Positions 1 to 53,150 of a stretch of 53,150 bases of DNA are shown here, piece by piece (position 1 is the first letter of the stretch; every line of letters starts with the position of its first letter). The translations under genes were made by a program, and so were the position numbers. The DNA comes from Synergistaceae bacterium (lineage in GTDB: Bacteria > Synergistota > Synergistia > Synergistales > Aminobacteriaceae): contig JAFSSM010000013.1 of NCBI GenBank assembly GCA_017451025.1, positions 1-53,150 of the forward strand, written 5' to 3'. The notes below the pieces were generated by a model. It was not told where the DNA came from. It did no database searches and saw only the letters and a list, made by a program, of their open reading frames with translations.

Positions 1-115
1 CCGACTGGACAGCCGAGATGCTCTGCCACGAGAAGAACACCGCAACTCCGAAAAGCGCAAGGACTATTCCGAAGCCTATCGTGAGTTTGCCCGTAATCTT
101 AAAGTTGTTTAACAT
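1..115 (-). CDS. N-terminus of a probable methyl-accepting chemotaxis protein (partial)
   Basis: This is the first 38 codons of a gene that runs off the left edge. It starts at ATG 115 with AGGAG (124-128) eight bases upstream. The peptide begins MLNNFKITGKLTIGFGIVLA and continues hydrophobic: a short basic cytoplasmic lead followed by one membrane segment (about residues 12-30). The lead 'NFKITGKLTIGFGIVL' is typical of the first membrane segment of chemoreceptors, but no sensory or signalling domain is inside the window. Another membrane sensor such as a histidine kinase is possible. Confidence 0.5.
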   Translation of the reverse strand, partial: MLNNFKITGKLTIGFGIVLALFGVAVFFSWQSISAVQS

Positions 116-184
116 ACTACACGCTCCTGTGAATAAAATTTGTGGGTGAAAAAACCTAATGACTACAGCGACGATTGTACAGCC

Positions 185-745
185 TTATCGTTCAGGGGCA
201 ATCCCCTCCTTAGCCATGAGCCACGAAAGAGCTGCAAACGTCTTCGAGTCCCGTATTCTGCCTTCACGAATCATCTTCGGTATGTCGGCGAAGGCAACTT
301 CGACAACCGAGACGTTTTCGTCGTCGTCCTGGGGCAGTGATGCTTCAGTGAGGTCTTCGGCGAGGAACAGCGTGAACATTTCCGTGCAGAATCCCGGCGA
401 TGCGTAGAACTCCCCGATTCTGAAGAGCTTTCCGGCCCTTACGTTCAGCTCCTCCTGCATTTCGCGTTCGGCGGCCTGTGCGGGGTCTTCTCCCTTCTCG
501 ATGAGTCCTGCACATACTTCGAGTGTCTCCTCATGAACTGCGTACCTGTACTGCCGGACAAGAAGCACTGTCTTGCGGCTGGTTACGGCAATCATACCTA
601 CAGCCGCCTTGTGCTCGACGACTTCCCTGATGGCGAGATGGCCGGAAGGTGTGCGGACATCATCACAGCGAACACTGAGAATCCTTCCGTCAAAGATTCT
701 CTTCTCAGCAACGCAGACTTCTTCAATGTCTGATCTCTGCGGCAT
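185..745 (-). CDS. Nudix hydrolase, ADP-ribose pyrophosphatase type
   Basis: 186-residue cytoplasmic Nudix hydrolase. The full Nudix box is present at residues 80-102 (G-x5-E-x7-REMQEEL-x-V), which supplies the Mg-binding glutamates. The flanking sequence, with VRQYRYAV before the box and GEFYASPGF after it, is the pattern of the ADP-ribose pyrophosphatase (NudF/YqkG) branch, which splits ADP-ribose to AMP and ribose 5-phosphate. The ATG at 745 has an AGGTG ribosome site upstream. It follows fmt on the same strand after about 70 bases that contain a good -10 box, so it may have its own promoter. Substrate specificity cannot be fixed by eye. Confidence 0.85.
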   Translation of the reverse strand: MPQRSDIEEVCVAEKRIFDGRILSVRCDDVRTPSGHLAIREVVEHKAAVGMIAVTSRKTVLLVRQYRYAVHEETLEVCAGLIEKGEDPAQAAEREMQEELNVRAGKLFRIGEFYASPGFCTEMFTLFLAEDLTEASLPQDDDENVSVVEVAFADIPKMIREGRIRDSKTFAALSWLMAKEGIAPER

Positions 746-793
746 AAGAACACCTGCCCTTTTCCTGAATTGATTACTTACGTGAATTGCTTA

Positions 794-824
794 ATTATAA
801 CGCATAACCCTAAACTTTACACAA
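794..824 (-). promoter_or_regulatory. candidate promoter for the Nudix gene
   Basis: On the minus strand a perfect TATAAT (799-794) lies 19 bases after TTGTGT (824-819), about 50 bases before the ATG at 745. The spacing is long and the -35 weak, so this rests mainly on the -10 box. The -35 overlaps the end of fmt. Confidence 0.3.
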
Positions 825-1737
825 ATTCACCACATTGAAGGCGCATACCTCTTGACCACTCTGCACCTGTTGATTTGTTCCTGCCCTCGCTCTGGACTTC
901 GAGGAGTTCAACGCAATCATCACAGCAGGAAATTATCGGATCCCCCTCTATTCTCATCACTTGGCCGGGAGTTTTTGCGGTGATGTCTTCGCGGATTAAT
1001 GCCCTCCAGATTTTGACGCGCTTTCCGCGAATCACGGTGTAAGCTCCTCCTGACATGTCCAGTGCCCTCACAGTGTCCGTGAATTTCTTGGCCGTCATGG
1101 TGAACGACAGCTCAAATTCTGCCTTTTCGAGTTTTGGGGCATAAGTAGCGAGCGAGTCGTCCTGCGGCGTGAATGTCAGGGCATCAAGATTTCTGACTGC
1201 CTCAGCCGCAATTTCACAGCCCATTTCCGCGAGCCGATGGTACAAGTCGGAAGCGTTTTCGCCCGGCAGAATCCCGGTGCGTGTCTGCCCGAAAATTCCG
1301 CCCGCGTCCATCGCCTGAACCAGCCGGAACACACTGACTCCCGTATAGTCCTTGCCGTCGAGAAGTGCACGCTGAATCGGTGCTGCTCCTCTGTATTCTG
1401 GCAGAAGGGACGGGTGAATGTTCAGGCACATGCGCGACAAGAAGGGTTCGCGGATAATTTGTCCGAAGTCTATCACGAAAATTATTGCGGGCTGTTCGGA
1501 GTCGAGAGCATCAATCAGCTCCTGATTAGCGGAGAGTTTTCCTGTGCGCGTAACACTCAGGCCAAGTGATGAAGCTGTAAGTTCCACAGGAGAAGGATTT
1601 TCGCGGTTGTTCCTGCCTGAACGTGTAGGAAGGCCGGTGATGATTCTGTTGAGCTGGATATTGTTCTTGACGAGGCCTGCCAGACACAGCGAGGCAAACT
1701 GACCTGTACCTATGAACCAGATGTTATTGCTGCTCAC
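817..1737 (-). CDS. fmt: methionyl-tRNA formyltransferase
   Basis: 306 residues, the usual family length. The enzyme transfers a formyl group from 10-formyl-tetrahydrofolate to initiator Met-tRNA. The N-terminal Rossmann part contains the catalytic stretch LNIHPSLLPEYRGAAPIQRA (Asn and His of the NxH pair, then the SLLPxYRGAAP signature) and a following Asp in QAMDAGG. The C-terminal OB-like domain ends with the expected GAEWSRGMRL pattern. It starts one base after the def stop codon, so def and fmt form the standard bacterial initiation pair. The N-terminal folate loop is shorter and less conserved than in E. coli. Confidence 0.93.
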   Translation of the reverse strand: MSSNNIWFIGTGQFASLCLAGLVKNNIQLNRIITGLPTRSGRNNRENPSPVELTASSLGLSVTRTGKLSANQELIDALDSEQPAIIFVIDFGQIIREPFLSRMCLNIHPSLLPEYRGAAPIQRALLDGKDYTGVSVFRLVQAMDAGGIFGQTRTGILPGENASDLYHRLAEMGCEIAAEAVRNLDALTFTPQDDSLATYAPKLEKAEFELSFTMTAKKFTDTVRALDMSGGAYTVIRGKRVKIWRALIREDITAKTPGQVMRIEGDPIISCCDDCVELLEVQSEGRNKSTGAEWSRGMRLQCGEFV

Positions 1738-1738
1738 C

Positions 1739-2257
1739 CTAGAAATGCCCTCCTGTATTTTTCGCGGCCTTCTTCTTGATGGCGTTGCGCTTGAGGCTCG
1801 AAAGGTAATCCACGAATAATTTTCCAGTCAGGTGATCCATCTCATGAAGGAAGGCTCGTGCGGTGTAACCCTCACCCTCGTATTCGTGAGTCTCTCCTTT
1901 TTCGTCCTGAACAGAAATTTTCACCCACTGCGGGCGCGTAACGTGGGCGTATATTCCCGGAAAACTGAGGCACCCCTCTTCGCCGTCCTGAATGCCTTTC
2001 TGGTCAATCACTTTCGGGTTGATGAGCACATAACTTTTGCCGTCATACTCAACAACAGCAATTTTCTTGAGGACTCCGACCTGCGGGGCGGCAAGTCCTA
2101 CGCCGTCATGTGCTCTCATTGCCGCAAAAAGGTCCTGTACGAATTTAGCAAGTTCCTCATCAAAGACTTCAACATCTTCGGATTTTTTCTTGAGGAGCGG
2201 ATTAGGATACTTGAGAATTTCGAGTCCTCCGTCAATAACTTCATGGGTATCTGCCAA
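1739..2257 (-). CDS. def: peptide deformylase
   Basis: 172-residue metalloenzyme that removes the N-formyl group from new proteins. All three signature motifs are present: GVGLAAPQVG (residues 52-61), EEGCLSF (93-99, with the metal-binding Cys) and HEMDH (138-142, two metal His and the catalytic Glu). The start is TTG at 2257, preceded by AGGAG about 11 bases upstream; an in-frame TGA lies just upstream and no in-frame ATG fits. Fmt follows after one base. The gene is separated from htrA by a terminator, and a minus-strand TATAAT (2320-2315) may mark its promoter. Confidence 0.95.
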   Translation of the reverse strand: MADTHEVIDGGLEILKYPNPLLKKKSEDVEVFDEELAKFVQDLFAAMRAHDGVGLAAPQVGVLKKIAVVEYDGKSYVLINPKVIDQKGIQDGEEGCLSFPGIYAHVTRPQWVKISVQDEKGETHEYEGEGYTARAFLHEMDHLTGKLFVDYLSSLKRNAIKKKAAKNTGGHF

Positions 2258-2364
2258 TATGTTTCACTCTCCTATACATTTATGAACGCGGCTTATTTTA
2301 CCGCACAGCAATGGATTATATTACAACAAGCGCAGCTCTTTCTTCTGGTCAGTCCATCATCCTA

Positions 2365-2400
2365 CAAAAATAGCGGGACTCTCATTTCGAGAATCCCGCC
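2365..2400 (-). terminator. intrinsic terminator of htrA
   Basis: Read on the minus strand, an 11-bp stem GCGGGATTCTC/GAGAGTCCCGC (one G-U pair) with loop GAAAT is followed by TATTTTTG. It lies just after the htrA stop codon and isolates that gene from def-fmt. Confidence 0.85.
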
Positions 2401-2415
2401 TAATTTTTCTGAGTC

Positions 2416-3864
2416 TTACTTCTTCTTGCGGTCTACCTGCAGGAAATATGTTGAACCCTCGCGCTCAACCATCAGCACAACCGAATCATCACTCCCGATT
2501 GCCTTCACCAAGTCCTCAGGTGTTTTGACTTCCTGGCCGTTCAGCTCAACGATCAGATCTCCCTCGCGGACTCCTTCATCGTAGTATGCCGGTGATTCTT
2601 TATCCACGTCGACAATAACCAGTCCCTCGCTGTTCGAGTCAATCTTGTACTGTCTGCGCAGAGCATCATTCACAGGCGAAACACGGTTAATCCCAAATTC
2701 CTTGAGTGCCTCGCTTCCGGAAGCGTCTGACTCTTTCTCGTCCTTGTTATCGCTGGTTTCCGGCCTGCCGTCAGCAGTGTTAGGACGTTCGCCCAACTTA
2801 ACACTGAAGTTTATAGTTTTGCCCTTGCGCACAATTTCCAGCTTTGCCGTCGAGTTCGGAGCAAGCACACGCACTTTCTGCACAAATGCATTCGCGTCCT
2901 TGATGTTCTCGCCGTTCAGCTTCACTACCACGTCTCCGCGCTTGATGCCCGCTTTGTCCGCAGGGTCTCCCTTGAACACGTCGTTAATCATTGCGCCTTC
3001 GGTGCCATTAACTCCGTAGGCTTTCGCCATCTGCGGAGTTATATCCCTCACACTGACTCCGAGCCATCCGCGTTTGACTCTGCCGTAGGACACAAGGTCT
3101 CCCATTATCTCCTTTGCTTTGTTGACTGGTATTGCGAAGCACAAGCCCTGTGCATACGGAATAATCGCTGTGTTTATTCCTATGACCTTTCCGTCCATAT
3201 CGAGCAATGGCCCGCCGGAATTTCCGGGATTGATTGCCGCGTCGGTCTGCAGGAAATCGTCGAAGTTCACATCCTGCGCGTGAATGCTCCTGTTCTTGGC
3301 CGAAATTACTCCGGCTGTTACCGAGTGCTCGAAGCCGTAAGGGTTGCCGATTGCGACGACCCACTCGCCGACTTCTACTGCGTCAGAATCGCCAAGCTCA
3401 AGCACCGGCAAATCTCCATCAGGCTCAATCTTGATCACTGCCAAGTCATACGTAGGATCATTGCCGACGATTTTTGCGGGATAAGTCTTCTTGCTGCCGT
3501 CCGCAAGCTGAAGAGACACGGTGATTTTTTCCATGCCGTCAACCACGTGGTTGTTGGTGAGTATCTGCCCGTCCTTCGTTACGATGAAGCCTGAACCTCT
3601 GCCCTTCATAGGGACTGAGCGTGTGAAATCCTTGAAGGCATCACCGAAAAATCTCTTGAAGAACGGATCGTCGTCGAACGGGAAAGGAGAAATTGACCGC
3701 TTGGCCGTCTTCTCAACGTCAATGTTCACGACCGCGACGGAAGCCATTTTTACGATCGGGACTATCGGGTTGTTCTGCCGGGCGAATGCCGCAAACGAAC
3801 TCCCTGCTGTCCCGAGAATCAGTGCAAGCGTCAGGAATAACGCCATCAATTTTTTACTGCTCAA
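2416..3864 (-). CDS. htrA: HtrA/DegP-type periplasmic serine protease with two PDZ domains
   Basis: 482 residues from the chosen TTG start at 3864, which has GGAGG eight bases upstream (3873-3877); an ATG at 3879 and a longer frame to 3933 lack this. A signal peptide (SSKKLMALFLTLALILGTAG...SSFAA) exports the protein. The trypsin-like domain has His106 (TNNHV), Asp140 (TYDLAV) and Ser216 (GNSGGPLL). Two PDZ domains follow, at about 262-352 and 387-477, as in DegP-class proteases that degrade or refold misfolded envelope proteins. It lies after lgt on the same strand with a short gap containing a -10 box, and has its own terminator. Confidence 0.93.
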   Translation of the reverse strand: MSSKKLMALFLTLALILGTAGSSFAAFARQNNPIVPIVKMASVAVVNIDVEKTAKRSISPFPFDDDPFFKRFFGDAFKDFTRSVPMKGRGSGFIVTKDGQILTNNHVVDGMEKITVSLQLADGSKKTYPAKIVGNDPTYDLAVIKIEPDGDLPVLELGDSDAVEVGEWVVAIGNPYGFEHSVTAGVISAKNRSIHAQDVNFDDFLQTDAAINPGNSGGPLLDMDGKVIGINTAIIPYAQGLCFAIPVNKAKEIMGDLVSYGRVKRGWLGVSVRDITPQMAKAYGVNGTEGAMINDVFKGDPADKAGIKRGDVVVKLNGENIKDANAFVQKVRVLAPNSTAKLEIVRKGKTINFSVKLGERPNTADGRPETSDNKDEKESDASGSEALKEFGINRVSPVNDALRRQYKIDSNSEGLVIVDVDKESPAYYDEGVREGDLIVELNGQEVKTPEDLVKAIGSDDSVVLMVEREGSTYFLQVDRKKK

Positions 3865-3904
3865 AGTCTTTACCTCCATAAAAATTGTTTTTGTACGGCG
3901 AAAT

Positions 3905-3924
3905 ATTTTAGCCTCACAATGTGA
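3905..3924 (-). promoter_or_regulatory. candidate -10 box and small palindrome ahead of htrA
   Basis: A minus-strand TAAAAT (3910-3905) lies about 45 bases before the htrA TTG. Immediately upstream is the palindrome TCACA-T-TGTGA (3924-3914), within what would be the promoter spacer. No convincing -35 was seen. It could be an operator, but this is a weak call. Confidence 0.25.
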
Positions 3925-3941
3925 AGACTTCATGACTCGTT

Positions 3942-4733
3942 TTACTTATGTGAACTATCAGCCTTCAGCCGTAAAAGGCTATACACCAGCCATATGCACA
4001 CGAAAGGCAGAGCCAGCAAAAGCCACCTGTAGGTCCACATGTGAATGCTCAGCAAAGAAGCCGGGTTAGGGTATCTAACGAGAGCAACGGAGAATCGCAT
4101 TGCGGCATAGAGGATAATTCCCAGAGGGGCAAGCACGGAATAATGACGCTGTTTTCCCCTCTGAAGCGGCAGGATTTTTCGTTCGGCGAACATCAGAATC
4201 AGGACGATAGCTCCAGCAATAATTGAGTAGTATATCTGCGTGGGATGCCGGAGTATTCCTGCTTTGTCGTTCGGGAAATGCACGCCCAGACAAAAATCCG
4301 TAACGTTCCCGACGCAGCAGCCATTCAGGAAGCAGCCCCAGCGTCCAACAGCAATAGCCAGGAACGCTGGGATTATCGCGACATCGCACAATTTCAGGAA
4401 GGATATTTTCTTCGAGAACAGGCACATCACCAGCGCAGACACGAAAGCTCCGGCAACTGCTCCGAACTCGTAGAGGCTGCCTCTGTTGAGGTCAAGGAAC
4501 AACGAGGGCTGTGCTAAATATTCCCGCCAGTTCACGAAGTACTCGGGAGAACGCGCACCGAGCATCATGCACAGAAAGGATATAGCCATAACTCTGCGTG
4601 ATTCGTCCTCGTCGAGGCTGTAGAGTTTGAGCCTGCGGATACCCCAGAGAATCGCCAGCGACAAGGCTATAAACCACACGACGCTGTAAGAATCTATCCT
4701 GATGCTGCCAATGCGTAAAAGTGTAGGGTACAT
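3942..4733 (-). CDS. lgt: prolipoprotein diacylglyceryl transferase
   Basis: 263-residue multi-pass membrane enzyme that attaches diacylglycerol from phosphatidylglycerol to the lipobox cysteine of prolipoproteins. The start is ATG 4733 with GGAGG ten bases upstream, inside the end of the preceding gene; a longer frame to 4805 is not supported. About seven hydrophobic segments are visible. The family signature appears as GRWGCFLNGCCVGN (the Arg, first Asn and Gly of the GRxxNFxNG pattern are recognisable in the divergent 'GCFLNGCC' form) and HPTQIYY. It follows the beta-lactamase-fold gene by two bases, so the two are translationally linked. Confidence 0.9.
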   Translation of the reverse strand: MYPTLLRIGSIRIDSYSVVWFIALSLAILWGIRRLKLYSLDEDESRRVMAISFLCMMLGARSPEYFVNWREYLAQPSLFLDLNRGSLYEFGAVAGAFVSALVMCLFSKKISFLKLCDVAIIPAFLAIAVGRWGCFLNGCCVGNVTDFCLGVHFPNDKAGILRHPTQIYYSIIAGAIVLILMFAERKILPLQRGKQRHYSVLAPLGIILYAAMRFSVALVRYPNPASLLSIHMWTYRWLLLALPFVCIWLVYSLLRLKADSSHK

Positions 4734-4735
4734 GA

Positions 4736-5614
4736 TTATTCGGCCTCCCACAAAAGCATATTGTCGTCGAAATATGCCTTGAGCCTGCCGTTGTCCTTCA
4801 GCCACGACAAATAGGAACGCACCGTGCTTCCAACAAGAACATACTGCTCGAAGTTCATGCTCAGATTCAGTTCCGCAAATAATTTCTGGAGTATTACCTC
4901 GAAATTCAGAGGAGCGCGGCAGATTCCGGTTATCCTGTCCGCAATTTCGTTTGCCTTGTCGATGTTGAGCTGTGCAAGGCCGGAAATATCTTTGGTCGTT
5001 GGCGCGTGAGCAGGGACGAACGCATCAGCTTCAAGCGTCTTGACCATTTCCAGAGTTGTTATGTAGGAAGCGACATCATAGAGAAAAGTTATCTGGTACT
5101 TGGCCAGAGTCTCGGCACTTGACAGGCAATCGGCCAAGTACACCACGTTATCGGGAGTCCTGAATCCGGCCATGCTGAAAAAATGTCCGGGCAAGGGGAT
5201 AATTTCCCAGCCTTCGGGTATAACTTCAGGTGTAAGGTATTCCGCATTGCTTTCCTGAGCCATCAGGAATTTGTGGCGCAATTCTTTCACGGGGAAGCCC
5301 CCGTACAGAAACGACGGCTCAAGAACAGGATGACGGGTAAAGGCGCACTCAACATCAGGAGCGTAGATTTTGCACCCCGTCTGAGCCTGAAGGTACTTGT
5401 TGCCGCCGATGTGGTCAGCGTTCGAGTGAGTGTTGTAGATTGCTGTGAGCTTCCACTTGTTGGCATCGAGGACCTGACGGACTTTTCGGCCTGCTTCCTT
5501 GTCGTTGCCGCTGTCAATTAAGCAGACATTACCGCCTTCAAGCCTGACGAGTCCGATTTTTGCGGGACTTTGAATGTAATAGCTGCTCCCCTTTACGTGA
5601 ACAAGCTCATACAT
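4736..5614 (-). CDS. metallo-beta-lactamase-fold hydrolase
   Basis: 292-residue metallo-beta-lactamase-fold protein with an extra C-terminal domain of about 80 residues (winged-helix-like). The metal motif reads H63-S-N65-A-D67-H68, so the second His of HxHxDH is Asn; His144 (LPGH), Asp162 (LADC) and His203 (PAHAP) complete the site. The N variant occurs in some otherwise normal family members, but it may change metal occupancy. No signal peptide, so cytoplasmic. It is read from the same unit as the upstream acyl-CoA ligase, with two bases between them, which suggests a linked role such as hydrolysing a thioester or ester. The substrate is unknown. Confidence 0.8.
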   Translation of the reverse strand: MYELVHVKGSSYYIQSPAKIGLVRLEGGNVCLIDSGNDKEAGRKVRQVLDANKWKLTAIYNTHSNADHIGGNKYLQAQTGCKIYAPDVECAFTRHPVLEPSFLYGGFPVKELRHKFLMAQESNAEYLTPEVIPEGWEIIPLPGHFFSMAGFRTPDNVVYLADCLSSAETLAKYQITFLYDVASYITTLEMVKTLEADAFVPAHAPTTKDISGLAQLNIDKANEIADRITGICRAPLNFEVILQKLFAELNLSMNFEQYVLVGSTVRSYLSWLKDNGRLKAYFDDNMLLWEAE

Positions 5615-5616
5615 GG

Positions 5617-7245
5617 CTATTCAGCCTCTGGAAAACTGCTCCCGTGAGCGTACATTTCGCGGAGCTTGGGCTTCTCAATTTTGCCTGTAGGGTTTCTCGG
5701 GACATCAGCGAAGATGATTTTGCGGGGCCTCTTGTATCTCGGAAGCTCAAGGCAGAACCTGTTAATCTCCTCTTCAGTGCAGCGCATACCCTTCTTGACC
5801 TGAATAATTGCCGCAGGAATTTCACCGAGTCTTGGTTCAGGCAGACCGATAACAGCAACGTCGTGGACTTTGGGGTGCCCCGCAAGGAAATTCTCAATCT
5901 GTACAGGGTAAATGTTTTCGCCGCCCATAATGACCACGTCCTTCTTGCGGTCAACCAGCCAAACGAATCCATCTGCGTCCTGCATGGCCATATCTCCGGT
6001 GAATAGCCAGCCGTCCCTGAGAGTCTCGTGAGTTGCTCCGGGATTGTGGTAGTAGCACAGCATTACGCCGGGACCTTTGACGCAAAGTTCGCCGGTCTCT
6101 CCCTGAGCAACAGGGTTTCCGTTGTTGTCGACTATCTTGATTTCCCAGCCGTAACCCGGCACTCCGATAGCTCCTACTTTGTGAATATTATCGAGCCCAA
6201 GATGAACACAGCCCGGCCCTGTAGATTCAGAGAGGCCGTAATTTGTGTCGTACTTGTGGTGCGGGAAATAGTCGAGCCAGTGCTTGATCAGAGCAGGAGG
6301 AACAGGCTGTGCACCGATGTGCATTAACCGCCACTGAGAGAGATTGCGGCCTGCGAGTTTGAGGTCTCCTCTGTCGAGTGCCGTCAAAATATCCTGGCAC
6401 CAGGGAACTAACAGCCACACGATGGTGCATCCTTCCCACGATACGACATCGAGAATAGCTTTCGGTGAGGTGCCTTTGAGGATAACTGCGCGGCTTCCGG
6501 TGAAGAGAGAGCCGAACCAGTGCATTTTTGCGCCGGTGTGGTAGAGCGGCGGAATGCACAGGAAAACGTCCTCATGAGTCGTGAGGTGGTGCTTTGCCTC
6601 CATGCGCGCGGCCTGAAGGAGTGCTGTGTGGTTGTGCAGAATAGCTTTCGGGAAGCCAGTTGTGCCTGACGAGAAATATATTGCGGCTTCGTCGGTGTCC
6701 TCAATGAGAATTTTGGGGGCAGTCGATGAGCAGTTGCTTACGGCTTCGTTGTAGCTTTCGGCGAACGACGGGCAGTTGTCCCCTACGAAGAAGAGCAGGC
6801 ACTTATCGCCGAGAGCAAGGACCGTGTTTTCGACCCTGCCGATAAATTCCGGGCCAAAGAAGAGAACGTCAACATCGGCAAGATTTACGCAGTACTCTAT
6901 TTCTTCTGAGGAATAGCGGAAATTCAGGGGGACAGCGATTGCGCCGGTTTTGAGTATGCCAAAGTAAATGGGCAGCCACTCGAGGCAGTTCATGAGGAGG
7001 ATAGCGATTTTCTGGCCTTTCTTTATGCCGCGAGAGAGGAGCATATTTGCGACACGGTTAGCTTTTTCGTCAAAGACTGACCAGGTAATTTCGCGCCTGT
7101 AGGGTTTTGCGGAAGTGGGCTGAATAAGTGAATATTCTTTCCACGTAATGCGGATAGGTTCTTCCTGTTCCGGGTTAATTTCGACAAGAGCAACTTCATT
7201 GCCGTAAAGTTTGCTGTTGCGTTCGAGCAAATCAGTGATGGGCAT
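5617..7245 (-). CDS. AMP-forming acyl-CoA synthetase
   Basis: 542-residue ANL-superfamily ligase that activates a carboxylic acid with ATP and CoA. Motifs in order: SSGTTGFPKA (P-loop-like A3), YGLSESTG (A5), GDMAMQDADG (A7), RKKDVVIMGGENIYP (A8 hinge) and PTGKIEK with the catalytic Lys near the C-terminus. Start chosen at ATG 7245; GTG 7269 and TTG 7296 are in frame, but 7296 lies inside the palindrome near the predicted transcription start. The ribosome site is weak (GAGGG). It heads a unit with the hydrolase and lgt. The chain or aryl specificity cannot be read from sequence. Confidence 0.88.
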   Translation of the reverse strand: MPITDLLERNSKLYGNEVALVEINPEQEEPIRITWKEYSLIQPTSAKPYRREITWSVFDEKANRVANMLLSRGIKKGQKIAILLMNCLEWLPIYFGILKTGAIAVPLNFRYSSEEIEYCVNLADVDVLFFGPEFIGRVENTVLALGDKCLLFFVGDNCPSFAESYNEAVSNCSSTAPKILIEDTDEAAIYFSSGTTGFPKAILHNHTALLQAARMEAKHHLTTHEDVFLCIPPLYHTGAKMHWFGSLFTGSRAVILKGTSPKAILDVVSWEGCTIVWLLVPWCQDILTALDRGDLKLAGRNLSQWRLMHIGAQPVPPALIKHWLDYFPHHKYDTNYGLSESTGPGCVHLGLDNIHKVGAIGVPGYGWEIKIVDNNGNPVAQGETGELCVKGPGVMLCYYHNPGATHETLRDGWLFTGDMAMQDADGFVWLVDRKKDVVIMGGENIYPVQIENFLAGHPKVHDVAVIGLPEPRLGEIPAAIIQVKKGMRCTEEEINRFCLELPRYKRPRKIIFADVPRNPTGKIEKPKLREMYAHGSSFPEAE

Positions 7246-7276
7246 AGCGAGAAAAATTCCCTCTTTCACTAAGAAT

Positions 7277-7305
7277 AAAGTCCTGTTTGATGTCAACAGG
7301 ACTTT
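7277..7305. repeat. perfect 11-bp inverted repeat at the acyl-CoA ligase start site
   Basis: AAAGTCCTGTT (7277-7287) and AACAGGACTTT (7295-7305) are exact inverted copies around a 7-base centre. The element begins where transcription from the upstream promoter should start, so it is either a dimeric repressor operator or a stable hairpin at the very 5' end of the mRNA. Its minus-strand downstream flank (ATTCTT) is only mildly T-rich, so terminator function is less likely. Confidence 0.75.
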
Positions 7306-7309
7306 GTGA

Positions 7310-7338
7310 AAATTACCTCAAACCAAAAGTAATGTCAA
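7310..7338 (-). promoter_or_regulatory. sigma70-type promoter of the acyl-CoA ligase unit
   Basis: On the minus strand TTGACA (7338-7333) is followed by exactly 17 bases and TAATTT (7315-7310). The predicted start point is near 7303, at the edge of the inverted repeat, and about 60 bases before the ATG at 7245. It lies after the stop codon of the ankyrin gene. Confidence 0.7.
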
Positions 7339-7356
7339 GGAATCTATTTTGCGTTA

Positions 7357-10293
7357 CTATTCTGCATTTTGCTTGAGTCTGTCTAACGCCGAAGTATCGG
7401 TGAGCCTGTAATTAGTCATAGCATAGTCGAGAGCAGAATAGCCGTTAAAGTTCTTGATGTGAAGGTCAGCACCAGCATCGATTAGGGCATCAACTACGTC
7501 GTCAGTGTTGTAGGCGGCAGCGTAGATGAGAGGGGTGTTGCCCTTGATGTCTTGTGCGTTGAGATCGGCTCCTGATTTGACGAGGAGGTCGATAATGTCA
7601 GCAGAGTTGCTTTTTGCGGCGAACATGAGGGGGGTAGCGGCGGATTTATTTGTGACGTTGATGGAGATACCAGAGTTAATTGCTTGAGCGAGGTCGTCTT
7701 CTGAGCCAGAGCGTGCGATTTTGAGGATGTCGCGCTGGAAAGTAAGTTTGAGGGCTTTGGCGGATTCTTCTTGCTGTTCAGGCGAGAGGGTATCTGCGGG
7801 TATAGTTTCCTGCTCTGGTGAAGGGATTGCTTCGTTGTGTGAGATGTTAGCGTGTATTTCTTCCAGAGTTGTAGAGGTGTCGTCTTGTGCAGGTTGCTCT
7901 TCGGTGAAAACAGGGGCCGTGTCGTTGTACTCAGGAATTGCCTCATCATTAGCATGAGCCGCGTCGTTGAGTGCAAGAACCTCTTCATTAACAGGAGCCT
8001 CGTTATTCTGAACAAGAGTCGCATCTTGTGTAAGAGTCTCTGCGTTGAGAGCAGTAGCTTCTTCAAGTTCCAAAGTCCCGGCATCTCCCAAAACTTTACT
8101 CTCCTCCTCACCGTCAGACCCGCCCTCGCGTCCAGAAGTGCCCAAACATGATGCTTCCTCAATTTTCTTCAAGCAATACTCACATTTCGCATTCGACAGC
8201 TTCTCTCGTGCATATTCCAGAAGCGTCTTGCCATGCTTGTTAGCCACGCATACCTCAGCCCCGTTCTCTAGTAATATCTCGATATTCTCACACCTGCTGT
8301 TCATAACCGCATTCATCAGTGCGGTAACTCCCCTATTGTTCACAGCATTGACATCCGCACCATTCTCGATAAGTGCCTCAATAACTTTAGGCATGGAGAA
8401 TATCGAAGCGTAAATCAGCGCAGTCGTCCCGTGCTTATCCATAGCATTCACATTAGCACCGCTGTCTATCGCTCGCAGTATCGCCCTCTCCTTGCCCTTC
8501 TTGCACAGCTCAATGAAATATCTGTCCCGAACGCTATATCTCGTCTTGCCCGTCGGCTTACTGCTGAACGCCGCCGCTGCCTGCACCTCAAGTTCCGCAT
8601 CCTCACCAGCTAACAGCTGAATTATTCCCGGCGCATTCCTCATCCTCTGGTTCGTCAATGCATACGAAAATGCATCACGACCCTTGTTGTTCGTAGGGCT
8701 TGTGTCCGCTCCGCTCTCACACAATAACCTCACTACTTCCGGCTTGTTCTCCATCACAGCGAAAATTAATGCCGTATTCCCCTTGCCGTTCCTCGCGTTA
8801 ATATCCGCTCCGGCATCAATCAGTTCTTTTATTGCGCCAATATCCTTGTTCAAATGCGACGCTTCCATTAATGGCGTAGTACCGAAACGGCTTCGGGCGT
8901 TGGGATTCGCTCCGGCATCAAGTGCATTGATAATCTGTTCGTGCGTAGCCTTCCTGCAGAAAGTTATGAACTCCTTATCCGGCATCCCCGACTTGGCCGG
9001 AAGTTCGCTCAATCTTTCCCACTTGTCAGGACAAGAAGCATCGCTCTCAATTTCTGCCCTGCTCTCCGCTTCCTCAACAGACAGCAGCATGTACGGATAA
9101 TGCTCCGGATTAATCTTCAGCACACGTGTCTTCAAAATATCTCCTGCCCTCATAGCATCACGTGCACTCGCAGGATACATCAATGAACCATATTCTGACT
9201 TCGGAATCCTAGCCTCTAAATCGCTGCTGCCGCCAATATTGACAAATGCTCCGTCGTTCTCCGTGATGCGTTTGATTGTCGCGCTGAGTATCTGCCCGAC
9301 TTCGTACTTCTCATAACGCCTCTTCATGTTCGTCCACGGATCCGTGAGTGCCTGACTTACGCTCAAGGTCAGACCGTCAGTGCCCTTCGCTGTTACACGA
9401 AACACCCTGCGTTCTCCTTCTCTGTACGTTCCCTGTTTTTCCGGAGGTATATCCTCAATCGGAACTGAGCCGCAGATTCTTCCGGAAGATACGCTGAATC
9501 CTTCGTCAGTTATCTCCGTAATGCTTCCCCTGAAGAAATCACCAGGAGACACTATGCACATAAATACCCACTCGCACAAATCCAGTGCGGCATCTATTAA
9601 TTTACGGCCAGCCTCTTCCGAGTTATAGCGTCCGTGTACTGCCTCGTTACGAGCCTGCCTCAAATTATGCAGAATATCTATCTTGTCGCGGTTCTCCACG
9701 CCAAGAGGCTTGAGCAGATTGTTTATCTTCTTGTGCTGTTCCATGTTGTCGGGAACTTTGAGACCGCTACTCTCGAGAATCAAATCCGTTACCGCTTCCT
9801 CAATATCTCCAAGACACAGCAGGCAGTAGCGCGTGTTGCAGTAAAGATTGGCTTCTGCCTCAATGCCATATTCGGCAAGACATGCGAGCGGCGGGCAAGG
9901 AGCATTTTCCGGGAACATATCGCCCAAGAATGCAAACCTGCTTATCCCGTCCCCTGAAATAAACCATTCGCAAAGTTCAAGTGCGGAAGTCAGCATCCTT
10001 GAAGCCGAATTTTCGGAAGCATAATTGTCATTAGCAGCATCATCCTTAATTTCTGTGAGCGTCTTTATTTTCAGGCATATATTTTCGTCAATTATTCCGT
10101 TCTCCAGCAGAACATCAGGCCCTGCTGACTGAATATTGTTTTTTCTGCACAATTCTTCGCTTATGGTTTCTGCAATCCGTCCAAGATTAAGAAGGCATAT
10201 ATTATTGTCAGTTCCAAGTGCTTGTTCTGCTTTTTGTCCATATTCTGCCAGCTTCGGAAATTGTTCCGCAAGAAAGTCAAACCTGCTTTGCAT
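7357..10293 (-). CDS. large protein: two HEPN/DUF4145-like domains, S1-like domains and ankyrin repeats
   Basis: 978 residues from ATG 10293, which has AGGGAG seven bases upstream; an ATG at 10299 is too close to that site. Two related helical domains open the protein (about 3-115 and 119-248). Each begins RF.FL and ends with LxLCEW, and they resemble DUF4145/HEPN domains. The second has RNEAVH (Arg215, His220), the HEPN Rx4H motif; the first has KDDAAN there. Two S1-like beta domains follow (about 249-314 and 330-405), then ankyrin blocks at 441-565, 592-700 and 851-968, the last after an acidic Glu/Asn/Thr-rich linker (716-848). No signal peptide or membrane segment. Domain order suggests an RNA-related protein that binds partners through ankyrins. 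Its function is unknown. Confidence 0.8.
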   Translation of the reverse strand: MQSRFDFLAEQFPKLAEYGQKAEQALGTDNNICLLNLGRIAETISEELCRKNNIQSAGPDVLLENGIIDENICLKIKTLTEIKDDAANDNYASENSASRMLTSALELCEWFISGDGISRFAFLGDMFPENAPCPPLACLAEYGIEAEANLYCNTRYCLLCLGDIEEAVTDLILESSGLKVPDNMEQHKKINNLLKPLGVENRDKIDILHNLRQARNEAVHGRYNSEEAGRKLIDAALDLCEWVFMCIVSPGDFFRGSITEITDEGFSVSSGRICGSVPIEDIPPEKQGTYREGERRVFRVTAKGTDGLTLSVSQALTDPWTNMKRRYEKYEVGQILSATIKRITENDGAFVNIGGSSDLEARIPKSEYGSLMYPASARDAMRAGDILKTRVLKINPEHYPYMLLSVEEAESRAEIESDASCPDKWERLSELPAKSGMPDKEFITFCRKATHEQIINALDAGANPNARSRFGTTPLMEASHLNKDIGAIKELIDAGADINARNGKGNTALIFAVMENKPEVVRLLCESGADTSPTNNKGRDAFSYALTNQRMRNAPGIIQLLAGEDAELEVQAAAAFSSKPTGKTRYSVRDRYFIELCKKGKERAILRAIDSGANVNAMDKHGTTALIYASIFSMPKVIEALIENGADVNAVNNRGVTALMNAVMNSRCENIEILLENGAEVCVANKHGKTLLEYAREKLSNAKCEYCLKKIEEASCLGTSGREGGSDGEEESKVLGDAGTLELEEATALNAETLTQDATLVQNNEAPVNEEVLALNDAAHANDEAIPEYNDTAPVFTEEQPAQDDTSTTLEEIHANISHNEAIPSPEQETIPADTLSPEQQEESAKALKLTFQRDILKIARSGSEDDLAQAINSGISINVTNKSAATPLMFAAKSNSADIIDLLVKSGADLNAQDIKGNTPLIYAAAYNTDDVVDALIDAGADLHIKNFNGYSALDYAMTNYRLTDTSALDRLKQNAE

Positions 10294-10351
10294 TGTCATT
10301 CTCCCTGTAAATTTTTGGTGATGCTGTAAATTGTAATATATATAGAGAAAT

Positions 10352-10382
10352 TTGACATGAACACCAGGCAGAATAATATAAT
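10352..10382 (+). promoter_or_regulatory. candidate iorA promoter
   Basis: TTGACA (10352-10357) is followed by overlapping -10 candidates TAATAT (16-base spacer) and TATAAT (10377-10382, 19-base spacer). This would give a leader of about 95 bases before iorA, which holds a 6-bp inverted repeat GCTCAT/ATGAGC (10406-10426). Confidence 0.55.
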
Positions 10383-10484
10383 CTCATGTTCCCTCGCGTT
10401 TATGTGCTCATGAACTATTAATGAGCTTATATCTCGCAGAGAGCAGGTGCTAAAATTCACAGCAATTCAGAAGGGGGAAAAATT

Positions 10485-12245
10485 ATGAAACAGTTAATGC
10501 AGGGCAACACCGCCGCCGCAAGAGGACTCTGGGAGGCTGGCTGTTGCTTTGCGTCGAGCTATCCAGGAACTCCCAGCACGGAAATTACGGAGGAGATAGC
10601 AAAATTCAGCGAAGTATATTCCGAGTGGGCACCCAACGAAAAGGTAGCAATGGAAGCAGCATTCGGGGCAAGCCTCGCAGGAAAGAGGAGCTTCTGCGGA
10701 ATGAAGCACGTCGGCCTCAACGTTGCGGCAGATCCGCTGTTCACGGTCTCCTACACCGGGATTAACGCAGGAATGGTTATCTGCGTGGCTGATGATGCAG
10801 GAATGCACTCAAGCCAGAACGAACAGGACAGCCGGCATTACGCACGTGCGGCCAAGCTCCCGATGCTCGAACCATCAGACTCTCAGGAAGCATTGGACTT
10901 CTTCAAGCGTGCCTACACCCTCTCAGAAGAATATGACTCGCCGGTAATCGTGAAGATGTGTACGAGGATTGCGCATTCACAGTCAGTTGTTGAGACAGGA
11001 GAACGTCAGGAAGCTCCGGAGCACCCCTACGAGAAGAACATAGCCAAATACGTAATGATGCCCGGCAACGCCATAAAGAGGCACCCAATCGTCGAAGAGA
11101 GAATGCGGAAATTGCAGTCCTTCGCCGAAACCTCAGACCTGAACCGCACAGAACAGGGCAGTGATGCTTCAATCGGCATAATAACTTCGTCAACGTCCTA
11201 CCAGTACGTGAAGGAAGCCTGCGGTGATAAATTCCCGATATTGAAGCTCGGAATGATCTGGCCTATGCCCGACGAAAAACTGAAGGCTTTTGCTCAGGGT
11301 GTGAAGAGGCTCGTAATTGTTGAGGAGCTTGACGGATTCATAGAGGAACATTGCCGCTCACTTGGCCTGATGTGTGATGGAAAAGAGCTTTTCGGATTTT
11401 TGGGGGAATTAAGCCCTAATATCATTGCCGAAAAATTGGGAATGAGTCATGTTGACGGCGTGAAGTTGGGTGAAACTCTGCCTGCACGTCCTCCTATGAT
11501 GTGCGCGGGCTGTCCTCATCGCGGACTGTTCTACACCCTCAAAAAGGCAGGCTGTACAGTTCTGGGCGATATAGGCTGTTACACGCTGGGTGCTGTTGCT
11601 CCGCTGTCGGCAATGGAGATGACGTTATGCATGGGTGCATCGGTCAGTGCACTCCACGGCTTCAATAAGGCAAACAGTGCCGCTCACTCCGTTCACGGCA
11701 ACCCGCCCGCCCACCCCCCTGTAGCCGTAATCGGTGACTCCACATTCATGCACTCAGGAATGACCGGCCTCGCAAATATCGCCTACAACCAGAGCAAGAG
11801 TGTAGTGATTATTCTCGACAACTCCATTACCGGAATGACCGGACACCAGCAGAACCCCACAACTGGCCTGAACATTCACGGAGACCCCGCCGGAAAGATA
11901 GACCTCGAGGCACTGTGCCGTGCAATGGGTTTTTCGCGTGTAAGAGTCATTGACCCCTACAACCTCAAGGAGTGCGAGGACGCACTGCGCGAGGAGCTTG
12001 AAGCAGGAGAGTCCAGCGTGATAATTTCACGGAGGCCCTGTGCGCTGTTGAAGTACGTCAAGCACAATCCGCCCCTTCACGTGGATACGGCCAAGTGCGT
12101 CGGGTGCAAGTCGTGCATGAAGATAGGGTGTCCGGCACTCTCGATGAAGGAAGGTCATGCTCACGTTGACGAGACGCTGTGCGTGGGCTGCGGAGTGTGC
12201 ACACAATTGTGCAGGTTCGGAGCGTTCAAGAAGGAGGGTGCGTAA
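10485..12245 (+). CDS. iorA: indolepyruvate:ferredoxin oxidoreductase, alpha subunit
   Basis: 586 residues. With IorB it oxidatively decarboxylates aryl 2-oxoacids (indolepyruvate, phenylpyruvate, hydroxyphenylpyruvate) to aryl-acetyl-CoA and reduces ferredoxin. The N-terminal pyrimidine-binding part (SSYPGTPSTEI; APNEKVAMEAAFGASLAG) is followed by the thiamine diphosphate/Mg region (GDIGCYTLGA; GDSTFMHSG; NSITGMTGHQQNP). A C-terminal di-cluster ferredoxin domain has CVGCKSCMKIGCP at 538 and CVGCGVCTQLC at 566. The ribosome site AGGGGG precedes the ATG. It heads the plus-strand cluster with iorB, paaK and two ACT proteins, but is separated from iorB by a coiled-coil gene. Confidence 0.96.
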   Translation: MKQLMQGNTAAARGLWEAGCCFASSYPGTPSTEITEEIAKFSEVYSEWAPNEKVAMEAAFGASLAGKRSFCGMKHVGLNVAADPLFTVSYTGINAGMVICVADDAGMHSSQNEQDSRHYARAAKLPMLEPSDSQEALDFFKRAYTLSEEYDSPVIVKMCTRIAHSQSVVETGERQEAPEHPYEKNIAKYVMMPGNAIKRHPIVEERMRKLQSFAETSDLNRTEQGSDASIGIITSSTSYQYVKEACGDKFPILKLGMIWPMPDEKLKAFAQGVKRLVIVEELDGFIEEHCRSLGLMCDGKELFGFLGELSPNIIAEKLGMSHVDGVKLGETLPARPPMMCAGCPHRGLFYTLKKAGCTVLGDIGCYTLGAVAPLSAMEMTLCMGASVSALHGFNKANSAAHSVHGNPPAHPPVAVIGDSTFMHSGMTGLANIAYNQSKSVVIILDNSITGMTGHQQNPTTGLNIHGDPAGKIDLEALCRAMGFSRVRVIDPYNLKECEDALREELEAGESSVIISRRPCALLKYVKHNPPLHVDTAKCVGCKSCMKIGCPALSMKEGHAHVDETLCVGCGVCTQLCRFGAFKKEGA

Positions 12246-12247
12246 TT

Positions 12248-12691
12248 ATGGCAGAAGCGAATGATTATGTGCGCAAGGAAGTCTTCGATGCGAGAATGGA
12301 CCGCATGGAAATGCTGCTTGAGAAGACTGTAATGGAAATCAAGTCATATGTCGAGAAGACTACCGGCGAAACAAAAGCCTATGTCGAGAAGACTACCGGC
12401 GAGCTTAAAACATATGTCGAGCAAAGTACTGGTGAGCTCAAAGCAGAGATTGGCGAAATCAGGAATGATATAAAGGTCCTGAGTACTCGTGTTGATTCTC
12501 TTGAGCATGTAATAGGCTGGGGAATCGGAGGTTTCGCATTGGTTCTGGCATTGGCTGCCGTAATCCCGGCATTTGTGGCCTTCATCAAGAAACTGTTTAA
12601 ACCTTCGGTTACATTTGAAGACGTGGAACGTATGATAAATGAATCATCGGCCAGGCTTATAGCAGAATTACGGGGAGGTCAGGCAGAATGA
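12248..12691 (+). CDS. short coiled-coil protein with one membrane segment, between iorA and iorB
   Basis: 147 residues from ATG 12248, with GGAGGG upstream in the iorA end; a longer frame to 12179 lies wholly inside iorA. Residues 33-76 are four 11-residue repeats (SYVEKTTGETK, AYVEKTTGELK, TYVEQSTGELK, AEIGEIRNDIK), an undecad pattern expected of a right-handed coiled coil. One membrane segment follows (about 89-113) and then a charged helical tail. No signal peptide. Its stop codon overlaps the iorB start as ATGA, so iorB translation is probably coupled to it. It resembles small DUF1640-like coiled-coil membrane proteins in layout only. Function unknown; position suggests membrane attachment of the oxidoreductase, which is inference. 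Confidence 0.75.
   Translation: MAEANDYVRKEVFDARMDRMEMLLEKTVMEIKSYVEKTTGETKAYVEKTTGELKTYVEQSTGELKAEIGEIRNDIKVLSTRVDSLEHVIGWGIGGFALVLALAAVIPAFVAFIKKLFKPSVTFEDVERMINESSARLIAELRGGQAE
12344..12475 (+). repeat. 33-bp tandem repeats encoding 11-residue coiled-coil units
   Basis: Four 33-base units in frame within the coiled-coil gene. The first two are nearly identical (both carry GTCGAGAAGACTACCGGCGA), the third is diverged and the fourth is recognisable mainly at protein level. Loss or gain of a unit would keep the frame and change rod length. Confidence 0.8.
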
Positions 12692-13263
12692 ACACTCGCA
12701 ACATTATGATCGTCGGTGTCGGCGGACAAGGCAGCGTCCTCGCCAGCAAATTGCTCGGGCATCTGCTCATCACGCAGGGCTACGACGTTAAGGTCTCAGA
12801 AGTTCACGGAATGAGCCAGCGCGGAGGCAGCGTTGTAACTTATGTGCGCTACGGCGACAAAGTATATTCCCCAGTCATCGACAAAGGACAGGCAGACGTG
12901 ATTGTGTCGTTCGAGCTTCTCGAGGCCGCAAGAAACATCGAGTACCTCAAGCCCGAAGGCCAGATAGTTACTTCAACGCAGCAGATTGACCCTATGCCCG
13001 TACTTATCGGCGCAATGAGCTACCCCGAAGACCTGCTCAGCAAGATTAAGGCTCTGGGCGTTAAGATTGACGCGCTGGACTGCGTGAAACTCGCAGAACA
13101 GGCAGGCAGCACTAAAGCAGTGAACCTCGTGCTGCTCGGAAGGCTGTCGCATTACTTCGACGATATTCCTTCTGAGGCATGGGACGAAGCAATAAATTCG
13201 TGCGTTCCCCAAAAATTCCTGGAACTTAACCGCAAAGCATTTGAGCTTGGGAAAAACGCATAG
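12688..13263 (+). CDS. iorB: indolepyruvate:ferredoxin oxidoreductase, beta subunit
   Basis: 191 residues, the usual size of the gamma/beta-fused domain (pyruvate ferredoxin/flavodoxin oxidoreductase family). The nucleotide-binding GVGGQGSVLAS is at residues 10-20, and the family signature SEVHGMSQRGGSV is at about 37-49. It partners IorA in CoA-dependent oxidation of aryl pyruvates. The ATG overlaps the stop codon of the upstream coiled-coil gene. Confidence 0.95.
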   Translation: MNTRNIMIVGVGGQGSVLASKLLGHLLITQGYDVKVSEVHGMSQRGGSVVTYVRYGDKVYSPVIDKGQADVIVSFELLEAARNIEYLKPEGQIVTSTQQIDPMPVLIGAMSYPEDLLSKIKALGVKIDALDCVKLAEQAGSTKAVNLVLLGRLSHYFDDIPSEAWDEAINSCVPQKFLELNRKAFELGKNA

Positions 13264-13290
13264 AGATATTTACACGGAGATGATGTTTTG

Positions 13291-14595
13291 ATGGAAAAGA
13301 GATATTTTCAGCCTGAGATAGAGACAATGAGCCGCGACAAGATTCGCGACCTGCAGAATGAACGTCTCTTGAAGCAGGTGCGTAATGTGTGGGAGAACGT
13401 CCCGTATTACCGCGCAAAAATGCAGGAAAAGGGATTAACCCCCGACGACATAAAATCGCAGGATGACCTGTACAAGCTCCCGTTCCTGACTAAGGACGAT
13501 TTACGCAAAGCTTATCCCTACGGACTGATGGGCCGTCCACTCAAGGACTGCGTACGCATTCAGTCGACGAGCGGCACGACAGGACAGAGAGTCGTAGCAT
13601 TCTACACGATGCATGACCTCGAAATCTGGGAGACCATGTGCGCACGTGCAATCGTCGCGGCGGGCGGAACTGACGAGTCGGTCGTTCAGGTGTCCTACGG
13701 TTACGGACTGTTCACCGGCGGACCGGGCCTCAACGGAGGAAGCCACAGGCTGGGGAGTCTCACCATTCCGACATCATCGGGCAACACAGACAGGCAGATT
13801 ATGTTCATCAAGGACCTGCAGGCTACGATTTTGTGCTGCACACCGAGTTACGCGGCATTCATAGGCGAGCGCATGAAGGAAATGGGCATGAAGCCGGAGG
13901 ATATTCCGCTGAAAGCAGGTATCTTCGGTGCAGAAGCGTGGAGCGAGGAAATGCGCAGAGACATCGAGGCCACAATGGGCATCAAGGCGTTCGACATTTA
14001 CGGGCTTACGGAACTTTGCGGGCCTGGTGTGTCGTTCGAGTGCGAGGACCAGCACGGAATGCACATCAACGAGGACTATTTCATCCCGGAGATTATTGAC
14101 CCGAAGACCGGCGAAGTTCTGCCGGAAGGGAGTCTCGGCGAACTGGTCTTCACCACGCTGGACAAGGAAGCCTTCCCGCTCATCAGGTACAGGACTCGCG
14201 ACATCACGACGCTTACTCACGAACCGTGCCCCTGCGGACGTACTCACGTCAGGATGACGAAGCTGAAGGGCAGAACCGACGACATGCTCATAATAAGGGG
14301 CGTAAATGTCTTCCCGAGCCAGATTGAGACCGTCCTAATCAACAGCGGCTACCCTGCGAACTACCAGATCATCGTTGACAGGGTGAACAACACGGATACT
14401 CTGGACGTTCGTGTTGAGATGACTCCGGAGATGTTCACGGACAATTTGGGCGAGGTCAACAAGAGGCAGGCAGAACTGGTTGACGGTCTGCGCTCTATGC
14501 TGGGCCTTAAGGCGAAAGTTACTCTTGTTGCGCCGAAGACTATTGTGCGCAGTGAGGGCAAGGCAGTACGCGTAATCGACAACAGGAAAATTTAG
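13291..14595 (+). CDS. paaK: phenylacetate-CoA ligase family enzyme
   Basis: 434 residues from ATG 13291; a TTG directly before it (13288) is also possible and is better spaced from GGAG. Motifs: STSGTTGQRVV (ATP loop), YGLTELCGPGVSFEC, YRTRDITTL and KGRTDDMLIIRGVNVFPSQIE, all characteristic of the PaaK family. Next to iorAB this enzyme is commonly annotated as making or using aryl-acetyl-CoA; running in the acid-forming direction, coupled to ATP synthesis, would fit amino-acid fermentation, but the direction is inference. Followed closely by two ACT proteins. Confidence 0.92.
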   Translation: MEKRYFQPEIETMSRDKIRDLQNERLLKQVRNVWENVPYYRAKMQEKGLTPDDIKSQDDLYKLPFLTKDDLRKAYPYGLMGRPLKDCVRIQSTSGTTGQRVVAFYTMHDLEIWETMCARAIVAAGGTDESVVQVSYGYGLFTGGPGLNGGSHRLGSLTIPTSSGNTDRQIMFIKDLQATILCCTPSYAAFIGERMKEMGMKPEDIPLKAGIFGAEAWSEEMRRDIEATMGIKAFDIYGLTELCGPGVSFECEDQHGMHINEDYFIPEIIDPKTGEVLPEGSLGELVFTTLDKEAFPLIRYRTRDITTLTHEPCPCGRTHVRMTKLKGRTDDMLIIRGVNVFPSQIETVLINSGYPANYQIIVDRVNNTDTLDVRVEMTPEMFTDNLGEVNKRQAELVDGLRSMLGLKAKVTLVAPKTIVRSEGKAVRVIDNRKI

Positions 14596-14613
14596 CGGGA
14601 GGAAGTGTGAATT

Positions 14614-15048
14614 ATGAGCGTAAAGCAGATTTCGGTTTTTCTGGAGAATCGTCCGGGATGCCTTCACGAAATGACGAAGGCACTGGCCGATGCAAATATA
14701 GACCTGCGCGGTTTATCGCTGGCAGAGACTAGCGATTTCGGTATCGTCAGGCTCATCGTCGATGACGTTCTGGGCACAGCTAACACCCTGAAGGACTCGG
14801 GGTTCGTTGCGAGCATGAGCGAGGTGCTTGCCGTTGAAGTTCCGAACATTCCCGGCGGCTTGAACAGGGTGCTCGAAATTCTCAGCGGCACAGGAATTAA
14901 CGTAGAGTACATGTACGCAATTTTGGGCAACAAGTCCAGCGAGACGGCCTACATGATCTTCAAGGTCAACGACAACGACAAGGCAGCCTTTGCGCTGAAT
15001 ATTGCGGGCGTGAAGATTCTGGAAGCGGAGGAGCTGTCAGCCCTGTAA
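14614..15048 (+). CDS. double-ACT-domain regulatory protein (first copy)
   Basis: 144 residues made of two ACT domains (about 4-70 and 71-140). The first begins KQISVFLENRPGCLHEMTKA, the second AVEVPNIPGGLNRVLEIL. Such small proteins bind amino acids and modulate a partner; no catalytic domain is present. GGAGG lies upstream of the ATG and 18 bases separate it from paaK. It is a paralogue of the next gene, with the same length and ending (EELSAL). Likely ligand: an aromatic amino acid, inferred from neighbours only. Confidence 0.88.
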   Translation: MSVKQISVFLENRPGCLHEMTKALADANIDLRGLSLAETSDFGIVRLIVDDVLGTANTLKDSGFVASMSEVLAVEVPNIPGGLNRVLEILSGTGINVEYMYAILGNKSSETAYMIFKVNDNDKAAFALNIAGVKILEAEELSAL

Positions 15049-15074
15049 AGGTAATCGGGCGAGAAAATTTTTTC

Positions 15075-15106
15075 AGAGGCTGCTGCTCTTGCGGGCGGCA
15101 GTCTCT
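15075..15106 (+). terminator. hairpin between the two ACT genes (partial terminator or processing site)
   Basis: AGAGGCTGC (15075-15083) pairs with GCAGTCTCT (15098-15106), with one G-U pair. The following TATTGTT is only moderately T-rich, so it may reduce rather than stop transcription into the second ACT gene. Confidence 0.4.
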
Positions 15107-15126
15107 TATTGTTAGGAGATGGAACA

Positions 15127-15561
15127 ATGAACGTTAAGCAGATTTCGGTGTTCGTGGACAATAAGCCGGGCAGTTTGTACGGGATAGCTAAAGTTTTTGC
15201 GGATAACAACGTAAGAATAAGGGCATTAACGGTTACGGAGACAAGTGATTTCAGCGTGGTCAGGCTGATTGTGGATAACGTTATGTGGGCTTCGTCAGTC
15301 CTAAAAGACGGAGGCTTCATCACGAAAATTCAGGAGGTACTTGCGGTTGAAGTTCCCAACAGTCCCGGCGGCCTCAACAAAGTTCTCGGGGCAATAATGG
15401 ACGCTGACGTGAACATCGAGTACAGTTACACTATTCTGACGGGAAAGTACATGATAAGCACATGCATGATCTTCAAGGTCAGCGACAACATAAAAGCTGT
15501 GGAAGCACTTAGAGCTTCGGGCATAAAGATAATGCCTCAGGAAGAGTTGTCAGCTCTGTAG
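15127..15561 (+). CDS. double-ACT-domain regulatory protein (second copy)
   Basis: 144 residues from ATG 15127, with AGGAG upstream; a TTG at 15109 is in frame but has no site. Two ACT domains (KQISVFVDNKPGSLYGIAKV; AVEVPNSPGGLNKVLGAI) align end to end with the preceding gene, so the pair arose by tandem duplication. The ligand loop of the second domain differs (IEYSYTIL versus VEYMYAIL), so ligands may differ. It is the last gene of the iorA-paaK unit and ends at a bidirectional terminator. Confidence 0.88.
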   Translation: MNVKQISVFVDNKPGSLYGIAKVFADNNVRIRALTVTETSDFSVVRLIVDNVMWASSVLKDGGFITKIQEVLAVEVPNSPGGLNKVLGAIMDADVNIEYSYTILTGKYMISTCMIFKVSDNIKAVEALRASGIKIMPQEELSAL

Positions 15562-15571
15562 AATAAAACAG

Positions 15572-15622
15572 CCCTGCGCATACTTGCCATAAACTATATA
15601 CGCAGGGAGCTGATTAATTTTT
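15572..15622. terminator. bidirectional terminator between convergent genes
   Basis: CCCTGCGCATA (15572-15582) pairs with TATACGCAGGG (15597-15607), with one wobble pair. T-rich tracts follow on both strands (AATTTTT on plus, TGTTTTATT on minus), so it can end both the ACT gene and the LprI-like gene. Confidence 0.7.
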
Positions 15623-15627
15623 CGCCG

Positions 15628-15978
15628 CTACTTCTTGTTCCTCATCATGTACAGCTTGTAGAGACGGGTGAGTTCTTTTGTCCGGTCGTTCGTTGCCATA
15701 GTATAAGCCTTAATCTTCGGATAACCCTCCTCCATGTACTGGCTCGCCGCAATATCTCGCCCGCTGTCCAGCCATTCACGCTGTTCCGCTCTAACCTCTC
15801 TGGTCTTGGTTGCCGGGACTGCCTGCCTGAGCTTGATATATGCTTCGTTCAAAAGTCTGTCTGCCTCCGCAAATTTCCCGTTGGACTCCTTCATTTTGCG
15901 GTATTCACTGTCCTCAAGTGCAAACGCTGTTCCCGCAAGCAAAAGCACGAGCATTATTGCCGAGATAATACGCCTCAT
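15628..15978 (-). CDS. small secreted LprI-like (DUF1311) protein
   Basis: 116 residues from ATG 15978 (AGGAG nine bases upstream; an earlier ATG at 15987 touches the ribosome site). A signal peptide (MRRIISAIMLVLLLAGTAFA) is followed by a helical domain with ADRLLNEAYIKLRQA and AEQREWLDSGRDIA, the pattern of the DUF1311/LprI family (LNxxYxxL...Q..Wxxx RD). LprI-family members have been described as lysozyme inhibitors, but most are uncharacterised, and this one lacks the usual cysteines. Stand-alone gene. Confidence 0.7.
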   Translation of the reverse strand: MRRIISAIMLVLLLAGTAFALEDSEYRKMKESNGKFAEADRLLNEAYIKLRQAVPATKTREVRAEQREWLDSGRDIAASQYMEEGYPKIKAYTMATNDRTKELTRLYKLYMMRNKK

Positions 15979-16063
15979 AATTTCCATCTCCTAATTATTC
16001 GTGGTTGCCATTATTCTATAACTGTATCGTGTAATCTCTGTGAAAGTTTTCCTACTCCTCCAC

Positions 16064-16095
16064 AAAAATATACCCCCCGCAGAAAAGCAGGGGGC
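16064..16095 (-). terminator. intrinsic terminator of the secreted esterase gene
   Basis: On the minus strand CCCCCTGC/GCGGGGGG (one U-G pair) with loop TTTTCT is followed by TATATTTTTG. It lies about 20 bases after the esterase stop codon. Confidence 0.85.
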
Positions 16096-16116
16096 AGTCT
16101 TGATTCATTTTCCGGG

Positions 16117-17085
16117 CTATTTCTTCATGTACTTGTCGAAGAAATCAACCATTACCTTCAACACCGGCTCCTGCATCCAGAATGCTCCGCCGTGCGGTGC
16201 ACCGGGAACTACATACCTCTCTGCCTCGATGCCCTGTGCCTTCAAAGCCTGGAACATCTTGTCGGTCTGGCTGGGCGATACTGATACGTCCTTGTCGCCG
16301 TGCATGAACAGCATCGGTACAGTCTTCTCGCTCACGTAGTACAGCGGGCTTGCCTTCTTCGACTCTTCAGGAAAATCCTTCACGCCGCCGTCCGGTCCGC
16401 TAAATCCAGGAACTCCCTTAACCCACATTGCTTCGGTGATGCCGGGCGAATCGTGGAGCTTGCGCTGTTCTTCAGGATAATCATCGCCAATGCTCATAAG
16501 CTCAGAAATTCCGAAGATGTCCGCCGCGCAGAGAATGTTGCTCGAGTATTCGAGGAAATCTCCCTTGTCGAACTCCTTGTTGTCGTTCAGCACTCCCATA
16601 AACGCCGAAAGGTAACCGCCTGCACTGTTGCCCAGAACTCCGACTCTCTCCGGGTCAATGTTGTACTGGTCTGCGTGTGCACGAAGCCACCTGATTGCGA
16701 GCTTGCAGTCCTCGACGGGAAGCGGGAACTTCGAGAGCGGAGCATGACGGTACTCGATGCTGGCAACTACATAGCCGTTCTCGGCGAGCCTCATTCTCTG
16801 CTGTATCCAGTTATTTTTGGGAGCCATCATGAATCCGCCGCCGGTGATGAACACGATTAACGGCAGAGGTTCTTTGCTGTCGGGCTGGAGAATGTCCATA
16901 GCAAGGGTGAACATCTGGCTTCCGCGCTCTTTGCCGGAATTGAACGGGATGTTCTCATAGAGCATTACCTGGGGTTTCTCGAGCGCAACCACGAGAGTCT
17001 TGCTAGCGAACTTTACACCATCGTCTCCGAAAGCCAGCGAAGCAATCAGAGCTACAACCAAGAGTGCCAGTAAAATTTTGCGCAT
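16117..17085 (-). CDS. secreted alpha/beta-hydrolase (esterase/carboxylesterase type)
   Basis: 322 residues. A signal peptide (residues 1-20, MRKILLALLVVALIASLAFG) exports it. The fold shows an oxyanion motif ITGGGF at 80-85, nucleophile Ser154 in GNSAGG, Asp266 in HGDKDVSV and His298 in GAPHGG, a full BD-FAE/hormone-sensitive-lipase-like triad. Expected to hydrolyse esters, such as acetyl or feruloyl groups on plant polymers, in the periplasm; the substrate is a guess. GGAGG precedes the ATG and the gene has its own terminator. Confidence 0.85.
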   Translation of the reverse strand: MRKILLALLVVALIASLAFGDDGVKFASKTLVVALEKPQVMLYENIPFNSGKERGSQMFTLAMDILQPDSKEPLPLIVFITGGGFMMAPKNNWIQQRMRLAENGYVVASIEYRHAPLSKFPLPVEDCKLAIRWLRAHADQYNIDPERVGVLGNSAGGYLSAFMGVLNDNKEFDKGDFLEYSSNILCAADIFGISELMSIGDDYPEEQRKLHDSPGITEAMWVKGVPGFSGPDGGVKDFPEESKKASPLYYVSEKTVPMLFMHGDKDVSVSPSQTDKMFQALKAQGIEAERYVVPGAPHGGAFWMQEPVLKVMVDFFDKYMKK

Positions 17086-17112
17086 AACTATACCTCCATT
17101 AATGGAAATGTA

Positions 17113-18513
17113 TCACGAACAAGCCCGCACAATTGCCTCGAGCGCGGCCTGTTCAGCAATCACAATGTCGCTGAACCCATGCCTCACAGCCTCGTCCGCC
17201 GTCTGCCTGCCTATGCAAACCGCCCTGACTTCACGCAAAGAATTTACGCCTAAGCAAAATCCTCTGACTGTTGAGGCTGATGTAAAAATGATTGTGTCTA
17301 TGGAATCTGGAACGTGAGCTAATTTTACATAATCAGTCCGGTAAATACAAACCTCTTCACAGTTAATTCCGTATTTCCTGAAAATCTCCCCGATTTCCGG
17401 CGAACCTTCCTGTGCCCTGAACATCAGCACTTTTTCCCTGAACTTGGCCAGGCCTTCAGCGAGATGCAGTCCGTCATAAATTTCCGGGACAAAGTCAACT
17501 TTGAGGCCGTGTGCTCTGAGTGATTCAGCAGTGGCAGAACCTATCGCCGCAATTCTCGCTCCGCCAAGTTCCCGTATGTCTCGCCCGCTTTCCGCCAGAA
17601 GCTCAAAGAGTGCCCCGACTCCCGTTATGCTGGTGAAGCCCGCCCAGTCATAGCCCCCGAGATTTACGCCATCAAGTGCTCCGTGAAGGGTGCTAGTGCG
17701 GATTGTAGGGAGGTGAATAACTTCTGCTCCCAAGTCCCGAAGCATCATCGAGAGCTTTTCCCCTCTACCTGAGGGCCTCGTGATGAGAATGCGCCTTCCA
17801 TTTAACGGAAGAGCTTTTCGCCAGTTCAGGGATAACTCCGCAGTTTTACCGGCAACTATCACAGCGGGAGGGGTTATGCTGTTTTCGCGGACAGTTCTGC
17901 ATAATTCGCACAGCTTCGTCCTGAAAACACGCTGCCTCGAGGTCGTCCCGTTCTCGATGATTGCGCAAGGGGTATCCGGCGAAAGAGTGAGCAGCAATTT
18001 TTCCTGAAGTGCTTTCACGTTTGAGACTCCCATCAGGAAAATCTGCGTTGTGTCCGAAAAATCGGGCAGAAGGTTGTTCTTGTCGTGGGCAGTCATGATA
18101 TTTACTCCGGAACAATAATTTCTGTGAGTAGCAGGTATTCCGGCATAAGCAGGTACCGCCAGAGCAGAACTTACACCCGGAACTACCTCAAATGCCAGTC
18201 CTGCCTCAATTATCACTTCGGCTTCTTCACCGCCCCGACCAAACACAAACGGGTCGCCGCCCTTCAGCCTCACTATGTTTTTCCCCTCACGTGCACGCTC
18301 AATCATCAGGGATTCTATTTCGTGCTGAGAAAGTGTGTGATTGCCAGAGTATTTGCCTGCGTCGATTCTCTCGGCTCCTTCCGGAATTAGCGCAAGTATT
18401 CCTTCACCGACTAAGTGGTCGTAAATCACAACGTCAGCCCTCTTCAGGACTTCATGCCCTCTGAGCGTCAACAGTCCTGCATCTCCGGGCCCTGCACCTA
18501 CAAGCCAGATCAT
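17113..18513 (-). CDS. cobA: fused uroporphyrinogen-III C-methyltransferase / uroporphyrinogen-III synthase
   Basis: 466 residues with two enzymes in one chain. Residues 1-235 are the SAM-dependent methyltransferase (VGAGPGDAGLLTLRG, LKGGDPFVFGRGGEE, PGVSSALAVPAYAGIPATHR), which makes precorrin-2 for B12 or sirohaem. Residues 240-466 are HemD, which closes hydroxymethylbilane to uroporphyrinogen III (RRILITRPSGRG ... FTSASTVRGF). The fusion, common in Firmicutes and Synergistota, channels HemC product to corrins. Its ATG overlaps the hemC stop as ATGA. Together with cobU at 42 kb this indicates cobinamide/B12 metabolism. Confidence 0.93.
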   Translation of the reverse strand: MIWLVGAGPGDAGLLTLRGHEVLKRADVVIYDHLVGEGILALIPEGAERIDAGKYSGNHTLSQHEIESLMIERAREGKNIVRLKGGDPFVFGRGGEEAEVIIEAGLAFEVVPGVSSALAVPAYAGIPATHRNYCSGVNIMTAHDKNNLLPDFSDTTQIFLMGVSNVKALQEKLLLTLSPDTPCAIIENGTTSRQRVFRTKLCELCRTVRENSITPPAVIVAGKTAELSLNWRKALPLNGRRILITRPSGRGEKLSMMLRDLGAEVIHLPTIRTSTLHGALDGVNLGGYDWAGFTSITGVGALFELLAESGRDIRELGGARIAAIGSATAESLRAHGLKVDFVPEIYDGLHLAEGLAKFREKVLMFRAQEGSPEIGEIFRKYGINCEEVCIYRTDYVKLAHVPDSIDTIIFTSASTVRGFCLGVNSLREVRAVCIGRQTADEAVRHGFSDIVIAEQAALEAIVRACS

Positions 18514-19358
18514 TGCACTATCTCCTCCGCAAGCCTTTTCCCCAATTCTTCGGCTTCAGTCTTTCTCCCCAAAACATCGCCGCGCAAAAATTTTCCCGCT
18601 TCATTCACGAACAATCCCCTAATCCTCATGCTATCCCCCAAAATTTCCGCATAAGCTCCAACAGGGACATTGCACCCAGCACCAAGAATACACGCAAAAC
18701 TCCTCTCCGCAACCGCACATAATTCTGCATCCTCGTCGTTCACACACGACAAATACCCGTAATCTTCGTACGCTCTGCCCTGACACGCAAGGATACCTTG
18801 TCCTGGCGAAGGCATTACCTCGCCGACAGAGAATATCCGCGTAATCCTGTGAGACTGGCCAAGACGTTCAAGCCCCGCAACCGCCAACACTAACCCCGAA
18901 AATTCCCCCGAGTCCATCTTCTGGAGCCTGGTGTTGATGTTTCCGCGCACAGGGATAATATCACTCTCAGGAAACAGCCTCTTTAACTGAAGCCTCCTTC
19001 TCAATGACGACGACCCTATCACCTTTTCGCTCCCGACTAATGCATCTCTTGGGTCTGCCCTGCGCGAATACGCTACTATCGGAAGTTCAGGACTGATGTT
19101 TGCCGGTAAATCCTTCAGGCTGTGCACCGCAAAGTCTATCTCGCGATTCATGAGTGCCTGCTCAAGTTCCAGCGTGAACATTCCCTTGATGCCCTGCGGA
19201 TCTGAACTGAAAGGGGCTGAATTTCTGTCGCCCGAAGTCGTTATTTTGACGATGCTGATTTTTGCGTCAGGGTATGCCTTCAGGATTTCGTCAGCTATGA
19301 TTTTTGTCTGGATGAGTGCGAGCTGGCTGCCTCTTGTGCCTATGCGAAGTTTAAGCAA
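18510..19358 (-). CDS. hemC: hydroxymethylbilane synthase (porphobilinogen deaminase)
   Basis: 282 residues; condenses four porphobilinogens. Visible are GTRGSQLAL at the N-terminus, VHSLKDLPA, the RGNINTRLQK loop, and the dipyrromethane cofactor Cys in LGAGCNVPVGA. The start is TTG 19358 with AGGAGG 12 bases upstream; no better start exists in frame. It is slightly short at the C-terminus compared with E. coli HemC (about 310). Overlaps cobA-hemD by four bases. Confidence 0.94.
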   Translation of the reverse strand: MLKLRIGTRGSQLALIQTKIIADEILKAYPDAKISIVKITTSGDRNSAPFSSDPQGIKGMFTLELEQALMNREIDFAVHSLKDLPANISPELPIVAYSRRADPRDALVGSEKVIGSSSLRRRLQLKRLFPESDIIPVRGNINTRLQKMDSGEFSGLVLAVAGLERLGQSHRITRIFSVGEVMPSPGQGILACQGRAYEDYGYLSCVNDEDAELCAVAERSFACILGAGCNVPVGAYAEILGDSMRIRGLFVNEAGKFLRGDVLGRKTEAEELGKRLAEEIVQ

Positions 19359-19430
19359 TTAATCTTTGTGCCTCCTGTTGATGTTATACTAGCTTCATCA
19401 CAAATTTTAACTGGAGCTGAGAATTTTACC

Positions 19431-20234
19431 ATGCCCGAAGAATTAGACCCTACTACTGCCCGATTAGTCTCCGAATTAGCCGCAAGCATAATCCCCCCGC
19501 TCACTAAGTCCCTTGCTTCGTCAATGCCCTCTGCGGATTTCAGCGGACTATTTGACCGCATAACCCGCAGTTCTCAGGACACACAGGCTCATATCAAGAA
19601 ATCAATACGCTCCGAGATTGAGGAGAACCGTGCAGGAAGAAGTGTGATTATGCAGTCTCTCGGAAACGTCCTCGAGGATATTTCTGCGTTGCGGCGGATG
19701 ATGGAGAAAGTTCCTGCTCCCGCTAAGGCAAAAGCAGAACAGCCTGTGAATTACGCGCCGGACTTCTCCGGGAAACTCAACGAAATATCTTCGCGGCTTG
19801 AGGAGATAATTCACGGCCTTAAGAGCTTTGGTGAGGCATATGCTCACAGCATGGAACAGAAGGAGTCAGACGTTCAGGCAGTGCCGGTATATTCAGGGAA
19901 TGATGCCCGGCTGGAAAAACTGGTTACGCAGTCATTGCCCGGGCTTGAGGGATTCGTGAGGGCTAACGCTAAATCGCAGAGCCAGGAGCTTGAAGAGTTT
20001 TCGCGAGAGATTTCGACACTGCACGAACAGAATAATATTGCACTGATTCACGAGGTGAGCAGAAAGGTAGCAGAAGAAATTGCGCATTACGGCGAGGATA
20101 TGCTGGCCAGACTCAGCGAGGAGCGGGAAGGACAGTTCGGGAAAATTGCCCGGACGATGAAATTAGCGGTTATGCTGTCTGGAGCCGGCGCTGCTGTTGG
20201 GGTGATTGCTCTGGTGATTGCGCTGTTCAAGTGA
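19431..20234 (+). CDS. coiled-coil protein with C-terminal membrane anchor, unknown function
   Basis: 267 residues from ATG 19431; the frame is open to GTG 19368, but a -10-like TATACT (19385-19390) suggests transcription starts after that. No signal peptide. Long helical stretches (about 40-95, 110-145, 175-240) alternate with a Pro/Ala/Lys linker at 95-108, and a single membrane segment closes the protein (about 244-265), so it is probably tail-anchored with the coiled coil in the cytoplasm. Not recognised. Transcribed divergently from hemC and convergent with ychF. Confidence 0.65.
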   Translation: MPEELDPTTARLVSELAASIIPPLTKSLASSMPSADFSGLFDRITRSSQDTQAHIKKSIRSEIEENRAGRSVIMQSLGNVLEDISALRRMMEKVPAPAKAKAEQPVNYAPDFSGKLNEISSRLEEIIHGLKSFGEAYAHSMEQKESDVQAVPVYSGNDARLEKLVTQSLPGLEGFVRANAKSQSQELEEFSREISTLHEQNNIALIHEVSRKVAEEIAHYGEDMLARLSEEREGQFGKIARTMKLAVMLSGAGAAVGVIALVIALFK

Positions 20235-20263
20235 TTGGCGGACAAACTTCGGGCATTGACGGC

Positions 20264-20297
20264 AAAAAAATATACCCCCTGCGCTCTCACAGGGGGC
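20264..20297 (-). terminator. intrinsic terminator of ychF
   Basis: On the minus strand CCCCCTG/CAGGGGG (7 bp, loop TGAGAGCG) is followed by TATATTTTTTT. The flanks closely resemble those of the terminator at 16064-16095. Confidence 0.88.
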
Positions 20298-20302
20298 TTG
20301 TT

Positions 20303-21400
20303 CTACACATTAAAGCGAATCTCTATCATGTCGCCGTCCTTAACGATATATTCCTTGCCTTCGAGCCTTAGCACTCCCTTATCACGGCACTGCGCAATTG
20401 ATGCATTGTTCGCGATGAAGTCATCGTACGCAACTACCTGTGCCCTGATGAACCCTCTCGCCAAATCACTGTGAATAGTCCCTGCGGCTTCAACAGCAGT
20501 GCTTCCTTCCCGAAGAGTCCAAGCTCTCACTTCGTCCTGGCCGCTCGTGAAAAACGAGATTAACCCCAGCAATTTATACGCCTCGTGAATCAGCCTGTCC
20601 CTTCCCGGCTCAGTGATGGAAAGGTCCTTCATGAACTCTTCCCTGTCTTCAGGGTCAAGCTGCTCAAGCTCCATCTCCGTAGCTCCGTAGACCTTCACCG
20701 ACTTCAAGCCCTTTGCCGTCATCTCGGCCTCAAGAGGCGCAAGTTCCGCAACCTCTCCTGTCTGCGTATCGTCGAGGTTCAGCACCACAAGTTCAGGCTT
20801 CAGCGTCAGGAACGCAAACCCTGACAACATACGCTTCTGTTCCTCAGTCAGGGGAAACTCGCGCAAAGGCTTCTCGTCCAGCAGGTGAGCCTCTAACTCC
20901 TTCAGCAGGTCAAGCTCCTGTGCCTCCTGCGGAGTCAGCTTCTTCTTGGCCTTCTTCTCGTCCAATCGCGATAACCTGTTGCTGATTACGCCCAAGTCCC
21001 GATAAATCAGTTCCGCCTCGACTATGTGCCAGTCCCTCAGCGGGTCAATGCTGTTCTCAGGGTGAGGCACCGAGTCGTTCTTGAACACCCTCACAACATG
21101 GAGCAGTGCCTCGCTCTCCGCCACGAACGACAAAAACGAGTTTCCCAGTCCCGCGCCCTTCCCTGCATCGCGCGACAGTCCGGCCAAGTCCACAAACTCA
21201 ACGTCTGCGGGCTTCTCGCTTCTCGGCTTGAAGATTTCAACGAGGCGGTCAAACCTCGCATCAGGCACATTCACCAGAGCACGGTTCGGTTCAGTCTTAC
21301 CCGAAGCATAGGGCTTCACCTCAGCTCCAGCCCTCGTGATTACGTTGAACACCGTAGATTTTCCCGACAACGGCAGTCCTACAATTCCGCATTTCAGCAT
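20303..21400 (-). CDS. ychF: redox-regulated ATPase/GTPase YchF (Obg-like)
   Basis: 365 residues from ATG 21400, with AGGAG nine bases upstream; an upstream open frame to 21562 overlaps the transpeptidase gene and is not used. The P-loop is GLPLSGKST (usually GLPNVGKST), followed by switch motifs and ADVEFVDLAGLSRDAGKGAGLGN, then a coiled-coil insert (DEKKAKKKLTPQEAQELDLL) and a C-terminal TGS domain (TSGQDEVRAWTLREGSTA ... KEYIVKDGDMIEI). The family binds ribosomes and acts in stress and redox responses. The G4 motif is diverged (LNLDD), as in ATP-preferring YchF. Confidence 0.93.
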   Translation of the reverse strand: MLKCGIVGLPLSGKSTVFNVITRAGAEVKPYASGKTEPNRALVNVPDARFDRLVEIFKPRSEKPADVEFVDLAGLSRDAGKGAGLGNSFLSFVAESEALLHVVRVFKNDSVPHPENSIDPLRDWHIVEAELIYRDLGVISNRLSRLDEKKAKKKLTPQEAQELDLLKELEAHLLDEKPLREFPLTEEQKRMLSGFAFLTLKPELVVLNLDDTQTGEVAELAPLEAEMTAKGLKSVKVYGATEMELEQLDPEDREEFMKDLSITEPGRDRLIHEAYKLLGLISFFTSGQDEVRAWTLREGSTAVEAAGTIHSDLARGFIRAQVVAYDDFIANNASIAQCRDKGVLRLEGKEYIVKDGDMIEIRFNV

Positions 21401-21411
21401 GATTTTTTCTC

Positions 21412-22230
21412 CTAATTCTCCCTTATCACTACCGGCATATTCCGGTAAGCATACTGCTTCAGCTCGGCGATGTCCTCGTTGCTGAGCCTGATACATCCTT
21501 CCGTTGCCATCGTCCCGCGCGAATCCGGGTCGTGCGTACCGTGAATCCCGATACCCTTCCATCCGTTGGCATCAAGCCTCAAGAACCATGGGCCATATGC
21601 TCCTGCAATTTTGCCCTTGCCGTCGCGGAAATCATGAGACCATTTCGACGCATTCTCAATCGATACTATCTTGAAATCCCCGACCGGTGTCCTGTGGTCT
21701 CCGGTTCTCTGCTTGTCGCCGGGATTTTTCCCGACAGCTATCGGGTACGTCTTGACGACTTCATCGCCCCTGTAGAGCGTCAATGTGTAATCACCCTTGC
21801 TGATCCGTATACTGTACTTGCCGCTGTTGACTGCGGGCATTGCCGGCTTCTCAATCGGCGTGATTATTTGGTCGAGTTCAGGATTTTGCTCTGAAGGCAG
21901 GACTATTGTGCGCTTTGACTGTGCAAGCGGAATTATTATGCTCTGCTTTTCCGGCATAGCTGCTTCCTTCACAGCCGCAGGCTCAGGCTTCGGCAGAGAG
22001 GCAGCGGTCATAATTTTTGGTGCTGGCTGAGGTTCGGCTTCAACGACTCTGGGAGTGTGAAGTCCTGAATACACAACCGCACAGAGTACCACCCCCGATG
22101 TGCAGAGTATGCCGCGAAGCAGCGGGTGAAGTCTTTTCCGGACAGCCCACCTTCCGCTCCCCTTGTCTATCCACACGGTTCTGAGCGTGAATAAATCTTT
22201 GACAAATTCGCGCAGGTTCTCAGTATTCAT
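21412..22230 (-). CDS. membrane-anchored L,D-transpeptidase (YkuD domain)
   Basis: 272 residues. A short cytoplasmic lead, one membrane segment (about 39-57), a Pro/Ala/Lys-rich periplasmic stalk (60-135) and a YkuD domain (137-270). The catalytic motif is present: His230 in GIHGTHD and Cys246 in ATEGCIRL. Such enzymes form 3-3 peptidoglycan cross-links or attach proteins to the wall. The stop codon lies 11 bases before the ychF start. Confidence 0.9.
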   Translation of the reverse strand: MNTENLREFVKDLFTLRTVWIDKGSGRWAVRKRLHPLLRGILCTSGVVLCAVVYSGLHTPRVVEAEPQPAPKIMTAASLPKPEPAAVKEAAMPEKQSIIIPLAQSKRTIVLPSEQNPELDQIITPIEKPAMPAVNSGKYSIRISKGDYTLTLYRGDEVVKTYPIAVGKNPGDKQRTGDHRTPVGDFKIVSIENASKWSHDFRDGKGKIAGAYGPWFLRLDANGWKGIGIHGTHDPDSRGTMATEGCIRLSNEDIAELKQYAYRNMPVVIREN

Positions 22231-22284
22231 GTATGTAATCTCCTTTATGGGTATGACTGAATATTAGCGCATCGGGTGCAAAAA

Positions 22285-23766
22285 TCAACTCTCTTTTTCC
22301 GCACGGACAGCCAGCATTGCCTCAATGTCAGTGAGCTTCGCCCTGTCCCCGAACAGTAACAGCGTATCGTCCTTCTCCAGCACCGTCCATCCTTTGGGGA
22401 TAAGGTACTTATCGCCCCTGTTGATGAGCAGGATAGTTACTCCGTCAGGGAAGCGCAGGTCCTTCACCGCACGCCCTATCACTTCAGCGTCAGGCAGAAG
22501 GTCAACTTCGCGCGTAACGTCATCTCCGGAACTTGGTGTGATGTCGAAATTCAGCGTCCAGCTCTTGGCCTCACGGACTGCTGCGTCGAGTTTCAGGAAC
22601 TTGGCCGCATTCGCAAGAGTCTTTCCCTGAATCATCACTGAGGTCAACACCACGAAGAATATCAGGTTGAACATGTACTTGGCCTGAGGATGTCCTTCTG
22701 TTAATGGATATGTCGCCAGAATTATGGGAACTGCTCCTCTGAGTCCTGTCCAGCTCACGAAGAGCTTTTCCCGCCAGTTGAAGCGGCTGAAGATTGTTCC
22801 GACGAACACTGCCACAGGACGCGCAATGAACATCAGGCAGAACGACACCAGAAGCCCGGTGCTGATTACCGACGCATCCACAACTTCACGCGGCGTAACC
22901 AGAAGGCCGAGCACCAGGAACATGATTATCTGCATCAGCCACGCAAAACCCTCATGGAATCTCTGCAGGCTGTATTTGTACAGGAAATCTCCTCCGCCCA
23001 TCACTATACCGCAAACGTATACGGCCAAGTATCCGTTGCCGTAAACTGTCTCAGTTATTCCGAAAGTCGCCATTACAATTGAGATGCCCCACACCGGATA
23101 AAGTGCCTCGTTGGTAACTCTTAACCGCTGTATCGCGTAACACGCAAACCGTCCCATCACAAAACCCATTGCTCCGCCCGCCGCCATCTGCACAACGAAT
23201 TTTATTGCCAGTTCAGTAACAGGAACATCCGGAGTCTTGAGCCAGGTTATCGCCGTCAATGTCAGGAACACCGCCATCGGGTCATTGCTGCCGGACTCAA
23301 ATTCGAGAAGGGGTTTTAGTGCGCCCTTAACTCCTACTTTCTGGGTGCGCAATATCGAGAAGACTGCGGCGGCATCCGTTGACGAAATTATTGCACCTAA
23401 CAGAAATGCATCCTTGTAGTCGAATTGAGGGAGAAAAGCCAGCGGTACGGCCATAGCTACAGCCGTTAGGAACACCCCAAGCGTCGAGAGAACTACTCCC
23501 TGCGTAACGATGGGCTTGATGTCGCTCCATTGAGTCTGGAAACCGCCGGAGAACAGGATAAACGCCAATGCGAAGGTGCCTACGCTATTTGCGGCCTCAG
23601 CGTCGGAAAAATCGAGTCCTCCCGGGCCGTCAACTCCTGCGAGCATTCCGATTCCCAGAAAGAGAATCAGGGCAGGGACTTTGATTTTCTCGGAGAGTGC
23701 ACCGGCAACCAGGCTCAAGAAAAAGAGCAGGCCGGCAACCAGGAACGGATTAATTGTGTGAAGCAT
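22285..23766 (-). CDS. CPA1-family potassium/proton antiporter with RCK-C domain
   Basis: 493 residues. Twelve or so membrane segments of the Na/H exchanger fold are followed by a cytoplasmic regulatory part with a TrkA-C/RCK-C-like domain (about 405-485; DLLPDAEVIGRAVKDLRFP ... DDTLLLFGDRAKL). The ion-binding pair appears in SGSNDPMAVFL and the preceding STDAAAVFS, which is typical of the CvrA/NhaP2 subgroup that exports K+ or Na+ in exchange for protons. AGGAGG lies 15 bases before the ATG, a long spacing. Monocistronic. Confidence 0.88.
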   Translation of the reverse strand: MLHTINPFLVAGLLFFLSLVAGALSEKIKVPALILFLGIGMLAGVDGPGGLDFSDAEAANSVGTFALAFILFSGGFQTQWSDIKPIVTQGVVLSTLGVFLTAVAMAVPLAFLPQFDYKDAFLLGAIISSTDAAAVFSILRTQKVGVKGALKPLLEFESGSNDPMAVFLTLTAITWLKTPDVPVTELAIKFVVQMAAGGAMGFVMGRFACYAIQRLRVTNEALYPVWGISIVMATFGITETVYGNGYLAVYVCGIVMGGGDFLYKYSLQRFHEGFAWLMQIIMFLVLGLLVTPREVVDASVISTGLLVSFCLMFIARPVAVFVGTIFSRFNWREKLFVSWTGLRGAVPIILATYPLTEGHPQAKYMFNLIFFVVLTSVMIQGKTLANAAKFLKLDAAVREAKSWTLNFDITPSSGDDVTREVDLLPDAEVIGRAVKDLRFPDGVTILLINRGDKYLIPKGWTVLEKDDTLLLFGDRAKLTDIEAMLAVRAEKES

Positions 23767-23817
23767 AGATGATAAATTTTTCCTCCTAAGCAGTAAAGTA
23801 ATGCTGCAATTATCGCA

Positions 23818-23858
23818 TAAAAAATGAGCTTCCTCCTTAAAGAATCAGGAAGAAGCTC
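23818..23858 (-). terminator. intrinsic terminator of the Synerg-CTERM surface protein gene
   Basis: Minus strand: GAGCTTCTTCC/GGAGGAAGCTC (10 of 11 pairs plus one wobble) around TGATTCTTTAA, followed by ATTTTTTA. Confidence 0.85.
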
Positions 23859-23891
23859 GTGTAAAAACGTCTGCGCGTAAAATTTACGTGG

Positions 23892-26800
23892 TTATTTTCT
23901 GCGCAATGTTAAGCCCGCAAGAACAGCAAGTGCCAGAACTCCGAACCCGGCATCGCATCCGCCGCCGGAACTTCCCACATCATTATCTGCAGTGTTGTCG
24001 TTGGGAGTGTTGCCTCCGTTATTCGGAGTGTCATTGCCGCCCGCAGAGTCATCTGCTGTCGTTATCATCGGTGCGTACTCATTGCCGGGCTCCATGTATG
24101 CTGCAACGTTGACGTTCATGCTTGCCGGGACTGTGTCAAGCTGATTCCCGTCATCATCCACGAAAACACAAGCACCATCTTCTTCGGCTGAGGCTGAGAC
24201 CTGCGCGCCTGAGACAGCGTTTACGTTCATGAGCACGAAGATCGGATCGCCGACACTAAGTCCTGTTTCAGCGAGGCTCACACCAAAAACATAGATTGCT
24301 GGTCTGGGCACAACGATAATCGGAAGAACGAGTACCGGACTCTGTCCCGCAGGAACCGCCGCCAATTCTTCAGGTGAGGCTTCTCTTTCGCCGCCGCTCA
24401 TAGCATCTTCAGGAAGCTCCGCAACTTCTGTATCACCGGTTATGAAGCTGAATAATGCCTGGAAGAAGCTCGTTATCCTGCCAAGAATTGTTGTGTTGGT
24501 CATGCTGAAACTTGGCCGTGAAGGAGTTACGAACACAGGGCCGCTATTTCCTGAGTTGTCGCCGCCGGAATTACCGCCGTTGTTGCCGGAATTGCCGCCG
24601 TTGTTATCGCCGGAATTGTCTCCGCCAGAGTTATCACCTGAGTTGTCGCCGCCGGAGTTATCACCGGAGTTGTCGCCACCAGAATTATCACCGGAGTTAT
24701 CCCCGCCGGAATTGTCGCCCGAGTTATCTCCGCCAGAGTTATCTCCGGAATTATCGCCTGTGCTATCGCCTCCGGAATTATTGTCCGTGTTCCCTGAGTT
24801 ATTGCCGGAATTATCACTGCCGCCGCTATTCTGCCCAGAGTTGCCGCCAGAACCAGAAGAAGACACTTCCTCAATGTAAATCGTTACCTTGATGTGAGAG
24901 TCCCTGACTCCGTCGGCTATCAGTGTCTCTCCCTCGTCAGAGAGCAGATAGCTTCCTTCCTCAATTTCGCTCTGCGCGCAGTCTGCGGCCATTGCGCCAT
25001 AGTTCAGCATGATTGACCCGTCGCTGGAGATTATTACGCCGCCTCCAACAAGCCCGGTTACGTCGCGGGAAATTCCGTCGGCCTGGAGCAGGACTATCCT
25101 CAATCCTGCCTTCGCAAAGTCCGCAGATGACGGAGCACGCCATTCCTCATAGAATTTTGGCAGAGCGTTGAAGACTGAGTAGACCTTTTCGTAAAGAGCA
25201 CTGCCCAGCGTCGACGAGGTCATGTTCATAACTTTGCTGAAGCCCACTATTCCGGTGTAGTCGCTAGATATTCCGTCTAAGACTATGTCGAACGAAAATC
25301 CTGACCCGCTTATTCCCGCAGAGTAGTCCTCTGTTTTGTTGCCGGCAATCGATGTGTAGTCTGTGGCGTTCACGAATTTGTTCGCGTCCAGAACTTCGTC
25401 AATCGAGTCGGCGTATCCTCTTGGAGACAGAAGGAAGGATAATTTTGCACCGTTGTTGTCGGGAGATACTATGCTGCTGGTTACGTCAGTGGTGAAAATT
25501 TCGACGGTAACAGCAAGGTCCGAGTACTTTTCTGTGCCGAACAGTGCCTTGTATTTTCCCGCAGAGAGACTCGCATCAAGAATCAGCACATCGCCGGAAT
25601 ACGTGTACATTTTCGGGCTGAGTGCTGAGGCGTGGCGAATACTCGGCGTAACCGAAACTATGTCGTAAGACACATCAGACGACAAACCTTCGAACTTTAT
25701 GGTGATGGGGGCTCCTGTTCCGGCCATAATTCCGTGCGTACCTTCGGGGTATTCGCAGCTTACTGTGGCCGTGCTCTGGAGCTTCAGGTATACGCTGCAG
25801 CTCACCACTACATCAGGAATATCCTTCAGCATGTACTGAATTTTCGTGATGGTCTTTCCGGCCAAGTCCGAAGTGTAGTCATAATCCCTGCTGATCCCGT
25901 GAGGCTCGACGAACTCCTTGTAGCTCAGGGCTATATCGTTTGCGCTGAACCATAAATTGCTGTTGTGCCTGAGGCCGTAGACATCTCCGCTTGAAGTTGT
26001 GATAAGCGCGCCAAGAAAATATCCAGTGTCTCCGCTCCCAAGAGTAACGTCAACGCTCGACACATTCAGCATGTAATTTCCCCAAGTGGCACCTGCACCG
26101 CTCAGGAGAGTTACTACTGCATCATCAGCGTACTCATACTCGGTGAGCATTTCGCCGAAGCTCCCGTCAGCACTCACTAACTTATACTCGCTGAATGCCT
26201 CGCTGCTCCACGCATAACGTTCATCCTTGCTCAATAACTGGTATACATTTTCGGTCATTGCCACATGTACAGCTTTTACGCCGGTAATATCCCGTCCGCC
26301 CTTGTCGTTGGAGACGCTGGCTAACTGGGTGAAGCGTCCTGCTATTCTTGCTGTGGGGGAACTTACCGCGTCAAGCCCGGCATCCCACAAATCACTTGAT
26401 GACGTTCCAACTTCTCCTGCGTAGAACTCCGCCCACGTCATATCGGTCTCTGCGTAATAGTAATTCGCCGCAACCGTGAACTCCGCGCTTATGTCCGTAT
26501 ATCCTTCTGCTTCAAGAATGACCGTGTAATCTCCTGCCGGAACATCTCCGTTTATAGTCAGGACGTTATTTGCGTAAGTGTAGTCAGTGAAATTTGTGCG
26601 GGTTCTGCCTTTTCCGGAATAGATCGACGTTACGCTGTAAGTTACTCCGTCGGGCAGGTCTGCGAATTTCAGGGGGATTGCTAGATTCTTCCCGGCTGTA
26701 ATTTTGTCGGCGGAAACCGCTGCTGAGGCTTTGGAGATGGGCGGAATGTACACATCACAGCTTATCACCACGTCAGGAATATCCTTGAGCATGTAGGTTA

Positions 26801-27359
26801 TCTTGGTGATGGTCTGTCCTTCGAGGCTCCGGGTGTACTTGTAGCTCCTCTCTACACCGTTTCCGTGAGGTTCAACGTAGTCATTGCTCACGCAGAAGGC
26901 TATTGTGTCCGCGTCCGAGTAAATATTGTTGTTGTGCCTCATGCCGAAAATATCGCCGCTCTTGGTCTCAAGCAATACTCCCAGATATTTGCGGGCTACC
27001 TTGTCGCCGCTCAACCCTATATCGAGACTTACGCCGGAAATCTTCATCGTGTAATGTCCCCAAGCACTGGACGCTCCTGTTGTGAGAGTTATCACGGCAT
27101 CCTTCGAGACCAGCGCAGCCTCACTAACCATTTTCCCGAATGTCCCGTCAGAGTTTACGTCCTTGTACTCGCTGAACACATCAGTGCTGAACGTGTAGCG
27201 TGATTTGTCAGCAAGAGCATTGTACACGTCGCCGGTCATACGAACCTGAACGGCCTTCTCTCCGGAAATTACTGTGCCTGCAACATCAGGAGAAACTGCT
27301 CCCCCACAAAAGCGGAAAACGCTGGAACTTGCTCGTTGTCGGTGTGCTGATTGCATCAA
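23892..27359 (-). CDS. surface protein, C-terminal part with Synerg-CTERM sorting signal (downstream of a frameshift)
   Basis: Open frame of 1155 codons continuing the surface protein that begins at 28518; the two overlap in different frames near 27286-27359. It holds the rest of module copy 2, a full copy 3 (starting TDMTWAEFYAGEVG) and a further beta-rich domain. A Gly/Asn/Ser/Asp linker, two short domains and the C-terminus GGGCDAGFG-(hydrophobic)-LRRK follow. That tail has the layout of the Synerg-CTERM signal: Gly-Cys, membrane helix, basic end, cleaved by a dedicated protease. The first codons here (MMQSAHRQRASS) are not a plausible start. So this is a broken gene, a programmed shift, or a sequencing error. 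Confidence 0.8.
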   Translation of the reverse strand: MMQSAHRQRASSSVFRFCGGAVSPDVAGTVISGEKAVQVRMTGDVYNALADKSRYTFSTDVFSEYKDVNSDGTFGKMVSEAALVSKDAVITLTTGASSAWGHYTMKISGVSLDIGLSGDKVARKYLGVLLETKSGDIFGMRHNNNIYSDADTIAFCVSNDYVEPHGNGVERSYKYTRSLEGQTITKITYMLKDIPDVVISCDVYIPPISKASAAVSADKITAGKNLAIPLKFADLPDGVTYSVTSIYSGKGRTRTNFTDYTYANNVLTINGDVPAGDYTVILEAEGYTDISAEFTVAANYYYAETDMTWAEFYAGEVGTSSSDLWDAGLDAVSSPTARIAGRFTQLASVSNDKGGRDITGVKAVHVAMTENVYQLLSKDERYAWSSEAFSEYKLVSADGSFGEMLTEYEYADDAVVTLLSGAGATWGNYMLNVSSVDVTLGSGDTGYFLGALITTSSGDVYGLRHNSNLWFSANDIALSYKEFVEPHGISRDYDYTSDLAGKTITKIQYMLKDIPDVVVSCSVYLKLQSTATVSCEYPEGTHGIMAGTGAPITIKFEGLSSDVSYDIVSVTPSIRHASALSPKMYTYSGDVLILDASLSAGKYKALFGTEKYSDLAVTVEIFTTDVTSSIVSPDNNGAKLSFLLSPRGYADSIDEVLDANKFVNATDYTSIAGNKTEDYSAGISGSGFSFDIVLDGISSDYTGIVGFSKVMNMTSSTLGSALYEKVYSVFNALPKFYEEWRAPSSADFAKAGLRIVLLQADGISRDVTGLVGGGVIISSDGSIMLNYGAMAADCAQSEIEEGSYLLSDEGETLIADGVRDSHIKVTIYIEEVSSSGSGGNSGQNSGGSDNSGNNSGNTDNNSGGDSTGDNSGDNSGGDNSGDNSGGDNSGDNSGGDNSGDNSGGDNSGDNSGGDNSGDNNGGNSGNNGGNSGGDNSGNSGPVFVTPSRPSFSMTNTTILGRITSFFQALFSFITGDTEVAELPEDAMSGGEREASPEELAAVPAGQSPVLVLPIIVVPRPAIYVFGVSLAETGLSVGDPIFVLMNVNAVSGAQVSASAEEDGACVFVDDDGNQLDTVPASMNVNVAAYMEPGNEYAPMITTADDSAGGNDTPNNGGNTPNDNTADNDVGSSGGGCDAGFGVLALAVLAGLTLRRK
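24540..24865 (-). repeat. low-complexity NSGGD/NSGD tandem repeat in the surface protein
   Basis: About 105 codons of Asn, Ser, Gly and Asp, with a core of six or so 27-base units encoding NSGGDNSGD. The acidic, flexible run separates the folded modules from the C-terminal anchor region, so it probably spans the envelope. Internal identity makes it prone to expansion, contraction and misassembly. Confidence 0.85.
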
Positions 27360-28518
27360 GCCCCGCAGTCTCGAGAGCTTTTGCTGTTTTGCCGGTCTCT
27401 GCCGCGTAAAACTCAGCCCAGCTCATGTTTGTGGTCGCGTAATAGTCCGATGCAGTGATGTCCACAACTATATCGACATACGAAGAATCCGTGAATGTAG
27501 CTGTGTAGCTTCCGGCCTCAAGTTTCGTGAATGTGAGGACTCCGCCGGAATATGTGTAGTCAGTTCCCGACGTGAGGGTTTCGCTCTCATGGTGGCCTGT
27601 GATTTTTTCGACAGCACCCAGCGAATACGAAGCATCTGCTGGAATATCACTCGATACCAAAGTTACCTTCACGCTGCTTCCAGATTTTACATCACCAGAT
27701 ACCTTGATATTACCAAGACTCCAGTTTTTCACGTAGACATCGCAAGAAATCACTACATCAGGCTGATTCTTGAGCATGTAGGTGATTTTCTTGATGGTAT
27801 TGCCCGGAAGGTCTGCGGTGTGTGCATAAGAGAGGTGAGTACCGTTTCTTTCAGCAAAATCCTGAATGCTGAAGCCTACCTGCTGTGCAAAATCTCCCCT
27901 CACCCATAAATTATGAAGGGGCTTCATTCCGTAGACTTTGCCGTCGTCAGTCTCGAGAGTTGCGCCCAAAAATTTATCGTAGCTCGTCCCGACGCTGACA
28001 TCGAGGCTGGCCCAGTTTAACCCGGAAATATTGAGCCTGTAGTTTCCGTGCCCGTTGGAGAGTCCTCCGGCTAATGCTACCTTCAGGCCGGAAATTTTGG
28101 CGGATGCGTCGGTTGAGGTACTGACCATTTTTCCGAACGTTCCGTCCGCGTTCAAGTCCTTGTACTCGTCGAAGGAAGCACGGCTCAATGTGTAGCGTGA
28201 TGTGTCAGCCATAGCACTATACACGTCCGAGCTGATTCTTACCTGCACTGCCTTGACCCCGGAGAACACCGAGCCGTCTCCTGAGGTCTTGGCCAGGAAT
28301 CCGCCGCTGAACCTGTCGACGAAACGCGCTGTTGCGGTACTGACGGCATCATAGCTTACCGCGAGGTTTGCGGGAGAAGTTCCGAGTTCTCCTGCGTAAA
28401 ATTCGGCCCAAGTCATATCGGTAACAGCATACACATACGGCTCAGAGGCAAGGGCCGTTCCTGCGCCCAGCACCACAATAACAGCAAGTGCAAGGCATAA
28501 TTTCCTGAACATGTTCAC
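27286..28518 (-). CDS. surface protein, N-terminal part (upstream of a frameshift)
   Basis: 410 codons from GTG 28518, with GGAG 11 bases upstream; ATG 28512 is an alternative. A signal peptide (MFRKLCLALAVIVVLGAGTALA) is followed by module copy 1 (about 230 residues: TDMTWAEFYAGELG, then GVKAVQVRISSDVYSAM, YMLKNQPDVVISCDVYV) and a short beta domain, then the start of copy 2 (TNMSWAEFYAAETG). It ends at a TGA soon after copy 2 begins, with the unrelated tail FPLLWGSSFS. In copies 1 and 3 the sequence continues, so the reading frame was lost here. The xxWAEFYAxE modules recall those in Tp47-like surface proteins of gut bacteria, which is a weak resemblance. Full-length product would be about 1540 residues. 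Confidence 0.8.
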   Translation of the reverse strand: MNMFRKLCLALAVIVVLGAGTALASEPYVYAVTDMTWAEFYAGELGTSPANLAVSYDAVSTATARFVDRFSGGFLAKTSGDGSVFSGVKAVQVRISSDVYSAMADTSRYTLSRASFDEYKDLNADGTFGKMVSTSTDASAKISGLKVALAGGLSNGHGNYRLNISGLNWASLDVSVGTSYDKFLGATLETDDGKVYGMKPLHNLWVRGDFAQQVGFSIQDFAERNGTHLSYAHTADLPGNTIKKITYMLKNQPDVVISCDVYVKNWSLGNIKVSGDVKSGSSVKVTLVSSDIPADASYSLGAVEKITGHHESETLTSGTDYTYSGGVLTFTKLEAGSYTATFTDSSYVDIVVDITASDYYATTNMSWAEFYAAETGKTAKALETAGLDAISTPTTSKFQRFPLLWGSSFS

Positions 28519-28744
28519 AATAAATACATCTCCATTCCTAAAAATTTAGTGCCAGCAAACTTTATCTGCTGACTTACCGCAAAAATGGCAACAATAAAAC
28601 AAGATGCTTCACAATTTTCTGCGAATCATCACCCTTCACAAGAAGTTCATTTGTTCAAAAAGTTTTGTTAGGCAAAACACGCGCAATTATATCACGGAAA
28701 ATTTGGGCATACTAACAATCTCAAAAAGGCTATGCTTGAAAATC
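28519..28744. other. intergenic region between divergent surface-protein and dap promoters
   Basis: AT-rich, no coding signal. On the minus strand TATAAT (28691-28686) is a plausible -10 for the surface protein gene with no clear -35, giving a leader of about 160 bases. That leader contains a small inverted repeat, CAGCA/TGCTG (about 28553-28571). Confidence 0.35.
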
Positions 28745-28773
28745 TTGACAGGATAAGTTTTCGCGTCTATTAT
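28745..28773 (+). promoter_or_regulatory. sigma70-type promoter of the dap operon
   Basis: TTGACA (28745-28750), 17-base spacer, TATTAT (28768-28773). The predicted start is near 28780, giving a leader of about 215 bases before dapA. It is one of the best promoter matches in the window. Confidence 0.8.
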
Positions 28774-28818
28774 TTCACGCATTCACAATAAATTGCGAAA
28801 AAAGGAGGCTATAGAGAT

Positions 28819-28893
28819 ATGCTGCAGAATAACTGCGGAATGTCTTTGTGCCTCAAAATAAAGCGTAACTGTCTCGTGTTCTATGGTGAATAA
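28819..28893 (+). CDS. putative 24-residue leader peptide upstream of dapA
   Basis: ATG 28819 with GGAGG (28804-28808) ten bases upstream; 24 codons then TAA 28891. The peptide begins MLQNNCGMSLCLKIKRNC and ends LVFYGE. It has three Cys, two Lys (codons 13 and 15), an adjacent Arg and four Leu. The last five codons contain the left arm of an inverted repeat that pairs with the loop of the terminator before dapA. This is the layout of a translated attenuator leader. No known leader peptide was recognised. Confidence 0.6.
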   Translation: MLQNNCGMSLCLKIKRNCLVFYGE

Positions 28894-28944
28894 CGGACAG
28901 ATAATGTTTATGCATATTCAGAGCCGCTCTTTCACGATAGAACA
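28877..28944 (+). promoter_or_regulatory. putative antiterminator pairing in the dap leader
   Basis: 28877-28890 (TGTTCTATGGTGAA) is complementary to 28931-28944 (TTCACGATAGAACA) in 13 of 14 positions, with one G-G mismatch. The right half covers the terminator loop and two bases of its stem, so this helix and the terminator should exclude each other. The left half overlaps the end of the leader peptide frame and would be covered by a ribosome finishing it. Confidence 0.55.
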
Positions 28945-28960
28945 AAGGGGCGGCTTTTTT
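28922..28960 (+). terminator. intrinsic terminator in the dapA leader (attenuator)
   Basis: AGCCGCTCTTT (28922-28932) pairs with AAGGGGCGGCT (28945-28955): 11 bp including two G-U pairs, loop of 12 bases, followed by TTTTTTGTG. It lies 36 bases before the dapA ATG and downstream of the operon promoter, with no full gene between, so it must regulate dapA rather than end another gene. Confidence 0.8.
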
Positions 28961-28995
28961 GTGTGCACATAATTTTTCAGGAGGTTAGTTTATTC

Positions 28996-29883
28996 ATGAC
29001 AGACAGCCCTATTTTCAGAGGAGTTGCTACAGCTCTGATCACTCCGCTCAACGAATACGGAGTAGATTATGATGCTTTTGGCCGCGTAATCGACTGGCAG
29101 TGCGAACAGGGAATTAACGCCCTCGTGATCGCAGGAACAACAGGTGAAGGATCTACGCTCGACGACGCAGAGCACAAGGCAGTGGTGAAGTTCGCAGTGG
29201 AGAGAATCGCCGGACGGTGCAAGGTAATTTCCGCGACAGGCTCAAACGATACGGCGTATGCCCTTCAGCTCTCGAAGTTCGCGTGCGACGTAGGCTCTGA
29301 TGCATTGCTGGTTATCACTCCCTACTACAACAAGGCCACCCAGAACGGCCTCATCAAAATGTTCACGGCCATTGCCGACGCTTCGACGAAACCCCTCATT
29401 CTCTACAACGTTCCTTCGCGCACAGGCGTAAACATTGAGCCGGAGACATACGCCGCCGTAGCAGATCACCCCATGATTGCGGGCATAAAGGAAGCTAACT
29501 CCAACATCAGCAAAATCGTCCACACAGCACAGTTAATTGGCGATAAGCTGGACATCTATTCGGGCAATGACGACCAGATTGTGCCTATTCTCTCGATGGG
29601 CGGGCAGGGCGTAATTTCCGTGCTGTCGAACGTTGCGCCTAAGCAGACTATGGCGATTTGCGAAAAGTTCTTTGCGGGCGACGTGAAGGGTGCGGCGGAA
29701 TTGCAGTGCAGGTATCTTCCGCTCATCAATGCGCTGTTCAGTGAGGTCAACCCGATTCCGGTGAAGGCGGCGATGGCGGCTATGGGCTGGTGCAAAAATT
29801 ATCTGCGTATGCCTCTGACACCGATGGAGCCTGCTCATTGGGAGAAGCTGAAGGGCTTAATGCAGGAGCAGGGGTTAATCTAG
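28996..29883 (+). CDS. dapA: 4-hydroxy-tetrahydrodipicolinate synthase
   Basis: 295 residues from ATG 28996, with AGGAGG 12 bases upstream; an earlier frame start at 28963 lies against the terminator. Condenses pyruvate with aspartate semialdehyde, the first committed step to lysine and diaminopimelate. Signatures: GTTGEGSTL, the YNVPSRTGVN stretch with the catalytic Tyr, and the Schiff-base Lys in IAGIKEAN. First gene of dapA-dapB-dapH-deacetylase-lysC, and probably controlled by the leader described above. Confidence 0.97.
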   Translation: MTDSPIFRGVATALITPLNEYGVDYDAFGRVIDWQCEQGINALVIAGTTGEGSTLDDAEHKAVVKFAVERIAGRCKVISATGSNDTAYALQLSKFACDVGSDALLVITPYYNKATQNGLIKMFTAIADASTKPLILYNVPSRTGVNIEPETYAAVADHPMIAGIKEANSNISKIVHTAQLIGDKLDIYSGNDDQIVPILSMGGQGVISVLSNVAPKQTMAICEKFFAGDVKGAAELQCRYLPLINALFSEVNPIPVKAAMAAMGWCKNYLRMPLTPMEPAHWEKLKGLMQEQGLI

Positions 29884-29885
29884 TC

Positions 29886-30611
29886 ATGAAGTTAATCATC
29901 AACGGTGCCGCCGGAAAAATGGGGCACATGATCGCTAAGATGGCAGGCAGTGAGAACATTGCGGCTCTTGTTGACGTTATGGGCGGCGAGGGCATCTGCA
30001 AGAATCTTGACGAGTTCACGGGAGAAGCTGACTGCGTAATAGACTTCACCACGCACAAGGCAACACCGAACGTTGTCGGGTATTGCGTGAAGCGCGGCCT
30101 TCCCGTCCTTATCGCAACAACCGGCCAGACAGAGGAGGAGCTTGCGCAGGTACGTGAAGCCGCAAAAAAGATTCCGGTGTTCATTTCGCCCAATATGTCG
30201 ATCGGCGTTGCACTGGTCGCTGACTTGGCCGAAAGGACAGCAAGAATCTTCGGGGACTGCGATATTGAGCTGATAGAGGCTCACCACAACCAGAAGCTCG
30301 ATGTTCCGAGCGGTACAGCACTGATGCTCGCAAAGAGAGTCCAGGAAGCACGCGAAAGCCTCACCTTCAACATCGGCAGACACGAAAACGGCAAGCGTAC
30401 CGCAAACGAAATCGGGATTCACTCCCTGCGTTACGGAACTGAAGTCGGGACTCACGAGCTGATATTCTCCAACGGCCTCGAAACTATCACCATCAGGCAT
30501 GACGCAAAGGACAGGGCATTATTCGCACGCGGAGCACTGTCTGCCGCAAAATGGCTAGTGAATCAGCCCGCAGGACTCTACGGAATGCGCGATTTTCTCA
30601 AGGAGGCTTAA
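29886..30611 (+). CDS. dapB: 4-hydroxy-tetrahydrodipicolinate reductase
   Basis: 241 residues from ATG 29886, two bases after dapA. NAD(P)H-dependent second step of the pathway. The nucleotide motif is INGAAGKMG (residues 4-12). Also visible are [25 protein letters not shown], and the catalytic region [16 protein letters not shown] longer frame upstream lies inside dapA and is rejected. AGGAGG for the next gene lies in its last codons. Confidence 0.96.
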
Positions 30612-30616
30612 TCTCA

Positions 30617-31315
30617 ATGGACGCTCAGGATATTATCAGCTTGATTGCAAACGCAAAGAAGTTTACGCCCGTCAAGATTTACCTGAAGGAACGCGAAGAG
30701 ATAGATTTTTCGGGGACTAACGCGCGTATTTTCGGGACAGGCGACCGAATTATCTTCGGGGACTGGGAGGAAATTGCTCCTGTCCTCATGTCCCACAATG
30801 ACCTCATCGCCGATATGGTCATCGAGAACGCAGCCAGGAACTCGGCAATTCCGCTTCTCGACATCAAGAATATTCACGCCCGTATTGAGCCGGGCGCAAT
30901 CATCAGGGACAACGTTACGATAGGCGAGAACGCAGTTATCATGATGGGCGCAATCATCAATATCGGCGCAGTTATCGGCGAGGGCACGATGATAGACATG
31001 GGTGCGGTTCTCGGAGGACGCGCAACTGTCGGGAAGAACTGCCACATCGGAGCAGGTGCAGTTCTAGCAGGAGTAATTGAGCCGGCGAGCGCAAAGCCCG
31101 TAGTCATTGACGACAATGTGCTTGTCGGGGCAAATGCCGTAGTGATTGAGGGAGTGCACGTCGGTGAAGGAGCAGTAGTCGCCGCCGGAGCTATTGTTGT
31201 TGATGACGTTGAACCCGGAAAAGTTGTCGCGGGGTGCCCTGCAAGAGTCATCAAGGACAAGGACGAAAACACTACGATGAAGACAGCACTCCAGAAGAAG
31301 CTGCGGAAAATATGA
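30617..31315 (+). CDS. dapH: tetrahydrodipicolinate N-acetyltransferase
   Basis: 232 residues from ATG 30617, with AGGAGG upstream. The N-terminal DapH domain ([15 protein letters not shown] ... [11 protein letters not shown]) is followed by a left-handed beta-helix of hexapeptide repeats ([36 protein letters not shown]). The sequence resembles B. subtilis DapH throughout, so the acetylase rather than succinylase branch is used. The stop codon overlaps the next gene as ATGA. Confidence 0.95.
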
Positions 31316-32454
31316 GCATAGATTTTTTGAAGGAAGCCGAATCTCTCCGGCCAAGACTTACGGAAATACGCAAGGCACTTCACCGTTCTCCGGAAATCGG
31401 CGACCACGAATACAGGACTGCGGAAATTCTGGAGGCTGAACTCGACTCGCTCGGCATTCCTCATCACAGACTGCTCGATACCGCAATTGTTGCCCGCATT
31501 GACGGCAAAAAGCCGGGCAAAAATTCGGCGATACGTTCGGACATTGACGCACTGCCTGTGAATGAGGCTACAGGGTGCGATTTCGCGAGCCAGAACCCCG
31601 GAGTGATGCACGCCTGCGGCCACGACGTACACATGACCAGCGCGCTCGGTGCCGCAATGATTCTGAGTGCTCACCGTGAAGAACTTTGCGGGAGCGTGTC
31701 GATTCTGTTCCAGCCCAACGAGGAAGGCGACGGCGGAGCTGACAGAATGATTAAGGCCGGAGTCCTCGAGGGGATTGATGCAGTCTTCGGGTGCCATGTT
31801 GACCCTGCGCTTCCGGCGGGGCATATCGGCATAAAATACGGGAATTTCTACGCGGCATCTGCGACGTTCAAGATTACGGTCATAGGCAAATCCGCACACG
31901 GTGCACAGCGCGACAAAGGCATAGACTCAATCGAGGCGGCCTGTGCAATAATTCCCGAAGCCCTCAAGATTCAGGGAGGGGTTGTGTCTGTCGGGACAAT
32001 TCACGCCGGAACTGCCAACAACATACTTGCCGGAACGTGCGAGTTCACCGGAATAATCAGGACTTACGGCACCGACGAACGCGCAAGGATGTGCAGGGAG
32101 CTTGAGGCAGTCTGCGTTGAAGCAGCTGGACGTTTCGGGGCAAAGTGCAGGTGCGAAATCACGGACTCGTGTCCGGGAATCGTCAATGACAACGACGCAC
32201 TAACCTCACTGGCAGAGAGAACAGCACGTGAAGTTCTCGGAGATTCTCGTGTCGACGTAATCGAGAAGCCGTTATTCATCAGTGAGGACTTCGGATTCTT
32301 CCTGATGGCACGAACTGGCTGCTTCTACCATGTCGGTGCAGGGTGCGGTTACCCCCTTCACAGCGACCACTTCCTGCCCGTTCCGGAGGCGTTCATCACA
32401 GCTTCGGCAGTACATGCTGCCGTCGTAATGCAATACAACAAGGCGAAGGAGTAA
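31312..32454 (+). CDS. M20 amidohydrolase, probable N-acetyl-diaminopimelate deacetylase
   Basis: 380 residues from ATG 31312. Peptidase M20D family with metal ligands in HACGHDVHM, the acidic pair in QPNEEGDGG, and His in [13 protein letters not shown]. The dimerisation domain begins at about residue 175 ([15 protein letters not shown]). Directly after dapH, coupled by ATGA overlap, so the most likely role is removing acetyl from N-acetyl-LL-diaminopimelate. Related M20D enzymes act on hippurate or indole-acetyl conjugates, and sequence alone does not exclude that. No N-acetyl-diaminopimelate aminotransferase or dapF is in this window. Confidence 0.88.
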
Positions 32455-32460
32455 CACAGC

Positions 32461-33789
32461 TTGAACAACATCATTACTGCAAAATTCGGAGGAACATCGT
32501 TAGCTGATGCCTCACAGATAAAGAAAGCCTGCGCAATAATTACGGCCAAGCCAGAGCGCAGATATGTCGTAGCCTCAGCACCGGGCAAGAGGTACTCTGA
32601 GGACATCAAGATTACGGACATGCTCTACAAGGCCCACTCTCAGGCAAAAGCAGGAGAAGATTTCGCGGACACTCTGCGTGATATTTCTGACCGTTACTCG
32701 AAGATAATTGACGGTCTGGGCATAACGTTTGACATTGACGCTGAAATTCGGGAGATAGGGGAAAAGCTCAAGGCAGGGACGACTCCGGATTACCCTGCTT
32801 CAAGGGGCGAATACATCAACTCAAAAATTATCGCGGCGTTTCTTGGCTGGCCGTTCGTCGATGCGGCTGAAGGAATATTCTTCACTGAGGCCGGAGCACT
32901 CGATGAGTCCAAGACGTTCCAGACGCTCGGAGAAATTCTGCTTAAGCATGAACGTGCAGTAGTACCTGGATTTTACGGCTCGCTTCCTGACGGGAGCATT
33001 AAGACTTTTTCGCGCGGAGGCTCTGACGTTACCGGCTCAATAGTTGCCCGCGCAGTGAACGCAGATTTATACGAGAACTGGACGGACGTATCTGGAATGC
33101 TCAGTGCTGACCCCAGAATCGTCAAGAACCCAAAAGTCATTGAGCACATAACCTACACGGAGCTTCGCGAGCTGTCCTACATGGGAGCGAGTGTTCTTCA
33201 CGAGGATGCAGTTTTCCCGGTGAGGCAGGCAGGAATCCCCATCAACATACGCAACACCAACAGGCCGGACGATGCCGGCACGCTGATATCCGCATCTCTT
33301 CCTGAAGGCGTAAAGCGTCCCATCGTTACGGGAATAGCCGGGCGCAAGGGCTTTTGTTCTGTGCGCGTGGAAAAATCCATGATGAACGGCGAGACAGGGT
33401 TCGGTGCGAAACTGCTTCAGGTTTTTGCGCAGAAGGGCATTCCGTTTGAGCACTGCCCGACGGGAATTGACACCATTTCGGTTGTCGTGAACGGTTCGGC
33501 CTTCGAGAGCAGACGCAGTGAGATTCTCCAGGACATCAAGAATGTACTGGCTCCTGATTTCGTTACGATCGAGAAGGGACTGTCCGCTATAGCTGTGGTA
33601 GGTGCGGGAATGGTAAGCGTAAAGGGTGTAGCCGCAAAGGTATTCGGTGCGCTCGCAAACGCAGGAATAAACATCAGGATGATAGATCAGGGTTCCGACG
33701 AGCTGAACATAATCGTAGGAGTAGATGATTCTGACTATGAGAAGGCCGTAAATGCCCTGTATAATACAATGATAAATAACCAGTCATAA
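32461..33789 (+). CDS. lysC: aspartate kinase with tandem ACT domains
   Basis: 442 residues from TTG 32461, with GGAG nine bases upstream; no ATG fits. Phosphorylates aspartate. Catalytic features intact: KFGGTSL at the N-terminus, SRGEYI, TFSRGGSDVTGSIVARAV, and WTDVSGMLSADPRIV. Two ACT domains at about 310-440 (ITGIAGRKGFCSVRVEK; IAVVGAGMVSVKGVAAKVF) suggest feedback control by lysine or another amino acid. An inserted region at about 60-115 is longer than in E. coli LysC, as seen in some clostridial enzymes. Seven bases after the deacetylase gene. Confidence 0.94.
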   Translation: MNNIITAKFGGTSLADASQIKKACAIITAKPERRYVVASAPGKRYSEDIKITDMLYKAHSQAKAGEDFADTLRDISDRYSKIIDGLGITFDIDAEIREIGEKLKAGTTPDYPASRGEYINSKIIAAFLGWPFVDAAEGIFFTEAGALDESKTFQTLGEILLKHERAVVPGFYGSLPDGSIKTFSRGGSDVTGSIVARAVNADLYENWTDVSGMLSADPRIVKNPKVIEHITYTELRELSYMGASVLHEDAVFPVRQAGIPINIRNTNRPDDAGTLISASLPEGVKRPIVTGIAGRKGFCSVRVEKSMMNGETGFGAKLLQVFAQKGIPFEHCPTGIDTISVVVNGSAFESRRSEILQDIKNVLAPDFVTIEKGLSAIAVVGAGMVSVKGVAAKVFGALANAGINIRMIDQGSDELNIIVGVDDSDYEKAVNALYNTMINNQS

Positions 33790-33813
33790 ACTTTCGGAGA
33801 GAAGTGAATATAT

Positions 33814-35139
33814 TTGAGCCTTATTGTCTCCAAATTCGGAGGTATATCTCTTGCTGATGTCGAGAGCGTAAAGAAAACGGCGGATATTATTCTGTCAGAC
33901 CCTTCAAGGCGTTACGTGGTAGTCTCTGCGCCCGGCATAAGGTCAGGCGACGAAATACGAGTTACCGACATGCTTTACATCTGCCACTCGAGATATGCCA
34001 ACAGGGAAAATTTTACTGAGGTGCTCACCAAAATTGAGGAACGCTACAACGAAATAATCAGCGGACTCGGCGTGAGCGTAGATATGCATTCTGCGATTTC
34101 CGATCTGAAGAAGAATCTGTTTATTGGCCGCAGCAATGAATTTATAGTTTCGCGCGGGGAATATATTATGGGCCAGATACTTGCTGACTATTTGGGCTGG
34201 CCTTTCGTTGACGCTGTGAAGCTGATCGTCTTCAACCGCGACGGTACTCTGAATCTGGAGAAGTCCCTTGCGGCAGTGAAGGAAGTCCTCAGCGGAATGG
34301 ACCACGCAGTAGTACCCGGCTTCTACGGAGCTATAGCCGGAAGCACGACGAACATCAAGACATTTGAGCGCGGAGGCGGAGACGTAACGGCGGCAGTAAT
34401 TGCGCGTGCAATGGAGGCTGATTTGTGCGAGAAGTGGGCAGAAGCGACTGAGGTGTTCAGCGCAGACCCTGCAATCGTCAAGAATCCCGAGATAATCCGC
34501 AACATCACATATGCCGAACTTCGCGAGCTTACTTATATGGGCATAGACATAGTCTATGAGGAAATGATACTTATCCTGCAGGACACGGGAATATCCTTGA
34601 GCATCAGGAATATTCACCACGCTGAAGACAAGGGTACGCTGATTACCGCGACACTTCCTCCTGAGATTGGGCGCAACGTGGCGGCGTGCATAGCTGGTCG
34701 CAGGAACTTCAAGATAGTGCACATACACAAGTTCGGCCTGAACAAGACCGTCGGCATAGGCCGCAAAGTTTTCGGGATATTTTCTGACCGCAGCATCTCG
34801 TGCGAACATTATTTGTCGGGCATCTACCAGTTCTCCATAGTGGTGAAGAGTCCGCTGTTTGACCTGAAACGTGCCGAGATAATCAAGGCACTCAATGACG
34901 CAATCGAGCCTGAGTCTATCGGTGTGGAAACGGACTTGTCGCTGATAGCAGTAATCGGTGAAGGAATGGGCACGGTGAAGGGAATATTCGCCAAGATATT
35001 CAACGCAATAGCCTCTGCGAACGTCAAGGTAAGGATGATTGAGCAGGGGGCGGATGACCTGAATATCTTAATCGGAGTTTATGACGAGGATTTTGACGTT
35101 ACGGTCAGGGCGTTGTACGAGGCAATGATTCAGCAATAA
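33814..35139 (+). CDS. aspartate-kinase paralogue with altered active site
   Basis: 441 residues from TTG 33814. Colinear with the preceding lysC, including both ACT domains, so it arose by tandem duplication. Key positions differ: KFGGTS is KFGGIS (Thr to Ile), RGGSD is RGGGD, and WTDVSG is WAEATE, so the conserved Thr-Asp that contacts aspartate and ATP is gone; SRGEY is kept. The ACT region is well preserved (VIGEGMGTVKGIFAKIF). It may be a regulatory subunit or act on another substrate; low activity is also possible. Same operon, 24 bases after lysC. Confidence 0.85.
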   Translation: MSLIVSKFGGISLADVESVKKTADIILSDPSRRYVVVSAPGIRSGDEIRVTDMLYICHSRYANRENFTEVLTKIEERYNEIISGLGVSVDMHSAISDLKKNLFIGRSNEFIVSRGEYIMGQILADYLGWPFVDAVKLIVFNRDGTLNLEKSLAAVKEVLSGMDHAVVPGFYGAIAGSTTNIKTFERGGGDVTAAVIARAMEADLCEKWAEATEVFSADPAIVKNPEIIRNITYAELRELTYMGIDIVYEEMILILQDTGISLSIRNIHHAEDKGTLITATLPPEIGRNVAACIAGRRNFKIVHIHKFGLNKTVGIGRKVFGIFSDRSISCEHYLSGIYQFSIVVKSPLFDLKRAEIIKALNDAIEPESIGVETDLSLIAVIGEGMGTVKGIFAKIFNAIASANVKVRMIEQGADDLNILIGVYDEDFDVTVRALYEAMIQQ

Positions 35140-35159
35140 ATTTTAAGGAGGTACACACA

Positions 35160-36194
35160 ATGTTTAAGATTTTGGCAGCAGTAACAGCAGTCCTCTCGTT
35201 TGCGGGTATGGCAATGGCCGCAGACATTGAGGATTTCGGAGAGGATACGAGGGTCTTCAAGATTTACCCGGAAATTACGGTGAAGAAGGCACACTTTCAC
35301 AACAGGTACGGAATAGACCTGACTGGAGACCTGTATCTGCCGAAGGATTTTGACGCGGCGAAAAAGTATGCAGGTATCGCGGTAGCGGGGCCGTTCGGTG
35401 CGGTGAAGGAGCAGGTGTCAGGGCTTTACGCTCAGGAGATGGCGAAAAACGGGTTTGTGGCGGTTGCGTTTGACCCGTCGTTCACGGGAGAGAGCGGAGG
35501 AAATGTCCGCAGTCTTCCTTCACCGGAGATAAACACCGACGATTTTTCGGCGGCGGTGGATTTTCTGGTTACGCGCGAGTTCATCGACCCGGAGAGAGTA
35601 GGAATTATCGGCGTGTGCGGCTGGGGCGGAATTGGTCTGAACGCGGCGGCGGCGGACACGCGCATTAAGGCTTCAGTTATCTCGACGATGTACGACATGA
35701 GCAGGGTATCGCGCAACGGGTATTTTGATGCGTCTGACAGTGAGGATGTGCGCTACCAGACTAAGAAGACAATTAACGAGCAGAGGACGAAGGACTATGT
35801 ATCAGGGACATACGCGAAGGCGGGCGGAGTGGTTGATCCATTGCCGGAGGATGCTCCGCAGTTCGTGAAGGACTATTATGCGTACTACAAGACTCCGCGC
35901 GGCTATCACAAGAACTCGGTGAACTCAAACGAGGGGTGGAACTTGTCGGCGATGATAACGATGTTCAACATGCCGATGCTGGCGTTTGCGGAGGAGATTC
36001 GCAGTGCGGTGCTGATAATTCACGGAGAGAAGGCGCACTCGAGGTATTTGGGAGAGGACACGTTCAAGAGGCTGAAGGGCGGCAACAAGGAGCTGATGAT
36101 AATTCCTGGAGCGTCGCACTGTGATCTGTACGACAACATGGAAGCGATACCGTTTGCGAAGATAGTATCATTCTTCAACGAGTACCTGAAGTAG
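35160..36194 (+). CDS. secreted alpha/beta-hydrolase with cysteine nucleophile
   Basis: 344 residues, AAGGAGGT ideally placed before ATG 35160. A signal peptide (MFKILAAVTAVLSFAGMAMA) is followed by an alpha/beta-hydrolase fold. The nucleophile elbow reads GVCGWGG, so Cys replaces Ser as in dienelactone-hydrolase-like enzymes; HGEKAH supplies an acid and GASHCDLYD the His. This 'GxCGWGG' group is common in anaerobes and has no settled substrate. Its place at the end of the lysine operon is 20 bases after the kinase paralogue, but a functional link is not evident. Confidence 0.82.
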   Translation: MFKILAAVTAVLSFAGMAMAADIEDFGEDTRVFKIYPEITVKKAHFHNRYGIDLTGDLYLPKDFDAAKKYAGIAVAGPFGAVKEQVSGLYAQEMAKNGFVAVAFDPSFTGESGGNVRSLPSPEINTDDFSAAVDFLVTREFIDPERVGIIGVCGWGGIGLNAAAADTRIKASVISTMYDMSRVSRNGYFDASDSEDVRYQTKKTINEQRTKDYVSGTYAKAGGVVDPLPEDAPQFVKDYYAYYKTPRGYHKNSVNSNEGWNLSAMITMFNMPMLAFAEEIRSAVLIIHGEKAHSRYLGEDTFKRLKGGNKELMIIPGASHCDLYDNMEAIPFAKIVSFFNEYLK

Positions 36195-36208
36195 CAGGAA
36201 AGATTATG

Positions 36209-36239
36209 CCCCGTGAGCTTAGAGCTTGCGGGTTTTTTT
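36209..36239 (+). terminator. intrinsic terminator of the lysine operon
   Basis: CCCGTGAGCT (36210-36219) pairs with AGCTTGCGGG (36223-36232), all ten positions with two wobbles, loop TAG, followed by TTTTTTTG. It ends the unit that starts at dapA. Confidence 0.9.
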
Positions 36240-36283
36240 GTGTGCTATAATCGCAATATTTACAAAACATTTTGCAGAAAGGG

Positions 36284-36312
36284 TTGACATGATTCATGAA
36301 AGTCAGTAAAAT
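36284..36312 (+). promoter_or_regulatory. sigma70-type promoter of the glycosyltransferase pair
   Basis: TTGACA (36284-36289), 17-base spacer, TAAAAT (36307-36312). The first GCGTGTC repeat begins at 36314, so the predicted start point (about 36319) is inside the repeat tract. A second -10-like TATAAT lies upstream at 36246-36251. Confidence 0.7.
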
Positions 36313-36379
36313 CGCGTGTCGCGTGTCGCGTGTCGCGTGTCGCGTGTCGCGTGTCAGAAATCTTTTTGTCTCTGAATAG
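36296..36379 (+). other. small reading frame through the heptanucleotide repeat
   Basis: ATG 36296 opens a 27-codon frame (MKVSKI, then ACRVSRV twice, then RNLFVSE) ending at TAG 36377. Six repeats keep it in this frame. It would be translated only if transcription starts upstream, for example from the TATAAT at 36246; AAAGGG (36278-36283) is a possible ribosome site. Five or eight repeats would shift it to end at TGA 36411-36413, overlapping the glycosyltransferase ATG. Confidence 0.3.
36314..36355 (+). repeat. six perfect tandem GCGTGTC heptanucleotides
   Basis: Six uninterrupted copies of GCGTGTC between the promoter and the glycosyltransferase start. Perfect short tandem arrays of this kind mutate by slipped-strand mispairing. 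Seven is not a multiple of three, so copy number changes alter reading frame as well as leader length. Confidence 0.95.
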
Positions 36380-36409
36380 TTCAAGTTATGTCTTCTGGTG
36401 TGGCTCGGA

Positions 36410-37342
36410 ATGATCTCGATAATTTGTCCGTGCTACAACGAAGAGAAGTCCCTACCCTTATTCATTCAAGCAATCACAGAAACTATAAGCACAATTCCTG
36501 AGACGTTCGAGCTGTTGTTCGTGAATGACGGGAGCACAGACTCGACGCTGGAGCTTCTGAGGAAGTACTCGGAGCATGACAGCCGGATAAAGGTTGTAGA
36601 TTTTTCGCGGAACTTCGGGAAGGAAGCGGCACTGACTGCGGGGCTGGATTACTCGTCTGGTGATGCGGTGATACCGATTGACGCGGACCTGCAGGACAGT
36701 CCGGAACTTATCGCCGAAATGATTCTGAAATGGCACGAAGGCTACGAGGTAGTACTTGCGCACCGTGCAGACCGTTCAACGGATTCTTTTCCCAAGAGAT
36801 TCACAGCAAGGATGTTCTACAAGTTCCACAACATGATTTCCATTCCGCATATTCCCGAAAACGTCGGAGATTTCCGGCTGATGGACAGAGCAGCAGTTAA
36901 TGCGCTGAAAGAATGCCGTGAATCTTGCAGGTTCATGAAGGGGCTGTTTGCGTGGGCTGGTTTTCGAACATTCACGCTGGACTACAGACGCGATCCTCGC
37001 TCAGCAGGACAGGCCAAGTTCAACGGGTGGAAGCTGTGGAGTCTTGCGCTTGAGGGTATAACGTCGTTCAGCACTGCCCCGCTGACGATATGGCTGTATC
37101 TCGGTGCGGCAATAGCATTCAGTGCGTTTGTCTATCTGGCGCATATTTTCGTCAGGACGCTTATATTCGGCGTGGAAGTTCCTGGCTATGCGTCAATTGT
37201 GTGCCTGATTTTGTTCTTCGGCGGGCTTAACCTTATTGGAATAGGGCTTATCGGCCAATATCTTGGGCGGACGTACATTGAGAGCAAGCACAGGCCAATA
37301 TATATTGTGAGAAAGGTTTACGGTGGTACAAATGAAGTATAA
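36410..37342 (+). CDS. family 2 glycosyltransferase, GtrB/DPM1-like
   Basis: 310 residues from ATG 36410 (starts MISIICPCYNEEKSLPLF); an upstream GTG 36398 is in frame, and neither start has a good ribosome site. GT-A fold with the donor motif DADLQDSPEL (DxD) and DFSRNFGKEAAL. Two C-terminal membrane helices (about 228-295) are typical of polyprenyl-phosphate sugar transferases such as GtrB, which load glucose onto undecaprenyl phosphate. The next gene, a many-helix membrane protein, overlaps its end and may use the product to decorate surface glycans. Confidence 0.9.
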   Translation: MISIICPCYNEEKSLPLFIQAITETISTIPETFELLFVNDGSTDSTLELLRKYSEHDSRIKVVDFSRNFGKEAALTAGLDYSSGDAVIPIDADLQDSPELIAEMILKWHEGYEVVLAHRADRSTDSFPKRFTARMFYKFHNMISIPHIPENVGDFRLMDRAAVNALKECRESCRFMKGLFAWAGFRTFTLDYRRDPRSAGQAKFNGWKLWSLALEGITSFSTAPLTIWLYLGAAIAFSAFVYLAHIFVRTLIFGVEVPGYASIVCLILFFGGLNLIGIGLIGQYLGRTYIESKHRPIYIVRKVYGGTNEV

Positions 37343-39011
37343 GGGAATATTTATCTTTTCAGCAGTTATTGTTGCGATGTTCTGCTTATTGGGGTTATTC
37401 GCAAGGCCGATGCCGTTTGATGAGTACTCTTTCTATAATGGTGTTGTCCGTCAAGGATTTATACAGGCTCAAATCTCGTCATATGTAGGTTGGACAGGAA
37501 GAATATTCAACACATTTCTTGTGTACTTATGCGCAAGTTTCAGGCTCGAGAAAGTTCAGCCCTTCCTGCCATTCATCACAGTAATAACGTATATTCTGGC
37601 CCTCTTCTCGCTCATCGGGACTCTAATTCCTTCCCTAAAGTCCGGCGAAAAATTCTCGCTGTCGTTCTTGTTCTGTGCTCTGACCTTGTGCTTTACATTC
37701 TCCCTCAAAGAGACGTTCTACTGGATGCCGGGTATGCCCTACTTCTGGGCCGGAACGCTGATACTCCTTGCTCTGTCCCTGGCACTAAAGGCATTCAGGG
37801 GATCTGTGTTGTCCTTCTGGCTGTGCATGGTCGTCCTGTTCCTGAACGGTACGATGCTGGAGCAGCCTTGCGTGTTTCAGGGGGTCGCTGCATTTCTGGC
37901 TATGCTGTTCTTCTTCTGGCGGGGAGACAGGAAATGTGCACTGATGTCTGGAGCGTTCTGGCTTGTGTCGGTAGCGGCGTTCTGCGTGATGTACTTTGCG
38001 CCAGGAACTGCCGTGAGAATGGCCGTATTCGACAGCTATGCACTGGAACCGGTAGCACATTCTCAGCTAGTCAGGATACTTAAAGGATTTATTCCTGGGG
38101 TCTCGTTTGGTGTCAGGAACACAATACGGTTTTTCTTGAGGCCGCTGATTTGGACAATAATATTTTTTGTCCCTGCCATTGCTGCAAAAATTCCTCCTGC
38201 TTACGAAAAACTATCGCACAAGCTGAAATTTTGGCATATAGTCGCAATAGTTTTTGCATTGTCGATATTGATGCAGTCAATTGCTGGTGCTGCCAGCTAT
38301 GGCAGTCTCCCGGCAAGAGGAGTCAGTCTTTCATTTTGGCTGATGTTTTTAACGTGGAATATGTTCTGGATATTTTTCTACAGGGGGAAACTGGCATACT
38401 CGGAAGGCTTCGGGAATTTCTGCTCAAAATGGAAATGGCCTGTGCTGATTTTGGCTGTATTGGTAAGCTCGAACTTCACCGATTGTATTAGTAATTTACG
38501 AGTTGCTCCTGATTTTGCGGCAGAATGGGAAGCAAGAGTTGCCTCGATGATCTCTCAGAGCGAAAGAGGAATAATGTACCTGCAAGTTCCTCCGCTGAAA
38601 GCCAAGCCTAAGCTGATATATTCCGAAATCGCCCCTCTGATAAGCTATTCCGGCCCTACTTTTGCCCGGTACTATGGTGCGAAAAACGTTTTCCTTGTGC
38701 CCGAAGAGCTTAGTACTAATTCTGAGGACGTGAGAAAACTTATCTCTGAAGACCTTACGCCCTACGCTAAACTAGCGGAGAAGGGAGACCTCGATTCCAT
38801 TATAATTATGGCGCACTACAGGGACCCTAAGTCGAATTTTGAACGCAAGGATGCACATAATCTCGAAGAGGCTTTTAGGTGGTACACTCTCGGTGCAGAA
38901 ATGGGAGATGTAGGCTGTATGAGGCGTATTACCAGCTTAATCTACAAGGATAATTTTCTTGAAGCACTGAAGCTGAGAATAAAGGCGTATATACTTGATA
39001 CGAGGCTTTAA
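37332..39011 (+). CDS. multi-pass membrane protein (DUF6056/GtrC-like) with C-terminal Sel1-like repeat
   Basis: 559 residues from ATG 37332; GTG 37323 is an alternative. About ten to eleven membrane helices fill residues 8-385, with an early acidic loop motif PFDEYSF that recalls the catalytic loop of GT-C glycosyltransferases. A soluble C-terminal part (about 390-559) includes AKLAEKGDLDSI and EEAFRWYTLGAEMGDVGCM, a Sel1/TPR-like helical repeat. It overlaps the GT2 gene by 11 bases. Likely role: transferring a lipid-linked sugar to a surface polymer outside the membrane; inferred from the GT2 partner. Confidence 0.72.
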   Translation: MKYKGIFIFSAVIVAMFCLLGLFARPMPFDEYSFYNGVVRQGFIQAQISSYVGWTGRIFNTFLVYLCASFRLEKVQPFLPFITVITYILALFSLIGTLIPSLKSGEKFSLSFLFCALTLCFTFSLKETFYWMPGMPYFWAGTLILLALSLALKAFRGSVLSFWLCMVVLFLNGTMLEQPCVFQGVAAFLAMLFFFWRGDRKCALMSGAFWLVSVAAFCVMYFAPGTAVRMAVFDSYALEPVAHSQLVRILKGFIPGVSFGVRNTIRFFLRPLIWTIIFFVPAIAAKIPPAYEKLSHKLKFWHIVAIVFALSILMQSIAGAASYGSLPARGVSLSFWLMFLTWNMFWIFFYRGKLAYSEGFGNFCSKWKWPVLILAVLVSSNFTDCISNLRVAPDFAAEWEARVASMISQSERGIMYLQVPPLKAKPKLIYSEIAPLISYSGPTFARYYGAKNVFLVPEELSTNSEDVRKLISEDLTPYAKLAEKGDLDSIIIMAHYRDPKSNFERKDAHNLEEAFRWYTLGAEMGDVGCMRRITSLIYKDNFLEALKLRIKAYILDTRL

Positions 39012-39031
39012 GTATTATTTGCCAGACTATG

Positions 39032-39065
39032 CCCTGCGGGAAAAATCCTGCGGGGTTATTTTTTT
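39032..39065 (+). terminator. intrinsic terminator after the glycosyltransferase pair
   Basis: CCCTGCGGG pairs with CCTGCGGGG (two G-U pairs), loop AAAAAT, followed by TTATTTTTTT. Confidence 0.85.
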
Positions 39066-39156
39066 GCTATGGCACATGAACAAGGAAGGGATAAGTTTTT
39101 AGTGTCGGTACTTGTAGTTGAAAAAGTAGTTGAAAAATTCGGAGTGCTCTGTAATA

Positions 39157-39366
39157 ATGTCATTTATGAGCATAATTATAACAAGAATGATTAATCACGC
39201 AAATTACGTTATTGAAGTTACCAGCTACCGCGACAAGCACGGCAGACCTCGAAACCGTCAGCGTTGTCTTGGCCGCCTCGATGATGACGGAGTACTCATC
39301 TCCTCCAAACGAAAATTTCCCGCAGTCATTAAGCAGGTAAGAACCGTCAAAACTAAGTTCATCCTG
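39157..39366 (+). pseudogene. N-terminal remnant of an IS1634/IS4-type transposase
   Basis: About 65 codons, with NYVIEVTSYRDKHGRPRNRQ and RCLGRLDDDGVL matching the N-terminal pattern of IS1634-like DDE transposases (YVYEvtSY.D...r...lGriD). Homology stops near 39366, where the minus-strand DUF457 gene ends. The frame stays open beyond, but only as antisense of that gene. The 355 bases between the glycosyltransferase unit and the DUF457 gene hold only this remnant and the terminator. Confidence 0.6.
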
Positions 39367-39906
39367 CTAGATGCTCCGCCACAATGTAACGCAGAACTCA
39401 ACAAAACTGCTAACCGTGAAGAACCTGAACATAAACGCCACGAGCGAAATTCCGACGGAGCACAACACAAAATTAATCTCCCCCCTGCTCATGACCCCGA
39501 TCTTCTTGGCCATGTGGAAAACGTGAATCCCAACGCTCCGCTTCCAGGGAAACAAGAACGGCACCGTCCCGCACCACGCGTCCTCCAGAATGTGCAGCAG
39601 GCACCCCATGAACCAGAACCCAGCACACGCCCACACGTCCCGGTGTGCCTCCCGTCCGTCAACCAGTGCCGACAATCTCGGGACAATCCACCCGGCCCGC
39701 GAGAAACACACGTACACCAGTCCCGCCCACGGCAAAAACCAGTGGGTATATCTCCTGTGATACCTGTTGCGCCGCTTCCCGAAGAACATATACTCCGACG
39801 AATCAGGGAATGTGCTCCCCATAAAACTGAATGCCGCCGCTATCGGCGATCCCGTCGCTCCCAGAACAAACGCAAACGTAGAGAGCCTGTGCCCTTTGCC
39901 CGTCAT
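39367..39906 (-). CDS. membrane-bound metal-dependent hydrolase-like protein (DUF457/YdjM family)
   Basis: 179 residues with four or so membrane helices. Conserved polar residues of the DUF457 family are present: GKGHRLSTFAF at the N-terminus, FPDSSEY, RRNRYHRRYTHWFLPW, and HILEDAWCGTVPFLFPW. The family is related to LexA-regulated YdjM of E. coli; its activity is not well established. The ATG overlaps the permease stop as ATGA, so it is the last gene of the metal transporter unit. The C-terminus ends right at the transposase remnant and may have been altered by that insertion. Confidence 0.75.
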   Translation of the reverse strand: MTGKGHRLSTFAFVLGATGSPIAAAFSFMGSTFPDSSEYMFFGKRRNRYHRRYTHWFLPWAGLVYVCFSRAGWIVPRLSALVDGREAHRDVWACAGFWFMGCLLHILEDAWCGTVPFLFPWKRSVGIHVFHMAKKIGVMSRGEINFVLCSVGISLVAFMFRFFTVSSFVEFCVTLWRSI

Positions 39907-40700
39907 AAAATCACCCTCACTAGAATTAGCAGTATCGTGTTCACGAGAATCACCCCTGCTCCCGCCGGAAGGTTTATCATGAACGACAGCCCAAGCCCCA
40001 GCACGAACGAGACCAGCGCGACAATTCCCGACACAATCACCAGGCTAATAAAACTGTGTGCAATTCTCCGTGCCGTAACCGCCGGCAGAATAATTATCCC
40101 CGAGATTAAAAGAGTGCCCGTTATCCTGATGCCCATAACTACGACAAGTGCCGTCAGCACCGAAATTATGAGCTGGTACATGGCCGTGTTTATACCCAGT
40201 GAACGCGCGTAATCATCGTTGTACGTAATCAGGAACAGCCGGTTGTAGAGCATTACGAACACCCCCATCACCGCGAGCGAGAGCAGCACCGCAAAAATCA
40301 TGTCCGTCTGGCTCACAGCAAGGACGCTCCCGAACAGCCACGAGTTCATCGCTCCGGTCTGGCCCGTCAACGAAGACACCAGAACTCCGAGCGCAAGTGC
40401 CGCCGACGATGCCACAGCAATAGCAATATCTCCCGCAGTCCTGAACCGCTGGCTCACGAACATTATCACGAACGACGCAGCTATCACCGCAGGAGTTGAC
40501 ACCAGCATTGCGGGCAGGCCAAGCGCAGACGCAATCGACAGCGACGCAAACCCTATCTCTGAGAGTCCGTGCCCGATAAGCGAGTAATGCTTCAGCACCA
40601 GAATTACACCCAGAACCGAAGCGCACACAGCAATTAGTGAGCCGGCGATTAATGCCCTGTACACGAAGGGGTAGGCGAGAAGTTCAAGCAGTTCCGTCAT
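39903..40700 (-). CDS. metal ABC transporter permease (ZnuB/MntB type)
   Basis: 265 residues with seven to eight membrane helices. ABC-3 family pattern: FVYRALIAGSLIAVCASVLG at the N-terminus, HGLSEIGFASLSIA, and a C-terminal GIIILPAVTARRIA. Its ATG overlaps the ATPase stop codon. Forms the membrane channel for import of Zn or Mn together with the next two genes. Confidence 0.93.
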   Translation of the reverse strand: MTELLELLAYPFVYRALIAGSLIAVCASVLGVILVLKHYSLIGHGLSEIGFASLSIASALGLPAMLVSTPAVIAASFVIMFVSQRFRTAGDIAIAVASSAALALGVLVSSLTGQTGAMNSWLFGSVLAVSQTDMIFAVLLSLAVMGVFVMLYNRLFLITYNDDYARSLGINTAMYQLIISVLTALVVVMGIRITGTLLISGIIILPAVTARRIAHSFISLVIVSGIVALVSFVLGLGLSFMINLPAGAGVILVNTILLILVRVIL

Positions 40701-41323
40701 TCCAGAATCCTCCCGTGCGAGAGAGTAATTACCCTGTCAGCTTTTATGCCCTCAAGGTCAGAAGCATCGTGCGTAACCATTATAACCGCACACCCTCCGG
40801 CCCTGACTCTGTCCAGCACCGAGAACAGCAGCTTGTGGCTCGAAGCGTCAAGCCCCGCGCAGGGTTCATCGAGCAGCAGCAATTCCGGCTCTCCGCACAG
40901 TGCCCGCGCCAAAAACACCCGCCGCAATTGCCCGCCGGACAGCGTGCATATCTCGGACTTGGCCAGATTCCGGATACCCAGTTCCTCCATTGAGCGGAGT
41001 GCCCGGCGTTTGTCCGCAATGCTGTAGAAGAATCCTCCCTGCCCCTGTGTGCCGGTTAAGACTATCTCGCTGACACGGGCCGGAAAATTCCTGTCAGCCT
41101 CCTCAATCTGCGGAACGTAGGACATTCTTTTTGTGCGTGTGATTGTTCCGGAAGCAAGAGGCAGAAGTCCAGCAATTCCCTTAGTGAGGGTGCTCTTGCC
41201 GCTTCCGTTTGCGCCGGTGATGAACACAAACTCTCCGGCACTGACGGTGAGCGACACATCATCAATTGCCCGGATTTCCCCGTACTTGATGACGGCGTGT
41301 GATAAGTTAAGTCTCTCAGTCAT
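40697..41323 (-). CDS. metal ABC transporter ATPase (ZnuC/MntA type)
   Basis: 208 residues from ATG 41323; a TTG at 41347 is in frame but lies inside the binding-protein gene. Walker A GANGSGKST, signature LSGGQLRR, Walker B LLLLDEP, and the switch His in MVTHD are all present. It overlaps the upstream binding-protein gene by eight bases and the permease by four, so the three are translationally coupled. Confidence 0.93.
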   Translation of the reverse strand: MTERLNLSHAVIKYGEIRAIDDVSLTVSAGEFVFITGANGSGKSTLTKGIAGLLPLASGTITRTKRMSYVPQIEEADRNFPARVSEIVLTGTQGQGGFFYSIADKRRALRSMEELGIRNLAKSEICTLSGGQLRRVFLARALCGEPELLLLDEPCAGLDASSHKLLFSVLDRVRAGGCAVIMVTHDASDLEGIKADRVITLSHGRILE

Positions 41324-42137
41324 TGAGGAATCTCGTGATTGCAGCAAGGTTGTCCGCCATTACCTGCAGGAAAGTTTTTCCGGGCCTGACGTTGTGGACG
41401 GAACTGAATGTGAGAATTTCCGCGCCGGTCTGCTCGCTGATTGAGAGCGTAACTTGGGACAAAGGGGGATCGTCAGCGAGAACAAAGCGGCTTTTGTGTT
41501 CGCGGATGTACCTGATGATGTCTGCCATTCGCTTAATTCCTGGCTCATTTTCTCCGTCATAAGCACTGACATAATCGAAGCCGTAACGCCTCACGAAATA
41601 TCCGTAAGAGAACTCTCCTGTGAAGACTAAGGGCTTATTTTTAGCCATAGTCATAAATTTTGCATCTAGGTCTGCAAGTTTTGAGCAGAATGCTTCGGCG
41701 TTTGATGTGTATGTGTCTGCGTTTTCGGGGTCAGCACAGCACAGCACAGCCAAAATGTTGCGCACCATCTTCTGCGCGTCGTCCAAGTCAAGCCAGATGT
41801 GCGGGTCATTGCCTGTGAGGGAAATTCCGTGTGATGCGTCAGCTATGCGGGTGCCTGTCAGTGAGTCAGCAATTCGCTCTGCCCAGTGTTCCATCTGCGG
41901 GCCGGTGAACACGAACACGTCAGAATCGTGCAGTGCCTTAATGTCTCTTGGGGAAGGCTCAAAATCGTGAGGCTCTGTTCCTGGCTTGAGGATGAGGGAA
42001 ATTTCGGCCTGTCCTGCCGTAATTTCGCGGGTGAAGTCGTAGACCGGAAACATACTGCACGAAACTTTTAGCCCTGCGTTGGCTTGAGATGCTGTAAGTG
42101 TGAACAGTGCGAGAAAAATTATTGTCGTGAATTTCAT
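41316..42137 (-). CDS. metal-binding lipoprotein-like solute receptor of the ZnuA/TroA family
   Basis: 273 residues; a signal peptide (MKFTTIIFLALFTLTASQANA) without lipobox Cys. The fold pattern is clear: SMFPVYDFTREIT, EPHDFEPSPRD (His57), NDPHIWLDLDD (His113) and TGEFSYGYFVRRYGF. In the third motif a Glu (175) stands where zinc receptors have His, as in Mn receptors such as PsaA; the fourth ligand (Asp) is not evident. There is no His-rich loop. The metal may therefore be Mn or Fe rather than Zn. First gene of the unit, divergent from cobU with 40 bases between. Confidence 0.9.
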   Translation of the reverse strand: MKFTTIIFLALFTLTASQANAGLKVSCSMFPVYDFTREITAGQAEISLILKPGTEPHDFEPSPRDIKALHDSDVFVFTGPQMEHWAERIADSLTGTRIADASHGISLTGNDPHIWLDLDDAQKMVRNILAVLCCADPENADTYTSNAEAFCSKLADLDAKFMTMAKNKPLVFTGEFSYGYFVRRYGFDYVSAYDGENEPGIKRMADIIRYIREHKSRFVLADDPPLSQVTLSISEQTGAEILTFSSVHNVRPGKTFLQVMADNLAAITRFLND

Positions 42138-42164
42138 GTAATTATCCTATCGGGAATTTTAGGC

Positions 42165-42170
42165 TATTAT
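42165..42170 (+). promoter_or_regulatory. -10 box suggesting leaderless cobU mRNA
   Basis: TATTAT lies eight bases before the cobU ATG (42178), in a 40-base gap shared with the divergent metal receptor. No Shine-Dalgarno sequence is visible. The -35 is weak. If used, transcription would start at or within a base or two of the ATG. Confidence 0.4.
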
Positions 42171-42177
42171 AGCAGAC

Positions 42178-42696
42178 ATGTTGATATTGATTATTGGGAC
42201 TGCCCGAAGCGGAAAGAGTGAATACGCTGAACAGAGAGTTATGGAGCTATCGTCGAGGAGGGTGTATCTCGCTGTGTCAGAGATTTATGATGAGGAGATG
42301 GCACGTAGGGTTGAGCTTCACAGGGAACGACGTAAGGGGAAGGGGTTTGCGACAATAGAGAGGCCGCGTGATTTGGGCGGAGCGGAGCTTCCGGAAGATT
42401 CATGTGTGCTGATTGAGAGTCTGGGGGTGTGGCTGTCGAACGAGATGTTCAGACCTGACGGAGAGGTGAATCTATCTGCCGGAGAGAAGGTGTATCGGGA
42501 TTTAGTGAAGATTGTTGAGAGGGTGAGGGACGTAGTGGTTGTGTCGGACGATGTGTTCAGTGATGGGATGGAGTATGACGCACTGACGGAAGAGTGGGTT
42601 AGAACGCTGGGGGGGCTTCACGTGAGGATTGCGGAGATTGCGGACGAAGTGATGGAAGTTGTGGCGGGATTGCCGGTCAGGTACAAGCCTTCCTGA
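42178..42696 (+). CDS. cobU: adenosylcobinamide kinase / guanylyltransferase-like protein
   Basis: 172 residues. Walker A GTARSGKS (residues 7-14), the His-containing RRVELHRERR that would carry GMP, ESLGVWLSN, and the C-terminal IADEVMEVVAGLPVRYK identify the CobU family, which phosphorylates adenosylcobinamide and attaches GMP. The middle region (VSDDVFSDGMEYDALTEEW) is diverged from the usual VSNEVGxGIVP. It stands alone, away from other cobalamin assembly genes in this window. The 3' end overlaps a decayed minus-strand gene by 20 bases. Confidence 0.85.
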   Translation: MLILIIGTARSGKSEYAEQRVMELSSRRVYLAVSEIYDEEMARRVELHRERRKGKGFATIERPRDLGGAELPEDSCVLIESLGVWLSNEMFRPDGEVNLSAGEKVYRDLVKIVERVRDVVVVSDDVFSDGMEYDALTEEWVRTLGGLHVRIAEIADEVMEVVAGLPVRYKPS

Positions 42697-43157
42697 AAAT
42701 TTGGAGGTCAAACTCGAACTGTTCATTTTCTGGAAGTGTAACGTTGAGATTTCTTGCGCAAGTATAAGTTCCGCCCAGCATTGAGGTTATTTTGCTGTAT
42801 GTCCAGTATTCCAGCCATTTATAGTGTTTGCGTCCTTTGCCTCGAACTCATCAAGCGGAAAGTTAATCTCTCTTAGGTCATTAAGTGTAGATTTCAGGGC
42901 TGAGTAGCTGATTTATAGGCCGCCGGATTAATTTCCTCTGAGCCTGCGGAGTTTCTGGTGTATACGCCGTGTTCCCTGAGCCAGCCGTCCGGAAAATTGG
43001 AGTATTCGTCCGAAGAGCGGTATTCCGCCAGTTCTATGTGCCTGCCTTCAGAGGTTGCGGTTGTCCTGATGATGAAGGAGCCCTCAAGAATCCCGATGAA
43101 TCCGTAGATTTTCTGCATAGTTATTCCCAGAGACGAGGCTAACTCTTTGAGGTTCAC
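42677..43157 (-). pseudogene. decayed gene of about 160 codons broken by two frameshifts
   Basis: Read on the minus strand, three open segments in different frames join into one protein-like sequence. The first (43157 to 42894, GTG start with AAGGA upstream) begins NLKELASSLGITMQKIYGFI, a helix-turn-helix-like stretch. The second, from about 42915 to 42845, includes SALKSTLNDLREINFPLDEF. The third, from about 42845 to 42677, includes GRKHYKWLEYWTYSKITSML and NVTLPENEQFEFDLQIFRKA. Shifts lie near 42896-42915 and 42838-42846. Family not recognised. Confidence 0.55.
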
Positions 43158-43230
43158 CGTGCCTTCCTTTCCGCCAAGAATATCCTTCAGAATGTGCTTA
43201 CACTTTCTTTCACTGGGAATGATGATTTAT

Positions 43231-43236
43231 TATAAT
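43231..43236 (+). promoter_or_regulatory. -10 box of the Mrr-like gene
   Basis: Perfect TATAAT about 35 bases before ATG 43271, in the run TTATTATAATAC. The -35 (TTTCAC, 17 bases upstream) is a moderate match. Confidence 0.45.
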
Positions 43237-43270
43237 ACTCACTCAGAAAAACTTTAGCGGCGTGTTAATT

Positions 43271-43792
43271 ATGAATGAACGTTCTGGACTCAATATCTCA
43301 ATGAATAGCAAAGATGCCTCTGATTACGAAGACTTGGTGTCTCAAATTCTGGCCGGTGTCAACGATTTATCGCAGGCAGGGTTTGAGCAGCTTGTGTATG
43401 ACCTGTTAATCCGCATGGGCTACGAGGTCTTCAAGAATGCCCGCCGACGCACAAGTTCTTCCGCAATTCAGGGCATAATCATTGAGGACCGTCCGGGCTA
43501 CAGGCCGATATACATTCAGACCCGGAAGCTCGAGCCTGGCAGCATAATCACAAGCTGGAGTATGCAGACTTTCGGCGACTCGGTGGACAGGAAAGCAGGG
43601 CGCGGACTTCTTGTAACTAACGCAAATTTCTCAAAGCCCGCGCAGGACTACGCAAAACAAAAGCACATTATCCTGATAGACGGCCGGATTCTTGCACGAT
43701 TAATGATCGTCAATAACTTCTGCGTGAACGTCAAGGAAGTCGTCGAGGTGAAATCGATTGACCCGAGCGTATTCAACCGCTACAAGATATGA
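43271..43792 (+). CDS. Mrr-like restriction-endonuclease-fold protein with degenerate active site
   Basis: 173 residues from ATG 43271 (GTG 43262 also in frame). Residues about 30-165 follow the Mrr catalytic domain: GFEQLVYDLLIRMGYEVF, IYIQTRKLEPGSII, GRGLLVTNANFSKPAQDYAK and ILIDGRILARLMI. In active Mrr proteins the core reads GGxDGxI...QAK. Here the first Asp is Gln (SAIQG) and the last Lys is shifted or replaced (QTRK), so cleavage activity is doubtful. The N-terminal winged-helix domain of full Mrr (about 300 residues) is missing. The end overlaps glf, convergent, by 13 bases. Confidence 0.72.
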   Translation: MNERSGLNISMNSKDASDYEDLVSQILAGVNDLSQAGFEQLVYDLLIRMGYEVFKNARRRTSSSAIQGIIIEDRPGYRPIYIQTRKLEPGSIITSWSMQTFGDSVDRKAGRGLLVTNANFSKPAQDYAKQKHIILIDGRILARLMIVNNFCVNVKEVVEVKSIDPSVFNRYKI

Positions 43793-44889
43793 TTTTCCTC
43801 CAGAAGCTCCAGCACCCTTAATACCGCCGCATCCATGTCGTAATACTTGTACTCGCCGAGCCGCCCCGCAAAAATCACATCAGGACACTTAGCCCGCGCC
43901 ATCTCCCTGTAGGATTCGTAGAGCCTGTTGTTCTTGTCGTTGTTGACAGGGTAATACGGCTCATCGCCTGGTCTCCATTCTGAAGGGTATTCGTGCGTAA
44001 TCACCGTTGCCTCAGTTTCCAGGCCAGGATAGAAGTGCTTGTGCTCGATGCACCTCGTGAACGGAGTCTCCCTGTCCGTGTAATTCACGATAGCGTTTCC
44101 CTGAAAGTTATTCGTGCCTGAAAGAATCTCTGTCTCAAAACGAAGTGTACGGTACTCCAGATTTCCCAGTTCATGCCCGAAATATGCGTCAATCTGTCCG
44201 GTGAACACAATATGCTTGGCCGTACTCTCAAGCTCTGCCCTGTGCGCAAAAAAGTCGCAATTCGTCCTGACATCTATTCCCTCAAGCATTCGCTCAATAA
44301 TTTTCGTGTAGCCGCCGTTTGGGATTCCCTGATAGAGTGCGTTGAAGTAATTGTTGTCCCAAGTGAATCTGACGGGAAGGCGTTTGATGATGAACGCAGG
44401 AAGTTCTGAGCAGGGCCTGCCCCACTGTTTTTCGGTGTAGCCCTTAATCAGGCACTCGTAGATGTCCCGTCCGACAAGACTTATTGCTTGTTCTTCAAGA
44501 TTTTTCGGTGAAGATATGCCCGCCTCGCGTTTCTGTGCTTCAATTTTTGCTCGGGCTTCTTCCGGCGTAATCACTCCCCACATCTTGTTGAACGTGTACA
44601 TGCTGAACGGCAGGGAATAAATTTCGCCGTAATAGTTAGCTATGGGTGAATTAGTGAAGCGGTTGAAGCTGGTGAACTGGTTTATGTACTGCCAGACGCG
44701 ATGATTATTCGTGTGGAAGATATGCGGGCCGTAAGTGTGGACGCTGATACCAGAGATGTTTTCGGTGTAGATGTTGCCGGCAATATGAGGACGTTTGTCG
44801 GTGACGAGGACGGATTTTCCGTGAATTTTGGCTTCGCGGGCAAAAATTGCACCGGTCAGTCCTGCACCGACAATAAGGTAATCGTACAT
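43780..44889 (-). CDS. glf: UDP-galactopyranose mutase
   Basis: 369 residues, the typical length. FAD enzyme converting UDP-galactopyranose to UDP-galactofuranose for surface glycans. Visible: GAGLTGAIFAREA (FAD Rossmann motif, residues 8-20), YGPHIFHTNN, GYTEKQWGRP, and C-terminal FAGRLGEYKYYDMDAAV, with the conserved Arg and Tyr residues. AGGAG lies eight bases before ATG 44889. It is the only galactofuranose gene here and may work with the glycosyltransferases at 36-39 kb. Confidence 0.95.
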   Translation of the reverse strand: MYDYLIVGAGLTGAIFAREAKIHGKSVLVTDKRPHIAGNIYTENISGISVHTYGPHIFHTNNHRVWQYINQFTSFNRFTNSPIANYYGEIYSLPFSMYTFNKMWGVITPEEARAKIEAQKREAGISSPKNLEEQAISLVGRDIYECLIKGYTEKQWGRPCSELPAFIIKRLPVRFTWDNNYFNALYQGIPNGGYTKIIERMLEGIDVRTNCDFFAHRAELESTAKHIVFTGQIDAYFGHELGNLEYRTLRFETEILSGTNNFQGNAIVNYTDRETPFTRCIEHKHFYPGLETEATVITHEYPSEWRPGDEPYYPVNNDKNNRLYESYREMARAKCPDVIFAGRLGEYKYYDMDAAVLRVLELLEENHIL

Positions 44890-44961
44890 GCATTTTTCTC
44901 CTGTAAATGAATTGATAGCGGCTAATTTATCACAGTCCGCGCAGGATTCAACCCGTCCAGT

Positions 44962-44996
44962 AAAACAAAGCCTCCCCCGTAATTTTTTGGGGGAGG
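44962..44996 (-). terminator. intrinsic terminator of the PepSY gene
   Basis: Minus strand: CCTCCCCC/GGGGGAGG, loop AAAAAATTAC, followed by CTTTGTTTT. It separates the PepSY gene from glf. Confidence 0.85.
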
Positions 44997-45007
44997 TCTT
45001 TTCGTTG

Positions 45008-45676
45008 TCAGTCGTCCAGCTTGAACTTGAGCACCTGTGCAGTTACCGCGTCAATCTCTATCTCGTACTCATTGCCGCCGGAAACACACTCCAGCTTGTA
45101 CACCGGCCTAAAGTTTATCGCATTCGGGTAATCATCGTGTTCATCCTCAAGCTCTATCTCCTTGAACTTGACGCTGGCTGAGCCGATAGTTCGGGCCGCA
45201 AGGTATTTTGCCTGCATAACATTCAGCAGAGTTAGGTTTCTGCGCTCAGCTTCTTTGCGGACATAATAGCTTTCACGGTCATCCTTCAGCCCCGCAAATT
45301 GCGTAATATCCTCTTTGAGCTTCAGTATCTCTCCGGTAACTGCATCAACATCAACGTCATATTCATACCTTCCGGCGCGGCACTCGAACGCGTAGACCGG
45401 ACGAAAATCTGTGCCGGCTGGATAATCATCCGCTTCGTCGTCAAGTTCTGCCTCAAGAATTTTGACCTGCTTCAAGCCGGAATGCTTAATCACTGCCTTT
45501 CTTGCGGCATTTTGGGCTTTCGACACACTTAACAGCTTAATCTTCCGGAGCTTCGCTTCTTTTTTGACGGACTTGGCCTCCGAAGGATTGCTGTACGTTA
45601 TAGCTGAAGCCTGCACAGACATTCCGAGCATCATTGCCGCCGTAATCACAGCGAGAACAGCGCATAATTTCTTCAT
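45008..45676 (-). CDS. secreted protein with two PepSY domains
   Basis: 222 residues. A signal peptide (MKKLCAVLAVITAAMMLGMSVQASA) is followed by two similar PepSY units (about 52-118 and 150-222). Each has a helix with AQxAARxA/AKYLAAR, an acidic ExELDDEADDYP/EIELEDEHDDYP strand, and a closing DVDAVTGEILKLKED or EIDAVTAQVLKFKLD. PepSY domains are thought to inhibit proteases or bind cell-envelope ligands. GGGAGG is well placed. Monocistronic, with terminators on both sides. Confidence 0.87.
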   Translation of the reverse strand: MKKLCAVLAVITAAMMLGMSVQASAITYSNPSEAKSVKKEAKLRKIKLLSVSKAQNAARKAVIKHSGLKQVKILEAELDDEADDYPAGTDFRPVYAFECRAGRYEYDVDVDAVTGEILKLKEDITQFAGLKDDRESYYVRKEAERRNLTLLNVMQAKYLAARTIGSASVKFKEIELEDEHDDYPNAINFRPVYKLECVSGGNEYEIEIDAVTAQVLKFKLDD

Positions 45677-45690
45677 TACAGTACCTCCCT

Positions 45691-45722
45691 AAAAAAATAC
45701 CCTCCCCGTTTTGCCGGAGAGG
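45691..45722 (-). terminator. intrinsic terminator of the pdxA-to-flavoprotein unit
   Basis: Minus strand: CCTCTCC/GGGGAGG (one wobble), loop GGCAAAAC, followed by GTATTTTTTT. Confidence 0.82.
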
Positions 45723-45747
45723 TCTTAATTTTACAGCTTACTTCACA

Positions 45748-47271
45748 TTAGTACACAAATTCCTTCTCGTATTCCGGATTCTGTTCAGGGTAATCCGTCC
45801 TGTTGTGAGTCCCGCGACTCTCCTTGCGGTTGAGCGCGGCCTTTGCGATAAGGTGAATCGCTAAGGCTGTCTGCTGTGTCATGTCGTCATTCGCCGTCTC
45901 AGGGTCAGCAAGAATATCGTGCGTAGCTTTCAGCGCGGACTCCAAATCTTCACCATTCCTGTAGACACCCAGAGCACGCCCCGCAATCTTCTGCAGTTCA
46001 GCCAGATACTTACTCCTCACAGAATCATCGCGCTTGTAGTTCACCGGACGCTCCGAAATTTCGCGGCCAAGTTCGCCGGTCCGCATAATTCCTTCGGCGC
46101 AGAGCAGACCCGACATTGTGGCCTGGCTTGCGGCGTTTCCGGCACAACGGCAGGCACCGTGAATCCCTCCGCAGGCTTCGCCGATTGCGTAAAGGCCCGG
46201 AACGTTGGACTCGTAGTTCCTGTCGACGCGGATTCCTCCGGAGAAACTGTGAGGCATCGGCCCGACCTCCAGAAGCTCCTTCGCGGGATCACACCCGCTG
46301 TTCATCAGACGCTCGTAGAACCAGGGGTATGCTTTGAGGACGTTCACGTCAATGTGGCGCAAGTCTACCCAGATGCCGCCGTGAGGGTTGCCCTTGCCTT
46401 TGGCTACCTGCTTCCAGATCTCATGATTGATTAGTGATTTCGGTGCTCCTGCCTCTCCCTGCGGACGAACTTCCAGCAGGAAACGTTCGCCGTCAGAATT
46501 TAGGAGATAGCCGCCCTCACCCAGCATTGCCGTCGGACAGGGTTCACCCACAGCTCCGGCAGGACTCATCATGACCATAGGCTCAAACTCTATGAACTCA
46601 ATATCAACAAGTTCTGCTCCGGCGTTCTTGGCCATCCCTAAAGTGTTGCCTTTAACGTCGTCGGGGTATGTTGATGTTCCGAGCAGGTTACCGACTCCGC
46701 CCCAAGATGCCACAACTACAGGAGCGTAAACGTTGTAGGGTTCTCCATCATCCTCAATAACCGTGAAGCCGTCAATTTTGCCCGAATCATTCTTCAGGAG
46801 GCCGACGACCACGCAGTTATTGTGAAACTCTATCCCTGCTTCAGCTAAACGCTTGAGCATTACGTTTTCGATCTCAACGCCGATTAAGTTAGTGGTCTGG
46901 CACAGCGAACGCGGGTAAGTGTGTCCCGAAACATGGCGCAGCTTTATCGAGCCGTCGTCGTTGTGCGCGAAAGTTACTCCCCACCTGCAGAGAAGCTCAT
47001 AGCCCCGCAGAGTGTTGGCGGCCATTTCGCCGACCAGTTCCTTGTTGCCGATGTTGTAGCCCGCCGCGAGCATGTCAAGTGCGTACTGTTCGGGAGTGTC
47101 TCCGTAAGGATTTTCGGGGAGGACAAAGTTTATCGCCGCAATGTAGGGAGTTCCGCCGAGACCGTTTGCGTAAATCGCAATGTCCTTCACGCCCTCCTCA
47201 TGAAGCCGTGCCGCCGCAGCTAGTGCCGCCAATCCGCTTCCTGCTATTGCAACCTTGTGATGTCTGCTCAT
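45748..47271 (-). CDS. FAD-dependent oxidoreductase, fumarate reductase/succinate dehydrogenase flavoprotein family
   Basis: 507 residues. FAD motif AIAGSGLAALAAAARL at the N-terminus, ASWGGVGNLLG, the conserved SFSGGIRVDRNYESNVPGLY, and IGEACGGIHGACRCAGNAAS near residue 380, which belong to the family. The C-terminal RGTHNRTDYPEQNPEYEKEF is like SdhA/L-aspartate oxidase. No signal peptide, so cytoplasmic and probably without an iron-sulphur partner here. The ATG overlaps the TRAP permease stop, so it probably oxidises or reduces the compound imported by that system. Substrate unknown. Confidence 0.85.
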   Translation of the reverse strand: MSRHHKVAIAGSGLAALAAAARLHEEGVKDIAIYANGLGGTPYIAAINFVLPENPYGDTPEQYALDMLAAGYNIGNKELVGEMAANTLRGYELLCRWGVTFAHNDDGSIKLRHVSGHTYPRSLCQTTNLIGVEIENVMLKRLAEAGIEFHNNCVVVGLLKNDSGKIDGFTVIEDDGEPYNVYAPVVVASWGGVGNLLGTSTYPDDVKGNTLGMAKNAGAELVDIEFIEFEPMVMMSPAGAVGEPCPTAMLGEGGYLLNSDGERFLLEVRPQGEAGAPKSLINHEIWKQVAKGKGNPHGGIWVDLRHIDVNVLKAYPWFYERLMNSGCDPAKELLEVGPMPHSFSGGIRVDRNYESNVPGLYAIGEACGGIHGACRCAGNAASQATMSGLLCAEGIMRTGELGREISERPVNYKRDDSVRSKYLAELQKIAGRALGVYRNGEDLESALKATHDILADPETANDDMTQQTALAIHLIAKAALNRKESRGTHNRTDYPEQNPEYEKEFVY

Positions 47272-49232
47272 GCTGTCTTCGCTCCTCTGGAATTGATGAC
47301 GAGTATCGCGATTCCGACAACCGCACCGATGATTGAGCTTATCATCTCAGGAGCAATAAGGGACAACGCCGCCGCAAAGAGTATTACGCGCTCGAAAGTG
47401 TTGAGTGTCTTCTTGTAGAAACCGGCGACCATCACGGCCAGGAAGTACGTACCGAGTGCAAGCTGTACTGTCGCAATAACTATCTCCTGAACGCTTCCCT
47501 TCAGCAGGAGCGGAGGGTTGTACACAAACACAAACGGCACGAGGAATCCCACCATCGCGAACGTGAATCCCTTCAAGCCCGTCTTCATTGCATCAGCTCC
47601 CGCAATTCCTGCGGCGGTGTACGATGCCACGCACACAGGCGGGGTAATCTGAGCCATTATTCCGTAGTAGAACACAAACATGTTTGCGCAGAGGTTGGCG
47701 GTTGAAGGCTCAAGTCCTGTCTGCAGAAGAATCGGCTGAATGCACGGCACAAACAGAATGACTCCCACGAGATAGGCCGCAACTGTCGGCAATGCCATTC
47801 CGAGAATCATACAGCCCACCATCGCGATGCACATTGCAACGAAGAGGTAGTTGGTGCCCAGCGAACGAATCAGCACGGAGAGGTTCGTTGCCAGAGATGT
47901 CTGCTGAGTTACGACGTTGATGATGATTCCGCAGGCGGCTGTGGGGATTGCTATTGCGGCGGCCTGTTTCGCTCCGTCAACACAGCAGTCCCAGAGCTGG
48001 CGCAGGTTCAGGAAGTCGGGCTTGTTCACGAAGTAGTTGATTACGTCGCAAGCAAGGCACGAGAAAATTCCGACCATGCCCGCGCGCATAAGCGAATAAC
48101 CGCGAATTATCCACACTACAAGCAGAATCGCAGGAAGAAGCAAGTAGAGTCTCGGCAGAATCGGACGGTCTACACGGATTGATGCGTCTGCTGTTGTGTC
48201 GAGATTAGCTGCTCTCTTTGCCGCCAGCTTGTCGACGAGCACGAACACAGCAAAGTAGTACGCAACCGCAGGGATAATCGCGCTTGCCGCAATGGACATG
48301 TAATTTACGCCGAGCATCTCAGCCATGATGAACGCTCCGACTCCCATTATGGGGGGCATAATCTGTCCGCCTGTGGAAGCCACAGCCTCAACAGCTCCGG
48401 CCTCTTCAGGCTCATAGCCTATCTTCTTCATCATAGGGATAGTCATAACACCGGTTGTTGCGACGTTGGCGACAGCACTTCCCGAAATCATGCCCATAAG
48501 TCCTGACGAAAGAACTGCTGCTTTTGCCGGGCCTCCTGATGATTTGTTGGAGAGCTTCATTCCCATATCGATTAGGAGCTGGCCGCCGCCGATTGTAGAG
48601 AAGAATGCTCCGAACACTATGAAGTAGAACAGAGTGTTTGCACTCGTCAGCAGCGGTGTACCGAATACGCCGCTCTCTGTCATGGTCATTCCCGAAGTGA
48701 ACTCCTCGATGAACTGGTCGAAGGGCTTTGCGTTGGTGTGGAGAATGCCGGGCAGGTAGGGAGACACCCACGCGTAAATGATGAAGGCTGTGATGAAGCC
48801 TGCGAGCATTCCGCCGAGAGTACGGTAGACCGCGACGAGCAATAACACGATTGCGACGACCATAGCCGCGTGGTCAATGGTCATGACTTCGTCGACACCG
48901 ATAACGTAATCGTTGAGGCGTGCGAACTGGGTCAGGATGTACCACAGCAGATAGCCGATGCCCGCAAACGCGGCCAGGTCTGTGATGTTCCACCAGGAAT
49001 ATTTTTTCAGGAGAGCTGGGTCTGGAGCTGTGCCTGCTAGTTCTGCGGCCTTCTTGACCTTTTTGCGGTAATTGTGGTCTGCGGAATAGTAGATGAACAC
49101 GAGCGTCAAGGCAAAGATTAAGTGTATAGGACTCTGGAGCATAGGAGCGAACTGCTTAACCAGAGCGATATACATCTGGAACGCGAAGAATGCTACTGTT
49201 ACGAGAACTGCTGCTATTGTGCGAATGTCCAT
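47268..49232 (-). CDS. TRAP transporter permease, fused 4TM/12TM type
   Basis: 654 residues with about 16 to 18 membrane helices: an N-terminal small DctQ-like part (four helices, residues 1-120) fused to a DctM large subunit. Family features include GLMGMISGSAVANVATTGVMTIP, GGQIMPPIMGVGAFIMAE, and MVGCMILGMALPTVAAYL. This fused form pairs with TAXI receptors, and one lies two genes upstream. Na-dependent uptake of a small carboxylate is expected. GGAG lies 11 bases before the ATG. Confidence 0.93.
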   Translation of the reverse strand: MDIRTIAAVLVTVAFFAFQMYIALVKQFAPMLQSPIHLIFALTLVFIYYSADHNYRKKVKKAAELAGTAPDPALLKKYSWWNITDLAAFAGIGYLLWYILTQFARLNDYVIGVDEVMTIDHAAMVVAIVLLLVAVYRTLGGMLAGFITAFIIYAWVSPYLPGILHTNAKPFDQFIEEFTSGMTMTESGVFGTPLLTSANTLFYFIVFGAFFSTIGGGQLLIDMGMKLSNKSSGGPAKAAVLSSGLMGMISGSAVANVATTGVMTIPMMKKIGYEPEEAGAVEAVASTGGQIMPPIMGVGAFIMAEMLGVNYMSIAASAIIPAVAYYFAVFVLVDKLAAKRAANLDTTADASIRVDRPILPRLYLLLPAILLVVWIIRGYSLMRAGMVGIFSCLACDVINYFVNKPDFLNLRQLWDCCVDGAKQAAAIAIPTAACGIIINVVTQQTSLATNLSVLIRSLGTNYLFVAMCIAMVGCMILGMALPTVAAYLVGVILFVPCIQPILLQTGLEPSTANLCANMFVFYYGIMAQITPPVCVASYTAAGIAGADAMKTGLKGFTFAMVGFLVPFVFVYNPPLLLKGSVQEIVIATVQLALGTYFLAVMVAGFYKKTLNTFERVILFAAALSLIAPEMISSIIGAVVGIAILVINSRGAKTA

Positions 49233-49250
49233 AAAAATATCATCTCCTCA

Positions 49251-49985
49251 TTAGTTCATGTAAGTTCCGCCGTTTATGTTGATGCTTTCGCCAGTGATAA
49301 AACCTGCCAGGTCTGACGCAAGATACACCGCCAAACTCGCAATGTCCTCACCAGTTCCGAGATGCCTTAACGGAATATTGCCGAGCAGTTTTTCCCGGTA
49401 ATCAGGAGTCCACTGTTTTGACATGTCGGTTTCAATTGGGCCGGGACATATTGAGTTGACGCGTATACCTTCAGGCCCGAAGTCGTAGGCGAGTTTTCGG
49501 GTGAGCGCGTCGATCCCTGCCTTGCTCGCTCCGTAACATGCTGACGACGTGGGGTGAGCTGTCTTCCCTGCACGCGATGACATGTTTATAATCACTCCTG
49601 CCTTCTGTTCCAGCATGTGAGGGATTACGCATTTGCATGTATAGAACGTTCCGCTAAGGTTCACGCGCAAAATCTTGTCCCACTCTTCGGGCGTAAGGTC
49701 AATAAACTTTGTGCGCGAGTTGATGCCTGCGTTATTCACGAGAATATCAATGCGTCCAAAACGAGACAGGCATTTTTCCGCAAGGCGTTCTGACGTAGAA
49801 AATTCACCAATATCACCGGCGACGTAAGCACAGCCCAGCTCATCAGCAAGAGCCTTCAACTGTGCTTCGTTGGTGCCGTGAATCACGAGGCCCGCCCCGT
49901 GATAAGCAAAGGCCATAGCAATTGACCTGCCTATTCCGCGAGACGAGCCTGTGATTATTGCTGTTTTTCCCTCAAGAAGTTTCAT
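49251..49985 (-). CDS. short-chain dehydrogenase/reductase (FabG-like)
   Basis: 244 residues. Classical SDR: TGSSRGIG (residues 13-20), NNAG, and the catalytic MSSRAG...CYGASKAG with Ser, Tyr and Lys. The sequence is closest in pattern to 3-oxoacyl-ACP reductase, but its place between a TAXI receptor and a TRAP permease suggests a catabolic hydroxyacid or sugar-acid dehydrogenase. Weak ribosome site. It stands 17 bases after the receptor gene. Confidence 0.88.
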   Translation of the reverse strand: MKLLEGKTAIITGSSRGIGRSIAMAFAYHGAGLVIHGTNEAQLKALADELGCAYVAGDIGEFSTSERLAEKCLSRFGRIDILVNNAGINSRTKFIDLTPEEWDKILRVNLSGTFYTCKCVIPHMLEQKAGVIINMSSRAGKTAHPTSSACYGASKAGIDALTRKLAYDFGPEGIRVNSICPGPIETDMSKQWTPDYREKLLGNIPLRHLGTGEDIASLAVYLASDLAGFITGESININGGTYMN

Positions 49986-50002
49986 TAAGCGTAAGGGATA
50001 AA

Positions 50003-51007
50003 TTAATCTACCTCATAGCCCATTTCCTGGTAGTACTTGGCCGCACCGGGATGAAGAGGTGCACCGTTCAGCTCATGCTTTCCTGCTGTCTTGGGGTCAA
50101 ACCACTTCAGCGAGGCAACTGCGGCGGCGATGTCTTCCTTGTTCTCGCAGATTGCCTTTGCCAGCGCGTAGGCTACATCGTCAGGCATTGAGGCAGGGAC
50201 GATTACGTTCTGCTGTGATCCCATCGTCTGAATGTCCTTATCCTGCTTGTTCCACGTTCCTGCAAGCATCGTTACGGGTGCATAGCCCATCTTGTTGAGG
50301 TTAGCTAGAGTCTCGGGTGCAAGCTGTACGAAGTGCATATCGTGCGTAAGAGCAATCTCCGTTGTTGTGGACTGTCCTGCGTCGACGTGGTCAATCGTTG
50401 CGTCGTAGAGGTCGTCCTGAATGCCGGACTTGATTGCGTCGGTGCCGGACTTCTCCCATGTTGCGAACTTCATGAAGTCTGCTACGCTGATTCCGCAAGC
50501 CTCGATTACGCGCTCCGCCGTAAGTTCACCGAGTGTTCCGTTCTTCTTGGTGATTAACTTGATGGGTACTTTCTTGGCGATTACTTCCTCAATCGTGGTG
50601 CATCCGGAAGCGTCAACGAACTTCTTCGTGAACATGATGTTGGCGAACGCGTGGCCAAGTCCTCCTGCGATGCTCCGGACATCCGGGCAGTCTCCGAACT
50701 GATAGTCTGCCTTCTTGCGCTCATAGCTCCAGAGTGAAGGGCCTGCGTTGCCGACGATGAGGTCTGCACGTTTGCGCTGAATGAGCACCGGTGCACCGAC
50801 TCCGCCGGGTGAATTTGTGGTGAGGTCAATCGTTGAGCCTTCGGGAAGTCCCTTGAGCATTGCGCCCTGAATTGCCGCGCTGACTGAGTATGCACCTGTT
50901 CCGACTTCCTGTGCCGCAAAGATTAACTTCACGGGTTCGGAGAGTTCTGCACATGCTGCGAGGGTGAAGCACAGCACTAACGCTACTGCTACTGCTAATT
51001 TCTTCAT
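50003..51007 (-). CDS. TAXI-family TRAP solute receptor
   Basis: 334 residues from ATG 51007, GGAGG seven bases upstream; a longer frame to 51061 is not used. A signal peptide ends in LAAC, a possible lipobox, so it may be a lipoprotein. The TAXI fold pattern is present: GTGAYSVSAAIQGAML, TNSPGGVGAPVLIQRKRADL, GNAGPSLWSYE and GTLGELTAERVIEACG. Such receptors bind carboxylates such as glutamate or 2-oxoglutarate. It pairs with the fused permease at 47268-49232. Confidence 0.92.
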   Translation of the reverse strand: MKKLAVAVALVLCFTLAACAELSEPVKLIFAAQEVGTGAYSVSAAIQGAMLKGLPEGSTIDLTTNSPGGVGAPVLIQRKRADLIVGNAGPSLWSYERKKADYQFGDCPDVRSIAGGLGHAFANIMFTKKFVDASGCTTIEEVIAKKVPIKLITKKNGTLGELTAERVIEACGISVADFMKFATWEKSGTDAIKSGIQDDLYDATIDHVDAGQSTTTEIALTHDMHFVQLAPETLANLNKMGYAPVTMLAGTWNKQDKDIQTMGSQQNVIVPASMPDDVAYALAKAICENKEDIAAAVASLKWFDPKTAGKHELNGAPLHPGAAKYYQEMGYEVD

Positions 51008-51053
51008 TGTGTTACCTCCATTAAGATATATATCTGCCTGCAAATTTCGCAGG

Positions 51054-51986
51054 TCATTCACAAAATTTAGTTATTACATACGGCCAGACTGCAACCGTCC
51101 AGAACATAAGAATAAAGCCAATCACAAATCTTCCTCCGCTTACCGTGAATAATTCGCCGAAAACGTCAAACAGCCAGTTGTAACTACCTGCAAAAGTGCA
51201 GACAATGAAATATACAGGAATTAACCCTATGACTGCGAGAATTACACCTTTGACGTTGAGACCCGTAACATGAAACTTTATGTATTCGCGCTCAATCCAG
51301 CGTCCGAGAATAAAACTTGTTGTCATTCCGACAGCATAAAACGTATCGAGCATCATTTTTGCTGGGTCAACAAGCAGCTTGCCGTCAACGTAATCCATAG
51401 GATATGGCTTGTACGCTGTGTAAACTACTCCGAGAATGCAGAGCACTATTCCAGCAATAAGATAAAAATTTTCACGTTCAGGGCGCGAAATAATAAGCGA
51501 GGCAATCCACACAGACAAGAGTCCCGCAAATGTCCCGACGACTACGTCCTGCGGAGTGTGAACGCCGAGATAATTCCGTGAAAACGCAACGAGGATTATC
51601 ACGATGCCGCAGAGCCACGCGAACAGCCGGGATTTCTTGTGCGTCAGGACTGCGAGACTTCCGAGAATTGGTGATGCCCACATCGTATGACCGCTCGGGA
51701 ATGAATAGCCTGTTGGTTTGTGACCTGCCGGGATTATACGTGTGTCTCTGACGAACGGACGATATACGCAAGCCGTAACCTTGATTATCCCGTTGAGGAA
51801 TCTGCTTATGCATAACGAGACTATCATGAAGAGTCCGGCTTTCTTGTTCACGCACCAGTAGACCACGAACGGCACAAAGAGCAGCCACGTAATCGCAGAG
51901 TAAGAGAGCCAGTCAACGAACGGAGTCAGAATATTTCCGGCTGCCTCCCTGAAGTCCTGAAGCCAGAGCAGATATTCGATGTCCAT
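51054..51986 (-). CDS. PAP2-family membrane phosphatase
   Basis: 310 residues with about eight membrane helices. The phosphatase motifs are complete: KVTACVYRPF (Kx6RP), PSGHT and SRNYLGVHTPQDV. It belongs to the type 2 phosphatidic acid phosphatase family, which dephosphorylates lipid phosphates or undecaprenyl pyrophosphate. ATG 51986 lies four bases after the pdxA stop, so it sits inside the catabolic unit, an odd partner there. Its stop is 46 bases before the TAXI receptor start. Confidence 0.88.
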   Translation of the reverse strand: MDIEYLLWLQDFREAAGNILTPFVDWLSYSAITWLLFVPFVVYWCVNKKAGLFMIVSLCISRFLNGIIKVTACVYRPFVRDTRIIPAGHKPTGYSFPSGHTMWASPILGSLAVLTHKKSRLFAWLCGIVIILVAFSRNYLGVHTPQDVVVGTFAGLLSVWIASLIISRPERENFYLIAGIVLCILGVVYTAYKPYPMDYVDGKLLVDPAKMMLDTFYAVGMTTSFILGRWIEREYIKFHVTGLNVKGVILAVIGLIPVYFIVCTFAGSYNWLFDVFGELFTVSGGRFVIGFILMFWTVAVWPYVITKFCE

Positions 51987-51990
51987 GCGT

Positions 51991-53064
51991 TTACTTCTTG
52001 CTTGCGGCTAATCTGATGCCGTAATCTATCGAGTTAATCAGGCTCAGTTCGTTTGCCTCACCAGAACCGGCGATGTCATACGCAGTTCCGTGATCCACGC
52101 TGACCCTGATAATCGGCAGGCCAAGTGTTACGTTGATTCCTGCGACTGCCTCCCAGTGATGTTCTTCCTTGTTGTACACAAAGCCCTTGACCTTCAGCGG
52201 AATATGTCCCTGATCGTGATACATGACCACAACCATATCGTACCAGCCGCCGAGTGCCTTGCTGAAGACTGTATCGGGAGGAGTGGGCTTCTTGTCGGGA
52301 ATGTTTATCCCCTCAGCGAGTGCCTCATCGATTGCGGGCTGAATCTCCTCGATTTCCTCGCGTCCGAACATTCCGTTTTCGCCGCAATGAGGGTTGAGTC
52401 CTGCCACGCCGATTTTGGGGTTGTCGATACCGAGTGCCTTGCAGGTCTCGTCAGCCAGGTGAATGCACTCAAGAACTCTGGCCTTCTTCACCCTGTCGCA
52501 GGCCTCGCGAAGCGAAACGTGCGTCGAAACGTGAATAACCCTCAGGTTCTCGTGCGCTAACATCATTGCGTATTTCTTGGTCTTGGTCTCGTCGGCGTAA
52601 ATCTCTGTGTGTCCGGAATAGTGATGTCCTGCCATGTTGATGGCTTCCTTGCTGATGGCGTTAGTGATTGTCGCGTCAACCTCATGCGCCAGTGCCATGC
52701 GGATAACCTTCACGACGTACTGATAGGCCGCTTCACCGCCGAGCTTGGTCGGTCCGACGTTGAAGGGTGAAGGGTTATTAGGGTCTCCCTTGTTGTCCGA
52801 AGCCTTCACTATGCCCATGTCGTAAACGTCAATCGTTCCGAACTCGAATTTTGCGTCCTTAACGTCCTTAACGGGATTAATCTTCACGTCGAGGCCCGAT
52901 ACTTTCTTGGCCACTTTTGCGGCGTATTCCATCACCGGCACGTCGCCGACAACGAGGGGCCTGCACCTGTCGTAAACGTCCTTGTGCGATAAAGCCTTCA
53001 GCGTAATTTCCGGGCCGCTTCCGAACGGATCACCCATGCTGATTCCGAGAATAGGTTTGCTCAT
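51991..53064 (-). CDS. PdxA-like 4-phosphate dehydrogenase (PdxA2 type)
   Basis: 357 residues, AAGGAGG well placed before ATG 53064. Family motifs: GISMGDPFGSGPE at the N-terminus, AGHHYSGHTEIYAD (metal His), GLNPHCGENGMFG, and MYHDQGHIPLKV. True PdxA makes 3-amino-2-oxopropyl phosphate for vitamin B6; PdxA2 homologues next to transporters act on threonate or erythronate 4-phosphate. With a TRAP system, an SDR and a flavoprotein downstream, the second role is more likely. The usual partner kinase (DUF1537) is not in the window. Confidence 0.88.
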   Translation of the reverse strand: MSKPILGISMGDPFGSGPEITLKALSHKDVYDRCRPLVVGDVPVMEYAAKVAKKVSGLDVKINPVKDVKDAKFEFGTIDVYDMGIVKASDNKGDPNNPSPFNVGPTKLGGEAAYQYVVKVIRMALAHEVDATITNAISKEAINMAGHHYSGHTEIYADETKTKKYAMMLAHENLRVIHVSTHVSLREACDRVKKARVLECIHLADETCKALGIDNPKIGVAGLNPHCGENGMFGREEIEEIQPAIDEALAEGINIPDKKPTPPDTVFSKALGGWYDMVVVMYHDQGHIPLKVKGFVYNKEEHHWEAVAGINVTLGLPIIRVSVDHGTAYDIAGSGEANELSLINSIDYGIRLAASKK

Positions 53065-53134
53065 TATTTCCTCCTTATATTGTGCTTTGGGGAGATTAGG
53101 TGCTGTCCGCTCGGCATGCCTTCGCGTCCAGCAA

Positions 53135-53150
53135 CCCCACCCACCCGCCC
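53135..53150 (-). other. G-quadruplex-forming motif upstream of pdxA-like gene
   Basis: The minus strand reads GGG-C-GGG-T-GGG-T-GGGG, four G-runs with one-base loops, the most stable parallel quadruplex arrangement. It lies about 70 bases before the ATG at 53064 and may continue past the window edge. Confidence 0.6.

Follow-up and report, generated by a model that had tools for sequence, protein, structure and literature searches.

The leader of dapA in the window (the whole stretch of 53,150 nucleotides that was analysed, from a contig of a Synergistaceae bacterium) most probably acts as a ribosome-mediated transcription attenuator that senses the supply of lysyl-tRNA, a reading to which we assign a probability of roughly 0.87 from sequence and comparison. 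An earlier note on this DNA had proposed a leader peptide attenuator of the lysine/diaminopimelate (DAP) operon, and the proposal is supported by the presence of the element in 34 of the 43 genomes of the genus. That note had also called for leaders of relatives to be compared; within the genus, both the small frame and the alternative pairing proved to be conserved, and the helices co-vary.

Architecture of the dapA leader

All parts of the leader lie on the plus strand. A sigma-70-type promoter, TTGACA-17-TATTAT, is located at positions 28745 to 28773 and matches the consensus at 11 of 12 positions. TTGACA, a spacer of 16 to 18 nucleotides and a −10-like hexamer were found in 30 of 31 leaders scanned, the odd one being cut by a contig end. 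The promoter is followed by a frame of 24 codons (positions 28819 to 28893, ATG at 28819, stop codon TAA) with AAGGAGG upstream of its start, which is predicted to be translated into MLQNNCGMSLCLKIKRNCLVFYGE. This short frame with its Shine-Dalgarno sequence, placed between the promoter and the first gene, is conserved in 32 genomes. Its control codons, recognized by codon counts in the 32 sequences, are AAA-ATA-AAG-CGT (Lys-Ile-Lys-Arg; 28855 to 28866), with Lys codon 13 (AAA) at 28855 to 28857 and Lys codon 15 (AAG) at 28861 to 28863.

The leader RNA can form several helices. The 14 bases TGTTCTATGGTGAA (28877 to 28890) are complementary to TTCACGATAGAACA (28931 to 28944) at 13 positions, and duplex comparison extends this antiterminator to a 5′ strand, A (28877 to 28896), which overlaps the end of the leader frame, including its stop codon, and runs through CGG, and a 3′ strand, A′ (28924 to 28944), which is the 5′ arm and loop of the terminator; the pairing thus continues through CGG and the CCG of the terminator 5′ arm. 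The intrinsic terminator (28920 to 28960), identified from sequence and fold, has its stem at 28920 to 28957 and its U tract, TTTTTT, at 28955 to 28960, and GCCGCTC...GGGCGG with a T run is found at this place in 32 relatives. Folding and comparison of cognate with permuted energies delimit an anti-antiterminator, P1, whose 5′ strand starts at the second Lys codon (28861 to 28873); its 3′ strand (28896 to 28913) was placed by folding and duplex comparison. The minimum free energy fold and the same energy comparison define a further hairpin, SL1 (28805 to 28854), in which the Shine-Dalgarno sequence of the leader is paired with codons inside the leader frame, namely, codons 11 and 12 in the window and, in most relatives, codons −10 to −7 counted from the second Lys. 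The window leader folds with a z score of −7.06 relative to dinucleotide shuffles, none of the 200 shuffles being as good. The promoter, the 24-codon frame with a good ribosome site, the terminator with six T and the 14-base segment whose left partner is formed by the last codons of the frame had been described in the earlier note, and each was recovered, whereas P1, SL1 and the extension of the antiterminator through CGG/CCG were absent from that account.

No L-box, T-box or other Rfam family reached its gathering score in the window leader, nor was anything meaningful obtained at E values up to 10, in agreement with the note's statement that L-box features are lacking. In particular, the leader has no covariance-model match to the aptamer of the lysine riboswitch (RF00168), no specifier stem with a AGGGUGGUACCGCG antiterminator, and no match to the Rfam leader families (Thr, His, Leu, Trp and others).

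The first gene of the controlled operon is dapA (28996 to 29883, ATG at 28996; Pfam DHDPS, 1e-84). The remainder (29880 to 35139; Pfam assignments) comprises dapB, dapH, an M20 peptidase, which its gene context suggests to be N-acetyl-DAP deacetylase-like, and two aspartokinases. Together, these genes look like the acetylated-DAP branch of lysine synthesis with its entry enzyme. The second, diverged aspartokinase-like gene (33814 to 35139; AA_kinase, 4.9e-22, and ACT_9) lies directly 3′ of lysC and may have a regulatory role or be partly inactive. Divergent from dapA, two long related frames occupy the minus strand at 23892 to 28518; the first contains a (GDNSG)n low-complexity stretch, and its C-terminal end, SSGGGCDAGFGVLALAVLAGLTLRRK, resembles a sorting signal.

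Conservation of the leader peptide

Leaders of dapA were gathered from the genus of the window (43 genomes) and from the family. In 32 genomes the leader core L-K-[I/M]-K-R and the ribosome site are kept, while the length of the frame ranges from 23 to 37 codons (the frames of L013, L028 and L041 were delimited by hand). With peptide positions numbered from the second Lys as 0, this residue is present in 32/32 sequences, encoded by AAG in 21 and by AAA in 11, and the first Lys (position −2) is present in 31/32, in each case ahead of the dap/lysC operon. The first two positions of both Lys codons are essentially fixed and nearly all variation falls at the third, which points to a coding constraint. 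Position −1 is Ile or Met, with the Ile codon ATA in 30/32 and Met in L037 and L039. Arg at position +1 is conserved almost as well as the second Lys (30/32), with Leu in L013 and His in L042. The Lys codons number only two and are not in tandem, and L023 has a single one before Arg. Downstream, the stop codon follows 7 to 14 codons past the second Lys, and the residues between vary in kind and number.

The earlier note had left the sensed amino acid uncertain because the peptide also contains Cys and Leu codons. A Leu precedes the first Lys in 26/32 sequences but is replaceable, and the three Cys of the window peptide are not conserved in relatives. Together with the invariance of the second Lys under synonymous change, this largely removes the uncertainty, and lysine would, with good confidence, be the amino acid sensed.

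Co-variation of the alternative helices

The helices were compared without an alignment, by setting the duplex energies within each of the 32 genomes against those obtained when one strand was permuted among genomes. Cognate strands paired better in all three cases, with −18.3 versus −14.8 kcal/mol for the antiterminator (z = −7.9), −10.3 versus −8.6 kcal/mol for P1 (z = −4.1) and −12.5 versus −10.2 kcal/mol for the pairing of the Shine-Dalgarno sequence with codons in SL1 (z = −5.7), and for each helix 0 of 20,000 permutations was as good, figures that are not strict probabilities because the sequences are related, a kinship that also makes non-cognate pairs resemble cognate ones. The antiterminator shows two-sided pair changes at most positions (at one, for example, A-U in 23 and G-C in 9), counted on pairs taken from fitted duplexes, which lean towards structure. 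The conserved GACGG 3′ of the stop codon is accounted for by its pairing with the CCG of the terminator 5′ arm. Terminator and antiterminator are therefore mutually exclusive and co-varying across the 32 relatives. P1 is weak in seven leaders (L012, L021, L023, L025, L028, L040 and L042) and the antiterminator in one (L015). RNAalifold on a MAFFT alignment recovered the terminator alone, as P1 and the antiterminator cross and are of variable length.

Ribosome position and proposed mechanism

The 32 leaders were each scanned with ribosome footprints of five different sizes. When the second Lys codon occupies the A site, the model gives a mean of 12.8 antiterminator pairs before the terminator 3′ arm is transcribed, compared with 8.3 for free RNA and none with the ribosome at the stop codon. 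On average over the 32 leaders, the antiterminator is most fully formed with the A site within about one codon of the second Lys and abolished at the stop codon, and in full-length folds, whichever of the five footprints is used, the terminator is weakest when the A site lies no more than one to two codons from the second Lys. With the spacing modelled in this way, a stall at the Lys codons would free the antiterminator, which a ribosome at the stop codon would block, consistent with the earlier suggestions that a ribosome halted at the Lys codons leaves the antiterminator free and that one finishing the peptide lets the terminator form. The pattern is less clean in the window taken alone. There, A sites at codons 14, 15 and 16, and further upstream, leave the antiterminator available as long as the 3′ arm has yet to be transcribed. 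In the full-length equilibrium fold, the terminator wins at codon 15 (8.5 of 9 pairs), with switching at codons 14 and 16 only. The model therefore needs the antiterminator to form before the 3′ arm of the terminator, which is the usual order in ribosome-mediated attenuators.

With lysine plentiful, a translating ribosome would reach the stop codon and cover A, so that A′ is free, the terminator forms and transcription ends before dapA. With lysine scarce, the ribosome would halt with Lys codon 13 or 15 in its A site, covering the 5′ strand of P1 and not A; A would then pair with A′, no terminator would form and the dap/lysC operon would be transcribed. Without translation, P1 can hold A, which would give a default-off state. 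SL1 would hide the leader ribosome site and would restrict renewed initiation, since it can fold again immediately behind a ribosome stalled at the Lys codons. The parts, their conservation, co-variation and distances are taken from sequence and comparison; lysine starvation as the signal and the order of folding we infer.

The same architecture might serve an attenuator that senses arginine, lysine and arginine jointly, or isoleucine through the ATA codon. The CGT codon follows the second Lys in 30/32 sequences, inside the stretch where a stall favours antitermination, and ATA is equally frequent, but Arg gives way to Leu or His and Ile to Met in two leaders each, while the second Lys alone is never replaced and switches between both Lys codons. 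As CGT also contributes to the P1 stem, a role that can account for its conservation, and the operon serves DAP and lysine synthesis, with lysine-type control of such genes in other organisms, we regard such sensing as very improbable.

Conservation of the L-K-I-K-R core as protein, and the expected overlap of A with a ribosome held at the stop codon, would also suit a nascent peptide that arrests the ribosome upon sensing free lysine (or a product of the pathway), as TnaC does with tryptophan; a stall at or near the stop codon would then hold the terminator form when lysine is plentiful. If true, LKIKR would do for lysine what TnaC does for tryptophan, in combination with an attenuator. Arrest peptides keep a fixed distance to their stall site, however, whereas here the residues between LKIKR and the stop codon are variable, and it is at the Lys codons that the structures switch, which simple codon starvation explains; this makes arrest very improbable. 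A riboswitch or other metabolite-binding RNA, with the small frame incidental, is extremely improbable. The very stable fold and the lysine riboswitches that control close dapA relatives speak for it, but the leader is without an Rfam match, its most conserved upstream stretch is coding and changes mainly at third positions, and the frame, Shine-Dalgarno sequence and stop codon are kept in 32 genomes though their hairpins diverge. Attenuation by lysyl-tRNA supply thus stays the preferred reading.

Distribution and history of the element

In the 34 genomes that carry it, a covariance model built from the 32 leaders finds the element once per genome and without exception directly upstream of dapA. 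The two partial matches in one of these genomes (G007) are due to an insertion inside its copy, where about 100 nucleotides (within positions 1251 to 1465 of locus L034) separate strand A from the 3′ strand of P1; the insertion carries a CCCCGACTTCAGTCGTGGGG hairpin that gives the impression of an IS200/IS605 end. Across 183 genomes of the order, only two weak matches outside the genus were obtained, seemingly by chance. The weak matches inspected (G135, G181, G032 and G024) are chance hits or ordinary terminators, and no lysine gene was identified next to them; the marginal ones in G032 and G024 are not dapA leaders.

Other sensors precede dapA in relatives. Elsewhere in the family, a T-box stands there in at least six genomes from other genera (E values of 3e-15 to 5e-8, below the Rfam cut-off); the full AGGGUGGUACCGCG element is present, and the specifier, in our own reading of the printed alignments and sequences, is AAA or AAG, both Lys. 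The closest dapA genes outside the genus and its sister genus belong to rumen Clostridia, with a lysine riboswitch upstream in all 17 loci examined and no attenuator found in their dapA leaders. Lysine control of dapA is therefore the rule among relatives. Within the genus, no lysine riboswitch exceeds the cut-off, and T-boxes occur in 2 of 43 genomes, both sub-threshold.

The dapA tree places the genus and its sister genus among rumen Clostridia, apart from the dapA genes with T-boxes. Within the genus, the attenuator characterizes a single subclade (SH-aLRT 95), where it has decayed in one case. In this case (L031, genome G032), the 330 nucleotides before dapA retain the promoter, TGTGAATGACGGACA and part of the terminator, and the leader frame is gone. 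This placement and the clostridial riboswitches suggest that the operon was probably acquired from L-box-bearing Clostridia, with the leader peptide gained later. The habitat of the genus is ruminants, the named Synergistaceae records among its contigs coming from goat, deer and reindeer.

Other leaders of the genus

At 23 of 30 leuA loci of the genus, the gene is preceded by a small frame that conserves an L-A-L(-L-L) run (CTCGCACTACT) and by a terminator-like hairpin (the leuA leaders from other genomes being L183 to L211). The genome of the window has such a leader at positions 1261 to 1500 of its contig C35 (L178), with MFTSFTTALALLLSTADSPGVQ behind TTGACA-17-TACAAT and a hairpin with a T run before leuA. 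These leaders are likely leucine attenuators. In the same genome, no leader peptide attenuator was seen upstream of ilvB or thrC, and no trpE-type gene (PF00425) was found. The leucine leaders and the near-absence of T-boxes suggest that the genus relies more widely on ribosome-based sensing.

Comparison with known systems

Lysine control in bacteria is otherwise known through riboswitches and T-boxes. For Actinobacteria, a survey reports no lysine attenuator and gives the L-box as the means of lysine control (PMC1262725), a survey of lysine riboswitches mentions neither Synergistota nor attenuation or leader peptides (PMC5584792), and the main text of a broad attenuator survey, which describes swaps between T-boxes and leader peptides for other genes, does not mention lysine, dapA or Synergistota (PMC2965389). 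The nearest case in the accessible literature, and the only one found there, is the SEP5 frame of Sinorhizobium meliloti, a suggested leader peptide before an aspartate-family gene; it differs in having six Thr and three Lys codons and in preceding aspartate dehydrogenase, and the passage concerned describes no alternative RNA structures (PMC10117765). Subscription papers lay largely outside this search, so that no outright priority is claimed; the mechanism is known in kind, and lysine as the amino acid and Synergistota as the phylum are apparently new.

Amino acid attenuators are listed for trp, his, leu, thr, ilvGMEDA, ilvBN and pheA of enterobacteria (PMC1183508). The dapA leader shares with them a leader peptide with codons for the product, mutually exclusive antiterminator and terminator, a protector stem from the control codons on and an intrinsic terminator before the operon. 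It differs in the amino acid, the phylum, the presence of only two, non-tandem control codons, the location of the antiterminator strand, with the stop codon, inside the protector hairpin, and the pairing of the leader ribosome site with the leader's own codons. The lysine riboswitch, too, acts on dapA operons, among them the operons of the rumen Clostridia that carry the closest dapA genes, but here a translated frame replaces the aptamer. The lysine T-box (RF00230) likewise senses the state of lysyl-tRNA and precedes dapA in other genera of the family, whereas in this leader tRNA charging would be read through the ribosome and not directly by the RNA. Relatives place dapA under three kinds of sensor, namely, lysine T-boxes (other Synergistaceae), lysine riboswitches (the lineage with the closest dapA) and, in this genus, a putative leader peptide attenuator, and the gene would offer a traceable case of RNA sensor replacement after gene transfer.
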